A DNA stretch of 64,000 nucleotides from assembly GCA_030052745.1 (NCBI GenBank), contig JANBVO010000002.1, positions 806,001 to 870,000 of the forward strand. Reading direction: 5' to 3'. The position numbers and the translations under genes were made by a program. Positions 1 to 64,000 of the stretch are shown piece by piece. The notes below the pieces were generated by a model. That model had not been told where the DNA came from. It saw only the letters and a program-made list of their open reading frames with translations, and did not search any database. Numbering within the stretch: the first letter of the stretch is position 1; each line of letters begins with the position of its first letter. This stretch comes from Pleurostoma richardsiae. Lineage: Eukaryota > Ascomycota > Sordariomycetes > Calosphaeriales > Pleurostomataceae.

Positions 1-396
1 ACGTGCTACTGGCGGGCGCTGGTCCGGGGCTGGAGCAAGGTGGTGAGGACGGACGGGGAATCGTGGCAGGGTGTCGGGGAAGGTATGAGATATGAGGAGT
101 TCAGTCTGACTAACGGGGCGTGAATATGCTCATGAACCTTACAAGAAAGCCAACAGTTCTGTATATAAGAGATATCAGTCGAATCCACAGCTGTACATAA
201 CCCATTCTGCGGATGATTCTGGAGGATAACTACCTCATATTTGTCTGGTAGCGACTATCCGGCGTCGCATCATGAAGCTATAGCCTTGAGGTCCGCGACA
301 CGCAAATTTCAGAGAGTGAGAGAGCTCAAGACTGAGTTCATTGACTTCTTTCTATCATAGCTGTATTCTTATTATCTTCAGTATCCCCAAGCGTCT
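1..396. other. Intergenic, left edge
   Basis: No supportable gene is seen here. Only short reading frames of about 60 codons occur, without recognisable protein motifs. The right part is presumably the 3' untranslated region of the AP-3 mu gene, which ends at 397 on the minus strand. Confidence 0.6.
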
Positions 397-2241
397 TCAG
401 CACCGTATCTCCACCCCTCCCTTGCTGACAGTCAGATACTTCACCCCCTTATACGGCTTCACCCCCTCGCCCAGCCCGCGGCTCCTCCGCGGGTCCAGCA
501 CGATGCTCTCCACCTTGATCCCGCTCGGCAGCCACCCCTTGACCGCGAAGCTCACCGACGCCGAGCCCGGCATCAACATCCTGTTCTGCGCCGCCCTCCT
601 CGCGTCCCGATTCTTCGCGTCTTCCCCGGAAGCGGCATCCCCGCCCCCCTCCGCGCTGTCCAGCTTCGCCGCCGCCGGCCGCGCGACGTCCGCCTGGTAC
701 GGCTCGTCGTACAGCGCGTAGTCCTTCCTGAACCCTAGGCCGTTCGGGTCTGCGTCGCCGTCCCCGTCCTCGTCCTCGTCGTCCGGCGGCGGGCCCGCGA
801 CCGTGCACCGCAGCATGAAGAACGAGGTCCCGGACGCCAGCTCCTTCGCGGGGATGTGCCACTCCAGCCGGCGGTCACCGGGGCTGTACGTCGCGTCGCC
901 CTTCGTGGGGCGTATCTCAGGCAGGTTGCGCACCTCCGCCGGTAGCGGCACCGATACGACCACGTCCTCCAGCAGTGGCGCCGCTGGCGTGCCCGCGTGC
1001 GCGACGCCTCCCCTGCCGAGACCGCTAGATCCTCCCCCCCTTCCGAACCCACCCGCCGAAGCGGAGCTCGCGACCCCGGTCCCGAACGACCTGTTCACGT
1101 GCAGTCTGACCTCGAAGTCCGCGCCCGCCGGTCCTAGGCCTGTCTTCACCTCGATGTTCACAGGTAGACGCAGGTTGTTGCTACTGGACACGTCGAGCTT
1201 CTTCCCAGCAGCACCCCCACCGACGGCAGAGGGCAGCAAGTCGACCTCGTACCCAGCCAGGACGAACCGCCCGTCCGGCGGCACGAAGCTCAGCTCGCCG
1301 GGCCGCTCGCGCCACCTCGCGAGGCGCACGCACGGGTGGAACACCGGCAGCTCCATGACGCTGCCGAGCTCGTGCTTGCCCGCCGGGCCCGTCAGGCTGA
1401 GCAGCACGTCCGGCACCCCCGACACCTTGCTCGTGAAGGCGATGGTGCCGCTCGCCAGCGCGCTGAGCGGCCGCCCGCTCGGCGCCAGCGTCACGCTCAG
1501 CGACTCCACCACGTCCGCGTACAGCTCGTTGCTCGTGTGCCGCACGTTGGCCCGCCGCCAGGGAAGCGCCGGGCCGAGTGTCGCGCTGCTGAGGCCACCG
1601 CCGCCGCCGCCGCCGCCGCCGCCGTTTCCGAGGCTGGGCAGGCCGTGGCCGCCCCTGCCGATGCCCACTATGCCGGGGGAGGGCGAGCGGCCGAAGTCCG
1701 CGGCGGTCTTGCCGCCCGGCAGGGCGATGCCGCCGAGCAGGCGGCCCACCCAGCCCTCGACCTCGACGAGGTCGCGCAGGGCGTTGGGCTCGGTGGTGGC
1801 GACAGTCCCGGCGTCGCAGAGCTCGGTGAGAAGCTGGGCGGCCACGTCGTAGGCGGACTCGATCTTGGAGGCGAGCAGCGGCGCGCCGAGGAACTCCTCG
1901 AGGGCGTCGACGACGCGGTGCAGGAACTCGAGGGCCAGCAGGGGCTCGACCTCGGAGGAGGTGGTGAGGAGCAGCAGCAGGTTCGCGTGCTCGAGGGAGA
2001 AGACGAGGGTCGGCGGGTTGGTGTTGGGGAGGTAGATCAGGCTCGGCCGCGGCTGGGGGTGCTCGAGGTAGAGCGGGAGGAGGTGGGCGGCGGAGAGCGG
2101 CCGGGAGGTGTAGGTGTGGGAGAGGATGGGGCTGCTGGAGGACAGTGTCAGCTTCGCTTGAGACAGACCAGATCGGAGGAGGATGCGGCAGACGTACTTG
2201 CGCTCATCGTAGATGTGGATCGCTTCTATAACGCCGGTCAT
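397..2241 (-). CDS. APM3: AP-3 adaptor complex subunit mu
   Basis: Medium subunit of the AP-3 adaptor, which sorts cargo from late Golgi or endosomes to the vacuole. I infer two exons, 2241-2198 and 2134-397, giving about 593 residues. The N-terminal longin part contains the stretch LALEFLHRVVDALEEFLG, and the mu-homology domain begins near PWRRANVRHTSNELYADVVE. The C-terminus has KPYKGVKYLTVSKGG, matching the conserved AP-3 mu ending. The 63-nt segment 2197-2135 starts GTACGT, contains a GCTGAC branch site, ends CCAG and is in frame; removing it restores the family-like IYDERNSPILSHTY. The ATG at 2241 (MTGVIEAIHIYDE) is preferred over an in-frame ATG further upstream (2334) because it aligns with the family N-terminus. 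A Gly-rich linker encoded by a CCG repeat separates the two domains. Family assignment is firm; the intron is inferred. Confidence 0.9.
   Translation of the reverse strand: MTGVIEAIHIYDERKYVCRILLRSGLSQAKLTLSSSSPILSHTYTSRPLSAAHLLPLYLEHPQPRPSLIYLPNTNPPTLVFSLEHANLLLLLTTSSEVEPLLALEFLHRVVDALEEFLGAPLLASKIESAYDVAAQLLTELCDAGTVATTEPNALRDLVEVEGWVGRLLGGIALPGGKTAADFGRSPSPGIVGIGRGGHGLPSLGNGGGGGGGGGGLSSATLGPALPWRRANVRHTSNELYADVVESLSVTLAPSGRPLSALASGTIAFTSKVSGVPDVLLSLTGPAGKHELGSVMELPVFHPCVRLARWRERPGELSFVPPDGRFVLAGYEVDLLPSAVGGGAAGKKLDVSSSNNLRLPVNIEVKTGLGPAGADFEVRLHVNRSFGTGVASSASAGGFGRGGGSSGLGRGGVAHAGTPAAPLLEDVVVSVPLPAEVRNLPEIRPTKGDATYSPGDRRLEWHIPAKELASGTSFFMLRCTVAGPPPDDEDEDGDGDADPNGLGFRKDYALYDEPYQADVARPAAAKLDSAEGGGDAASGEDAKNRDARRAAQNRMLMPGSASVSFAVKGWLPSGIKVESIVLDPRRSRGLGEGVKPYKGVKYLTVSKGGVEIRC
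1595..1623. repeat. (CCG)n trinucleotide tract inside APM3
   Basis: About nine to ten uninterrupted CCG/GCC units. On the minus strand they encode a run of glycines in the linker between the longin and mu-homology domains. Length variation here would stay in frame and probably be tolerated. Confidence 0.85.
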
Positions 2242-2902
2242 GGCTGATGTTGTGGGCGGGGAGAGGTGCGTCCGAGCTTGAAGAGCTCCCATCGCATCCC
2301 GCCTTGACGTAGCCAGACACCGGGTTTCCCTCATGCTCAGCTCACGGGTGGTGGGGTGTTGGTGCGCACTACCTTAGCCGCAGGTATCTGGGTACCTTAG
2401 TAGCCACTGACCTAACACTAGGAGGACCTTATCAACCATCACCAAACAGAGAGGGCGTTTACATATCTGCAGACTTATATCGCATGTTGTTTTCTTTAGC
2501 GGGCAACAAAATTACAGCACTCCTGAAAGATAAGTCGCATGATGAATCAATCAATGGGAATATTTTCCCCCCTCATTCGGTGACATCAAGGGCTGCTATA
2601 ACCCCCTAGAGTCAAGACAACATGCGTGTTATGCGCGCTCATCAAGCCCAGACAGAACCTGCTCAAATCCGTCGATAGCGCCGATACAGGGAAGGACAGC
2701 CAGGCCAGTCTTCTTTCAGGTGTTCTTCCTTATTACATCCAACCCCCCCTCCCTCGATCTTGGATCTCGTCGAATCGTAGCTTCAATGCCCCGCCGTCGC
2801 CATTATAGTCGTTGTAGCCCTATTCTAGCATTTACAAGAATCGAAAAAGCGGAAGAGCATGATGAACTCCTCCCGCACTCCTTCCAAGTCCTCCAGACAT
2901 CT
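2242..2902. other. Intergenic between APM3 and the three-domain fusion gene
   Basis: It holds the APM3 promoter and the 3' region of the next minus-strand gene. Short runs such as GGTACCTTAG and TACCTTAGC occur near 2370-2400, a common style of simple sequence upstream of filamentous fungal genes. I see no coding motif. Confidence 0.5.
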
Positions 2903-5625
2903 TTACTTGCCGACCACGACGCTGGGCAGACCCAGGTGAGACCCGGTCGACGAGCTCCTGGGCATTGGCGGGCTCCTCGACGCGCCTTCCTGGTCGAACA
3001 CGCTGCTCGGCTTGCGCGAGATGGGCTTCCCGCTCGGCGTCCGCAGGCCGCTCGAGGCCGAGATGCCACTGGCCTTGTCTAGCGTCTCCTTGCACATGCG
3101 CAGGAACACGGCGCCGAGGGCCGGGTTATGCAGCGGGATGAGACTGAAGAACAGACTCGCGGTGATGCGCAGGAGCGTCTTCTTGTGGATCTGCACGCCA
3201 TAGGTCTCCTCTAGGAACTCGAAGAAGTAGCCTCGCAGCTCCTCGAGCAGATCGCGGTCCGGCTCGTCGAGTAAGGCGAGGGCGCCCTCCTTTAGGTGGT
3301 TGCCGCTGAAGAGCCTCTCGTCGTTGGTGGCGCTCATGAACAGGATGTGATCGTAGCCGCAGAGCGACTGGAGAACCTTGGCCAAGTCATAGTGGATGTC
3401 ACCTTCAGAGGTGAGTATGTTTTCCTGCCGGCACCTGACATCGATGAAGGAGACCAGCTGCTCATCGGGGGAGAGGATGGCATTGGAGAAGACCGGGTCG
3501 CCGTGGATCACCTCAGCGTACACACCCTTGTCCTCGGCCTCATACGTGTCGAGGAACTCATCCAGGCGAGAATACAGCTTCTCCGCCAATGGTCCAAGGG
3601 CATCATACCGGTCGCGGTGCGTCTCCCACCGGGAGCGGAGCTTCGCACCGTAGTTGGCGTAGATATTGACGCCCTGAGGCGACTTATCCTCCGAGTGTTC
3701 GTCAAACTTGGCAGCAAGCGCAGATGGTATCTCGAGGCTGGGCTTCTCGGTACTGCGGGTGCTGTGAATGGTGTGCAGGGACTTGAGGAAGTTCAGCATG
3801 CGACCCTTGGTGATTGAGCGGCCGACCAGAAGGTGGCTGAACGTGAGGCCACGGCGGTTCTCCATGGTGATGCTGTACGTGGCCGTGTCGGGGATGTAGT
3901 CTACGTTGAACACCTTGGGGAAGATGTGCGACAGCTCTTGCGGCATGTGCGAGTAGAAGTACAGCTCGCCCAAGATGTTCTCCGACTTAGATGACTTAAC
4001 AACCTTGCCGCCGACAATCTGAATCGTGTTGAAGTCCCGGGCCGCGATCATTCCCTCCTTCTTTGCGGAGTCATCAGCACCCGAATCGCCCAGAAGAGAC
4101 GACTCGTTCTCCTCGAGCAGCCATCCGATCTCGCGCATCGTATCGAGATTGGCGTTGACGGCTAGATCGTCGACATACACATCGGCCCATGGCTTGCCGA
4201 AGTGGATGTCGTGGAAGGGGATCTCATACTTGGCCAGCTGAGCAAACGTGACAGGGCCAATATCCGCGATGACAGACCCCACGTTGCCATCATGCGTCTT
4301 CATTCTCCGGGCGGTTTGCTTCAAACAATTTTCAGTTAGCTATCGACATAACAGGACATGCATATGCTAACACAGGGGTCGATGCCAAGGTGGGGATTGC
4401 ATGGAGTTCTGCCAATTTGAGGGCTGATGGGGAAAAGGGGGTGGCAAAGAGCGCCATCGATAATGCACTTACGATGATGATGTGATGTCCAGCCTTGAAC
4501 AGCTGCTGGACGAGCTTGATGTTCTTCTCGATGGGAGGGCAGGTCGAGTAGTCGCCCTTGACTTCGGGGTAGCCGACCAGAGTTCCGTCAAGATCGAAAC
4601 AGAAACGCCTCTTCTTCATCTTGATAGGGACCTCCCGGCTCTTGGAGTTGTTCAGTTGCCTCAGGAGGGCCTGGAGCTGCTCAGGGGTTCCGACGACCGT
4701 AAAGTCCTTCTTGTCGACGGGCATGCCCAGGAAAGGGACACCGTTTTTCATCATAAGTGCAATCATTTGTGATGTGTAGTATTCTCCGACTTCTGATCCC
4801 TCGGGGAGCGGCTTATCGAGGTTCTGCTGTGCCCATGATTTGAGCTGGCCGCCGGACGGGAAGACGTAGGCACCAGTATTGGCCTTGTTGGAAATAGCCT
4901 TCTTCTCCCGAATGTCCACGATGCGCTCCAGACCATCCCTATCCTGCGTCAGCATTGTCATGTAGACGACCAATGTCGATATTGGAGATCGCTCACTTTG
5001 GTTCTGTCTTGATGTAGGAGAAGATTGGCTTGTCCCCGTCGTCGGTGAAGTAGAAGCAGCCGCCATGGCCGTGCGGCATACGGCGCACATCCTCGAGGAC
5101 ATCGCCCCAGTAGATGGTATCGCAGTCGAGAGAGACGGTCTTGCGACCCAGGTGCTCCTTGGTCATGCTTTGGGAGACAATATAGAGCTGGAATTATGCC
5201 GCTGTCAGCAACCAAACATTTGTTTGGAAGGGAAATGACGCCTGGCGCCGAAATAATAGGGCTCTTACGGTCTCGCTGGCACCCTTGGTCTGATGGCGCA
5301 GCCTCAGGAGTCTGAAGTCGATCTTGGGGAAAGTCTTGGAGATGAGCTGGCCAATGCGGAACTCATTGTCGACCTCCTCGTTAATCGCCATCCAGAGGGT
5401 GTCGCCGTCCTTGAGGCTCAAGTTGTCGATGAGCCACAGCAGCATAGGCCGGCCAACGATATTGATCAGAGGTTTGGGGAAGCGGTAGCCCTCCTTCGCG
5501 AACCGCGAGCCGATTCCGCCGATGGGGATGATGACATTGATGGCGTTCGAGCCCGAGGGGCCAGCGCCGTTGGCTTTGCCGTTGGCTTTGCCGTGAGGCA
5601 GAACGCCGTTGTCGAGAGAGCCCAT
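2903..5625 (-). CDS. Nucleotidyltransferase-HAD phosphatase-APH kinase fusion
   Basis: Four exons (5625-5269, 5187-4997, 4938-4473, 4318-2903) give 809 residues; introns are 81, 58 and 154 nt. Residues 30-270 form an NTP-transferase: GGIGSRF at 36-42, PKP at 50-52, and metal-binding Asp140/Asp142 in LDCDT. Residues 293-410 form a HAD phosphatase with FDLDGT (Asp298, Asp300), Thr340, Lys380 and Asp388/Asp389 in KPWADVYVDD, the style of bacterial capsule-locus HAD enzymes. Residues 430-775 form an aminoglycoside/choline-kinase-like domain with HGDPVFSN at 610-617 and FIDVR (Asp631). The tail is Ser/Pro-rich. All three active sites look intact and there is no signal peptide, so I infer a cytosolic enzyme making a nucleotide-activated small molecule (sugar, polyol or amino-alcohol). 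The substrate cannot be read from sequence. It lies divergent to a transporter fusion gene. Confidence 0.85.
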
Positions 5626-8600
5626 GCTTGCGGCCCTGTCTCTTGTCTCTGGTGTTGTCGCGGGTCTGACACCAGTGTCTGAAACCGTGCAAATAGAGTA
5701 ACGTAGAGGTGACTGGGTCGGTCGTGCTCAGCGTTCGAGGTCGCCTTGACGCTGTTGGAAACGAGCGACTAACTACGGCAAGAGCAGCGGCGATGAGTTA
5801 CGGAATGTTTGACGGTGAAGAGGAAAATAAGAAGAAGTCGCGACCCGAAGTCAAGAAAGGAGGTCCTCGTCTGCTTCTTCTTCTTCTGCCAGAAAGGGGT
5901 CCCGCGGCAGAGGCCAGGCAGTACGGCAGTACAAGAAGGGGTCGCGATGCGTTAACAAAAAAAGGTTCCTAACGTTAAATAACTCTAGCTTCCTTTGTCA
6001 GGCTGCAGGTTCCACAGGGGTTTCAGCCTTAACACCACCCAAGTGGGAAGGAAGAGACCAGTGAGCGAAGGCCAATTGTTAGCAGAAAAAAAAAGGTGAA
6101 ATTGCACTTGCGGCGCGGATGGCTGCCCCCCTATTTAGCAGGCGCGCTAAATGAACGGCTCCCCCTGGCACAAGTACTCGCAAGTACCTCTTTTTGCCTC
6201 ACTGTCTCAACCGAGGTCAACAGGCACAACAGCATTCTGTGCTTTGTGCTCTAGAGTATAACACGCCGAGTTACGGTTCGCGTTGATTGCTTCAGATGTC
6301 GCGAGATGATGCGCCCTCCGTGCGACGCTGCTATCACCGGCTTATCGATGGATCCCTCCCACCCGCTTCCCTCAGCCTATCAAGACCGCCAATCGTTTCC
6401 TCCAGCGGCCCGCAAGACCGTAGCCCAGCACTGCAGCACTGCCTCCCTCCCGCCAAGAGCCCCAGCTGTCAAACCCAGCGAGCCACAGAAACCCTTGCGA
6501 TGAGGAACGTGCAGTGACCACCGCCAAATCAGACGCAATACGCTAAGACACCGGCCAGACCCGAGGAATCCCAGCAGCAATTTCTCAAGAAGTCGAGACC
6601 GTGGATCTGCTGTGGATCAGTTCGGGCGAGCCGCTACAGAAGGACCAGGGCGCTGCGGAGGCAATAGCTGTCAAGATAAACCCACAGGAAGCCCACTCAG
6701 ACGCCTCTCCACCGACAAAGCCGTCGGAACGCTGATGTCTTGCGGAGAAGATGATGTATTGTCGGGGAGCCCTTGTCTGACTTGAACAGAAAGAACTCGC
6801 CGCTCCAATGGTGCACAGGCTTGGCCCAGGAAGCTTCGGTCGCATCGCAACGAGACAAGCGTCCTCCTTTTGGGAGCCGCATGTGGTAACTTAATCTGCA
6901 CAGGGGGTTCTCGTATAGCGCCACGATCCACTGAGACAGGGGCCGGCTGTGAGCAAACTGGCAAACAAGCATCAAGACCCGCGTACTACTCTAGTAGTCT
7001 CATCTCTAATTTTCCATGGGCTTGACAGCCCAACAGACCAGGACTCAAATGGGGTCTCTTTCTTAATACCACCATCACCCCTGAAAAAAAAGCACTCGCT
7101 ATCTCACAGGTTGACGACCAAGCTACCTAACTAGGTAATGGCCGCGAACGTGCGATTCTCCTTGTCGAAGAGAAGAGGACTCCGTATGTTTGGCAGTATC
7201 AATACTGTCCGACTCTCAACTCTCCTATGGAGCATTTAGTAATGTGTCGAGTTGCGTCAGAGCTGTGGTCCAAGCACTCTTCAGCCTGTCTGCGGCCACT
7301 GGGAAGCCGCCTTCTGGTCTCGGCAGACAGCGGCCGGCTGCATGCAGCACTGTAATACGAGATGCCGGTAGACAGGTTTTCAAACTGTTACCGACCAGCC
7401 AATGGCGAAACGTCCTGGATTGCGAGGCAAGCAGGATGATCTCCCCCCGAAAGAGCAAAGCCCCCCCCTTCCTTAACAGCGACGAGACGGTATGCTGCCA
7501 TACAACACACGCATCCTGCTACAGCCAAGACCGCTGGACTGGCTGTTTGCAGCTGTGCCACCAGTAATTACACAGTATTATGTGTGTTTGATTAACTCCC
7601 CGCCCCTCCCAGCGGCCGCCCCTGCTCGGGCAGCTCGGATGCTGGTTACAACTTCATTGTCTTTCTGGTCAGGCTGTGCGCTGGCATGCGGTGATCGTCT
7701 CTCACCCTCTTCCTGTAGGTCTTACGTCAACTCTGCCTATGAAACGGCTTGACACGTACCTATGCACGGGGCTAGTAGCGGTAAAGTACCTATGCTTTTA
7801 AATATGCTTCGAGATATGCTTCAGGATACCTCCTCTTGCTACTGAATTCCCCCGCAAGTATCTCGGGACAATCGGCATGGACCCGGGGTCCTTCTTTTTT
7901 CTCCTCTGGCGATGGCCAGTGGACGAGACACCTGTTAGCACAGGAGCAAATCACATCATGTACGCGTCAATCCACTTTAGGTAGCGAATAAATGAGAGAT
8001 ACCTGAGGGTACTTGCATCCTGCAGGCTCTCTAGTGTAGGGGCGGTCTCGAATTTGTCCGCGATTATGGTACAAGCGGCTCCTCATCCGTTAATTAGCGT
8101 CAGAGCTACGGGAAGTGCATCTGGTAATTTTCCTTCTTCCCCCTTATCGATATCACCGACTTCTCACTGGCTGCCTGTCTCCTTTCCCCTGTTCCTGTTC
8201 CTTTTCAGTCGAGGTGAGGTGCTGGTAGCTTCACACGCCGCTGTTAGTGTCGCCTGCGGGACGCCCTGTACCCCTTTAACATTACCGACTAAATGCCGGA
8301 ATAGGAACGCCACCACCTGTGAACTGGACTGAACGCGTCGCAACTCGCTCCTCAGCCCTTTCTCGGCTTCCCACCTCCTCCTCCAGTTACAGCCAGCGAC
8401 GTCAGTCAGATTCCCCTCCAGCTGCTGACTGCGCCTCCGCCTCCTCCTCCTCTTCCTCCATCTCCACCTCGACGTCGAAGCATCGCCTTCAGCGTATCCT
8501 GGCACGCTCGTTAGAGGAGACAGCAAGCGCGGCGCAACCCTTCAATTCGATTCTTCTTCCTTCCTTCTCCGTCGGACCGCCTTTCTGCCTCTCGATGCCC

Positions 8601-8641
8601 TCACGGGTCCTATAATCATTATAATCACAGAGCCGACCACA
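5626..8641. other. 3 kb divergent intergenic region
   Basis: It separates the start codons of the two divergently transcribed fusion genes. Reading frames here reach at most about 125 codons, overlap on several strands and show no domain. The 3' 350 bases are CT-rich (TCCTCC and TTCCTT runs at about 8340-8620), typical of a fungal promoter or 5' leader for the gene starting at 8642. It could hide a small unrecognised gene or a noncoding RNA. Confidence 0.5.
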
Positions 8642-11089
8642 ATGTTTCGACGAATACCACTTTCCGTTCCTTCGCTTCCTCTTCCTTCCTCGCAGCCTCT
8701 TCAGGTTGGCGTACAACGGGTTCTCGGGTCAAGACACTTCTCATGGATCACCAGCGGCCCCCACAAAGCCGCCTATATGGCGGCGCTCGGCCTGGTCGCC
8801 ATCCAGGTTGGCATCGGCATCATTATGAAGGCCTCCCAGACCGGCGGAACCTATTCCTTTTCGCCCTCCGCCTCCGTCACCATCTCCGAGTTCCTGAAGA
8901 TGCTGCTTTCGACGGCTTTCTTCTACCGCGAATGCCGCCAGAGAGCCGCCGACGGCATCGCACCCTCCACACGCGGCGGAGGGTCGGGCTATAGCTCTGT
9001 GGCGACATCAGATCTGCCGACCACAGAAAGGAGTAGCTTGGACGAAAAGGAGGCAGCGGATGGTGTTGAGTCAACCATGGCCGCAACCCCTGCGCCCCAT
9101 ACTGGACCTCTACCGCATCTCGATGTGCGGACGTACTGGAGCTACATCCGAGGAGAGGTTACAAGCCCTGTTCGCTACGGCTTTTGCAACTTGGCCCTAT
9201 TCTACGTTCTTATCAATAACTCGGTATGTAGAACGTTTTGAACGTCCGCTGGAGGGCTCGACGCTGATCTTGAGGAACAGATTTTCGTCGCGTACAAGTT
9301 GGCGGACCCAGGAACGATCAACCTGATCAAGAGCGGTGTTACTTTCATCACTGCACTCGTCATGATCGCTACACTGGGCACCAAGGTCTCCAAGAACCAG
9401 TGGATCGCAATTGTCATCCAAGTGAGCAGCGTTCGCCATTTACTCTGACGGTGCTCAAGCTGACTGATCCTTAGGTCTGTGGTTTGCTTGTGACGCAGTA
9501 CAACCCTGAGACAGGTTCTACCTACTCGTTCGGTACCTACCTCGTCCTCATCTTCCAGGTCTTCCTTAGCGCATCCTCCGGCGTCTACAACCAAGCCCTG
9601 CTCAAGACAGATGATTCGAGCCTGCATGCTGACAACATGATCCTCTACGCCGCTGGGTCGGTGGTGAACCTCATGGTCCATATCATGCTCAGCGTGTTCA
9701 AGGAAGATGAGCCCAGTTTCTTTGAGGGCTACAATAGCTTTGGCGCGATGATGGTCATTGTGAGTAATGTCTTCATCGGCCTTGCCATCACCGCGGTCTA
9801 CAGATGTAAGTTGTGAAAACTTCCCATAGATGGTTCTCTGCCCTAGCTAACCGAGCGCAGATGCCGATGCCGTCATCAAGTGTTTCGCTACCGCTTTTGC
9901 GACCGGTATCTTGCTGTATATCTCACCCATACTTTTCGGCACAAAACTTAGCTTCCTTGTCCTCCCCGGAACTATTGTCGTCTTTGTTGCGTCTTACATG
10001 TACATGGACAACCCGCCACCGCGCGACCCGAATCCGCAGCCCGCGAAAACCGAGACCAAGAATTCTTGGCAGGTACTGCAGAAGTACGGCAGAAGCGTGC
10101 TCATCGGCTCGACTATCTTCACCGTCTTTGTCGCCACGTTCTTGACGATGTTTGCGTCTAGCCTCGGTGACGTCAGCCAGGATGTCAAACCTGCACCGAA
10201 GAAGCCTCTGCCTGTGGATAGCAAGATCTCTTCGCCGTTCAAGAACACGTTGGCCATGGTGCGCTGGAACTCTAAGCACGCCGAACGAATCCCGATGATC
10301 GAGAAATATACGCCGTTCTTCCATACTATGCACATCTCGATGCCAGAGTACCTCCCTGGCCAGGCCAATGCCTTCCACAATCTCACCGTGGACCAATACG
10401 GTGAAGCCTTCACTGTTTATGTTCAGGTGGCCCGCACCATGAAGCTCATCCTTGAGACGGAACCAGACATTGAGGGGCTCTTTTACTACCATTTCGATGC
10501 TTGGGTCGATCCTCTGCAGTGGGCGTCAGCGAACTACGAAAACATCTGGTACCCATCCGTTGCCGATGCCGCCGCCGGAGCTTTCGGCGGCCCGCAGTTT
10601 GTCTGCATGAACAACTCGGCGACGTACAACTGGTGGGGGTGGGAGAAGAACTACCACCACGACGCCCTCGCGGCCATCGAGTCGATCCCGTCTGACCGCT
10701 TTTCGGTGCCGTTCCGCCGCGACCAGTGGTGTCTGGGCTGGAGCGACATCTATTACGTCCCACGCCGCTTCTTCGATGACTTCATCGCCCTTGCCGAGAT
10801 CTTCGCCTCCTTCAGCGTCATGCATGAGGTCGCCATCCCGACGATCCTGCACATCATCGACGTGGCGCGGCGCCCGCACGCGCTGCAGCCCGTGCTGGAC
10901 CGCTTCGGCGACTGCTGGGGCAGCTGCTGCGCCAGCGATCCCGGCATCGACGTCGTGCTGTGGGCGCGGTGTGGCCACAGGCTCAACTACAGGGACGAGA
11001 AGGTCACTGCCGCGTTCTACGACAAGCTGGACGGGGAGGCAGCGATGCTCGGCACGGTAGGGAAGATGCAGGACTTTTACAGGATCTGA
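8642..11089 (+). CDS. Nucleotide-sugar transporter fused to a C-terminal lumenal enzyme-like domain
   Basis: Four exons (8642-9223, 9281-9421, 9475-9805, 9861-11089) give 760 residues; introns are 57, 53 and 55 nt. Residues 40-400 match the SLC35A-type transporter family (UDP-galactose/UDP-GlcNAc/CMP-sialate carriers): many hydrophobic segments, NLALFYVLINNS, a KSGVTFITAL segment and SSGVYNQALLK. A typical carrier ends near residue 400. Here an extra hydrophobic segment (about 429-450) follows, then about 300 mostly soluble residues with HFDAWVDP (562-569, DxxxD-like), many Trp, and a Cys cluster GDCWGSCC. If both ends of the carrier face the cytosol, the additional segment places this domain in the Golgi lumen. 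The C-terminal domain resembles membrane-tethered glycosyltransferases in layout, but I cannot name its family. The transporter call is firm; the enzyme call is inference. Confidence 0.85.
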
Positions 11090-11866
11090 GGGAATTCTAC
11101 TTCGTGCTTGGGTCCATCAGCGTGGCTGCTTGGACCTCTTCTTTCCCTTTTAGGTCCCATCCGCGATGAGCACGCGGTTACCGACGCACGTCGATACACG
11201 AGAGACGATTTATACGGCAGAGGAGGAAAGCAAACTAGAGTGCTCTTTTTGGCTTCGGCATATCTTCAGGGAAGGAAGGATGATAGCATGGGGTTGGCGT
11301 TTTAGAGACAAGGGCCCGCCTTCTAACCTGCTTCTTTGTGAGACGGGGAGGCAATGAGCCCACTCAGGGGAGCATTTGGATCTCCATACGCTTCACCGAT
11401 GCTGGATTGGCTTTCTGCTTTGGGGAGACTGCCATTGGTCACGACGAGCTCCAGGGACGGGCAGAACATGTGCCGATAGATGGGATAGACTGGATGACCT
11501 TACCTGAAGAACAGCACCGGATGAAGGCGGGCTAGGCCGAGATGTCGAGGGAGGGGAGACAAAAGGCCAGATCAACCAAGCAGTTTAATAGTCGATGTGT
11601 ATCGTACAAGACACGGATACCCCCTTTTTTTTCGCTACTGTTCAAGCAGGCACCTTCGCCTTTTTTTCTGCTTCTCGAGTCCGTGTGATCGTGGTGACTG
11701 AATGAGAACATAAGCCGCGACTCAATTGAAAAGAGATATATATGTATCCGATTTGCATTTCTCAAGTGTCAAACAACATGCTGAGGCATATATATAAGCC
11801 AGCAGACATACATCAAACCGCCGGTCTCCCTTCTGAACCCGCATCTAGAACCGCACCTCCAGCTCT
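11090..11866. other. Convergent 3' region
   Basis: This lies between the stop codons of two convergent genes and presumably holds both 3' untranslated regions. T-rich and A-rich runs near 11620-11670 and 11730-11755 could serve polyadenylation. I see no gene. Confidence 0.5.
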
Positions 11867-13835
11867 TCAATTCACAATATCCACAAACCTCTGCGGCGCC
11901 AGCACCCGCTGCTCCTCCCCCGCGTCCAGCCTCGCCGGCACGTCGCTCGCCCAGCTGCTCTTGAGTATGTACGCCTTGACGTCGAACTGCGCCCCGCCGC
12001 CCTTGCCCGCCGCGCCCGCGTCCACCGTCCCCGTCAGCTGGTCCATGTCCCCCTGCGCGAAGTACAGCAGCGTGCCGGCCGCGGCCCCGCCGCCCGCGTA
12101 CACCTCCAGTATCGACCTGTCGAGGATGCCCCGCACCGCGAAGGCTGCCTCGCGAGTGCCGTCGCTCCCCGCGGTGACGGACGCCGGCTCGAGGGCGAGC
12201 GAGGTCCAGACGTCGACGTGGGCCGCCTGCGTCCAGTTCGGCACGTTGCGGCGGAGCGTCACGGTGCCGGTGATGTTGCCCTTGGCGGACGACGAGGACG
12301 ACCCGGACGACAGAGAGGGGTACGTGACGTTGAGCACGACGGAGACGCTCTCGCCCGTCTCGCCGCTCTCGAAGACCAGGCTGGCGGTCGCGGAGCCGCC
12401 GGGGGCCAGGTCGGCGCGTACGGTCCAGGCGAACTCGAGCGGCGGGTTGTCAGCGTAGACGGCGTTGAGGCCGGTGACGTCCGCCTCGTCGACGATGGTC
12501 CCCTGCCGGATGGGCGTGGTGTCGGCGGGCCGCGAGATGAGCCGGTACGATTCGTCGAGCCAGTGCTCGCGCGCGACGGTCATGCAGTGGCGCCAGCCCT
12601 CGCTGCTCGTGGGGGTGCCACCTGCGTACGCGGTCGAGGTGGCCCAGCTGATGGACAGGACGTTGTCGTCGGGCCCGGCGCCGGGCTCGTACCAGAAGGC
12701 AGTGGCATACGTGTCCGGGCCGAAGTCGTAGTCCTGCAGCCAGTAATTGGTTCCCGTGACTGGCGCTCCGGGCACCACAATTGGCGTGAAGGTCTCGCCG
12801 TCGAAACGACCTGGCATGTAGCGCACGGCGGAGCCGCCCGGGCCGGAAGACCGGCCGTTGCCGATAGAGATGAGCAGGAGGTAGACGGTATCAATGACAG
12901 CTCCGTCGGCGCGGCGGCGCGGGATGGTCAAGAGCTGGGGGCATTCGATGAAGCCAGCGGCCGGGTCAGGCGTCCATTGAGAGGTCTGCGTCCAGTTGCG
13001 CAGATCGGAGGACGCCCAGAAGGCGACGGCATTCTCAAATGTGGTGGCCATGATCCACTTCTGGGTGAAGGGGTGGAAAATGACTTTGGGATCCCGGAAT
13101 CCGTGTCGGTTGAGGGATATGATTGGGTTCGCCGGATCCTCGTTGAAGGTCTCACCGCCATCGTACGAGTAGGCCACCGACTGAGCTTCTTGCGCCGATG
13201 TCCAGGAGGTGAAGAATGCCAGCACATTGTCCACGCCTGCCTTGGTCGCGTTGGCCGGGAAGAAGCCCGAGATATTGTCCTTGTCTATGATGGCGCTGCC
13301 GGACCAGATGGAGCCCGTCGCGTCTGTCTGCTGGATGGCTACAGGCTGGTCCTGCCAGTCATAGAGGTTCGTGGAGGTTGTGTGACCCCAGTCCTTGTTC
13401 ACACCGTTCCCGTCAACGGTTTCGCCATCTGCACATGTTCTGTTAGCGATCTGTGTTTATCTGCGCCGCACCTGCCAGTTTGTGCACCGTAAGAGTTCGC
13501 CCGAGCCGGGAAGGGCTGAGACAACCAATTCGGAGTCAGAAGCGCAGTGTCTGGCAGCGCGCCTTGTCCCACCGAGTCCATAGCCGCAAGGGCCATTCAT
13601 AGCGGACGGCAAACTCACACTGGTAGTACATATGCCAGACCCCCTTAGTGTCTCTGAACAAGCCATTTGGGTCGTTTGTCCAGTTCTCCAGCGGGGAGAA
13701 GTGCACTTGGGGTCGCCAATGCCCAGACCTGCTGGGCGTCTGTCTCTTGCTCGCTGGCATGGCTGCTGCGGGTTCTACGAAGACCCCCAAGCCGCCTAAC
13801 AGCACCGGAACGAAGGGTAAGAGCAAGTCCCACAT
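11867..13835 (-). CDS. Secreted GH32 invertase (beta-fructofuranosidase)
   Basis: A glycoside hydrolase family 32 enzyme expected to hydrolyse sucrose or other fructosides outside the cell. Two exons, 13835-13619 and 13428-11867, joined across a 190-nt intron (GTGAGT to TGCAG), give 592 residues. Splicing restores MYYQY followed by [18 protein letters not shown], the normal GH32 course. The signature WTNDPNGLF carries the nucleophile Asp55; FRDPKV (Asp185) and FIECPQL (acid/base Glu234) are present. The N-terminus [19 protein letters not shown] looks like a signal peptide; an in-frame ATG 19 codons upstream (13892) is an alternative start. The C-terminal beta-sandwich is present and includes a Ser-rich loop. 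Exo-inulinase or fructosyltransferase activity cannot be excluded. Confidence 0.92.
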
Positions 13836-14883
13836 TGTACGGACTGTATGGAGCCCGGCGCAAGGCAAGTTAATCCCGAGCGGAGGTGCCAAAGCAATGG
13901 GGTCAGCTGGGTAAAGCAGGGGTTCCCTGGGTGAAAGAATAGGAGAGTCGAAGAGGCGGGAGGGAGAGGAGAGAGGTCGTCGCTTGTTCTCCCTTCCGAG
14001 ACCACCGCCTCATGGCTGCCAGGTGCCGGGGACGGTCTGTTTTAAGTTCAGTGCAAACAGTGATTTCGGAGAGCCTCTGGCACCAGTCACTGGGGTCCAA
14101 CGGAGAGTCCAACGAAGTGCCGAGCGTCAGCGGTCCAAGGAAACAGAAACAAAAACAGAAGAAACAGGGAACCAGGAAACCGAGGTCGCCCCTGCTGAGG
14201 TGGTACCGGAACAGAGAGGATGGCCGGGGCAGGCCTTGTTCCCTCGGGCCCGCGTCTGCCTGGGTCCCGGGGTGCAGGAGGATGGAGAAAGCGCAAGGAA
14301 GAGCAGCTGAGACATGGGGAAGAAGACGAGAAAGACGTTAAGACGGCATCGTGTGCTGGGGCGCGTGTGATCAGGCCGGGTCAGGCGAGCTAACGGGTCA
14401 TGCCAAGGGGGTCAATCGTTGGAGGGGGACTGCTCTGCTACCCCACAGTGCCCGCACCGCAGGCCCTGGTGCTCGTGCTTGGCGCTATTATGCGACGCGA
14501 CGCTACGCTGGGATTTGGAGAAAAGAGGATCATCCATGCATGGGGGAACCTTAAAAGGGCCGTGGTATGATGGCATCAACATGGCCCAAAGGGGAAAGGC
14601 GGTGAGGCCACACACCACCTGTTTTTAGCCTGTCTTAGTCACCAAGCAAGCTATTTACATTAATTTTCTGCCGCCAGGAGGGAAGCAGGTCGGATGCTCC
14701 CGCCGCCCCTTACCAACACCCACCTACCTACCTGCCTACCTACCTACCTAGGTGCCTCCGTTGGAGACACAAATGACGGGACGACAGCAATAGGGGATCG
14801 AACAAACACCCGGACCCGTGACGGCAGCATCCATCTTACACGACGTATCTGCTGCGACCACCTGCAGCACCACACGCATCATC
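13836..14883. other. Divergent intergenic with a CCTA repeat
   Basis: This is the promoter region shared by the invertase gene and the small DUF4536 gene. A purine-rich stretch (GAAACAGAAACAAAAACAGAAGAA) lies near 14137-14165 and a CCTA repeat at 14722-14750. Reading frames here are short and overlapping, without motifs. Confidence 0.5.
14722..14750. repeat. (CCTA)n tetranucleotide tract
   Basis: Imperfect tandem CCTA units, one changed to CCTG. It lies about 135 bp before the ATG at 14884. Similar ACCTACCTA runs occur elsewhere in this window upstream of genes, for example near 47430-47450. Confidence 0.8.
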
Positions 14884-15307
14884 ATGGCCGCCGACAAGCT
14901 CCCCACCGTCCAATCGCTGGACAAGCCGGAGAAGCTGCAGGACCTGCTCAAGGAGGACCGCAAGGAGGACTGTCTGCCGTGCCGCGTCATAGGTGAGTAG
15001 CCTCGGATGCCTCTTCTGGGAAAATACTCTGCTCCCGCCCCTCTCTCGGCCTCCTATTGTCTTGCCTGCACATTTGTTCTGGCTTCACCCGATGCCTCCC
15101 GATTGATGGCTGACCACTAGATTAGGTGGCAGTGCATTCCTAGGACTCGCCGCATACAGCTACGTCTCCGGGACGTCACAGCTCGAGAAACAACGTGCAG
15201 CAATTGTCGCCAGCAAGTCCATGTTCGGCATGCGAAGCCGCAAGCTGGGCATCGCGAGTATCTCGCTGGGTCTGGCGTGGATGGGCCTGTGGAGGCTCTT
15301 CCGGTGA
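14884..15307 (+). CDS. DUF4536-type small mitochondrial membrane protein (DMAC1-like)
   Basis: Two exons, 14884-14992 and 15126-15307, with a 133-nt intron, give 96 residues. The centre reads DCLPCRVIG, then GGSAFLGLAAYSYVSG, a hydrophobic hairpin with a CxxC at its start, and a second hydrophobic segment LGIASISLGLAWMGLWRLF at the end. This arrangement matches the DUF4536 family, whose animal member DMAC1/TMEM261 helps assemble the distal membrane arm of respiratory complex I. A role in complex I assembly here is inferred by homology. The start is the first ATG that leaves a short charged N-terminal helix before the CxxC. Confidence 0.75.
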
Positions 15308-16189
15308 CGTCTTGCCGACTGGCATGAAACCCTCACTCTCCGCTCCATAACCAACGTACTGTCAGTGTATCCGTATTGCTTCTAGGTGTACAGAGTAAGA
15401 GGAAAAGGTTGAGAAGGTCAATATGGCGTTCAGGGTCCACGGCAGCCTTGGTATCCCCACTGGAGCGTCACAGAGGTTCTGCATGATGCAGTCTCCCGCC
15501 TTGCCCCGTGGCAGAACAATATCGGATGAAACGGCCTTTTCAGGGCGGTTCACGTCGTCGATAGTCTGCAAACCGGGGTCTTCCTCCCTGCAGGTTTCAC
15601 GGGATGCATGCGGAAATATTCCACAGCAGAAGAGCAGGAGGAGCACCGTTCATTGGCCGCCAGCTAGACACATCTGGCGCCATATAGAAGTCAAGGTTGG
15701 CCAGACAAGACAACGGCCCGACCACGATGGCTGCAGATTTCGTGTATGTGATATTGTATGTAGAATGTCTTCAGATGGCAGGGCCACCGCCCGCTGCTGC
15801 CTACAAGGCCAGATAGGAGAGCCACGCGGCCGAACTCCGCCTCCAAGGCGATATAAAACGGATATTTTCACATTATGCCAGTGGTGCTATGTGTCCAACT
15901 GTGCCTCATGACTGCTCTCTCGGCGTTTCTTCGTTTGCAAGCCCATCCGTAGTCAACATCTTAGCGAACCTCTGTCACAGCTTCTTATACGGGGTCTACA
16001 AATGTCCGGAGCTCCTATCCAAATCGGAGCAGGGCCGGCGGCCTCGAGCCCTCCACCAAACACCCTCACCATCCGGATTCACCACGAGAAGGATCCTTCA
16101 CAGCGACTTTCAGCGTGCGGCTAACGTCGGCCAGCACAACCGAGACCAAATGCAGTTGTTCGCGTGTCCATCAAGTTTGGATCGGCGCT
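15308..16189. other. Intergenic, no clear gene
   Basis: It contains open frames up to about 160 codons (15423-15911, +) with no recognisable domain and composition unlike the verified genes. The right part runs into the bZIP relic, and some of it may be degenerated upstream coding sequence of that gene. Confidence 0.45.
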
Positions 16190-16468
16190 GACACCACCAG
16201 CGACCTCTCTCTCCGCACCGTCCTCAGCGATCGCGCAACCACGTCGCCGCTCGCCTCCACCAAGTATCGTGCCAAGACGAAAGCGACCATCAGCCGTTTC
16301 GAGGCGAACTCCAAGTTAGTCTCGGAACAGCGTGAAGTTCTCTCACATAGGGTAGCAATGCTCAAAGACGAGGTACTGGCCCTCAAAACAGAACTTTTGA
16401 AACACAGCCGATGCGACTGCTCTCACCGGATCTGCCACGTGCCGCCAGATTTCTGTCGCCTGTATTGA
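16190..16468 (+). pseudogene. Frameshifted relic of an ATF/CREB-type bZIP factor
   Basis: The downstream frame encodes ASTKYRAKTKA followed by a leucine-zipper-like helix and DEVLALKTELLKHSRCDC, the hallmark of fungal ATF/CREB bZIP proteins. The first half of the basic region, RNHVAAR, sits in a different frame immediately upstream (about 16228-16250), so a 1-nt indel splits the DNA-binding motif. The conserved order is RNxxAAxKYRAK. No intact activation or N-terminal part is recognisable upstream. A sequencing error could also explain the shift, but its neighbourhood holds other broken genes. Confidence 0.65.
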
Positions 16469-16646
16469 GGCGAAGAAAATGAATATATGAGAGTCGAAGC
16501 CTCGCTTGTCATCCACGGAGAGGTGCGAGATCGTAGCAGTGTCGTAGATGTATGTCCGGAAATCTACTTCATGCACATTAAGGGAGCTGGCTCCATTGGT
16601 GACCGACCACAGTGCTTGATGTACAAAAATCTTTCTAGACAGTGGT

Positions 16647-17498
16647 CTAAGAACTAAGCTCTGGTCTGTAGCCTGCAGGATCCAACTCCCACCTTGGATT
16701 TTGGTATTCCGTAGGAGCAGCTGTCGGACCTTGACGGTGTTGGCCATCTCCTGCTAGATAGACGTCTCCTTGAACCTCGTCTTTGATCGTGTTGCCTCCA
16801 TTGACTCCGGAGTCCTTGGCACCCTGTGCCGTCATGTCTCTCCTTCTAAATTGGAAGAACATGATACCGCTAGCGATCCATGTCAAAAGTAGGACAGCGG
16901 CGAGGGCGACACCAACAGCAATGGCAGTGGTATTCGTGCTGGATGCTTTAGCAGCCGTGGTGACTGTCGCCGTCGTGGTCGTTGTTGTTGAAGTCCCAGA
17001 ATTTGCCGTCGACGAGGCGTTTGATGACACCGCAAAGAGCTCACCCCAGCTAGGAGTAAAAGTCGTACTAGAGCAGCAGTTACCTTCGTATGCACAGCAC
17101 CATGAGCCGCTATTCTGGTTCGCGTTGCAGGCAATAATATTGACAAAGGAACTGTTTCCACCTAGAGACCAAGTCAGAGGCGTTGGTGCGGATACGAGCA
17201 TCGTCAGAGTCTTGCAAATCATACCATTCGTGTTGGCCAAGCAGCTCTGGGGACATGACGTTGAAGACCAAGAGTCGTCTGTACAGCCTCCACGATAGTG
17301 ATAGCCGTTGCCAACACTTAAACAAAAGCCGGTTGTGGTGCAATAGTCGTCAGAATAACAACAGACGCTTGCTGCATTGTTCGGCAAGCATGCCTTGTAG
17401 TCGACAGGAACTGTTACTCCGTCAGGGAAGAAACAAGTCGCAGCGGCAAGGCTGGGGACGAATAGCGCAGACACGAGAACCTGAAGCTGCGTCGGCAT
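16647..17498 (-). CDS. Cys-rich single-pass membrane protein (paralogue of 18155-18995)
   Basis: One uninterrupted frame gives 283 residues from the ATG at 17498 (MPTQLQVLVSALF, signal peptide); an upstream in-frame start would spoil the signal sequence. The ectodomain has the pattern CCYSDDYCTTTGFC, then GGCTDDSW and CPQSC, and later SWCCAYEGNCC. A Ser/Thr-rich stalk (about 155-185) precedes one transmembrane helix (about 188-212) and an RRR stop-transfer signal, leaving a cytosolic tail of about 70 residues. The CC-x4-C-x3-GxC and GxCTDxxW motifs recur in many uncharacterised Pezizomycotina membrane proteins. A sensor-like surface role is possible from layout, but no function is established. 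It is divergent to its paralogue across 656 bp. Confidence 0.75.
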   Translation of the reverse strand: MPTQLQVLVSALFVPSLAAATCFFPDGVTVPVDYKACLPNNAASVCCYSDDYCTTTGFCLSVGNGYHYRGGCTDDSWSSTSCPQSCLANTNGMICKTLTMLVSAPTPLTWSLGGNSSFVNIIACNANQNSGSWCCAYEGNCCSSTTFTPSWGELFAVSSNASSTANSGTSTTTTTTATVTTAAKASSTNTTAIAVGVALAAVLLLTWIASGIMFFQFRRRDMTAQGAKDSGVNGGNTIKDEVQGDVYLAGDGQHRQGPTAAPTEYQNPRWELDPAGYRPELSS

Positions 17499-18154
17499 GC
17501 TGGCGACATCCACGAGGCGAGGCTTATATTGGAATGGAGAGAGGATGATGGCGATGACAAAGGGGGACGAACACATTTATTAAACGAGGAAGAGGTGACA
17601 TCGATTCATCCATGTCCTCGACCCGTGTAATTCAAGCCCCTAGGATGGGGGTACATATCGAAGTCGATCGGTCCTGCTGCTCGTACAGCGCTTACGGCTG
17701 AGTTCCCAGCTGGCCACGGCTCTATCTTTAAGGCCTGCAATTGGACCGGTCTTGAGGGCGGAGGGAATCCTCTTGGTTTCAGTCTGGATTATTGGCTACA
17801 TACAGGGACTCTTATCTCGAACTTCCACCACAGCCCCTGATCCCCCACCCGTCTAATTGCCCAAAATAGTATTAGTGTCTTCGTTGCCAAAACGTCGTTT
17901 TGACAGCTGGGGTTGACTCTCGGTGTCTATCGGCCAATAATATCTTCAGAAGGGCTCTGAAAGGAACCTGCACAAGTCGACCTAGCCAAGCTGTCGATGC
18001 GAATAACGCTGCAATTACCTGAGGGCAATAGGATGCATTCTGGCGTGGAAGGGCGATTGGACCCGTGTGACTGTAAGACCATGGCTAACCTGGCCCGAGG
18101 AGTCCCTCGTTTCAGTCATACCTAAAATTCTAGACGTCGAGGATCCTCTTCACG
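17499..18154. other. Divergent intergenic between two Cys-rich membrane protein genes
   Basis: It contains the promoters of both genes. I see no coding frame or clear regulatory motif that I can name. Confidence 0.5.
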
Positions 18155-18995
18155 ATGATGTCTCTCGTCCTAATATTACTTTCTTTGCATTCCTTACGGG
18201 CCGTGGCTAATAGCACTACCTGTTGGAACCTCGGTGGCGACAGTCTCGCCGCGAATCTCACGGCCTGCGATCCCTCCTCTACGATTAGTCCGTGTTGCAA
18301 TTCCAACGACTTCTGCTTGTCTAACGGTCTATGTCTGGACGCTGGTGTCGACAATTATTATGCGCTCCAAGGCTGCACTGACCCGGGATGGGGATCGCCG
18401 TGTAACAAAGCTTGTGGCGACATTGTATCCGGTAAGTTCTTGAATTTTGCTCTGTCGGAGACTACGGCAGCCTATCGCTAATAGACCTGGTGCTCTATCA
18501 GACGTCTACATATATGTGTGGATCTGCAGAACCCTCGATAAGAACACTCTTCAGTACTGCTGCGGCGTCGACTCATCCTGCTGTTCAACTAGCTCAGCCG
18601 TCTCGGCCATGGCGGAATTTACGTCGATCTGGCGAGCACCAGTTACGACTCCCCCTAGTAGTGTCGCTACCACTAGCCTACTTGCATCCTCGTCACAGTC
18701 AACATCCTCGGTTCTGCAGCCTTCGGAGGACACTGGTAAAGAGCTGGGAATTGGTCTTGGAGTTGGGATTCCTCTGTTCATGACTGCTGTTGGAGCAGGA
18801 TTTGTTATTTGGAAGCTACTGCGGAAGCAGGGGAAGAGTTCTCTATCCCAGTTGGAAACTGACCAAAAACAAGACTCTGATCCTGTTGGTATCATACAGG
18901 AGCCAGAAAGATACCACACTCAGCCCACAGAGTTACCTGACATTCACTTGTATGAGATGGAGCACAACTCCCCTATGGTAACTAGATCATACTAA
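18155..18995 (+). CDS. Cys-rich single-pass membrane protein (paralogue of 16647-17498)
   Basis: Two exons, 18155-18431 and 18502-18995, with a 70-nt intron (GTAAGT to ATCAG), give 256 residues. A signal peptide (MMSLVLILLSLHSLRAVA) leads to an ectodomain with SPCCNSNDFCLSNGLC, then GCTDPGWGSPCNKAC and YCCGVDSSCC, the same order as its neighbour. A Ser/Thr-rich stretch, one transmembrane helix (IGLGVGIPLFMTAVGAGFVI) and a charged tail follow. The tail differs from that of the neighbour, so any intracellular partner may differ as well. Function is unknown. Confidence 0.78.
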
Positions 18996-19277
18996 AGAAT
19001 TAACGATGCCAATCCATCATGAATTCAGGACAAAGACAGCGTCTTCATACGCTTACCGCTAGGTGGCATATAGTATTATCCTGCTTCCAAGTTCAGGATA
19101 GCTAATCTCCGACCTGCAGAAGCTTGCTCTTGGAGGTCGAGAAGAGATATCCAGTGAATCAAATATCTCTTCTCACGTGAAAGTTCTTATTGTAATCTCC
19201 AAACTTATTATACAGATTATGATGTTCCTCATGAATTGATGAAATGAAGTTTTCGTCGGTATACAGTCATCATTTTC

Positions 19278-20922
19278 CTAAGGCGCTCTAACTCTCAAAG
19301 CCTCTTCCCATAATTGCCGGACGTCCTCTTCCCCTTCAGATTCGTCCGGCCAGTTGACTTCACGAAGTACATTCCTTGCAGCATCCCAATGGTCTAAACG
19401 AAGTACAGCACTAGCTAGACGCAGCTTTGCGCCAAAAATTAGTATCCACAGCTGCCTCTGTATGTTCTCCGATCTGCTCAGAGAAACGGCGCTCGCCGCA
19501 GCTGCAGCACCGTATAGCACTGTCCAAAACCAGCTTCTCTTATCGAATTTGCCTTCCAGCATTGCCGGTTCCGTCTTTTGGATGCATTCGAGGAATAGCT
19601 CGATGATCCAATTCACCAGATAGGGACTGAGTGCGCCAGGGGGTAGACGGAGGAACATATAAAGCGATGCCATTAAAAAGACGGCTCGGCTCCTTTCAGG
19701 GAAAGCTTCGATCTCTGCGGGCTGCTCGATGATACCGATATGAGTTTTCCACTGGTGGTCCCTGTCAGAACTGGCATAATCATCCGTTTTGCCTCACGTC
19801 TGAGGTTCCGGCAACGGATAGTAGATTGCTTGAACGATCGGAGAATGCGCTCTGAAGAACGGAATGTGTTCGACCGCAATACCACGTCCTCGAGGACAGT
19901 CTCTTGAAGCCCTAGCGTAATGTGAGTTCAACGAATAGTTACGGATTTCCGCGAAGACGGAGACCGAACCGAGACCTACATTCGTATCATGCAGTGGAGA
20001 GGGCTAGAACCCGCCTGACACATTTCCTCAACTGTAATGCTTAGCAACCTGCCGAGTCCCCCGATGTGAGTGTCTATAAGTCCCATGTCAAAACCAATGC
20101 AGTCATAGAAGGCTGCTTCTAAAAGGGCAAGCATAGCGATAGCCGTAATCGTCACCTCGCTGTTGGCCTTCTGCCGGTCGTCCAGTTGTTCGTTGACGAA
20201 ACGGCAGGTTTCTAACCTGTGATGTAGAAGTGGCACCTTGACCTCCTTGAGGGAACTGCCTAACCATACTGAACTGATGCAGGCGAAGATAAGGGACGAG
20301 TGGATATATCCGGGATTGCTAACAGTTTTCTCTACACTGGACTTGGTTAGCCATACCAGGACAGATTGAAGGGACGACAATCATGTTCTAGGTGTAGCAT
20401 ATTTGCTTACACAAATGAAGCATCCCAGATGCTCTTTGGTTTGTCAAGCCGATTTCTTTGGTGCGCGACTGGATCCGAATGAGATCAGCCGAGGCCTTCG
20501 ATCATCACAGATACGTATCCACAGATGGGACCTACAGGCATGAAAGAGCCGTCTTGAAGAAACTGATAGGTCAATGGGAATGCCAATGAAGAAGTGATTC
20601 GGTGCTTTATTCCGGAATGATTCCGCCCTCTTGATCGAGGTCACTTGGGTTGAAGGATCTACGCATCCTTCTAGCAGGACGAAAGGGTCCCTAAAGATGC
20701 ATTCACGTCTAGCACCGGAACAGTTCCCGCTGTCAACGTTCAGTGACACCTCCAGCACCGACGGATACTGCCCAAGCAGGGACGTGTCTGAGATCTGGCA
20801 GGGCCTCTGTCAACGTACCACACCGGCTTTCCCTCATCGCAGCGGATGTGCCTGCTCTTGCAAGCCTGGCAGCCTCTGCTGCTCCTTTCATGGTATCTCC
20901 TCCTCCGTTGCAGCGGCAGCAT
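19278..20922 (-). pseudogene. Probable broken Zn2Cys6 transcription factor 1
   Basis: From the ATG at 20922 the frame encodes RGCQACKSRHIRCDEGKP, the first half of a Zn2Cys6 cluster, but no splice choice restores all six cysteines: removing 36 nt recovers only PCLGSIRRC. Further down lie a regulator-like middle part (19976-20380) and the typical C-terminus (19278-19673, MASLYMFLRLPPGAL to REVNWPDESEGE). An intron GTAGGT to GCTAG at about 19981-19913 joins IRM to ASRDCPRGRGIAVEHIPFF. After PEPQT the frame meets a TGA (about 19795), removable only by a 36-nt intron, shorter than any confident intron here (48 nt). Stops also interrupt the middle. I read it as a decayed gene; a multi-exon functional gene is less likely. 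Confidence 0.6.
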
Positions 20923-21462
20923 TTCTCCTACGTCGTGATCTTGCAGTCGAGAACGGTAGATATCTTGAAGCGCGTGGAGGAAACCGATATAGCAAACGTG
21001 GTCATCTCGCGAAAGAGTTTGGGATAAGCACTCACATCCATTTGTGGCCAACCCCACTTCCCTCCTTGTAGCAGTGGATTGCACAGCCACCTTTCCGTAT
21101 TGCTTGTAGTTTGCAGGTGAAATGTCTGGTCACAGCCTGGGGAGATCGCAAGTCTCATTCCAGACAAGCCAGTGCACCGCTTCTTCCCCTTGGCTCAGCC
21201 CGTCACTGCATGTCAAGAGCGCCGTGACGTTTCGACATCTTGACAATTGGACAACGACTGTCTTAGATCCGTTGTCGTCTTCAACGATGTCGTGTATGAT
21301 GTTCGAAGCAATTCGGTGATTCTGATATCTTCAGGAATGAACTCATGCTTCGTCGTCGACAGTCGTCCATCTTCTCCTGCCGCAGCGAAGGCGGCCGCTT
21401 CCTCGGCTCGTACCACGGCTTCAGCAGCGGCGGCATGCACCTCGCTGCACCAGGGTCCTTCC
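20923..21462. other. Intergenic between two broken regulators
   Basis: It holds the upstream sequence of the first relic and the 3' flank of the second. Short frames here (for example 21247-21519, +) have low-complexity Ala/Ser content and no domain. Confidence 0.45.
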
Positions 21463-22825
21463 CTACCACATGTGCGCAGAAGGGATATAGCTTTGAAACG
21501 TGATGCTGAGTCGCGATAACTTGAGGGCCGTGCAGAAAAGTGGCTGTAAAATACCGCTTTCCAAACTGAAAGTCGGCAGAGTTTCGTCGCCAGATATGGC
21601 TCCCAATGCCTGCTCAGCGAACTGGAGAATTAGTTGAAATTGTGAAGCATATCGATCATATGAGTTCTCATATGGGTTTAGGATGTTTGCTACGAGAATC
21701 AACGCAACCAGACAATGTGCCTGGAGTATCAATCCGTGCACTTGATGTGCACCTGGTCCTTGAGTATCGCAACCCCTCTGATGCCAGGATAACCAAGAAG
21801 TCAGATGCGCAATATGACGCCCTTGCTCAACCAGCAGATGTCGATGACGTATATTTTGGCGATATTTGGACGGGCGAGCCTGAGAGATGAAGCGATAGCA
21901 TAAGCTCAAGGCGTGGACCAATGTTCGATCAGCCGCCTCTATTGAGAATGCAACATTTGCCTGACCCAGAAGATCCTCGCTTGCAGAAAGTGGGAGTCCA
22001 GGCACTGTGCCGAGTGCATAGGCGGCCACTTGCACATCCAGCTTCTGGCAGATGTGGTAGATATGGTCCGTTTCGATGTCTTTACTCCCACAAGAGTCTG
22101 TCATCCGCGCCTGGTGCAAGACCATTGCGGCAAAAGCACCCCTTACGTGCTTGAGAGCAGTTGTGTTTCTGTATTCGTAACGGTTCTGCGCATGCGAGTA
22201 GGATACAGGCCACGAGCACCGGGAGTGGCCCATCGGGAAGTGAAACGAGGTCTCTTTGCAGCTTGTTCACTGCCGCTGATATCTGTGCACAAACGACAAC
22301 CATGAAGCGTTCGACCGGCGCCCGAGAAGCTGGTGCTCGTAGGACGCGCCAAACGCACAGCAGCTTTAGCGACCATGTCCATGGAACAAGTGAGCTTTGG
22401 CACAAGGCAACACCAGTTCTGATTGGCTCTTAACGTTCATAAAACCGTTGGCGAATACTTCGCAGCTCAGAGCTCGCAAACGCTTCTGTTCAAGACCTTG
22501 TCGGACGTTGACAGGGAGACAGATTGATCTCTCAAGCCTGCCAAGGCCGCCGACTATCTCAGATTGATCCAGACTAGTGATTGGGCCACGAGGAGCCCCT
22601 ATTGAGTAACCTTCACACTTCCGGAAGGCCTTGGTGCAACGCAGGCAACTTGGTTTCGCCTCGTCGCACTTGACTCGGCGAGCTCTGGCGAGGGCGGTTA
22701 ACAAAGATTGCGGCCTTGACTGGGATGCACAAAACTCACTTGCAGGTGAAGCACCCATACTTCGATTGGCGGACGTTGGTACGCGTCCTAGGCTTCAAAG
22801 CTTCACTGTTCGATTGAGAATCCAT
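21463..22825 (-). pseudogene. Broken Zn2Cys6 transcription factor 2
   Basis: Exon 1 (22825-22740) and exon 2 (from 22684), with a normal 55-nt intron, encode a complete zinc cluster: YGCFTCKARRVKCDE joined to AKPSCLRCTKAFRKCEGY. The frame then stops at TAA (22368-22366). Directly beyond it, in the same frame, come the family-like CAFGASYEHQLLGRRSN residues, so the TAA interrupts coding sequence. The protein then continues in another frame (VNKLQRDLVSLPDG, VACILLACAE) and shifts again to LKHVRGAF and the C-terminal part (to 21463, with FSLESGILQPLF). One nonsense change (CAA to TAA would be C to T) and at least two frameshifts mark it as a pseudogene, unless the assembly is poor here. Confidence 0.75.
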
Positions 22826-23379
22826 GTCGGATATGGTTTCGAGTGGCTTGCTGCTGAGAGTTTGGAAGACCGAGATGACTGAGCAAAGACCACGGGCGAA
22901 CCATGCGCGTCGCTGATGCGCTGCTAATTGAAAGAAGGCGGCTTTGGCGCAGAAAGACCGAGTTGTCTCGCCATGATCCAGGCATCAGCAATGCTTGATG
23001 TAACTTCAAGTGCCACCTTCTGAAATGGTGATATGAGGTGCTCGGAGACCACGTCTGTTATCGCGTCAAGGGGCCCACTAGCAAGGGTCACTCCCACCAC
23101 AACTCCCACTGCCTTCTGCAGGGTTCAACTTCTTTGGTTGAACTCCCAAGACCTGCTGTCTCCACAAGAACACAGTCCAGGCTAAGCAGACCAATGAAAT
23201 ATTGAAAAGACCGAGCTTCAGCCCCAGATGTCAAGTCTTCTAGTTTGATAGATACACACAGTCATGCGTTTCGGAGTCGTGTTGGTTTTGCTTGTCGGCA
23301 GCTGGGAGACGCGTTGCCAGTGAACTGCTTCTAAAGGAGGAGCGTACGCTTACGTCCTGGTGTGTGGCGGAAACTGTAC
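22826..23379. other. Intergenic, no gene recognised
   Basis: No motif-bearing frame is seen. The 3' end adjoins the carboxypeptidase relic and could hold unrecognisable remains of its upstream exons. Confidence 0.45.
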
Positions 23380-23797
23380 AGTATACCTATCATGCATTCT
23401 TTGTCTCATCTCGTTCATGGACAGGTGAAGCAGGCCTCGAAGTTCTCCTTCGCTCGCATTTACGATAGTGGCCATGAAGTGTACGTGATCTATTTTAATC
23501 ATTCACTCCCCCCCTCTCTCTTGGACAAATGGCTAACATGCGCATGTAACTTGCAGACCCTATTATTAGCCTCTCCTTGCACTGGAGATGTTCACGCGAG
23601 CTTTGAATAGTACTGACATTGCGACCGGCACAATACCCGTCATTATGCGGAGTGGTTATATCACTAATGGCACTACTACCAGCACCTACCGAGAGGGTAA
23701 CACAACGATCCAGTTCTGGCTATTCAGTGTATCTAGTGAGTTTGGGGCAACGGTTCTCGCAGAAGCCCCTGTTACTATTGGGAGACTCCTATTTTGA
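23380..23797 (+). pseudogene. 3' relic of an S10 serine carboxypeptidase
   Basis: The frame GQVKQASKFSFARIYDSGHEV is characteristic of the region around the catalytic His of fungal S10 carboxypeptidases (GHEVPYYQP). An intron 23481-23556 (GTACGT to TGCAG) joins it to PYY followed by TAG (23567-23569) where Gln is expected, then PLLALEMFTRALNSTDIATGT, again family-like. Only about 100 codons of the C-terminus remain; the Ser and Asp parts of the catalytic triad are missing. CAG to TAG is a C to T change. It is a dead fragment. Confidence 0.75.
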
Positions 23798-24656
23798 GTC
23801 ATTAGAATAGCTCTCTCTTCCTGACCTCGGCCTTGCAAAGACTCTAACAATATGAACTAAAATGGAACGGAGATGCACAGGGGCCTTTGTTAGGGTTGTC
23901 TCTTGATATTACCGGTCTCATCTCACCTTGTGGATTTGTTACACGAAGGATTACCGACTGCCGGCACCTACTACCTGCATGTTAGCGCATTCGCTGCACT
24001 TTCCCGTGACCCACTGGGCCAGGCTCTTGTATACTTCACGAACTGTACATATAATGTGAGGGACACATAGGTAGGAAAATGCATAGACATATGAGCACAC
24101 GTGGCCAGTGGCGTGCCACACACCGATGCAACGTTGAACATTGACATCAACAGTAAGGAGGTTGTGTTTCCTGCGCCGCTCGAGCTTCCCGCAGCTTCCC
24201 GCTTCTTTCTGTGGTGGAGCGGAAATGCCCCGCAAACTTTTTTTGCAACCACCAAACCAGGCATCATCATCGTCCAATCACATCCTGTAGACCACGATCT
24301 TCGAAGCGGCGGGAGAAGAGAAGCCAAGGCTCAAAGCTCAAGGCTCAAGCTGCATCACCAACTCGTAAGATCGTCACTGCAGTACTGATAGAGCCTGGTC
24401 AACTGCTCATAGTTAGAGCGGGAAATACGACCTCCGCAGTTGCAGCGGCAGGTCATACGGCCTCGTCCAGTGGATTTCATCTCATCTCACTTGACCGGCA
24501 CGGCAGAGGTCCTCACACACACACACACACTCTCTCACACTCACTCAACCGCTCACCATCACCGCAAGGGGCGGCATCTTACCATTTGACCAGCGCCGAT
24601 CCTACCCTGCCTGCCCTCTCCCCGCATTCTGCCCTCCCCTCCCCCGCAAACCAAGG
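23798..24656. other. Intergenic upstream of RRP4
   Basis: It contains the RRP4 promoter and leader, with a CA microsatellite at 24514-24530 and a CT/CA-rich leader to 24656. Overlapping frames at 23951-24388 carry no motif. Confidence 0.5.
24514..24530. repeat. (CA)n microsatellite
   Basis: Eight to nine CA units followed by a TC/CA-rich stretch, about 130 bp before the RRP4 start codon, probably in its leader or promoter. Confidence 0.8.
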
Positions 24657-25815
24657 ATGCCCATCACGATCATCACCCCTAGACCCGTGCCACGGCGCGC
24701 GGCACACGAGCAGGAGGACTCAGACTCAGACCCAGACTCGGATACCGGCGGCGCAAGCCTCGGCAGGAAAGCTGTTGCCGCCGCCGCTTCTACGCGCCCT
24801 GCTAAGCGTATGCGGATAGCAGCGCGCGGTGACGAGATCGTCACCCCCGGAGAGGTCATCACCGATGACTCGCAGTGGATGAGGTATGTCTGCATAGCTT
24901 TCCCCCCCCCGGCGCACAATACCACCCCTCCCCTTAGGTCTTCAGGTCCGCTGACCTTGCCTGCTAAGGGGACATGGCACCTACGTCACGCCAGGGACGA
25001 CCTCCATCGTGTCCTCCGTCGCCGGCACCGTCACGCGCACCAACAAGCTTCTCTCGGTGCGGCCCCTGCGCGCGCGCTACACGCCCGAGGTGGGCGACCT
25101 GGTGGTGGGCCGCATCGTGGAGGTGCAGGCCCGGCGGTGGCGCGTCGACGTCGGCTCCACGCAGCTGGCCGCCCTGCCGCTGTCCGCCATCAACCTGCCC
25201 GGCGGCATCCTGCGCAAGCGCACCGAGACCGACGAGCTGCAGATCCGCTCCTTCCTCGCCGAGGGCGATTTGCTGGTCGCCGAGGTCCAGCAGCTATACC
25301 AGGACGGCGGCGCCGTGCTGCACACCCGCAGCCTGCGCTACGGCAAGCTGCGCAACGGCGTGTTCGTCGCGGTCAGCGGGGCCGGCGGCGGGGGTGGCGT
25401 CGTGCGCAGCAGGAGGCAGGTGTGGACGATGGACCTGGGGACGACGGCGGGGGCGGCGTCCGAAGCCAAGATGGACGTCGTGCTCGGCGTCAACGGGTAC
25501 ATCTGGATCAGCAAGCACGTCGAGGCGGAGGCGCAGCCGGCCGCGGGTATCTCGAACATGGAGGAGAGCGTCAGCGCGGCCATCTACTCGAGCCAGAACG
25601 ACCGGATCGAGCCCGAGGTGATGCGCGAGATCGCGCGGGTCAGGGGCGTAGTGATGGCGCTGGTGGAGAACGGCATGCGCGTCGACGAGGATACGGTCAC
25701 CAAGGGTTACCACGAGGCAGTAGAGATGGCGCGGCACTCGGCCGAGGGCGAGGACGATCTGTACCTTGGCGGGGAGAAGGGCACCCAGCTGGTTGCGATG
25801 CTGAAGGGGAGATGA
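24657..25815 (+). CDS. RRP4: Exosome complex component Rrp4
   Basis: An RNA-binding cap subunit of the nuclear and cytoplasmic 3'-5' RNA exosome. Exons 24657-24883 and 24969-25815, with an 85-nt intron (GTATGT to CTAAG), give 357 residues. Residues 1-60 are acidic and Ala-rich. The conserved core starts at [15 protein letters not shown], spanning the splice junction. The S1 domain includes [21 protein letters not shown], and the KH-like part carries [12 protein letters not shown] frame of 401 codons that ignores the intron is not the gene. A Gly-rich insertion (GAGGGGG) lies within the S1-KH region. Identification is firm. Confidence 0.93.
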
Positions 25816-26373
25816 GGGGAAGAAGATCTGGCCAATCTTGTACACTGTCACTGTCATATTAGAGGCGACAAGCATACCCGGATATGGAAAATACGAATGC
25901 GGCAGCGTTTATTCTTTGCCTTCTAGTGACGGAGACGTTCTCTGAGATCTACAACTTATTAAGGCTATACTTGATCGAGGTGTTGGAAGGCTTTCTCGGC
26001 AGTTACCAGCCGAGCCGACTCGCGAATGCTCACAATAAAAAACTCTTTTGCTTGCTTGCTTGCTTGATGTAAATCAGATTTTGCTGCGTCCATTACTCCA
26101 GATTCATTAAACACAGCCAGCTGCCCAGAGAGACTTGTATCTCCGAACTCGGGTATACGCCGGCACACGTCAGATTACTATACACGACTGCGAAATGCCG
26201 AATTAGAAGCCCTGGGCTCATGGGCCCATGCCGAGCGGTTGATGACACTCCGTAAGCATCGTCAGCATAGGTAGGCAACGCACAAATAACTTCCGTTCTC
26301 CTCCATCCTCCATCATTGCCTTTCCCTTCGCCGATCGTCCAAACTCCCAAAGGCGAACGGACCCATCAGTCGC
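25816..26373. other. Convergent 3' region
   Basis: It lies between the stops of RRP4 and the ALDH gene and contains a short TTGC repeat at 26048-26066. No gene is seen. Confidence 0.5.
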
Positions 26374-28039
26374 TCACTGCCGTCGCGAAGTCAACACCAT
26401 CCACGCATACGCCGCAGCCGCCACCGCCAGCCACCTCAGCAACGCACCTTTCGCGCCCCTGCCGCCCAGGCAGAACACAAACCGGGCCCAGTACCCGAAG
26501 CCCTTGACGACGCGGCCGCTGCGGTCGAAGTCGGGCGCGCGCTCCGTGACCAGCCGCAGCAGGCGGATCTCGCTCCAGTCGTAGGGCATGTAGCGCACGC
26601 GCAGCATCTTGTCCGCCCAGTTGGGCGTCTCGGCCAGGGTGCGGAAGTGCGTGAAGGTGTCGAAGGACGCCTTGCCGCGGTAGGCGCCCGTGCCGGACTC
26701 GCCCACGCCGCCGAACGGCGCGTTGTTGAGCTGCGCGTGGAAGAAGCCGTCGTTGAAGGTGGCGCCGCCGGAGGTCACCTCGGTGAGGACTAGGGTGGGA
26801 TCTTTGTCAGCACTCTCATGTGGAAGAGAAAGAAGGAAGAGCAGAGGACGTACTTCTCTCGTTCTCGGCTCGGGTTCCGAACACCGACAGGGCCAGCGGG
26901 GTGGAGCAGACGGTGTTGGCTATCTGGATCGCCTCTGAAAGCGACTCGTAGGGCATGATGGCGAAGATGGGGCCGAAGGACTCCTCGGCCATCACCGAGT
27001 CCTCGATCGAGTCGACGAGCACGGCCGTGGGCGCGATGAACAGCTCCGACTGATCGATCTCGCCACCGAGTACGATGCGGCCCTTGCTCTGGTCGATCAT
27101 CTTCTTCATGCGCAGGAACTGGCGCTCGTTGACGACACGACACAGGTCCGGGCTGGCCTTGGCGCCGTTGGGGAAAAACTCCTTGTTGGCGGCGTTGAGC
27201 TGCTCAACGAAGCGGTCGGCCACCTGCTTCTCGACGAGCACGTAATTCTGCGACAGACACACCTGGCCTGCGCAGAGCGTCTTACCCCAGAGGAGACGCC
27301 GGGCCGCGAGGCGTAGGTCAGCGTTGCGAGTGACGAAGGCCGGGTTGCGGCCGCCGAGCTCGAGAGTCATGGGGGTCAGGTTCTCAGCAGCCTTGCGGGC
27401 GATGATGCGAGCGACATTGGCGCTGCCGGTGTAGAAAATCTTATCCCACTTCTGGTCAAGCAGGGCAGTAGTCTCGGGCACGGCACCGTTGACAACGCGA
27501 AAAGCGGACTGGTCAAGGGTCTTCTCAACGATCTCCTTGACTACCATGGCGACATTAGGCGCTCCCTCGGACGGCTTGATGACGGCGGTACAGCCGGCAG
27601 CGATGGCGCCGACGACGGGCACCAGCAGCAGCTGAATGGGCAGGTTGTAGGTGCCGATGATGAGAGCGGCGCCGAGGGGCTCAGGGCGGGTGCGGATCTT
27701 GTGCACCTGGAAGACGAGCGGCACGTGGGGAGGAGGCAGGCGCTTGTCCTTGGCGAACTTGTCGAGGTTGGCCAGCATGTAGGTGCAGTCGTTCTTGATC
27801 CAGTCGATCTCGGTGACGTGCGACTCGAACTTGGACTTGTGCAGGTCGCGCATCAGCGCCTCCTCCAGCTGCGGCGTGTAGTCCTCGATGGCCCAGTACA
27901 GCTTGCGCAGCTGCACCTTGCGCCACTCCAGGCTCTTGGTCTTGTTGGTGCGGAAGGCCCGCCGGACGGTCTCGCAGATCTGCGGGATCTCATCCACAGG
28001 CGTGGCCGTGTAGGCCGGGATGGAGACTTTGGTATCCAT
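26374..28039 (-). CDS. Fatty aldehyde dehydrogenase (ALDH3-like), tail-anchored
   Basis: Oxidises long-chain aldehydes to fatty acids with NAD(P)+, by family. Exons 28039-26854 and 26789-26374, with a 64-nt intron, give 533 residues. The ALDH Glu motif appears as LELGGRNPAFV, and the catalytic Cys lies in CAGQVCLSQNYVL. The second exon carries SGGATFNDGFFHAQLNNAPFGG, typical of the ALDH3/Hfd1 branch. A hydrophobic C-terminal helix (LLRWLAVAAAAYAWMVL) followed by SRRQ suggests a tail anchor in the ER, lipid-droplet or outer mitochondrial membrane, as in yeast Hfd1. The start at 28039 gives MDTKVSIPAYTATPVDEI, a normal family N-terminus. Confidence 0.92.
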
Positions 28040-29300
28040 TGCTAAAGTTCAGCTTTTATGCTGTACTGTTGCTATGGGGAAGCTGGGTGGGGACTGAAGC
28101 TTGAGGTGAAGTTACAGGCCACAGTTCAGTGAGAACTGCGGACGATGAATGAAATTCAAGGGTTTACGGGGAGTAGAAGGGCGTTGTGTCCAATAGTCGA
28201 TAGCAGACAAAGGGAATCCTGGGCGAAGAGTAGGTGGAAGCGAAATGAGGTTATCTGGGAAGAGCAGCGGGTTGGCCAGAGGTGAATGAAGTGAGAGAGC
28301 GAGGCCAGAGAGGTACGGCTTGGGAAACGTAGATACGCAGACCAGCTCTCTTCCACGTCGAGATGGGAGGAAGCTGAAGCAGACTGGGAGAAGAGGCAGC
28401 GCCGCGTCGGGACGTATCCGATAAAAAGCAACGAGGTCGTCGGAGCGTTTCCAGACACGTGAAGATAGGAGGAGGCGAGAGATGCGAGAGAGATGGGGAC
28501 GGAGCTGCGGTCGTGCATCACGCCGGGCCCCCGTTTCATGCATGGGGAAGCTGCTTTTCCCCACACGGCGGCCACACGCAGCGCCAAAAGTGCCGAGGCT
28601 CGCTACGTTAGACGACCCCTTCGATCGGCGTCTTGCTAGTCACTTTACATAACGACCTTTACCGGTGTGTACTTGTTCGGCTGGCCGATCTGCTTCAGAG
28701 CATCTCCAAATCGTCTACCTAGGGTCTTTTCCCCAGAAATTCAGGTGCAGCCGTTACTAACTGACTTGAACTTCAATCGCGGTTTCCATCTTCTCAAAGA
28801 TCAGCGCGGTGTGCACCCCGTTTTCACTCCGGGGCCCGCGGGTCGGGATCCGTGACCACCGCCGGCGTCCTAGGTGTTATGCAGGGAGCGCACCTTCGAA
28901 GCGGCTAAGCCAGGCAGGGCATCAATGGGCCGAAGAGATGAGGGGGCGATAAGTCCTCCGTCAAGGCTGCTGGGCTTCATCTCCTCCAGGAGGGGTGATC
29001 GGTCGGGGCCTTCACAGCCTCCGCGATACCTGATATTGAACCGCGCGCCGAGACAGACAATCCGAATGCCAAGAGAAATAGGAGCAATTGTTTCTCCGTG
29101 AAGTAGTCGATGTACATCTATCTATCTTACACCCACGCTATGCAGGGTTGGAGGTCTCTGCCTCCCCTAGATTTACAGAGAACTTGGCGAATATACAAGC
29201 CAGCTGCGGTCCCATCGTCCAATATGAGACTGCACTGTAGGAATACTGCGGAATTTTGCTCGGTCTAACCCACGAGCTCATGAGCTGCCGCGCCTCCGCC
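28040..29300. other. Intergenic upstream of ALDH and downstream of mS35
   Basis: The left part is the ALDH promoter. The rest has only short, overlapping frames. No motif, RNA gene or repeat is evident. Confidence 0.5.
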
Positions 29301-30585
29301 TTACGAGCGGAGTGGCCGCTGTCGCGCTGCCTTTCTGGGCACCGTCAGGAGCTCTGCGATCTCCTCCTTCGTTCCGGGCTTCGGTGCTGCGAGGGCTTTC
29401 TGCAGCACTTCCACGCCGTTGAGGAGCGCCCCCTCCGCCTTCTTCGCCTCGTCCAGCAGGTAAGCCTGCTTTCGGTACTCCTGAATCTCCTTCCTGCGTG
29501 CCTTTGTCATCCTCCACTCTTTCGGGAACTTGGGCTTCTGCTTGAACTCGTGGTGCCTCGTGTCAAGAGGAATGTCCTCCATTGTGTCCTTGGGGTCCTG
29601 CACGTGGCCGGTTAGAACATGGTGTAGAATAGTAGAAGACGTAGCCAACATACTTTTGCTTCGACAATCAACTTATCGACCAAGTCACCCAAGTACCGCT
29701 TATTCTGCGCCTGATGCTCGAACATCTCGCAGCTCATCCGGACGATATCCGTCTCAGGGTTGTACCTCGCGCCAGCGAGCTTCTTCAGTTTCAATCGCTG
29801 CACCTCCGTGAGATCGAGGTCCTTAGGGCAGAACTCGACCACAACCTTCTTCTCGGCAGGGTGCATCTCCCCCATATACGACGTGTATCGGAAGCGGAGC
29901 GGCTCGTCCTTGGCCGGGGGCTCGAAAGGCTTGGCAAACTCTGTAAACACCATGTCAGTCATCATGCTGCGCCTAGGGGGCGGTCTCGGCATTGCTGCTT
30001 ACTGGAAAGCAGCGGCATCTCCCAGATCGCTATCCGAGCGTATTCTCGGTGCTCTCTGTGCTCCTCGAGCTTCGCATGCGCCATACTCGTGATGTCGTCC
30101 TCATGCCACTCGTCGTCTTCCGGAGTCTCCTCGGCCAGCAAATCCGTGTCCCCCTCTCCATCCATCCAGAATGAGTCTTTTTGCACCCGGGGAACCCTCG
30201 CAAGGGGTCCCAATTCGCCGTGAAGCTGGGACTTTGCCCTTAGTAACGAGTCCGACCATTGGGGGTTGCTGCGGAGCTCCTGGGCGGCTTCCTGCTTGAG
30301 ATCGAATCCCTCAAGCTCCGGGTGGGCCTCCTGGAGCTCTTGCGCGATGCTCAGCATCAATTGCTCAGGCGTCTGGCTTCCGGCCTTCTCTTCCATCTCC
30401 TCATACTTCTGGAACTTCTTGTCGAACACTGTCGCCTTCTCGGTCTGCTGGACCCTGACCTCCTTGATTGCGCCGCCAGACACGGACTTCCACGCGACGA
30501 AGACCTTCGGGCCAAGTTTCTGGGCAGGCCTTTGACTCCTGCAGCTGCGGCATAGAAGCCGCAGCGATTGAGATGCGGAAGCCAT
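29301..30585 (-). CDS. RSM24: Mitochondrial small ribosomal subunit protein mS35
   Basis: A protein of the mitochondrial ribosomal small subunit (yeast Rsm24). Exons 30585-30003, 29940-29654 and 29597-29301, with introns of 62 and 56 nt, give 388 residues. The N-terminus is Arg/Ser/Gln-rich without acidic residues (MASASQSLRLLCRSCRSQR), as expected for a mitochondrial targeting peptide. The conserved core spans both junctions: FAKPFEPPAKDEPLRFRYTS, then VVVEFCPKDLDLTEVQR and MSCEMFEHQAQNKRYLGDLV. The C-terminus is basic. The ATG at 30585 is favoured; another lies six codons upstream. It is divergent to ALG13 with 371 bp between start codons. Confidence 0.88.
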
Positions 30586-30956
30586 GCTGATTGTTGGTCG
30601 CATGTGCTCGACCACCAGCGAACTGCTCGGTCTTCAGCGGCAGTCTTTGCAATGCTCCAAAAAGTTCCGGTTAAAGGTCACATGATCAATGGCCGTCGAC
30701 TGCCAGTCAGTCCTTATCCCTGTCTTCTCATATTTACTGCTTCACCGCCCATTATTAGGCACGTGCTGATAACAAGATTCTGCCGGTTCCTATCTACTGG
30801 ATTCACCCAGCTCCAAGATGATAACTTCTTGATATGAACTGCCCTCCATCCAAAGCAAGCTGCAGTACACATCGTTCTGGGCAAAAGTCCAGCACCCCCT
30901 CTTACTGAGTACAACCAAATAGCTCTGCTTCCCGGTTAATTCTCGATTCGCTCGCC

Positions 30957-31876
30957 ATGTCCCACACCACCCCAGGCCGGAAATGCGTCGTCACTGTTGG
31001 TGCCACTGCAACCTTCCCCGCCCTCGTCGACGAGGTCAGCACGCCGGAATTCCTTAGTACTCTCGACAACTTCGGCTTCGAGATTGTCGAGATTCAATGT
31101 GGCGACGACGTCAAGCGTGTTCAGGACCGCGTTCATTCCGCGATGCAGAAGGCCGGATCTCTCAAGCTCAAGATCGCTGTCTTCAACCGGGTTCCTGACC
31201 TCTGGCGCCACTATGTCGACTGTCGAGGCAGCAAAGACCACCCTGCTGGAGTGGTCATTGGCCATGCTGGTGAGGAGTACTCGGATGAGCTCTAGTCTCT
31301 AGGTGGCCGACGCTGACATTTATCCGCTAGGAACCGGCACCGTCTCCGAGGTCACTGCTCGCGAGGTGCCTCTCATCATCGTCCCGAACCCCGACCTAAT
31401 GGACAACCACCAGCAGGAGTTCGCCGAGTCCGTTGCCGAGCAGTATCCAGGAGTTGTACTCGGCAGACTTGGGTAAGCCATAGACGTTCTCCCGGAACCA
31501 ATTCTACCTCGTTTCGAGCCCCGCTGACATTAACGTCTCCTACAGACAGCTGAGCCAAGCGATCCCGCAGATACTCACCGAGATCCAAATAGGTGGGCTT
31601 GACAACCTAGCCGAGTACCAAGAGCCGCCGTTCCCGGTCCCGGACGCGCATCGGTTCACGATGCTGGACTGGATGGTGCTAACGTGCTATCCAGAGGAGT
31701 TCGCTGCCCAGATGCGCGTCGACCAGCTGGATCAGGACGCCCGCCCAAAAGATGAGGCAACGCACTCCGGGAGCCGGCCCCTCTCCGTCTCCGCGGCGAG
31801 GGGCTACAATATCGAAGCGTCTCTCACGGATAAGAGCGAGATGAAGGAGACTGATGCTCAGTTACACCTGGACTAG
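30957..31876 (+). CDS. ALG13: UDP-GlcNAc transferase subunit Alg13
   Basis: Catalytic partner of Alg14, adding the second GlcNAc to the dolichol-linked oligosaccharide on the cytosolic face of the ER. Exons 30957-31269, 31331-31472 and 31546-31876, with introns of 61 and 73 nt, give 261 residues. Seen: VVTVGATATFPALVDEV at the N-terminus, VVIGHAG joined by splicing to GTGTVSEV (the GT28-type HAGxGT motif), then VPLIIVPNPDLMDNHQQEFA. The end is about 60 residues longer than yeast Alg13 and low in complexity. No transmembrane segment is seen, as expected for a subunit recruited by Alg14. Confidence 0.93.
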
Positions 31877-32364
31877 TAGGCCAGGAAGAGTGCCTGGCTT
31901 GACTCGCCGCCGGGAGACTATCTCGGCCTGGTAGTGCTAAAGGATCGCTGGGTGTAGGAAAACTTTGCTTTGGCGTCTGATAGGGATGGCGTTCTCTGGA
32001 CTAAGATACCCTGGCTGTAGTCACGATCGATTTGACGAGCCATCCTTTTGGGAATTTAGGAAGTCGCGAATGATTATCATATTGTGAGAAATGAAATGAA
32101 GGCCTGTCCATCATTAAGCGTGATGTGTAGAAGAAGTGTCCGGCAGAAGGTCGTACTGTCCCACTTCACCTGGGATGAATGTCTTGGCTATATTTATGAC
32201 TGATCTCTCTGCCCACACAGACTGTAAAAGCTTCCCTATTGTTATATGCACTGTTCCACCATGCAACAAACGTATAGTCGCTTCCTAGATTCTACAGCAA
32301 GTCTTCTCCAGCTCTATCCTCGTGTCGTGCTCACATCATGGCTCATTCCTTATCTACCACTCGC
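31877..32364. other. Convergent 3' region
   Basis: This lies between the ALG13 and AIP1 stops and presumably holds both 3' untranslated regions. No gene is seen. Confidence 0.5.
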
Positions 32365-34248
32365 TCACTGCAGCCCAGACACCACCCATATCTTGACCGC
32401 AGCGTCACCGCCCGTGCTCGCAATCTTCTGACCGCCCTCGACCCAGGCCACCCCGTTCACTCCGTCCTTGTGCGCGTTCAGCGCCTTGACCCTGCTGCCG
32501 GGCTTCGCGAGGCTCCACACGAAGACGTTGGTGTCCAGCGCACCGCTCACGGCGTGTGTGCCGGCCTCGTTCCACGCGATGCTCATGACGCGCGCCGTGT
32601 GCGCCGACCACCGGTCGGTGGCGACGCTCCAGTCGCTCGTCTTGTATGCCTTGATCTTGCCGGAGGCGTTGCCCGCGGCGAGGTAGGAGCCGTCCTTCGA
32701 GAAGGCCAGCGCCGAGATCTGCGCCGTCGAGCCCTTCAGAGTCTGGACCTCGCTGAGCTTGCTGCTGGAGTCCAGCTTGTAGACTCGGACGTCGTTGCCG
32801 TCGCCCACGGCCACTAGGGAGCCTTGTGCAGCGACAGACGTCGGCGTGTAGCTCGTGCTGAGCTCGCCCACCTGCTTGTCGTTCGAGAAGATGGCGACTC
32901 CGGACGCTAGAGCGATGACGATGCGACCGTCAGAGGCTGCCACGCCTTTGGGCTGTGCGCTGAGTTTTGCAGAGGCGCCGGCAAAAGTGTTTGCAGACTC
33001 ATCGACGATGCGCAGCGTGTCGTCCCAGCCGACACTATAAGTCTTCCCGGAGCTTGCAGCGAATTGGGTGACCTGATTCGTGTGGTTCTGCCCATCGACA
33101 ACTTCTCCGATGCCATTGCCAATGTCCCAGTGACATACCCTGCCGTCGAAACTTCCAGTCCATAGGCTCGTCCCCTTGCCATCTGATGCTGCCCCAAGTG
33201 CAGTTATGCTCTTGTTATGACCCTGGACAACCCTGGAAGGCTTATCGCTGCCTTCGACCAAGTAGCTGAGATCACCGTCCAGGCTCAGACTGATTATCAG
33301 GTCGTCACTCCTCCCATGTGGCCACACGACGCCGACCTGCTGATCGCCAATATTGACAGAGCCTTCAGGCCCGAGCCGCCATGTCCGGATATTCTCGCCC
33401 GACTCGACATCCCAAACCCTCACCGTCTGATCCGCGCTCGCCGTCACAAATCGCTTCGAATCCTTCGCCCAGCTAACGGCGAAGATGCTCCCCGCATGAA
33501 CGCCCTCGCCAATCTGCCTCGTCGGCTCACCTGTCTTGCCATCATACAGCTGGATGCGCCTATCTGCGCCCACTGTGACCAGCGTGCTCCCGTCCGGCGA
33601 GAACGCCACGCCGTATACGAACCCCTTGTGTAGGTCGTTGGCCTTGGTCGCGAACTTGAAGGGCGCGCCGTGCAGGAAGCACATGCTCGAGTCGTCGGAG
33701 ACGGTGGCGGCGCGCAGGGGCCGCTGCTGGCGCATGCTAACGGAGTTGACCACCTTGGAGTGGCCGCTCACCTCGCCGACGCTGTTGCCACTGTCGGCGG
33801 TGATGCAGTGGCCGAAGCGCTCGCGGCCGTCGCCCACGGCGATGATGCGCTGGCTGTCGCCATCCCATGCGATGTCGTTGATGCGCCCCGAGATGATGTG
33901 GTATTCGCCCTTCGTGTTGACGGCCTCGACGGCGTCCCACACGCGCACCGCACCCGAGACGTCTCCGGATGCGACGTAGAAGCCTGAGGGGGAGAAGCGC
34001 GCGACGCTCGTAGCCACAGTGTGTTGAGTGTATTGCTTGCAGACGGATGGGTCGTCAATCGAGCGCAGGAAGATGGACTTGCCGGACTGCGGAGTGTTAG
34101 TTGGTAGAAACAAGCGCTCCTAGTACTGCGACCCTGGACTTACAGCGTAAGCTATCCGTTCACCCTTGGGATCGCTGGAGAGCTGGGTCGGCTGCCCCCG
34201 GATCGTGACCGGAGAGGCGGCGAGGATCTTCTCGATCGTGAGAGACAT
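32365..34248 (-). CDS. AIP1: Actin-interacting protein 1, WD40 (Aip1)
   Basis: A WD-repeat protein that helps cofilin disassemble actin filaments at cortical patches. Exons 34248-34144 and 34086-32365, with a 57-nt intron, give 608 residues. The first exon encodes MSLTIEKILAASPVTIRGQP, the usual fungal N-terminus. Repeats are visible throughout, for example SGAVRVWD, RRIQLYDGKTGEP, QTVRVWDVESGENIRTW, GRVCHWDIGNG, TNVFVWSLAKPG and the final AAVKIWVVSGL. Length and repeat layout fit the 14-blade double propeller of the family. It is convergent with ALG13. Confidence 0.93.
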
Positions 34249-36130
34249 GGCGTCGGCCTATAGCATTGGGGTCTCCCAGACAAGATGACACAAGTCTACT
34301 GAATTCCGGTAGAAGCCTAAGGCTCTGTACTATGGCTGGGACGAGAATAAATATGGTTAATAAAAGGGAAGCCTGGAAGGCAGCAGATGTTGTTTGAGGT
34401 GTTGGAGGGGCAGTTGCGGGGCAGCGAGACCCAAAGCTGACGCCCAAGGAGCTACGTAATCAGCTGTGGCTGAAACACCGTGGCTCGGGATCCCGTTTCC
34501 AGGCGGCCGCTGATCTCCCATTGTGCAGCCAGCACTGATACAGCATTCTCATCTTGAGGCAGCACCCAAACTCGTGTCACTCGGTGTCATGTAAAACTGA
34601 GATTCTTCTCATGGCATATGGATTAGCTATGCTAAAGAGCTACGCGCACAGATACCCCAGTACTATCTTTCAATACGAGACTGCGTTGTGTATCAACGCC
34701 AACTTATCCGCCAAGCTCTAGCATGGTCAAACAAGCAACGACCAGTTTAAGATGATACAGGCGATTCATCAGACTTCCAATGACAACCAAACAGACCTGG
34801 ACTACGGTACTGAATACTCCTTACCATTCTAGTTTCCGAATTAAACTCTTTGGCTGTAACGTTTACCAGTAACCTCATCAAATCTGCCCTACGTGCTTCG
34901 GACATAGATTTTCACGGCGTGGAATTCTTACACATACTAGAACATGTGCTATAGTACCTAATACCGCACAAACTAATGGTCGTTCAACTTATAGTCCGAA
35001 TATCGAGGCACTGACCGGCGCTGCACGGTTTGGTGCCCACAAGCTAACAGGGAGCTATTTGGTGTCCGTGCGCATGCCGCGTCAACAGAAGATCGTAGTC
35101 GGCCAGGGATGCAACGTGGGAGTAGCTTCCCTTGCGCTTTAACTAAGTTCCAGCCGAGGGTCGCCGAAACTGTCTCCGCTCAGACCGTTATAGAGATTCC
35201 GTCTTCTACACTTCAGAATCAGACCCTAAGCACGCAACTTAGGATCGCTTCTTATATCCTCTACTAAGTCTCATGGAAAGGAACATGTGGCTCCGGAACC
35301 TGCAGTGCATACGTCTGATTCAGCACGAATCTCATAGGCGAGCCTCCAAGACGACCCAGAGCCTTACTAGACCTAGAACGGTGTGAACTTATCAATTCTT
35401 TCTTTGGCTTCCTGGCTAGAGTGGCATGTCTCATGTCCGAATTGTGCGCCCAAAACCCAGTTGAGCTAGATATGATGTGCCATTATCCCGTTCGGGTGAC
35501 AGAGTTCTCGGCCAGAATACCCTTAGAGCTATTGGTAGTGTTGACGGTGCATTAGCGCAAGCATGGCTAACAGAAGGCAGCCGAAGCGCCCTCTGCCTGG
35601 ACCGCCGACGCGTCGTGGAGTGGCCGGCTGTTGGGCTTTTTGTAACATGTTGGCACATCGAATCATTGATTTGCCAGCCTGACTATTCAAGGGTCAGCGC
35701 GGCAGCTGTCCAGAACTTTAGACGCTCGTGGCGCTGATGATGCCGTTAGGCGACCGCCCAGTTAGCCATTCAGCTAAACGACTCAGCTCAGCCGACGTTC
35801 TGCTGAGACTATGTAACTCACAGTGTAGATTTTCTGACTTCCTGCCCAGCTGTGGAAATTGCAGAGATACGCTCGGGAATGAAGTTTCAGAGATTGACGA
35901 CTCATGGATTCTAATACATTTATATAACTGGCTCACCATGGCCGAGTCTCGGCTGCCCACAGACAACTCTCCCAGTTATAATCCTCACAGACGTGGAAAG
36001 CAGAGATATATCGAAACCAAAGCAAGTATTAGAACCACCCAAATATGCCAAGGTAGTACTCCTAACGAGGTCCTGCACTTACGGAACGTATCATGCCTCT
36101 AACATCTATTCCCGTCACATAGTCAATGCT
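34249..36130. other. Gene-poor stretch, lower GC by eye
   Basis: About 1.9 kb without any motif-bearing frame longer than 90 codons. Base composition appears more AT-rich between about 34600 and 35450 than in neighbouring genes. It could be a decayed repeat or simply a long intergenic region; no terminal repeats or transposase remnants were recognised. Confidence 0.45.
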
Positions 36131-38445
36131 ATGGCCAGCCACCACCTCCCGGAAGTTAAACTGGTGCAGCCGCGGGTCAAATCGCTCCGGGCAAAGCTCT
36201 CCAAATCCTCGACCATGCTGTGGATTCAGGTAAGCTTGACTGCCTCGGTGACCATTCTCAACTTAGCCGTCTTGATCTGGGCTGCTGCCACGCACCCCCT
36301 GGACTCCCGAGGCGTAGCTACGATGTACACTGGCAACTGCAAGACGATTGGGGTCGCAGACAGTATCACGCACCTGGTTCTCAACGGCATCTCTTCACTG
36401 TTTCTTGGCGCCAGCAACTACGGAATGCAGATCCTTGCTGCTCCAGCACGCCGCGACCTTGAAACGGCACACGCTAAGGGGGATTGGCTGGAAATCGGGG
36501 TGCCATCCCTGGTGAATCTGTTCAAGCTGTCACGCCAGATGAGGTTTCTCTGGTTTTGCCTTGGTTTGATTTCGACCTTGTTGCATATGGTGTAGGTTCT
36601 ACGACTCCGATCCAGCTCGAGTCCCGATAGGGATATATCCTAATAATAGAGGCTAACTAGCAACAGATGGAACTCGGTCGTCTTTTCGTCAATTCCATTC
36701 GCCGTCTTCACTGGAGCAATAACCACGAGCGATGTCTTGGTGGCACCAGACCGCTGGTTGCCGTCGAACACCACAGCCGCGGTCAGATCGGGCAAATTTA
36801 CCAACAAGAATAGTATCTACAGCCTGAAGGACAGAGCAACAAATTTTACACGCCTTGACAGCCGGGGGTGTCTTGAACGGTACATCGACCCCTTAAAGGC
36901 GGCAGCCGATATCGTCGTCGTAGCAAAGAACCTGACGTCTACTCAAAACAACGGATCCTCGCTGATCCAAGGATGGGTTAATGGATTATCAAGCATACAC
37001 TGGGAGGATGCCAATCAGTGGGTCTGCGGAGCTTACGAGCCTCCTGGCGCGTGGGCTGCACACTTCTGCTCCTTAGCCTGGGCCTCCTCGTTTGAGGACG
37101 ACTGGGTAGTCTCCACGTGAGAGGCACCACGTTACCGACAGGTAGAAGTCGACTATTGCCTCGTCGGCGAACAGGGCGACGAAACAGAGAGATGTGGTTT
37201 CCATTTCAACGTGTCAGTCATGGGTATGGTGTGTTTCTGCACGTTGGTCGGGTGTTTGGCCTTGGTGTGGATTGCCAAGTCGCAGAAAGGAACCAGGATA
37301 GTGACGATGGGCGATGCGGCTGCCGCATTCCTGGAATGTCCCGAGAAAACCAGAGTATTCGACGAGCACGCAGATGAGACCCGCGAACCCCAGAACATGT
37401 TTATAAAGACGGGTGCCTTTGCTAGCAAGAAAGGGGAGATGGCTATCAGGAATGCCCGTTGGGCGCCCGCTTCGTCAACATCTTGGTTTCGCGCAGTAAG
37501 TTTGCGAAGATGGCTCATGTCCTACATATTGTAAGTCCCTTCATCCCATCTGTGAGAGAGAGCCCATTTGCTCAAGCTCGGCTCAAGATATACTAATAAA
37601 CGTTCCCAAGATTTCTCGCAGGATTCATTCTGTCGGCCTGTTTCCTGAAAGTCGCCTTGAACAGGATAGCTAGCCGAGGGGTGCCCATAGGCATTTCAGA
37701 CTTATGGCAGCACGGCCTGGGGAAGGCCAATGGCTTCGCTCTCTTGAGCGGAATATGGATAGGGGGCATGAACTTCCGCAGTCTCTCCCTACAGATACTG
37801 CTGACGAACGGTTTCCAGCTCCTGGTTAGCTACTTATATCTGCTATCTAACAGTATTGTCAGCCGACAACTCGTTGCCTATGAGTGGGTTCGGCTGCTCA
37901 GTGCCAACGATAAGAAGGCGCTCCGGGTTTCTTCGCCCCGGGGCCAGCAGCGATCGTCCTACACACTGTCGATGCCGTTCGCGTATGCCATCCCTCTCAC
38001 AGTCTTCTTCGCTCTACTGCATTGGCTGGTCTCACAGGCAATCTTCGTTGTGCAGACAACTGTGTACGAGTCCGGTGCTGCAAATAATCGTCTCGCTGTG
38101 AAGGATGGGTCACGAGTCGGATATTCGGCCATTGGGATTGTGCTTGTCACATTGATGCTGGCGTTCCTGATCTGCGGCCTTTTGCTTCACTCGGCTATCA
38201 GGAGATACCGAAACGTGCCGCCCGAGTTTCCCGGCATGGGGACTTGCAGTGCCGCAATCAGCGCCGTCTGCCATCCGCCCGAGGGGGACACAGACGCCCA
38301 CCTGCTTCCAGTGAGCATGGGCGTATTGAAGGAAGAGCGGCTGGGCCACAGACGAACGAGACGGCTAGTTTTGTCTACTAAGGCGGGAATTACTCTGCGG
38401 GAACCACGAAAAGGATCAATTTTCTTACAACCGGTGAGAGAGTGA
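36131..38445 (+). CDS. DUF6536 multi-pass membrane protein with an in-frame TGA
   Basis: Exons 36131-36591, 36667-37530 and 37611-38445, with introns of 75 and 80 nt, keep one frame of 719 codons. Hallmarks of DUF6536 are present: first helix IQVSLTASVTILNLAVLIW, then MYTGNC, ISSLFLGASNYGMQILAAP, HAKGDWLEIGVPSLVNL and, over the first junction, LLHMVWNSVVFSSI. Later helices include LVSYLYLLSN and LTVFFALLHWLVSQA. A TGA at 37118-37120 interrupts exon 2. Either it is a nonsense mutation (possible pseudogene) or 37106-37141 is a 36-nt intron (GTAGTC to GACAG), giving DDWVEVDYCLVGE, which fits the family better but would be shorter than any confident intron in this window. Function of the family is unknown. 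Confidence 0.75.
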
Positions 38446-40337
38446 TGGAAAGAGGGTTTCTCCTGAAAGTGTAAGATAGAACTTCTACACGGTCAACGAA
38501 TTGGCCGTAATGACACCACGCGTGTCCCACCGCAGCACCTCAGAGTTTGGGTTCATCACTAAGTCGGTCTCGACTCAGGCTTTCTCAGCATACCTTGCTT
38601 CGGCGCCACGTTGCCAAGTTTCGAACTCTCTCTTGTCCGGGCTGGGGATGTGGTGGTCTACTGCCACAACGATGGGTCATGGGTTTCGGGAGCTGCCTAT
38701 CCTTACGAGATGACCGAGTAAACACTCGCGATTTATTTACTAAGGCTTCACAGCAACACACAATCAGAGAAGTTTCAAACCGCAGCCCCCCGGGGCTGGA
38801 CGTCCATCCCGGCAGAAGATACAAAGCACAAAACATACACAACCACGGCACAGGAAAGATCTACGAAACGCCATATACAGGTATTTTCAAACTGAAGCTC
38901 TGAAACGGTCTCCTTGAGGAGCTAGCGTCATATTTGATCTGTGGCGATCGCAGCTGGGATTGCGGAATCAATCCCAACTAATACGGTGCGGTCAGCACAT
39001 CATGCCAACTCGTGTCGGAGACGGTACAGCACCGGCTGACGTACGAAGAAGAAAATCATACGAATCTAGGTTAACATGTCATAATTAGACGTCATCTTTG
39101 CTCTTTGTCCCGTTTTGTTTTCCAGAAACTTCGCTCCGTGCCGAGAGAATGTGAACCATCAACGGCAGCTGAGAATACAAAGAATCTTTTAGCCGGGTCA
39201 GACAACTTCACCATATTGGTCGGGAGAGCCAAGCGTTTCCATCTCCCACCGATCTGGACTTCAATGCCGGCTAAAGCGCAAGGTACTTAATAGACTCATA
39301 TGCCAAGTAATATAGCAGTTGTTTCGAACCAGGACCGATTCCGACTAGCGAGGCTCGTGATGTTCCGCATTCGGGTTTGCCTCAGTATCAACCTTCGGCA
39401 GCAACTCCACCAGTGCCTACACCTGAGTCGAGCCGGCCTATTCGTATCTCCTCTCCTGGTCAGATCTTGCGATCTATGGTGGGACCCCGCAAACTGCAGA
39501 CCGTACCTCTCCCCATGAGAAGGATATTGAACTCTGGGGCTCAAGTCTAAAGTCTCTAACTGCACAATCATCTCGGTAGTTGCTCAATTGTTGACTTTAT
39601 ATTGCGCGGCAATACGCTCTGGCCTATCACAACTCCATCTCTATATCAGGACCTTGATCTTGCCTCTAAACGTCGGTCCCAGTATCGTCTCGTATATTGC
39701 CTTGGCAAATTAGATATACTACCCCTCTGGCTTCCCCCCTAAACCTCAACTTCGACGCGGAGATTCCCCGCAGTCTCCCAATATCTGCAGTTCACAATAG
39801 TTCTGTGTGGGTGCAGCGTCTACCACTGCAACCTCATGACACGGAGCATGAGCGCACAAGGGGCAAATGATGTGGACATATTGCTCTCACCTTACTCCGC
39901 GCACTGCCCAAGGTGTCCACCAGGACCGTGAGGGTCGAATCGGGCCGTCGGCTGTCAAGTGATCAGAAATTGGATGCCATATGGAAGAGTTCAAGGCGCG
40001 GAAAAGGCCCAACCATGGAAGGATCACGACTTCCAGCCCCTGGAGTATCTCTCGCGGGCGGGCATCGTGTTCTTCGTGGACGGAACGCCGTTAGCGTACT
40101 CCCCTCAGACTGCTCGGAAGCTTCGAACCGAGCTGGAGCTATTTGCAAGAGACGGGCCTCCTCCCTGATTGCTGGCCGTCAAGCTCGTGGGATAGGTCGT
40201 GTCTTTGGCCAGTTGTATGTCATATGCTGTCTGCCAGGACTGTATAAAAGCTCAATTTTCCCGTTGGACCTAGTGATTAGTCCTCTCCTCTCATTCAGCC
40301 ATTACCCTAGGATCTGGTCGCCTCAAGTCACTAGAAG
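38446..40337. other. Gene-poor stretch before GH6
   Basis: No convincing gene in 1.9 kb; frames up to about 140 codons have no domain. The last 100 bases hold the TATA element and leader of the cellobiohydrolase gene. Confidence 0.45.
40243..40249 (+). promoter_or_regulatory. TATA box of the GH6 gene
   Basis: A TATAAAA element lies 95 bp before the ATG at 40338, a spacing normal for strongly induced fungal secreted-enzyme genes. Confidence 0.6.
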
Positions 40338-41679
40338 ATGAAGTTGTCAACATCTGCAGTGGCGGCGTTCGCTGCCACCGCCATCGCCGCACCGTCAAGC
40401 ACTGTGCAGGAGAAACCCCGGCAGGCGCAGTCCGGCTGCTCGTCCGCTGTCTCGCTGGACGCCAGCACGAACGTGTTCCAGAAGTACACTCTTCATGCCA
40501 ATAAGTTCTACCGGGATGAGGTGAACGCCGCAGTGGAACAGCTGTCGGACTCCTCCCTCGCGACCGCGGCTAAGGAGGTTGCTGATGTCGGCACCTTTCT
40601 TTGGATGTGAGTCCCTCCATTGTGGAATAAATGAGCCAACTCTCCATGCCCTGCACGCCAAAGGAGAGAGACCAGACTAATGTGGGTTTCCCAGTGACAC
40701 CATGGCCAATATCGCCAAAATCGAGCCGGCCATCGCCGACGTACCCTGCGACCACATCCTAGGCCTGGTCATCTACGACCTCCCGGGGCGCGACTGCGCC
40801 GCCAAGGCGTCCAACGGCGAGCTCAAGGCCGGCGACGTCAGCACGTACAAGACGCAGTACATCGACCCGATCGTCACGATCCTCAAGGCGCACCCCAACA
40901 CCGCCTTCGCGCTGGTCATCGAGCCGGACTCGCTGCCGAACCTGGTGACCAACTCGGACAAGGACGCCTGCAAGCAGAGCGCCACCGGCTACCGCGACGG
41001 CGTCGCCTACGCCATCAAGAACCTCAACCTGCCCAACGTGGTCATGTACCTGGACGCGGGCCACGGCGGCTGGCTTGGCTGGGACGCCAACCTGTCCCCG
41101 GGGGCCAAGGAGCTCGCCAACGCGTACAAGAACGGCGGTAGCCCCAAGCAGCTGCGCGGCTTCGCCACCAACACGGCGGGCTGGAACTCGTGGGACCAGA
41201 GCCCCGGCGAGTTCTCGAGCGCCTCGGACGCCAAGTACAACAAGTGCCAGAACGAGAAGATCTACGTCGACACCTTCGCGCCCCTGCTCAAGCAGAACGG
41301 CATGCCCAACCACGCCATCATCGACACGGGCCGCAACGGCGTCACCGGCCTGCGTGCCGAGTGGGGCGACTGGTGCAATGTTAACGGTGCCGGCTTTGGC
41401 GTCCGCCCTACCGCCGACACTGGTGATAGTTTGGCTGATGCCTTCGTCTGGATCAAGCCTGGCGGCGAGTCCGACGGTACCAGTGACAGCAGCGCCACGC
41501 GTTATGACAGCTTCTGCGGGAAGTCTGACGGTGAGCACAACCCTCCTGGAGTGGCGACTAGAGAGAGAGTAAAGCTGATACATATCTCGGCAACAGCCTA
41601 CAAGCCGGCTCCTGAGGCCGGTACGTGGAATCAGGCCTACTTCGAGATGCTCATCAAGAACGCTAATCCTTCGTTCTAA
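40338..41679 (+). CDS. GH6 cellobiohydrolase without a cellulose-binding module
   Basis: A secreted glycoside hydrolase family 6 enzyme expected to cut cellulose from the non-reducing end. Exons 40338-40606, 40695-41530 and 41597-41679, with introns of 88 and 66 nt, give 395 residues. A signal peptide (MKLSTSAVAAFAATAIAA) is followed almost directly by the catalytic domain, so the N-terminal CBM1 and linker of classical Cel6A are missing. Catalytic-site motifs are intact: VIYDLPGRDCAAKASNGEL, FALVIEPDSLPNLVTN, MYLDAGHGGWLGW and RNGVTGLRAEWGDWCN. The ending GTWNQAYFEMLIKNANP closes the family fold. A cellobiohydrolase is more likely than an endoglucanase, judging by overall similarity, but loop lengths decide this and I cannot model them. 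Confidence 0.93.
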
Positions 41680-42116
41680 CTGAACAACAACCGCGCCACA
41701 GCACCACCGGTACTGAGCAGGTAGTCTTGTCGACATGGAAAAGTTAGGTAAAGCCGTAATTTGGATGCAGCGACGCCAAAAGAAAGCTTAAAAGAAGAAA
41801 GGGCGCAACCTCTGTTCCTCGTTGATGGTTGCATTGTACATATATAGCTTCGTACACATATATGTAAATGAAAAAAGAAGCGTTTAAAAGACCACATTAG
41901 GAGTTTTCGTGCTGCCTCGGTCGTCGCTGACCTGTCTCAAGAGCAGCACACTACGCCCCTGAATAAGCTGTTCGATAAAATCACTCGGCTGGGCCGGGCA
42001 TCAATGCACTGTGCTTCTGGCATGAGGAAATGAAGGTATGGGATATCTCTTATGTTTTTTTCCCTCTTTATTCTTTCATAAGACACCTAGCTAGGTACAA
42101 AGTGCTTTCCACGGCA
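41680..42116. other. Convergent 3' region
   Basis: This lies between the GH6 and Pol III subunit stops. It includes AT-rich stretches around 41830-41890 suited to polyadenylation. No gene is seen. Confidence 0.5.
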
Positions 42117-45100
42117 CTACGCAGCAGGCACCATACCGCGCCGGCCAGCCAATCTAGCCTCCTTCTTCACCTTCGCCGCCTCTCCCCAGGCGTCCTCGAA
42201 GAGCGTCTTCTTCGGAGCGAGCTTGTCATCCGAGATGCCCAGCCGCCTGACGACCTGGAACGCGCCGGTCCCGACGTGCATCGTCTGGCCCATGATGATG
42301 CACTCGGACACGCCCTCGATGCGGTCCGTCTTCATGCCCGCGGCGGCCTCGAACAGGTGGTCGGGCGTCTTCTCGAAGGACGCCAGCTGCAGGACGCTGT
42401 CACGCATCTTGGACAGGCCGAAGCGCGTGATCCCCAGCACCTCGCCCTTGTACGTCATGACGTCGGCGAGCAGCTGCATGTGCCGCGGGTCGATGTTCAT
42501 GTCCTTCATGACCTCCTGGATCTCGTAAGCGATGGTGGTTCGCGCCGCCTCGATGCCAAGGACGTCGCGACACTCGAGAACGGCGTTGCTTCGGGTCTTA
42601 GTGCCGATGACACCCTCGGTGGTCATGCAAGCGCGCAGGCCATAGCCTTCGACGAGGACTGTGTGTTCACTCTGCTCCGAGCTCTGGATGATGGCACGGG
42701 TGGCGTCGGGGTAACCGGAGATCGCGACGGTAGGCAGTGTGCGTCGAAGGTAGTTGACGCGCAACAGCATATCCGAAGGGTCTTCTATCGACGCGGTCTT
42801 GGTGCGCGCTGCCCGCTTGACGGCGGCCGTGTCGACCCACGTGTTACGAACATAGATCTCCAGATAGCCCGGGCCAACGTTGATGTCTTGGGGCTCCACT
42901 TTCATCTTTTTGTGCTTTATAATGGCGTTCGCGATGTCCTTCATCCCGATATCTAGATGCATGTCCTGAAGGGCTGCCATGTCGATCTGCAAGACGATAG
43001 TGCCCTTGTCTCTCTCCCATTCGTCTTCGATGAAGGCCAGAACGTCCGACAGGTACGTCTTCTCGATCCTGCCCTTGACAACTTTGGCAGCTTCAATTTG
43101 TTTGTTGTTCTCTAAGGGGCAGGTGATAACAGGGGTGCTGATAGACTTGGAGGCGTTGATGATTTCCTTGATACGTGGCACACCTTGCGTGATACTCATG
43201 CCGGCAACACCCGCAAAATGGAACGTCTTGAGTGTCATCTGCGTGCCGGGCTCACCGATGGAATGAGCACCCACTGCGCCAACGGCATGTCCAGGTTCCA
43301 CACGTGCCTTCTTGTACTTCTCTAGACACATCCTTATGAAGAGCTGGAGGGTCGTCTGAGAGACTTTGGCGACTCTCTCCACATGAGCCCTTTGCGCCGG
43401 ATCTTCGTTGACGGAGTCCAGCTGCATGTTGGCGGGATCATCTCCGGGGTTGAGACCAGCAAGTTTGCGGGCTTTGGCCAGCTTTGTCGTTCTTGCTGAG
43501 ACATACTTGTGGATGGTCTCGAGGAAGTTTCTTGCACTTTCGTGCTCGTCGATGGATAGGTCGCTCTGGTCGTTGTAATTGAGGGGTTGGTTGTCGACAA
43601 GCCGGCGTCTCTGATATTTCTGGCGCTCCTTCCCTAACATATCATCACAAATAGCCATGATCTCGTAGGGAAGCATGGCTCTCTCAGAGTTGTCCCATGT
43701 GAGATTCTCCGCATGCGTCCACGTACGCTCGAAATGCACAGGCACAGCAGAGCCCTCCATATCGAGAGGGTCCAAGTTGTCTGCGCCGAACTGAAACTGG
43801 ACGATGCCGCCACCCGATGTTCGAACGGTGTCGTCATACTGCATCGATAAGTCTTCGAGGGACTTCATCAGTCGCCGGGACATGTAGCCTGTCTCGGCGG
43901 TCTTGACTGCCGTGTCGACTAGACCTTCTCTTCCAGAGATGGCGTGGAAGAGAAACTCTGTGGGAACGAGACCAGTATAGAAGCTGTTTCGTACGAAACC
44001 TTTAGAGGGAGGCTGGCGCGCGTTCTTGTGGAAATGCGGTAGACTTCGGTCCTGGAACCCGTCCGGCACACGCTGACCACCAATAATCTGCTGCCCGACA
44101 CAAGCAACCATCTGGGCGACGTTGATGTCTGAACCTTTAGATCCGGACTTGGCCATAGTGAGCGGGGCGTTATTCCGACTGAGGGAATCCACACACTCCT
44201 GACCGGCTTGCTGACGGACTTTGCTCAGAATACCAGATATCATGTTTTCCAGTGTCTGCTCCATATTACAGCCCGGAGCCTTCTCCAGCTTTCCCTGCTT
44301 GAACGTCTCGATGAGCTCATCGCACTTCTTGTATGCCGCCCTGACCAGTTCGTCTTTGGACGCAGTCAGGTTGTTAACCGGATAGACGTCACCAACGCCA
44401 ATAGAGAAGCCACGGGTGGTGAGATGCCTTGCACAGAGCTTCGCGAGCCGGCTCATGGCAATAATGGCCTCATCAGGACCGTAGTCTCGAAGGATAACAT
44501 AGAAAATAGAGTCTTTCTTGCCGGAGCCGACGGTAGATTTGTCCATGAGACCACACATGACCTCAGAATTGCGGATAACAAGCCAGCCATCGTTAGGACA
44601 CATGTCCGGGCACTGACCGGGCCGCGGCTTGTAATCTCTGCACTTGGCATCAAGGTTGACCTTGACCGGCGACTGCTTATTCGGGCGCATGAGCATGCCA
44701 AAGACCTGCTTTCCAGTCCATAACGCCTTGGGTTTTAGGATAGCTGGTGGTGGAAGGTCGATATGGGTCTTGCCGTCCATCATATGCATGCAGATGTAGG
44801 TGAATGTCTTCCGGTCAAAAAATCTGTCTTTGCTGCTCAGGAGATATGCAGCGGTAATAAAATCCTGTGTAGCAGCGATAACTGGCTCTCCGTTCTTCGG
44901 CGTCGCAAGGTTATGCTTCACCCCCATGAGAGTCAGAGCCTCTGCTCGGGCTTCCTCAGTCTGCGGGACGTGTAGATTCATCTCGTCCCCGTCGAAATCG
45001 GCGTTGTAGGGGCCACAAACACATTCATTGAGACGAAATGTCCTCCAGGGCCGCACCTTGACCAGATGACTCATGATACTGAGCCTATGCAACGAAGGCT

Positions 45101-46637
45101 GCCGATTGAAAAGCACGACGTCTCCATCCTCCAGATGGCGTTCAACGATGTCCCCGTATTGAAGATCCCTGGCTATCTGCTCCCTGTCGCCGAACTTCAA
45201 GCTGATTTTGTAGCCACCATCGTCGCTCTTGATAACCTCTTGTGCACCAGGCCACACGGTTGGTCCGTTGAGAATCAGTTTCCGGAGCTTCTCAATATTC
45301 TCATACTGTGCTCGCTCCGGGTAGGTCAAGTTCTTAGCGACTAGCTGTGGGACTGCGACTTGGTTGATCTCTAGGTTGGGATCGGGGGAGATGACCGTCC
45401 GCCCGGAGAAGTTGACACGCTTGCCGGAGAGATTGCCTCGAAATCGACCCTGCTTGCCCTTCAACCGCTGGCAGAAACCTCTGACGGACTTACCGAATCC
45501 GGGTTGGGCCAGGCCCGGAACGTCACTATTGACATACATGGCGATCTGTAGCTGAAGATATTCCCATTGTTCCATGATGGTCTGAACAGGCTGCCCCTTT
45601 TCCAGAGCTGACTTTATTAAGCCACTTATATGGACAATCTCGGCGAGTTTCGTCGTTAGATCGTCTTCGTTGCTCGCGTTGTCCTGTGCGACCGACGGCC
45701 TAATGCAGATAGGAGGCGCCGGCACGAACTGCCATATAAACATCTCGGGTCGACCTTCGGTGGGGTCGAGGCCAAGAAGCTCGCAGTCGGTCGGGCTAAT
45801 CATCTTGAAGAGATTCAGGACTCTCAGGGGGTTCAGGTCTTCCATCGCCTTCTTAAAGTGCTTCTCGAGATCTGGATTAGTCTTCTTTGCCTCGTTGAAG
45901 GATGCATCGTAAATCAGCTTGCTCTCAGGAGCCGTCTTCTTCTGAGCGGTGGACTTGTTAAAGGCGGAGAATTTGTCGTGGGCGAGCTTGACGACACCAA
46001 GCTTCCGGATCTGCCCGTTGACCGCGCCGCAGTATGGACATTCTTTGACCTTCTTGCACTGGTCATTGATCTTCTTGACAATCTGTGACCGCCGGAGGTT
46101 GTCGAGGTATGGTCGCCGCAACTCCTTGAGGAAGGCTCGGCGTTCGGGTTCGGTCAGGAGCACGCGGGCACACTCCTTGCAAATGTTCTGGAGGATAATC
46201 TGGATGAAGCGGAGGTAACCTATATGAAAGGCAGGGAGGGCGAGCCTGACGTGGCCGAAGTGGCCGGGACAGTTCTTGAGAGGGAGAAGGCAAGTGGCGC
46301 ATTTTCCGGCTTTGCTCGAGGTGCCCTGGACAAAACAACCGTGAGTCGTTGTCTACCATAACAGGAACGTAGGTATTCTTATTGCTGTACTTACCAGGCG
46401 CGGATCGAGGGCTCCGTGTGTTAAGGGTGCCCGGTTATTCTCGATGTTGTAGAGCAATCGTTCCGAGACCTCCACGACACCCTGAGTCACGATGTCCTGT
46501 TTGGACCTGCAGCAGACGGTGGTTAGGAGACGGGTTGGCGCAACGCAGGAGAAACAAGGCAGAACTTACTGGATGCCGAACTTCAGCCCCTTAAAGCGTT
46601 TGGGGAGCTGGTCGATGACCTGCTCCTTGACGGGCAT
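42117..46637 (-). CDS. RPO31: RNA polymerase III largest subunit (Rpc1)
   Basis: Catalytic subunit of RNA polymerase III, which makes tRNA and 5S rRNA. Exons 46637-46570, 46506-46395 and 46325-42117, with introns of 63 and 69 nt, give 1462 residues. Seen in order: LPKRFKGLKFGIQSKQDIV, the zinc motif CATCLLPLKNCPGHFGH, KECPYCGAVNG, the lid/rudder region GKQGRFRGNLSGKRVNFSGR, the Mg-binding NADFDGDEMNLHVP, and near the C-terminus GTGAFQVVRRLG. There is no heptad tail, which excludes Pol II. The segments MRPNKQSPVKVNL and CPNDGWLVIRNSEVMCGLMDK fit Pol III rather than Pol I. The ATG at 46637 is the first in the conserved exon; an additional short upstream exon is possible because an AG with open frame lies before it. 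Confidence 0.93.
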
Positions 46638-47796
46638 CTTGCCGGTCTCTGATGTCCCGTCTCGGCTCCTAGAAAATGGCGAGTTTTACACACGGATTGG
46701 TGTTGTATCTAGAGCATCGACGAGGCAGAAGGAGGAAAAGATAAAATGTGACCGACCGGCAGAATCTTGGACGCGGAGGCGGGGTCCTTCACTGGTACGG
46801 CCGATTTGGCTGGCAGTACCTGAAATGACTCACCATTCACAGCTTGAGCGGGGTATCAGACACTAAAGCTAAGGTACATGTACCACTAGCTCCCCGCCCG
46901 CCCGCCTGTCGGTGGCATCGCAGAATGGTGGGGCACGACTGCCCGCGCGATTGACGCTCGTTCAGGTAACCTTCTAGGTAATACTCTAAGTACACGTAGT
47001 TACGTGGATTGCACTGCGAATTCTGAAATTCTGCGTAAGTAATACCTTGATCATCAGTCTTATTCTTCGACGCAAGTATCAGAAAGTTTCATAGTTATTT
47101 CTGATATAATTCCTGTAATAGAAAATCAGAAAAACCACTGAACTGACATGCCCGTCCTGCCCCTGGAATCGTACTGTATGTACAATAATACCAGCTCTAG
47201 CAAGGTGCCGGCAGGGTTTAGCTGATCCATGCACAAGGGCGCGTGGCCCGGCGCTGCGTTCCCGTTGGATCTGCGCCCCAGCGTCATAGCTTCCGTGCCG
47301 TAGTTTGCTCTGCTCTACTCTGCTCTGCCGCACTTGGCACGCAGGACGAAAGCTCCGAGAACATGTGAACAAAGAAGTCCCACGTGTCGATCATTTGTTT
47401 GTCAGGACGTCAGGACTCTTTACATGCCTGCCTACCTACATACCTACATCAATACAACCTGCCAATCTGTTTTCACGACTCGCCATTTGCAACATTCTAC
47501 TAGACGCCATCAGAGCTGCCCGAACGGACTGAGCCATCTTCAACCCCGCGACCCGAAGCGAGCTGCCGCCACTTGGCCAAGCTCCCCTTACCGAAAACGA
47601 ACGGAACAGTCAACGGAGTGATATCGTGGGATATCGCGGGCTTTCTGAGCCGTAAACATTCGCGTTGGAGTCGCAGTCAACCAGGTCCTTGTCTCTCCTC
47701 AGACGCCTTGCTGAGAGGCAGGCTCGCCGCTTCTCATCGCGGCCTTGGTTCCCTCTTATAGGTGCTGCCGAATGGCTGTCCTTTCCCCCTAAAGCC
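46638..47796. other. Divergent intergenic
   Basis: Promoter region of the Pol III subunit and of the DDHD phospholipase gene. Short CTGC and CCTACCTAC-like runs occur at 47430-47450. No gene is seen. Confidence 0.5.
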
Positions 47797-50700
47797 ATGG
47801 CGTCCGGCACATCCGACAAGAAGGCCGAGAAGTCTTACCTGGCTTCTGCCGTCGACTCAATCAACCCATGGGCCGGACCTCGTAGCTCGACGCCAACTCC
47901 CAAAGATCCCGCGCCGAAAGAGCCGCCGCCCGTGAACCCCGGCGACCACAGCATCAATCACATCTACGGTGTCAGCACTAGGAGATATCCCCCGGACTGC
48001 CCGCCTCTGAAAGTGCAGTGGTTCCATGCAGTCGATGTAGGCTTCTCTTCGAGCACTCGTGGTACGCGTCCAGTGCTAACAGTCCTTCTAACAGATTCCC
48101 AAGACCAAGCCGCAGTTCCTAAAGAACAAGAAGAAGCCCGAGGATTCGAAGCCCGAACCGCAGCCGAAGAAGTTTTCGCCATTTTCGCGAGAGGATTCGT
48201 CATCCCTTGAGCTTGCATATCAGAAGATACTCGAAGAGAGCGAGAGCGATCGAGGTGTGCCTACATCAGGGAAGAGGTTCCCTTCTGAATCCCGGCATGG
48301 ACGCACGATCTCAGGCTCGGCCCCAAATACCACCCTTGAAGCTGCAGACGAAGAAAAGGGTGGAACGAAAGTCCCTGTGAACGAGGACTTCCTCTTCGAT
48401 GTCGACATAGAAAGGCGAGAGCTCGCACCCGTGTACTGGTTAGGGCCGATATACGAAGGTATGGCACACCTGTAGGCGTGTTAGGCCCCACTGCTTACCA
48501 GGATAGTACGGCGAGGAAGTTGGTTCTACCAAGAAGGTTCGACCCTACGACCGTGCGAAGAAAACCTTGCCGCACAACTAGAAGAGGTAACGCCATTCCT
48601 GCCCGCACATGATACGTATATCTGACGCTGGTAAAGGGCTACCTCAGGGTCAAGCCTTGGCTATATCCTGCAAGCACAAGGATCAGAAGCGATTCAGGGT
48701 CCAGGAATGTAACACCAAAGGCGTCAGTTGAGAATCTTAAGGCAAAGGGCGCTACTCAAGCAGATGGATCTGCGAAAACAACTACACCCGCACCACAGCC
48801 GCAGACCCAACGCCTGTTTGGCGCTTGGATGAATTCCGTGGCTACGTATCAGGACACCACGACCGCCTGGGTCTCATCCGATGGCGTCTTATCGTGGGTT
48901 ACATCAACAATGTATGAGCGGTTCGCAGGCGGTGGTTTCATGAGTGGGATCAGAGTCGTCCGCGGCTACACGGAACCGGGCAAGGCCGCCAAGGATGGGA
49001 AGGATGGGAAAGACGGGAAGGATGGGAAGGATGAAAAGCGACCAACGACCCCCACGGGTACCCAGTCTCTGCTACAGAAAGACGAGAGACAAGAGAAGCT
49101 GCTGAAGCGGAGGTCTGCGCCTCCCAGCACAAAAGCAGCACCGGCCAAAACACCCGCCGCTGAGGGCGATACACCAGAGATCGAGAGTCGAGGAGATCGC
49201 TTGAAGCGCCAGATATCTTCACTCTTGGAAAATGGTGATCCAGACCAGGAGGCTGAGGCCATCCGGAAGAGAGAAGAGACCGAGATCGAGAACGATTACA
49301 ACGCAAGGGCTGGCGAGACCCAAAGCCGTGAGATCGAGCATCTCATTCTTGTCACGCATGGCATCGGCCAGTTACTGGGATTAAGGTAGGTGTGCGAAAC
49401 CCCGTTCTTGGAGTAGAGCACTAACTTGCTGGCAGAATGGAAAGCGTTAACTTTGTCCATGATGTCAACGTCCTACGCAAGACCCTGAAGTCCGTATATT
49501 CTTGGTCTGCCGACTTGAGGGCTCTCAACTCAGAACTTGGTGAAGGCCCAGGCAACTGCCGAGTCCAAGTGCTTCCTGTGTGCTGGCGTCATCTCCTTGA
49601 TTTCCCTAAGAGACGCGAAGAGAAACGAGGAGAGCAAGACATTGGACTCGCCTCGAACGAGGAAGACGAATGTGCGTTTAAGCAGTCATCTTCCTGTGTG
49701 TATCAAGCTAACGGCTTCCAGATCCATCTCTAGAGGACATAACGATCGAGGGTGTCGCATTTGCGAGGTCACTCATCTCGGATCTCGCTCTGGACGTACT
49801 GTTGTATCAGAGTGCATACCGAGAACAAATTTCGCAGATCGTCTATAAAGAGTCGAATCGGATATACAAACTCTTCCTAGAGCGAAATCCTGGCTTCAAA
49901 GGCAAGGTTCACATCATGGGCCACTCTCTAGGATCAGCCATCATGTTTGATATCCTATGCCGTCAAAAGGAAAAGGCAAAAGATGAAGAAACCCCGAGGA
50001 ACCCACTGCGTATTTGGCCCACTGAGCCTACGCGGCCAGAACCGAAGGATCCCAGAGAGTTGAGTTTCGACTTTGACGTTGAAGATTTCTACTGTCTCGG
50101 CTCACCCGTCGGTTTGTTTCAAATGCTCAAAGGACGGTAAGGGCTGCGGTATTACAGAGGCTAGTTCAGCGGCTGACATCTCACATAGAACAATCTCGGC
50201 ACGGCATCTTCCTAACGCCCTTCCATCTGAGAGCCCGCTGAACCCGGAATATATTGACGACCCGTTCTTCATGGCATCGAGTACCCAGCAGATCTCACCT
50301 ATCACCGGCTTGCCGTATTCCGTCTCCTCGCCCAAAGTCTCTCAGCTCTTCAACATATTCCATCCATCGGACCCCATCAGTTACCGCCTCGAACCATTGA
50401 TATCTCCCGCAATGTCCTCCCTGAAGCCCCAAGCGCTTCCATATACCAAGAAAGGCATATTCGGCGCCGTCGGACCGCAAGGACTCACCGGCATCGGAGC
50501 GAAGGTGGGCCAATCCGTCAGCGGATTCTGGTCTAGCCTGAGCGCCGGCATTGCGAATAACATACTGAACCGCAGCCTCGGCCTCACCCAGGAGGACGTC
50601 GCCAACATCACCGCGCAGCACCAGCAGCAGCACGCGCCATCGCCCGCTGCGGGGACAAACATCTCGGCTGGCGGTGTCATCTCGGACGCGTCCAGGCTCA

Positions 50701-51157
50701 GCCAGATGACGGACGAGCGCAAGAGGCAGCTGGCGGAGAAGTCGGCAGGGGGCGTCGGCCACGACGCGACACTAATCGACGATGAGTTAGAGACGCTGTA
50801 CAGCCGGTTCCAGAAGAAGAGGGTCAACGAGATAAGCAAAGGGGGCGACGAGAGCCTGAGGGAGAAGTGGGCGGAGGAGGAGAAGAGGGCGGCTAAGCTG
50901 AAGAGGGAGGAGATGAAGGTCCGGGCGCTGAATCGCAACGGGCGGGTCGATTACAGCATCCAGGAGTGAGTTTTCTATTGTCCCTTCCTTGTGATGACAC
51001 AAGGTGCAACCTTTGCTAACTACGTTACAGGAGCGCGTTGGACTTCAATCCGATCAACACAATTGCCTCGCACATGGCCTATTGGTCCGACGAGGACGTC
51101 AGCCACTTCATCATGTCGCAGCTACTATCAAACAGAGAGCAGAACGGAGGCAAATAG
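47797..51157 (+). CDS. DDHD-domain phospholipase A1
   Basis: An intracellular lipase related to mammalian DDHD1/DDHD2 and yeast YOR022C, expected to act on phosphatidic acid or other phospholipids at membranes. Eight exons give 995 residues: 47797-48036, 48095-48458, 48507-48586, 48637-49385, 49436-49671, 49722-50136, 50189-50965, 51031-51157. Introns are 48-65 nt. The N-terminus holds a WWE-like part (PLKVQWFHAVD, VYWLGPIYE, RRGSWFYQEG). The lipase core has LVTHGIGQLLG and the nucleophile motif IMGHSLGSAIMFD, then FYCLGSPVGLFQMLKG. The DDHD part has NIFHPSDPISYRLEPLI and, near the end, DFNPINTIASHMAYWSDEDV. A DGK tandem repeat lies mid-protein. The upstream frame stays open before 47797 but has no ATG there. 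Confidence 0.92.
48991..49034. repeat. AAGGATGGG minisatellite inside the DDHD gene
   Basis: About five 9-nt units encode K-D-G repeats in a disordered linker. Units change by one base (AAAGACGGG), and the number could vary between strains without breaking the frame. Confidence 0.8.
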
Positions 51158-51364
51158 AAGGATACACATCGCATTGGCGGTTTAGACGCATGGTTGGCGG
51201 TTGGCTTTGCATGATTTACATACCCTAAACATTGTATGCAGTAACGAGTTAGATGGTCTGGGCAGGCAATGGAGTCGGTACGGTTCAAGTGCACCGTGTT
51301 TAGTATCTACATGGCTTTTGGTATCTTATAACTTCGTGTCTAACAACAGACCCTCACATCCATC

Positions 51365-52165
51365 CTAGCTTGCCCGAAGCACGCCCCCTTCCAGGAGCGC
51401 ACTCCACCGCGGCCCCATCTCTGCCGCCACGTCCTCCGCCGTCCTGCCCCGCGCGTCCCTCAGGCCCCTGACATCCGGGACCAGCCGCGCCGGCCTCTCC
51501 TCGACGCCCATCACGCCCGCCGCCTCCACCGCCGCGGGCGGGAACACCCCGCCCGGCGCCGGCGACGCCAGCCACAGCAGCAGCCACAGCACCTCCTCCT
51601 GGCCCCTCTCCACGGCGAGGTGCAGCCCGCTGCGCATGCCCGCCAGCGGGTCCTGGTACCGCAGCAGGTCCTGCGCCGCGGAGGGGTCGTCCTCGGCGGC
51701 GTCGCGCAGCAGGTCCACGATGCCGCCCACGTCGCCCTCGGCGCACATGACGTGCAGGGCGCGCGCGGGCCGGGCGGCGGGGTGCGCGTCCAGGTAGGCC
51801 TCCTCGGCGACGTCGGGGAGGACGTCGAGGTTCTCCTGGACGCCGCCCTCGTTGGTGTAGCGGACCAGGATGCTGGTGCCGGGGGCCGCGGCCGGGAAGG
51901 GGCTGGAGCTAGAGCCGGCGGCGGCGGATGAGGAGGAGGATTCTGCGGCTGCACTGGTGGCTGCTAAGTGGGCGCCGCAGGAGGGGCAGGAGAGGGACTG
52001 GGCGATCTGAGGGGACTGGTCGAGCAGGCACTGCCAGTGGAAGTGGCAGCCGCAGGCGAGGAGCTCAAGGTCGTCAGGGAAGGAGTGGGTGGGCGAGGAC
52101 GGGTCGTCCTCGTCGTCCGGGAGAGTGAGGATCAGGGGGTCTGAGCAGACTTTGCAGACCGACAT
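51365..52165 (-). CDS. Small RING-type zinc finger protein with an ankyrin repeat
   Basis: A single exon gives 266 residues. The N-terminus has CKVC, then ACGCHFHWQCLLDQSP and CPSCGAHL, the spacing of a variant RING finger, so ubiquitin-ligase activity is plausible. An Asp-rich insertion separates the first and second Cys pairs. After a Ser/Ala-rich linker come helical repeats with RALHVMCAEGDVGGIVDLLRD and SGLHLAVERGQEEVLWLLLWLA, which look like ankyrin units. The end, RGRTAEDVAAEMGPRWSALLE, also fits an ankyrin-like turn. GC content is very high, which creates long false frames on the other strand. I know no characterised member, so function is not assigned. Confidence 0.72.
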   Translation of the reverse strand: MSVCKVCSDPLILTLPDDEDDPSSPTHSFPDDLELLACGCHFHWQCLLDQSPQIAQSLSCPSCGAHLAATSAAAESSSSSAAAGSSSSPFPAAAPGTSILVRYTNEGGVQENLDVLPDVAEEAYLDAHPAARPARALHVMCAEGDVGGIVDLLRDAAEDDPSAAQDLLRYQDPLAGMRSGLHLAVERGQEEVLWLLLWLASPAPGGVFPPAAVEAAGVMGVEERPARLVPDVRGLRDARGRTAEDVAAEMGPRWSALLEGGVLRAS

Positions 52166-53451
52166 CGTGCTAAGAGGATGGATGGGCAGAGGCCTGAGGA
52201 GAAGGTTAGGGAGCGAACTGACTGACTAGTCTGAACGTTACGGGTAGCGGGAGAAGACAGAGATGTAGTCCTAGCCTGTGTATCCGCCCAGCCAGCGTTG
52301 ATCGAGTTGATCGAGGCGGGCGGAAAGACGGACGGAAGGGACCTGGAGGTTTGGTCTCCGCCATCCGAGTGAATCCAGTCATTAAGGAGGAGCTTATGAC
52401 AATGCCGGATGCAAAGAAGATGGCGGCGGTGATCTCTGTGCCATATAATGTACTGGCCAGAATGCCCGAAATGTGAGAGACACGAACCTGTATGTCTGTG
52501 TGTGGATTGATATTGGTATTGATATTGATATATCAAGTCTTGGATGGTAGTTGAGGATGTACCCGGCTCCTACTTGGGAGAACCGCGAGTCAACGATGGT
52601 GGCCGTATCGCAGAGAAGAAGCTAACAACCAATACGCGTAACCGAAGGGCTGACCATAGAGGATACGCGTATGCTAAGGGTTTAGGCAACCTGCTTTCCA
52701 GAGTCAAGCTTGGTGGAAGGTGAAGCTTCACTTGAAGCCTGGAGTGTTTCCCTGGTTAAAATAGAGTAATCCAACAGGAAAATTCTGTCCGCAATTCCAT
52801 GGCAGGACTAAAGAAACGCGGTAGGGGCGTTTAATGCTAGTTGGATACTTGTAGTAACACTCTATCACCGTGGAGAATTAATGTAAAGTCTTATCAGGGA
52901 CAAGACGGCTGCACCCACTCCCGGCTCGTCGGGACCTAAAGCTTAGGCGTTGCCTGGCCTTGGCAAACGTCGGCACCTTACGCAAGTCACTGTGGCTGGT
53001 GCATGCAGCTCTGCAATGCTTGGTTACTTGCTTGCCTGCTTGCCTGCTTGCCCGCCAGCCCGCCTGCCTGACCTGCGGCGCCCCCGCTGCTGCCGTATTA
53101 CATCAAGGCCAAACAAAGGAGAGCAGCATCCCCGCCCCCGCCAACTTTGGCAACATTAACATTCGCAACCTTTCCCAGCCGTTCGATTCTGCGGTCGCTG
53201 TCTGTCGCAACGCCCGACTGCCCGCACTCCACGGCATCTCGCAGAGTCTCAGAAGTTCGCTACCATCAGTCCTTTCCTCCACATTCTCTGCCGGATAGAC
53301 GGAAATAACGCTGGTCGCCTGATTGCATAGACTGTGCGGGGCGCCCGGCAACAGACAGACCACCGCAGTGAGAAGAAGCAACTTCTGAACGCCTCAACCG
53401 ACTAGCCAAGCCCGACTGCAGATCCCCAACCGGGCACCATCGCCATTCATC
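52166..53451. other. Intergenic upstream of fimbrin
   Basis: It holds the divergent promoters of the RING/ankyrin gene and fimbrin. GATATTGGTATTGATATTGATAT repeats lie at about 52505-52532 and a TTGCCTGC tract at 53028-53072. A 112-codon frame at 52960 (+) has no motif. Confidence 0.5.
53028..53072. repeat. Imperfect TTGCCTGC tandem tract
   Basis: Tandem CTTGCCTG-like units that decay into CCTGCCTGACC on the right. It lies about 400 bp before the fimbrin start codon. Confidence 0.7.
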
Positions 53452-55638
53452 ATGAACGTTCTCAAGATCCAGAGGTACGTGTCTCCGATGCCGACAAGCT
53501 ACCGGGGCTTGCCTCGGCTGGCGTGATCAAAGCCTTGCGCTGACGGCCCTGAGATGTTTACAGGAAGTTCCCTCAGTTCCAGCAAAATGAGATCTTCAAC
53601 CTGGCCGATTCCTTCCGGAAGCTAGACGTCGACGATAAGGGATACATCGACGAGCCCACGGCCATCAAGGCTACCCAGCAGACCGAGCGCCAGCCTTATG
53701 ATGTTGTGCGACAGGCCTTGAAGGAGGTCGGCCTCGACTCGTCCCGGCGAGTCGAGCTGGAAGACTATGTCGGGGTGAGCACAAACTTCCAATTTCTCTT
53801 GCTGTTGCCGAAGACAATCTGCAAACAGGTTGACTGACGATTGTGGTATCACGCAGCTCGTTGCGAAGCTCAGAGAATCCTCGCCGGCGCAAAAGCGCAT
53901 GTCGACCGGCCCAACCCCGCTGTCCCCATCTGGCGTCGTCGCGCAGCGCACCGGTGGCCACGCTTCCAAGGGGAGCGTGAGCGGCAAGATCCAAGTTCAG
54001 GGTTCGAATGCTAACATCACTCACACCATCAACGAGGATGAGCGCACAGAGTTCACTCGTCACATCAACGCCGTGCTTGCCGGAGATCCCGACATTGGCG
54101 CCCGCCTGCCGTTCCCTACCGACACCTTCGAGATGTTCGACGAGTGCAAGGACGGCCTGGTGCTGGCGAAGCTCATCAACGACAGTGTCCCAGATACGAT
54201 CGATGAGCGTGTTCTGAACGTGCCCGGCAGGAAGACCAAGAACCTCAACGCATTCCAGATGACGGAGAACAACAATATCGTGATCGAGTCTGCCAAGGGT
54301 ATCGGCTGCTCAGTCGTCAACATCGGTAGCGGTGATATCATCGAGGTCCGAGAGCACCTCATTCTGGGCCTCATTTGGCAGATTATTCGTCGTGGTCTTC
54401 TGGGCAAGATTGATATCAAGCTGCACCCTGAGCTCTACCGGCTCCTGGAGGAGGACGAGACTCTCGAGCAGTTCCTCCGCCTCCCTCCCGAGCAGATCCT
54501 GCTGCGCTGGTTCAACTACCATCTCAAGGCTGCCAACTGGCCCCGCAGAGTGACCAACTTCTCGAGCGATGTCAAGGACGGCGAGAATTATACTGTCCTT
54601 TTGGCGCACATCGGCGCAGAGTACGGATGCAACCGGGCTCCCCTGCAGACCCGAGACCTGTTGCAGCGGGCCGAGGAGGTGCTGCAGAACGCAGACAAGC
54701 TCGGTTGCCGAAAGTTCCTGACCCCCACGTCGCTAGTCGCTGGAAACCCCAAGCTCAACCTTGCCTTCGTGGCTAATCTCTTCAACACCCACCCATGCCT
54801 AGATCCCATCACCGAGGAGGAGAAGCTGGAGGTCGAAGACTTCGATGCCGAGGGCGAGCGGGAGGCAAGAGTCTTCACGCTCTGGCTCAACAGCTTGGAC
54901 GTGCAGCCTGCAGTTGTCTCGTTCTTCGACGACCTCCGAGACGGCACTATCCTGCTGCAGGCATACGACAAGGTCATCAAGGGCTCCGTCAACTGGCGTC
55001 ATGTGAACAAGCGTCCGGCAAACGGCGGAGAGATTATGAGGTTCAAGGCTGTCGAGAACACCAATTACGCTATCGAGCTAGGCAAGCAGTATGGCTTCTC
55101 GTTGGTCGGCATCCAGGGCGCGGATATCACGGACGGCCAGCGGACCCTCACACTGGGGCTAGTGTGGCAGCTGATGCGCAAGGACATCACCGTCACCCTC
55201 TCCACACTGGCACAGCGGCTCGGAAAGCGTGAGATGAATGATTCTGAGATGGTCAGGTGGGCCAACGACATGTCACGGAAAGGTGGTCGCAACTCGTCCA
55301 TCAGGTCATTCAAGGACCCGGCCATCGGTACGGGCGTCTTCCTTCTGGACGTGCTCAACGGCATGAAGAGCAGCTATGTCGACTACGACCTCGTCACTCC
55401 CGGACGGACGGACGAGGAGGCCTATATGAACGCCAAGCTGAGCATCAGCATTGCGAGAAAGATGGGAGCTACCATCTGGCTGGTACCGGAGGATATCTGC
55501 CAGGTCCGCAGTCGTCTGGTCACGACTTTCATTGGTACGTCCACCCCCACGCCGATCTAGATTCCCGAGGTTCGACAGTATGCTAATCTGGTGACACTAG
55601 GTTCTCTCATGGCGACCCACGAAAAGATGCAGCACTAG
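53452..55638 (+). CDS. SAC6: Fimbrin (actin-bundling protein)
   Basis: Cross-links actin filaments in patches and cables. Exons 53452-53474, 53564-53774, 53857-55534 and 55601-55638, with introns of 89, 82 and 66 nt, give 649 residues. The EF-hand region at the N-terminus has FNLADSFRKLDVDDKGYID. Four calponin-homology domains follow, for example GLVLAKLINDSVPDTIDERV and HLILGLIWQIIRRGLL in the first, ILLRWFNYHLKAANWPRRV in the second, LWLNSLDVQPAVVSFFDDLRDG in part in the third, and VRWANDMSRKGGRNSSIRSF in the fourth. The 23-nt first exon and the 38-nt last exon (GSLMATHEKMQH) are short but keep frame and family residues. Confidence 0.95.
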
Positions 55639-57315
55639 ACGGTCGTGGAACGCTGGAAAGTCATCCGGGAAGGTATCTTTGCGAGGAAAAAAGTTCTTAA
55701 GAGACTCTTGGGCCTCTCTGGTTTCCCTATTCGGCTTCTTGTCCTGTTCACCATGTGTTACACAACGCTTTCATAGCACTAGCACTTCGAGTTCATATTA
55801 CGCTTTCCAATTCAGAAAATTTAAGAACTGTCTGAAACTGATCATGACTGGGAAGAAGTGGCGTTGGTCCGATCTCATCAGAGCCACCGGAGCCCTTCGG
55901 CTGTTCAGTTAGTTCCGACGCCGCCACCGGCACTTGGGTATATGTAGCGTGCCCGAAGGGGTCTCGTACGGACACGGGGCGACCATTTAGGGCCTGGCCC
56001 CGAGACGGGAACGTCAGTTTCATGGACAGTCGGCGCTATTCTCCATAGGCATAAAGAATGCGACCCTAATGCGCGTGCTCTCGGGGCCTCGCATTCCCCG
56101 AAACTGGAGCCTCAACTCACTCTGATGATTGTGCATGACGTCGGGTGCGCCAAGACGCTGCGCGGATTGCCTGATGCGGTCTGATCAGAGCGGGAGGGTG
56201 AGCTTGACGTCAAGAGACACCACACCTGAGCTGCTGTGAGCTCCCCATGCTCCCTTGAGCCGCGGGATGTCGGCTGCGGGGCAGAAATGGCTTCACCACG
56301 CCACCGAGTCCGTAGCCCCGTGTCATGTTTGTACGAACGCGAGACTCGAGGCTGGCCTTTTGCATGTGCGATGGCTCTGATGTATGCTTTTGCTCAAGCT
56401 CCGCTTACCTCAACCCCGAACTAGAGTTTTGTTGTCTCGTGGTACCTCAAACATCATAGCTTTTGTATCGTAACATCAATTCGCAACCTGAAGAAACCAT
56501 ATTCACACGCCGTTTGACCATATACCTTCCCTCTCCCTTCACCTGCCTACTGCCTGTTGCACGACCGAGGGAACCCAACAGCCACGCTATTTTCTGCGAC
56601 CATTGCCATTTCCTCCAGGTACCGTATGACTCTTCCCCCGGATCCCCACGGAGCTCTGCATTTTGTCCCCCCCAAAAGCATTCGCCGCCGTCCAACAGGC
56701 GCCATCCGGGACTCCCGGCGCCCGCCAGCCGGCTAGAGCCTGAGCGTGCCCCGGAAGCACCAATTGGACAGCCCTTCGGCCTCGCCCTCCATCGCTGCTT
56801 TCGCCGATCGACGATGCCATTCGGCCGCTGCTGAGTGCGAAGGTGCGCGTGCTTACATTCATTCCGCAGAACCCGAGCGAGAGAACTACGGGCGGTTACG
56901 GGCGACGGGCATCGGTGTTAGAAAGGTAGTGCCGCCGTGTATTATCAGTCATACTTGGAACAACACAGACTTTGCCGCCGCCGCGAGAGCCGCAACAGTA
57001 TATTATTAAGGTGAGCGATGGTAGTAATCCTTCGAATCCTTCCCGCTGCCCGACGTCACTTGTCTTTCGTCACTCCAGATCCTACAAGTCTCCTCCCTAG
57101 CTAGCATCAGTCTCACCTCATTGCGGACCTCACATAAGATAGAAAGATCGATCTGATACCGTCACTGCTCATCCCCTTAACTCCTCTTTCAAAAGGCCCC
57201 CATCCCACTTCTTGAGTGAAAAGACACTACATCGTTGAAACCGTTGGTTTTATTCCTACCACCTCTTACTGCCTTGGCCATCGAGCTGTAGCAGTACTGT
57301 ATTGTTCACGGGCCA
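55639..57315. other. Intergenic upstream of sterol acyltransferase
   Basis: The left part is the fimbrin 3' region. The right part is the leader and promoter of the acyltransferase gene. Frames at 56463-56834 and nearby lack motifs. Confidence 0.5.
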
Positions 57316-59458
57316 ATGGCGACGTCAGTTACTTACACGTCGCCGCAGATGGCCTCCAATGGCACGGCAGCGCCGCCGGACATGGTTGTCAACCATGGCA
57401 GCGACAGCAGCAGCGAAGCCTTCACGACCGGCGCCAGCAGGGACTCCTATTTCAACCCGGCCAACCCGCCTCGGGCGCTGCGGGAGGCGCTGAGATCTAT
57501 GGGAAGCTCCGGCCGGACGCCGTCGGAGAGTCCCAGCGAGGAGGACTACGATGAGCTGTCCAAAACGCCGCCGGTGATCGTGTTGCGGCGGAAGAGATCC
57601 GAGTCGGCGCCGAGGCCGCGGGGCAGCGGGCTGCGGGAAATGAGCACTGGCCCCGAGACGGGTGGCACGCCGGAGGACCACGACGATGACGAGAAGCTCG
57701 GCCCGAAGCAGAACGGCGAGCAGAAGGCGAAGAAGAAGGTGACGTATGGCGTCGCAGCTAACGACAAGGAGCTGCGGGAGATCCTGCGGGCGGGGATGCA
57801 GCGCGCGAGGCAAGCGGAGGCTGGGCGCGGCGGGAGTAAGGGCAAGTTTAGCGACTTTGTGTTTACGCGCAAGTTCTCGACCTTTGACCGGCAGAACGAG
57901 GCGGCGGCGAACAGCCCCTTCCATGGCTTCTTCACGCTGTTTTGGATCGGGCTGTTCCTGTTCATCGTTAAGATCGGCGCCGAGAACTGGAGGAACACGG
58001 GCAGTGTGCTCGGGACGAACGAGATCATGCGGAGCATGTTCAAGAAGGACGTTATTGTTCTCCTCATCTCTGACGGCGTCATGTGCGGCCTGACGGGCGT
58101 GAGCTGGGTGCTGCAACGGCTCATCTACAAGGGCTATATCGACTGGGACAGGTCCGGCTGGATCCTGCAGAACATATGGCAGACCTTCTTCATCGGCGCG
58201 ACCATCGGATGGACGCAGCTGCGCGACTGGCCGTGGTCGCACACCGTCTTCTTCGTCCTGCACGGCCTGGTCATGCTCATGAAGCAGCACTCGTACGCCT
58301 TCTACAACGGCTACCTGTCCTCGGCGTACAAGATGCGCGCCGACCTGCTCGCCAAGCTGAAGCAGCTTGACAACGTACGCCCCGTGCAGACGCCCTCACG
58401 CACACAGCCGTCCGCCGCGGCCCTCTCGACATCACATCTCGCGTATCCGCCGTCGGCGCACGAGATGAAGGAGCGGCGGCAGTCGATCCACACCGGTGGC
58501 GATCTGGGCAACTCGGACCTAGAGATGATCGCGGCGGCCATCGAGTCGGGCGAGCCGCTCGATGAGGAGCAGGTGCACGTGTTCGAACGCATCATCAAGT
58601 GGGAGGTGGATGCGCTGAGCGACGAGCTCAAGGGCAAGTCGACGCGGCCGGAGGGGGCGTACCCGCGCAACCTGACGTTCAAGAAGCACTACGAGTACAT
58701 CGTGCTGCCGACGCTGGTGTACGAGCTCGAGTACCCGCGGTCGGAGCGCATCAACTGGTTCTACGTGGCGGAGAAGGCGGCGGCGACATTCGGGGTCATC
58801 TTCGTGATGATCATGCTGTCGCAGGCATTCATCTACCCGGTGGTGATGCGCACGGTGGCGATGAAGGAGGCCGGGGTGCCGCTGCCGGAGCGGTTCCGGG
58901 CGTTCCCGTGGATGCTGTCCGACCTCATCTTCCCGTTCATGATGGAGTACTTGCTGGCGTGGTACGTGATCTGGGAGGCTATCCTCAACCTGCTGGCGGA
59001 GCTCACTTTCTTCGCCGACCGGACCTTCTACGACGCGTGGTGGAACAGCGTGTCGTGGGACCAGTTCGCGCGCGACTGGAACCGGCCGGTGCACAACTTC
59101 CTGCTGCGGCACGTGTACCACAGCTCCATCTCCGCTATGAAGGTCAACAAGCACACCGCCACGCTTATCACCTTCTTCCTGTCGGCGTGCGTGCACGAGC
59201 TGGTCATGTATTGCATCTTCAAGAAGCTGAGGGGGTACCTGCTCATGCTACAGATGTTCCAGCTACCGGTGAGTCCTTCGAATAGCCCCAAACTACAGCC
59301 TTTTACGTGTCTCGTATACTGACTGATATTCTGTGTAGCTCGTCAGGCTGAGCAGGACCCGCTGGCTGAAGGGCAGGAAGACGCTGGGCAACGTGATGTT
59401 CTGGTTCGGCATATTCACAGGGCCGAGTATCCTGTGCAGTCTATACCTGATTCTTTAG
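57316..59458 (+). CDS. ARE2: Sterol O-acyltransferase (ACAT/Are2-like, MBOAT)
   Basis: Esterifies ergosterol with fatty acyl-CoA in the ER for storage in lipid droplets. Exons 57316-59268 and 59339-59458, with a 70-nt intron, give 690 residues. Residues 1-170 are disordered and charged. The membrane part starts around FHGFFTLFWIGLFLFIVKIG. The ACAT signature is seen as FYDAWWNSVSWDQFARDWNRPVHNFLLRHVY in part, and the catalytic His of MBOAT enzymes lies in SACVHELVMY. The second exon adds LVRLSRTRWLKG and the final helices. A long loop (about residues 355-425) separates two groups of helices. Are1 and Are2 cannot be told apart here; the symbol marks the family. Confidence 0.92.
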
Positions 59459-60186
59459 ACGCACCTATGCGGTGGAATCTCGCTGTCTCGATTATCTACC
59501 CACCTACTTATATACCCAATGTTGGCATATCTCGAAAGGCTGGAAGACTATATTATGGTCTAGGATGGAACTGGTGGGCTTGCTGGCGTCGCGGCGTTTT
59601 GTGTTTCTTTTAACTCGCATGTGTATATAACGTACTGTACCTTTAGAGACGGGAATACGGGATTCCAGTGTGAAGTGTCCTGATGCGATCTCTTTGGCGC
59701 CGCTGAGAACATTACACCCTTGCAGAGTACCGAGACCTGTAGATTCTCCGTACGGAGCAGATCGAACCGCACCGAAGGCACTATAAGGAGCTCCATTATC
59801 CTAAGGTACATGGATCTCATCGCTTGTCCCGCAGTGAATGCAAGTAGCTTCTGTTAAATTCTGCGGTGACCTCATCCTTCCACGCAAACAGCAGGATGAG
59901 CTAGTCCCTATTTAGACTAGCGTGTATCTTGGTTTGGTAAGCTTGGACCTCTGCTCCGAAACGCCTGCCTCACCTTGCCCTTGCAGCCAAGCAGATTTTG
60001 TCAACCAACGACGGACCGTCGAACTTAATCCACCATACAACAACCATCGTCATCCATCATCTTCATCTCTGGAAGGGATATCACCACTTCTTTCCAGTCG
60101 CATCTTCATCTTCTGGCCTTCGTACTTTTGTCGTTGGCTGCGCTTACATCTCAACTTCCCCACGTCTTCGTCAACTCTCAGCAAAC
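59459..60186. other. Intergenic before the SR protein gene
   Basis: It contains the 3' flank of the acyltransferase gene and the promoter and leader of the SR protein gene. CAT/CATC-rich pyrimidine stretches at 60030-60120 suggest a leader. No gene is seen. Confidence 0.5.
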
Positions 60187-61440
60187 ATGTCCCGAGGCGG
60201 CACTACCCTCTATGTCACTGGCTTCAGCCATGGCACGCGCGCTCGCGACCTCGCCTACGAATTCGAACGGTATGTCCAACCAGCAAGAACCCATCGATGA
60301 CGCGGACCGTCGACCCTCGGCGCGAACTCCGATGCCTCTCGCCCTCCCTGCTTCCTCGTCCCCCCCTCGGTTCCTTATCCTCCCACCTGCGCGCTCGCCG
60401 GAAGAAGAAACCGCTCTTATCTTGCAATCATCTCCTGCCGCTGTCTCCCGCCCGCCCGCCGTGAAAAGCTTCTCTGCCCTCCTCGTCCTCCTTCGATCGA
60501 GCGGTCGGCGACGTCCATCCACGCGTGCTCTTGCACCGGGCAAGTTGCCTGCCAGCAGTGGCAGATACTACAGAAGAGAAGCGGAGAGACGCGCTCAGCG
60601 ATCATCTTGAATATTCCTCTTTTTTGGTTGTAAGATGCTGACTAAAACGACAACAGATACGGCCGACTCGTCCGTTGTGACATTCCTGCTCCTCGTTCGG
60701 CGTCCAGCAGACTGTGAGTGGTTATCTGCCCGGATGTGTCTTGCAACGCCCGCTAACCTGTTCACCCAGCTTTGCGTTCGTCGAGTATGAAGACCGTCGC
60801 GATGCCGATGACGCGTACCATGACATGCACAACAAGCGTATTGGCCGTGATGACATCCTGAAGATCGAGGTAAGATTGCCGAACCTAGGGTCTTCCACGA
60901 GTCTCCCGACTATTTCGAGCCCCGACTTGGAACTCGACTGGATCGTCGTGCTAACCTCTTCCTAGTGGGCTCGTACTCCTCCTTCGGCGTCCTGGCGCTT
61001 TGATTCCGGTCGCGACCGCGACCGCGACCGTGCGCCTCGCCGCTCCTCTCCGCGCCGTGCCCGATCCCCTTCCCCGCGTCGCCGCGATTACTCCCCTCGC
61101 AAGGATGACCGTCGCGATCGTGATCGGGACTATGACCGGGATCGCCGTGATACACGCGATCGCTCTAGATCCCCTGACCCTCGGTATGTCGAGTCGACTA
61201 CCGCAGGCCCGGAAGATGGGCTAACCGACAACAGGGACAGGGACCGCGACCGGGAGCGTAGCGATCGGGACAAGGAGGACCGGGATGACCGCGACCGCAG
61301 GGAGAACGGAACTAACGGTGACGACCGTAAAGGTACGTCTTTCATTCCACGGTGGAATCGTGTTGGCTCTCCGCTAATGCAACGCAGCAGCTATTGACAG
61401 CCCGGCCCCAGCCCACGACGACCTGGATGTGGCAGAGTAG
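60187..61440 (+). CDS. SR-type splicing factor (RRM plus RS domain)
   Basis: A serine/arginine-rich pre-mRNA splicing regulator. Exons 60187-60269, 60657-60713, 60770-60869, 60966-61183, 61235-61332 and 61391-61440 give 201 residues. The RRM (about 7-80) has TTLYVTGFSHGTRARDLAYEF (RNP2 region) and, over a junction, RLFAFVEYEDRRDADDAYHDM (RNP1 region). The rest is Arg/Ser/Asp-rich, with SSPRRARSPSPRRRDYS and many RD dipeptides, and ends DDLDVAE. The first intron is 387 nt, the longest in the window, while the others are 51-96 nt. The last acceptor is a tandem CAGCAG, so an exon starting at 61388 would add one Ala. A start at 60187 opens the family N-terminus MSRGGTTLYV. Confidence 0.88.
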
Positions 61441-63511
61441 GAAGGTCCACCCACATCACTCGCTGAGCCGTCAGACGTCGGCAGCGTTCCATCTCTCGTC
61501 CCCTCGACAAGGGTTCAAAGTCAGGAGACACCTAACGAAGCCCCGACACCGAAACCCAGTTCTCTCTGAGTCTCTGATACGATCAGGTTGTGGACATGGT
61601 ATTACAAGGTTTTCTTTTTCTTTCCTTCTCGTTACTCCTAAGGCACTGATGTGTGGTGGCATCGCTTCTTTGCGCTTGACTGCACACAACTTTTAGATTC
61701 CGATACGGATTGCGGCCGATGCTCGCCTGCGCAGACCGCGCAAAAACACCTGTCCTCGTCGAATCGATCGGAACCGGCAACCGGAACGGCACGCAAAGCC
61801 TCTCTGTTCTTCTGCTTTGGGACATCGGAAAAGTAACTAGATTCTAGTGTAGTAATTAACCTCGAATTCGTAGCCTTCATGGAGCTCGTAAGTGCGCTTT
61901 TTGTGATGTTCAGTCATCTAGCTAGAGTTTCTCAAGCTGTCTTGGATTGCGTGAAGCGCAGGCCGTCACGATACTCTGTCTATACGCAGTCTCCATCTCG
62001 TCTGGAGTGTTCTCCGCCAAGCCTCTTTGGGGGTAATATCTGTCAAGTTCCCAAGAGCTGCAGGCTTAAGTAAGAGATGCATCGGGTGGTAGTCCGGCCA
62101 CGGGCAGAGCATGCGCAGCCAGCACAAGCGGGAGGAGTGAGCAAATAGCTCTACGCCTTCGTATTTCTTTCAGCGAACGGAGTACTCCGTAACATCAAGA
62201 TCTTCTCAACTAGGACATCTCCGGCGGGGACAGACCGCCAGACGAATGGAGAGGGGGTTTAATCTTGTCTTCTAGAGATAGGGCCGTAATGGCCGGCGGC
62301 CGATTGGGCCCGGCTTGACAAGCTCCCGATCTGCTCCGGATGTAGCCGAAAGTTGCAGGAGGATTCGGCTCAGACGAGAGCGAGAAGCCGGGGAGAGTGG
62401 GGAGGGAGGGAAGCTCTTCAGCTCTGAGCTCCGCGACGGTGACGTGACCTCGATCTCTCTGCTCCGGGTCGAGGTGGTATCTATCGCACTTTTGAAACGC
62501 ACGCGGAACTCGACGTTTGTTTACAATGCCCTCTCGATCTCTCTCCTCCCGGTGACAGAGTGCCAGCAGATCTGTGGTTACATCACATGGCACACCTCGT
62601 CCTGTACCCCGTCTCTGCTGATTCGCGCGCCATTGTCGAGGTACCTGGCTTGTGCCGCCGCCACGGGGTACAGCTTTCAGCCATTCACTAGCGGCGGCAA
62701 TCTCAGGCGGGCGGCCAGCCAGCCAGCCTTGACCTCATATTCCCCAGGGTTTTCCAGTTCTCGACGGCGGCTGTGGAGCACAACCGTAACCGACGACAGA
62801 AAAAAAGACGACGACGCCGCCTTTTGCCTTCCCTCAGCTTCTACAAATTGAAATCCTGGTGTGCGCAGCCCTATCGACCTTCGAACACAACTCTTGCGGC
62901 GACTGGCCGGCCGACACGTTTAATTGACGCGTGAGCAGAGAGGGCGCACGCCACAGACACAGCCTTGTTCCTCGTGCTCGTGCTTGTCTGAGACGACAGC
63001 CGCTCACCACGCGGCGATATTCAGCCTGTCCGCAAACGTCCTTCCAGGCTCGAGACCGGAACGAGTCCTCGACTGCCTTCACGATTTGCGACTTTTCGAA
63101 CCCACAGCTAGATCCGACAGTTTTAAGCATAACGCTCCTGCAACACGACAGACAATCTCCACTCTTCTCTTGTGTCGATGCGATAGAAACCGAGCGAGGC
63201 GCCTCCTATGATCACCTCGAACTCACCACCCTGCGACCCCGACTATGTCGATCTGTTTCCGACAACAAAAACATCTCCTTTAAAATCTGGTCACGACCTT
63301 CAGTTATAAGAATCTGCTTCGACCTCTTCGCTGCAGAAATCCCGTGAATTCACCGACCGCCACTCCGCAAGACCTCATATCGCGCATCTTAAATGCACCG
63401 AGCTCTAGACCAACAGCCGCTATTCTACCGTGACGTCGCTGCTCCTCGCCGCCTCTCTTTGCGCGTCACGACCTCCTTCCATCTTCCCACACTCTTTCCC
63501 TTCCGTCCTTC
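61441..63511. other. Intergenic upstream of the carrier gene
   Basis: About 2 kb without a recognised gene. The frame 62315-62851 (+) is open for 178 codons but has no domain and begins without a good ATG context. The last 400 bases are CT-rich leader-like sequence of the carrier gene. Confidence 0.45.
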
Positions 63512-64000
63512 ATGATGTCGGCCGTACGTACACCACCCGGCTCTTCCCTCCCCAGAACCGTCCTTTCAGCTCTGGCATAGGGCGCACAGTATCGCTAACC
63601 TCGGCAACTAGTCACAGCGCGACCTCCCCAGCGCCAAATACCCCGTCCCCACCGACCGGTTCTCCCAGCTACGCGGCTTCCTCAGCCAGCCATTTGTCGC
63701 CGCCTTCTGCGCCGGCGGCGTAGCGGGCGCCGTGTCCCGCACCGTCGTCTCGCCCCTCGAGCGCCTCAAAATCCTCTTCCAGGTCCAGAGCGCCGGGCGC
63801 GAGGAGTACAAGCTGTCAGTAGGCAAGGCGCTCAAGAAGATGTGGCGGGAGGAGGGCTGGCGCGGGTTCATGCGCGGCAACGGGACGAACTGCATCCGCA
63901 TAGTGCCGTACTCGGCCGTTCAGTTCGGCAGCTATAACTTCTACAAAAGGGTGAGTCTTTGGGAGAGGAGAGAGGGAACACGATAGAAAACAGGCCGCGC
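63512..64000 (+). CDS. Mitochondrial carrier (SLC25) protein, 5' part
   Basis: An inner-membrane solute carrier cut by the window edge. I infer a tiny first exon 63512-63523 (MMSA), a 94-nt intron, and a second exon 63618-63950 that ends at GTGAGT; the remainder lies beyond 64000. The visible 115 residues hold the first of three carrier repeats: [20 protein letters not shown] followed by [10 protein letters not shown] (the PxE/DxxK motif) and [20 protein letters not shown] with [10 protein letters not shown]. This resembles the calcium-independent ADP/ATP-Mg, CoA or APS/PAPS carrier group (for example yeast YPR011C). The transported solute cannot be decided from this part. The first exon is inferred from the splice sites and could be wrong. 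Confidence 0.8.

Follow-up and report, generated by a model that had tools for sequence, protein, structure and literature searches.

The synthesis of GDP-D-glycero-D-manno-heptose involves the kinase HddA, the HAD phosphatase GmhB, and the nucleotidyltransferase HddC, the heptose-1-kinase of this pathway being of the GHMP type. Another combination is found in the logic of LicA/LicC, which consists of a kinase and a nucleotidyltransferase; to our knowledge, LicABC has no place for a HAD step. These systems offer the nearest points of reference for two divergent genes, here named A and B, found in a window of 64,000 nucleotides (the whole stretch of DNA analyzed) from the ascomycete Pleurostoma richardsiae. 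An earlier note on this DNA had read A as a three-domain enzyme and B as a transporter-enzyme fusion, and had proposed that together they make, import, and transfer a unit of a surface glycan. Neither gene is described in the titles or abstract openings of the open-licence papers searched, which is weak evidence of novelty.

Gene structures and domain content

Both genes are present and intact within positions 2903-11089, in divergent orientation and with ends that agree exactly with those proposed earlier (Table 1). The six introns of the pair (6/6) have GT-AG ends, and the spliced frames are open. A is identical to the deposited P. richardsiae protein P0001 (100% over 809 aa). For B, the database matches listed include no identical full-length sequence, but a 99%-identical fragment, P0205, which covers the C-terminal part; the splice model of B is therefore our own. 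A genome search found one place each for A and B in P. richardsiae. Two open reading frames tested in the intergenic region have no Pfam match.

Table 1. Positions of the two genes and their predicted domains in the window.
Feature	Positions	Strand	Details
Gene A	2903..5625	-	809 aa; 4 exons: 5625-5269, 5187-4997, 4938-4473, 4318-2903
A, APH-type kinase domain	3053..4039	-	about residues 432-760
A, HAD phosphatase domain	4100..4616	-	about residues 291-411; one intron inside
A, nucleotidyltransferase domain	4632..5550	-	about residues 26-285; introns inside
Intergenic region separating the A and B starts	5626..8641	.	3.0 kb
Gene B	8642..11089	+	760 aa; 4 exons: 8642-9223, 9281-9421, 9475-9805, 9861-11089
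B, SLC35A-type nucleotide-sugar transporter	8771..9985	+	ten hydrophobic segments, residues 44-393; introns inside
B, eleventh hydrophobic segment	10097..10153	+	residues 431-449; hydropathy 2.11; helix 68-100 of the model
B, C-terminal GT-A-fold domain	10223..11086	+	residues 473-760

The first domain of A matches PF00483 above its cut-off (residues 32-241, 27.7 versus 21.2 bits). All the matches listed in a fold search with the whole protein come from this domain, which also matches two entries named "Putative 6-deoxy-D-mannoheptose pathway protein". The second domain (residues 293-394) matches the EcbF/BcbF-type HAD model TIGR01689 with 59.5 bits, below the cut-off of 162, and is related to the EcbF/BcbF capsule phosphatase while falling outside TIGR01689 by the curated cut-off; it also matches the structure 1xpj (E 3.7e-13). 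In the third domain, residues 548-658 of the P. richardsiae protein show a weak match to PF01636 (APH) that stays below the cut-off (12.8 versus 23.2 bits), and some relatives of A do carry PF01636 in precomputed domain annotation. Automatic names in this family include "capsule biosynthesis phosphatase" and "mannose-1-phosphate guanyltransferase".

Conservation of the active sites was followed in 101 sequences, comprising 39 viral sequences, two bacterial ones, and 60 database rows, the named ones among which are eukaryotic. The nucleotidyltransferase residues G37, G39, R41, K51, D140, D142, E194, and K195 are kept in 96-101 of the 101. The catalytic motifs of the HAD superfamily are DxDxT, T/S, K, and DD, and the residues predicted to form them are all present in A and near-invariant across A and its viral and bacterial relatives: D298, D300, T302, T340, K380, D388, and D389 are kept in 99-101 of the 101, with D298, D300, T340, K380, and D388 in 100-101. 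The same degree of conservation (100-101/101) applies to K446, E456, H610, D612, N617, and D631 of the APH domain, so that its HxDxxxxN residues and D631 are near-invariant despite the below-cut-off profile score.

The transporter part of B is assigned to the SLC35A family by curated cut-offs, from matches to PF04142 (residues 185-399, 91.2 bits, well above the cut-off of 27) and TIGR00803 (63.7 versus 55.85 bits), and transport of its cargo is predicted. Hydropathy reveals ten hydrophobic segments plus one, with a long loop after the second. An alignment with a close relative of B shows no lysine opposite K124, the nucleotide-binding lysine of animal CMP-sialate transporters, and a lysine in the aligned relative three positions earlier; because of this missing counterpart, the cargo of B may differ from that of the CMP-sialate transporters.

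Beyond the PF04142 region, no named Pfam domain reaches its own cut-off in B, and no glycosyltransferase family is found among the best 25 of 48 Pfam families for the C-terminal part. The predicted structure nevertheless shows a GT-A fold across most of this domain; the match is confined to the fold (the best Foldseek hit in the PDB has E 2.9e-3, and none reaches 1e-3). Across relatives with as little as 37% identity, residues H509, S511, H562, D564, W566, D647, H673, and E674 hold in every or almost every ungapped row and six cysteines are near-invariant; the asparagine of a glycosylation site is kept in 56 of 63. P0184, which adjoins B, has an epimerase-like part whose scores against its matching NCBIfam models fall far short of their curated cut-offs; this part was not used. 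The earlier reading of the domains in both proteins is supported.

Linkage and distribution of A and B

Conserved adjacency across Pezizomycotina had been suggested as a check, and linkage is observed in three classes of this group, with relatives of both genes on at least 25 contigs (21 in one comparison and four added); it was judged by shared contigs and locus tags, most of the shared contigs being so long that sharing one does not establish adjacency. Among the 31 listed A rows on contigs of 10-200 kb, nine also have B, versus 0.06 expected. Four contigs carry neighbouring A and B locus tags. The tags are consecutive in Verticillium albo-atrum, Chlorociboria, and a Mollisiaceae, seven apart in Ophiocordyceps camponoti-saundersi, and ten apart in Anthostomella, and one Xylogone holds A-B pairs on two different contigs; in Sphaceloma, A and B lie on different listed contigs. 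Because this linkage is conserved, the view of A and B as one make-import-transfer unit is well supported.

The strict co-occurrence expected of such a module was not found: among named rows, 19 genera have both genes, 23 only A, and six only B (6 of the 25 B genera lack any listed A row), the distribution of A being that of the best 120 of 917 matches. No B was detected in many fungi that have A, nearly all listed Fusarium members among them, and the Fusarium clusters contain 80 A member sequences versus two of B. According to these genus and Fusarium counts, B looks dependent on A, and not vice versa. The range of A is far wider, reaching chytrids, Capsaspora, basidiomycetes, viral contigs, and two bacteria, with no B listed in some lineages; since A is the wider of the two and co-occurrence is not strict, its product must have other users. 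The idea of two independent fusions holds in that each gene is a fusion, but their ranges are unequal: the three-domain fusion of A is common to fungi, viral contigs, and two bacteria, whereas that of B is seen only in named Pezizomycotina and unnamed sequences.

At 39 viral loci, glycosyltransferases are the commonest families among the 77 immediate neighbours of the three-domain gene. An uncharacterized transferase-like family lies within 60 bp of this gene in 12 of the 39 loci and within 5 kb in 15, and the same family occurs at the bacterial cassette in 5 of 14 regions (adjoining in three, near in one, fused in one). As viral and bacterial relatives of A are often found beside transferase genes, a glycosyl donor is favoured as its product over a choline- or polyol-phosphate donor. 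In a profile comparison, this transferase-like family shows no relationship to the C-terminal domain of B (hhalign probability 0.1-0.2%). A search of the 965 ORFs from the viral loci (E up to 10) did not detect the B domain; 18 stretches of viral contigs fit a pattern of this domain, none of them confirmed. The L005 protein, used as a query in viral contigs, gave no confirmed match either. In 162 genomes of its own order, the L005 protein finds only itself at 1e-30, the fused form being accessory in that order.

Proposed route and competing explanations

Building on the observed gene structures, domain content, near-invariant active-site residues, and conserved linkage, we consider it on balance probable, with modest confidence, that A makes a nucleotide-activated sugar which B imports and transfers to a glycan. 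A would be a cytosolic enzyme with three functions, converting a small sugar or sugar phosphate: the APH-type domain would phosphorylate the sugar, with the anomeric carbon as the most likely site; the HAD domain would take off the other phosphate; and the N-terminal domain would join the sugar-1-phosphate to an NTP. Across the Golgi membrane, the SLC35A part of B would then exchange the NDP- or NMP-sugar for a nucleotide monophosphate. Kept in the lumen by the eleventh segment, the GT-A domain would transfer the sugar, where it leaves the transporter, to a glycan that is secreted or belongs to the cell wall. We infer that A activates a sugar rather than another group, as we do the order of the kinase and phosphatase steps and the identity of sugar, nucleotide, and acceptor; the Golgi location of B, the lumenal topology of its GT-A domain, the direct hand-over of the sugar within B, and the surface role of the glycan are likewise putative. 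Fructose was considered as the sugar in connection with excerpts of the Campylobacter HS1 work (PMC7901785, PMC11924219; fructose gene HS1.08) and dropped.

That the two genes serve separate pathways, being linked by a shared divergent promoter or by slow rearrangement while B carries a common UDP-sugar, would agree with the wide presence of A without a listed B, with the 3.0 kb that separate the genes, and with the many source database names that call relatives of B UDP-galactose transporters. Nevertheless, linkage in three classes, the pairs on two Xylogone contigs, the excess of linked cases on short contigs, and the sequential nature of the predicted steps render this explanation unlikely.

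Following the LicA/LicC logic, which the kinase and nucleotidyltransferase of A fit, A could instead make CDP-choline, CDP-ethanolamine, or a CDP-polyol-type donor, from which the lumenal domain of B would pass a phospho-group to the glycan. At locus L006, a LicD-type ORF is located 4 kb from the three-domain gene on the same contig, and two viral neighbours of this gene match RXYLT1_C, human RXYLT1 acting on ribitol-phosphate chains. However, LicD is absent among the best 25 of 41 neighbour families at the 39 viral loci, where glycosyltransferases are the commonest, and no LicD match was obtained with full B (E up to 1) or its C-terminal part (E up to 10), which has the GT-A fold of true glycosyltransferases. 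In addition, the HAD step of A would be left without a role, and A shows no choline-kinase match in Pfam at E up to 1, all of which makes a phospho-group donor doubtful indeed. A loss of catalysis in the C-terminal domain of B, leaving a transporter with a stem, a lectin, or a part for retention, is highly improbable: a classical DxD is not seen and only HFDxWxD is conserved, but the eight residues and six cysteines named above are maintained, and forms appear to exist that lack the transporter and have just one hydrophobic segment ahead of the transferase domain.

If the sugar route holds, many moulds would have a glycosylation branch beyond the known fungal nucleotide sugars, resting on two genes that are single-copy in the P. 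richardsiae genome and separately deletable. The fusion of a transporter to the enzyme that it feeds would make Golgi substrate hand-over testable within one protein. Since the fused form of A occurs in Capsaspora and in chytrids as well as on viral contigs, knowledge of its product would give a large family its function. More tentatively, it is possible that a single kinase-phosphatase-nucleotidyltransferase, common to eukaryotes, viruses, and a few bacteria, provides a new eukaryotic nucleotide sugar, and that in moulds one protein imports this sugar and transfers it right where the sugar emerges, as import-coupled glycosylation.

Comparison with known systems

GDP-heptose synthesis can be taken as the closest working analogy for A, although A lies outside that family. 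A likewise would hold the three activities of a route from sugar phosphate to NDP-sugar, but its kinase is APH-like, with no GHMP match in a Pfam search at E up to 1, its HAD is EcbF/BcbF-like, and everything is contained in one protein; no isomerase gene is seen on either flank of the A-B pair within the 64-kb window. Bacterial cassettes encoding a HAD, an APH protein of ~530 aa, and an NTPT have the same three domains by profile, mostly in polysaccharide-type surroundings and in several cases with transferase genes alongside. In contrast to A, these are separate genes, with no transporter like that of B, and their APH protein is extended at its N-terminus by a part that the nucleotidyltransferase profile does not match. 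The LicA/LicC/LicD phosphocholine system shares the logic of kinase, nucleotidyltransferase, and transferase, to which A adds a HAD phosphatase, while B has a GT-A fold instead of LicD.

Like the SLC35A transporters of CMP-sialic acid and UDP-galactose, B has ten hydrophobic segments and above-cut-off matches to PF04142 and TIGR00803, to which it adds the long loop after the second segment, the eleventh segment, and an enzyme-like domain of 290 aa. Compared with the Golgi GT-A enzymes C2GnT (GT14), GT31, and AfGfsA, this domain has no sequence-family match among the best 25 of 48 Pfam families, and it is fused to the transporter presumed to supply it.

The gene pair and its conserved linkage

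The gene pair lies in contig 49 of the 39.4-Mb assembly of Pleurostoma richardsiae (Ascomycota, Sordariomycetes, Calosphaeriales). Gene A, which encodes a fusion of a nucleotidyltransferase (NTPT), a HAD phosphatase and an APH-type kinase, is separated by 3.0 kb from the divergent gene B, whose product joins an SLC35A-type transporter and an eleventh hydrophobic segment to a C-terminal GT-A-fold domain. Frames are open in both, introns show GT-AG ends throughout, and one place was found for each gene in the genome. The deposited protein P0001 is identical to A, and the splice model of B was built in this analysis, with support from relatives aligning across the protein and from the 99%-identical fragment P0205. 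Neither flanking gene, for an adaptor-complex subunit and a GH32 glycosidase, is an obvious partner of the pair. In two deposited models, A is apparently run together with the gene next to it, which carries PF11951 in P0022 of Fusarium denticulatum and encodes a GH3-type enzyme in P0083 of Parascedosporium; these are likely annotation errors, which also reveal other neighbours of A.

Features of the gene pair, its surroundings in the window, and the bacterial and viral loci (L numbers)
Feature	Location	Strand	Description
Gene A	5625 to 2903	-	four exons, 809 aa
Gene B	8642 to 11089	+	four exons, 760 aa
Adaptor-complex medium subunit gene	397-2238	-	PF00928; beyond A
GH32 glycosidase gene	11867-13456	-	invertase/inulinase-type; beyond B
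Conserved bacterial cassette	L034-L042, L044		genes for a HAD protein of about 126 aa, an APH protein of about 530 aa and an NTPT of about 244 aa
Transferase-like family (MKIALCLSGQxR start)	L092:7208-8020, L071:7275-7997, L038:8482-9630, L040:9522-11933, others		

Linkage was assessed by matching the length of the longest contig of each protein cluster between the database rows of A and B. When 91 of the best 120 of 917 A rows were set against 83 of the 84 B rows, P0173 lacking a contig, 21 contigs proved common, and comparison of A rows having contigs of at least 10 kb with 36 new B-domain rows added four, including that of P0232 (Rhizodiscina), a B-domain form without the transporter. Nine of these 25 shared contigs do not exceed 200 kb, and the long ones indicate linkage at most. 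In 31 A rows the contig measures 10-200 kb, and 9 of these contigs also carry B, against 0.06 expected for B placed randomly in a genome of this size; the rows being related, a Poisson value overstates the case. A and B bear consecutive locus tags in Verticillium albo-atrum, in Chlorociboria and in a Mollisiaceae, and tags ten apart in Anthostomella; one Xylogone source carries both genes together on two separate contigs (8.2 and 9.1 Mb). The earlier note had proposed that the neighbours form a functional unit, and their linkage is indeed conserved, by shared contigs and by near or consecutive locus tags, in Sordariomycetes, Dothideomycetes (Tothia, Rhizodiscina) and Leotiomycetes (Chlorociboria).

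Distribution and descent

The strict co-occurrence that, by the earlier note, would support the module was not observed. Named rows by genus gave 19 genera with both genes, 23 with A only and 6 with B only (A rows: best 120 of 917), absences being soft because the searches depend on shared 5-residue words and on this best-120 selection. Fusarium is nearly devoid of B among the matches listed (cluster members 66+12+1+1 for A, 1+1 for B), and none was listed for A-bearing basidiomycetes, chytrids, aphelids and Capsaspora, again a soft absence of the 5-residue-word search. The presence of B thus appears to require A; elsewhere, A would serve other transferases.

Colletotrichum holds two kinds of B (rows among P0122-P0135 and P0157-P0180), of about 900 aa and about 750-835 aa, with 52-54% and 37-48% identity, respectively, to the C-terminal part encoded in the window. 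P0240, a 382-aa metagenomic protein without the transporter, is a distant relative (27% identity) of the transferase domain, a family which may reach beyond fungi.

In a quick tree, 60 database rows of A form one group (SH-aLRT 100), inside which the named Pezizomycotina rows constitute one clade, with basidiomycetes, chytrids and aphelids outside it. On account of this grouping, eukaryotic A seems to be ancient and passed on mostly by vertical descent. Among the prokaryote genomes scanned, two alphaproteobacterial contigs contain the complete three-domain fusion (31% identity in the best segment, which covers residues 29-752), and an archaeal MAG has a fragment with the HAD and APH parts. Viral contigs yielded 103 relatives, 80 of which were kept; in the 54 best loci (L048-L101), the three domains occur together in 52 ORFs, or in 39 once near-copies are removed. 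Viral contigs, of up to 434 kb, commonly carry the fused gene, and sugar genes often surround it.

Neighbours of bacterial and viral relatives of A

Some match to A was present in 119 of 398 sampled Pseudomonadota genomes, many being short nucleotidyltransferase matches. Consecutive HAD, APH and NTPT genes occur in 10 of the 14 regions chosen for better or double matches. An uncharacterised transferase-like family, whose members start similarly to MKIALCLSGQxR, adjoins this cassette in L037, L038 and L041. In L039 it lies 3.8 kb off, and in L040 it is joined to the nucleotidyltransferase in one protein (residues 503-798); WavE genes stand beside the cassette in L035. Of the 39 viral loci, 15 have the same family within 5 kb of the three-domain gene, and in 12 the distance is at most 60 bp; a few members match DUF7796. 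In viruses and bacteria, this family may provide the glycosyltransferase that belongs to the three-domain gene or cassette.

Among 77 immediate viral neighbours, the commonest families are GT2 (7), GT61 (7), DUF7796 (6) and TAGT (4), many neighbours having no family assigned; LicD is absent from the 25 of 41 families shown. A LicD-type ORF lies 4 kb from the fused gene of L006. Beside the bacterial fused gene of L005 there are CDP-glucose 4,6-dehydratase-like and RfbH-like ORFs (L005:696-3662), below curated cut-offs, and an ORF reading like a sugar nucleotidyltransferase. The LicD-type and CDP-glucose-pathway-like ORFs are signs contrary to a glycosyl donor as the product of A, and they show that the neighbours of A relatives vary.

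Predicted pathway and known systems

Because transferase-like genes neighbour its viral and bacterial relatives, we read the product of A as a glycosyl donor, a reading that leans on the MKIALCLSGQxR-start family and WavE, both putative and unproven glycosyltransferases. Cytosolic A would activate a sugar by kinase, phosphatase and nucleotidyl transfer steps, an order modelled on GDP-heptose synthesis; B would exchange the activated sugar into the Golgi lumen, where its own GT-A domain would transfer it. The general role of each protein is highly probable and a common pathway is likely; the whole activation-import-transfer chain is favoured by a modest margin, the individual roles being more certain than the shared pathway.

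The component parts of both proteins are of known kinds. Literature searches at title and abstract level found no description of an enzyme that unites the three activities with conserved active sites, of a transporter fused to a transferase, or of the conserved A/B linkage. Campylobacter CJSA_1353-1355 (240, 507 and 132 aa) are tabulated as 'Unknown' (PMC7901785), and their protein sizes agree with those of the bacterial cassette.

Regarding the transporter, P0121, a relative of B (66% identical in the C-terminal part), was aligned with 6oh4, a CMP-sialic acid transporter. Two lysines with roles in such transporters were compared, one of them following the YxD motif. The lysine after the motif is retained in P0121, whereas the other is placed three positions earlier, a pattern compatible with an unusual cargo.
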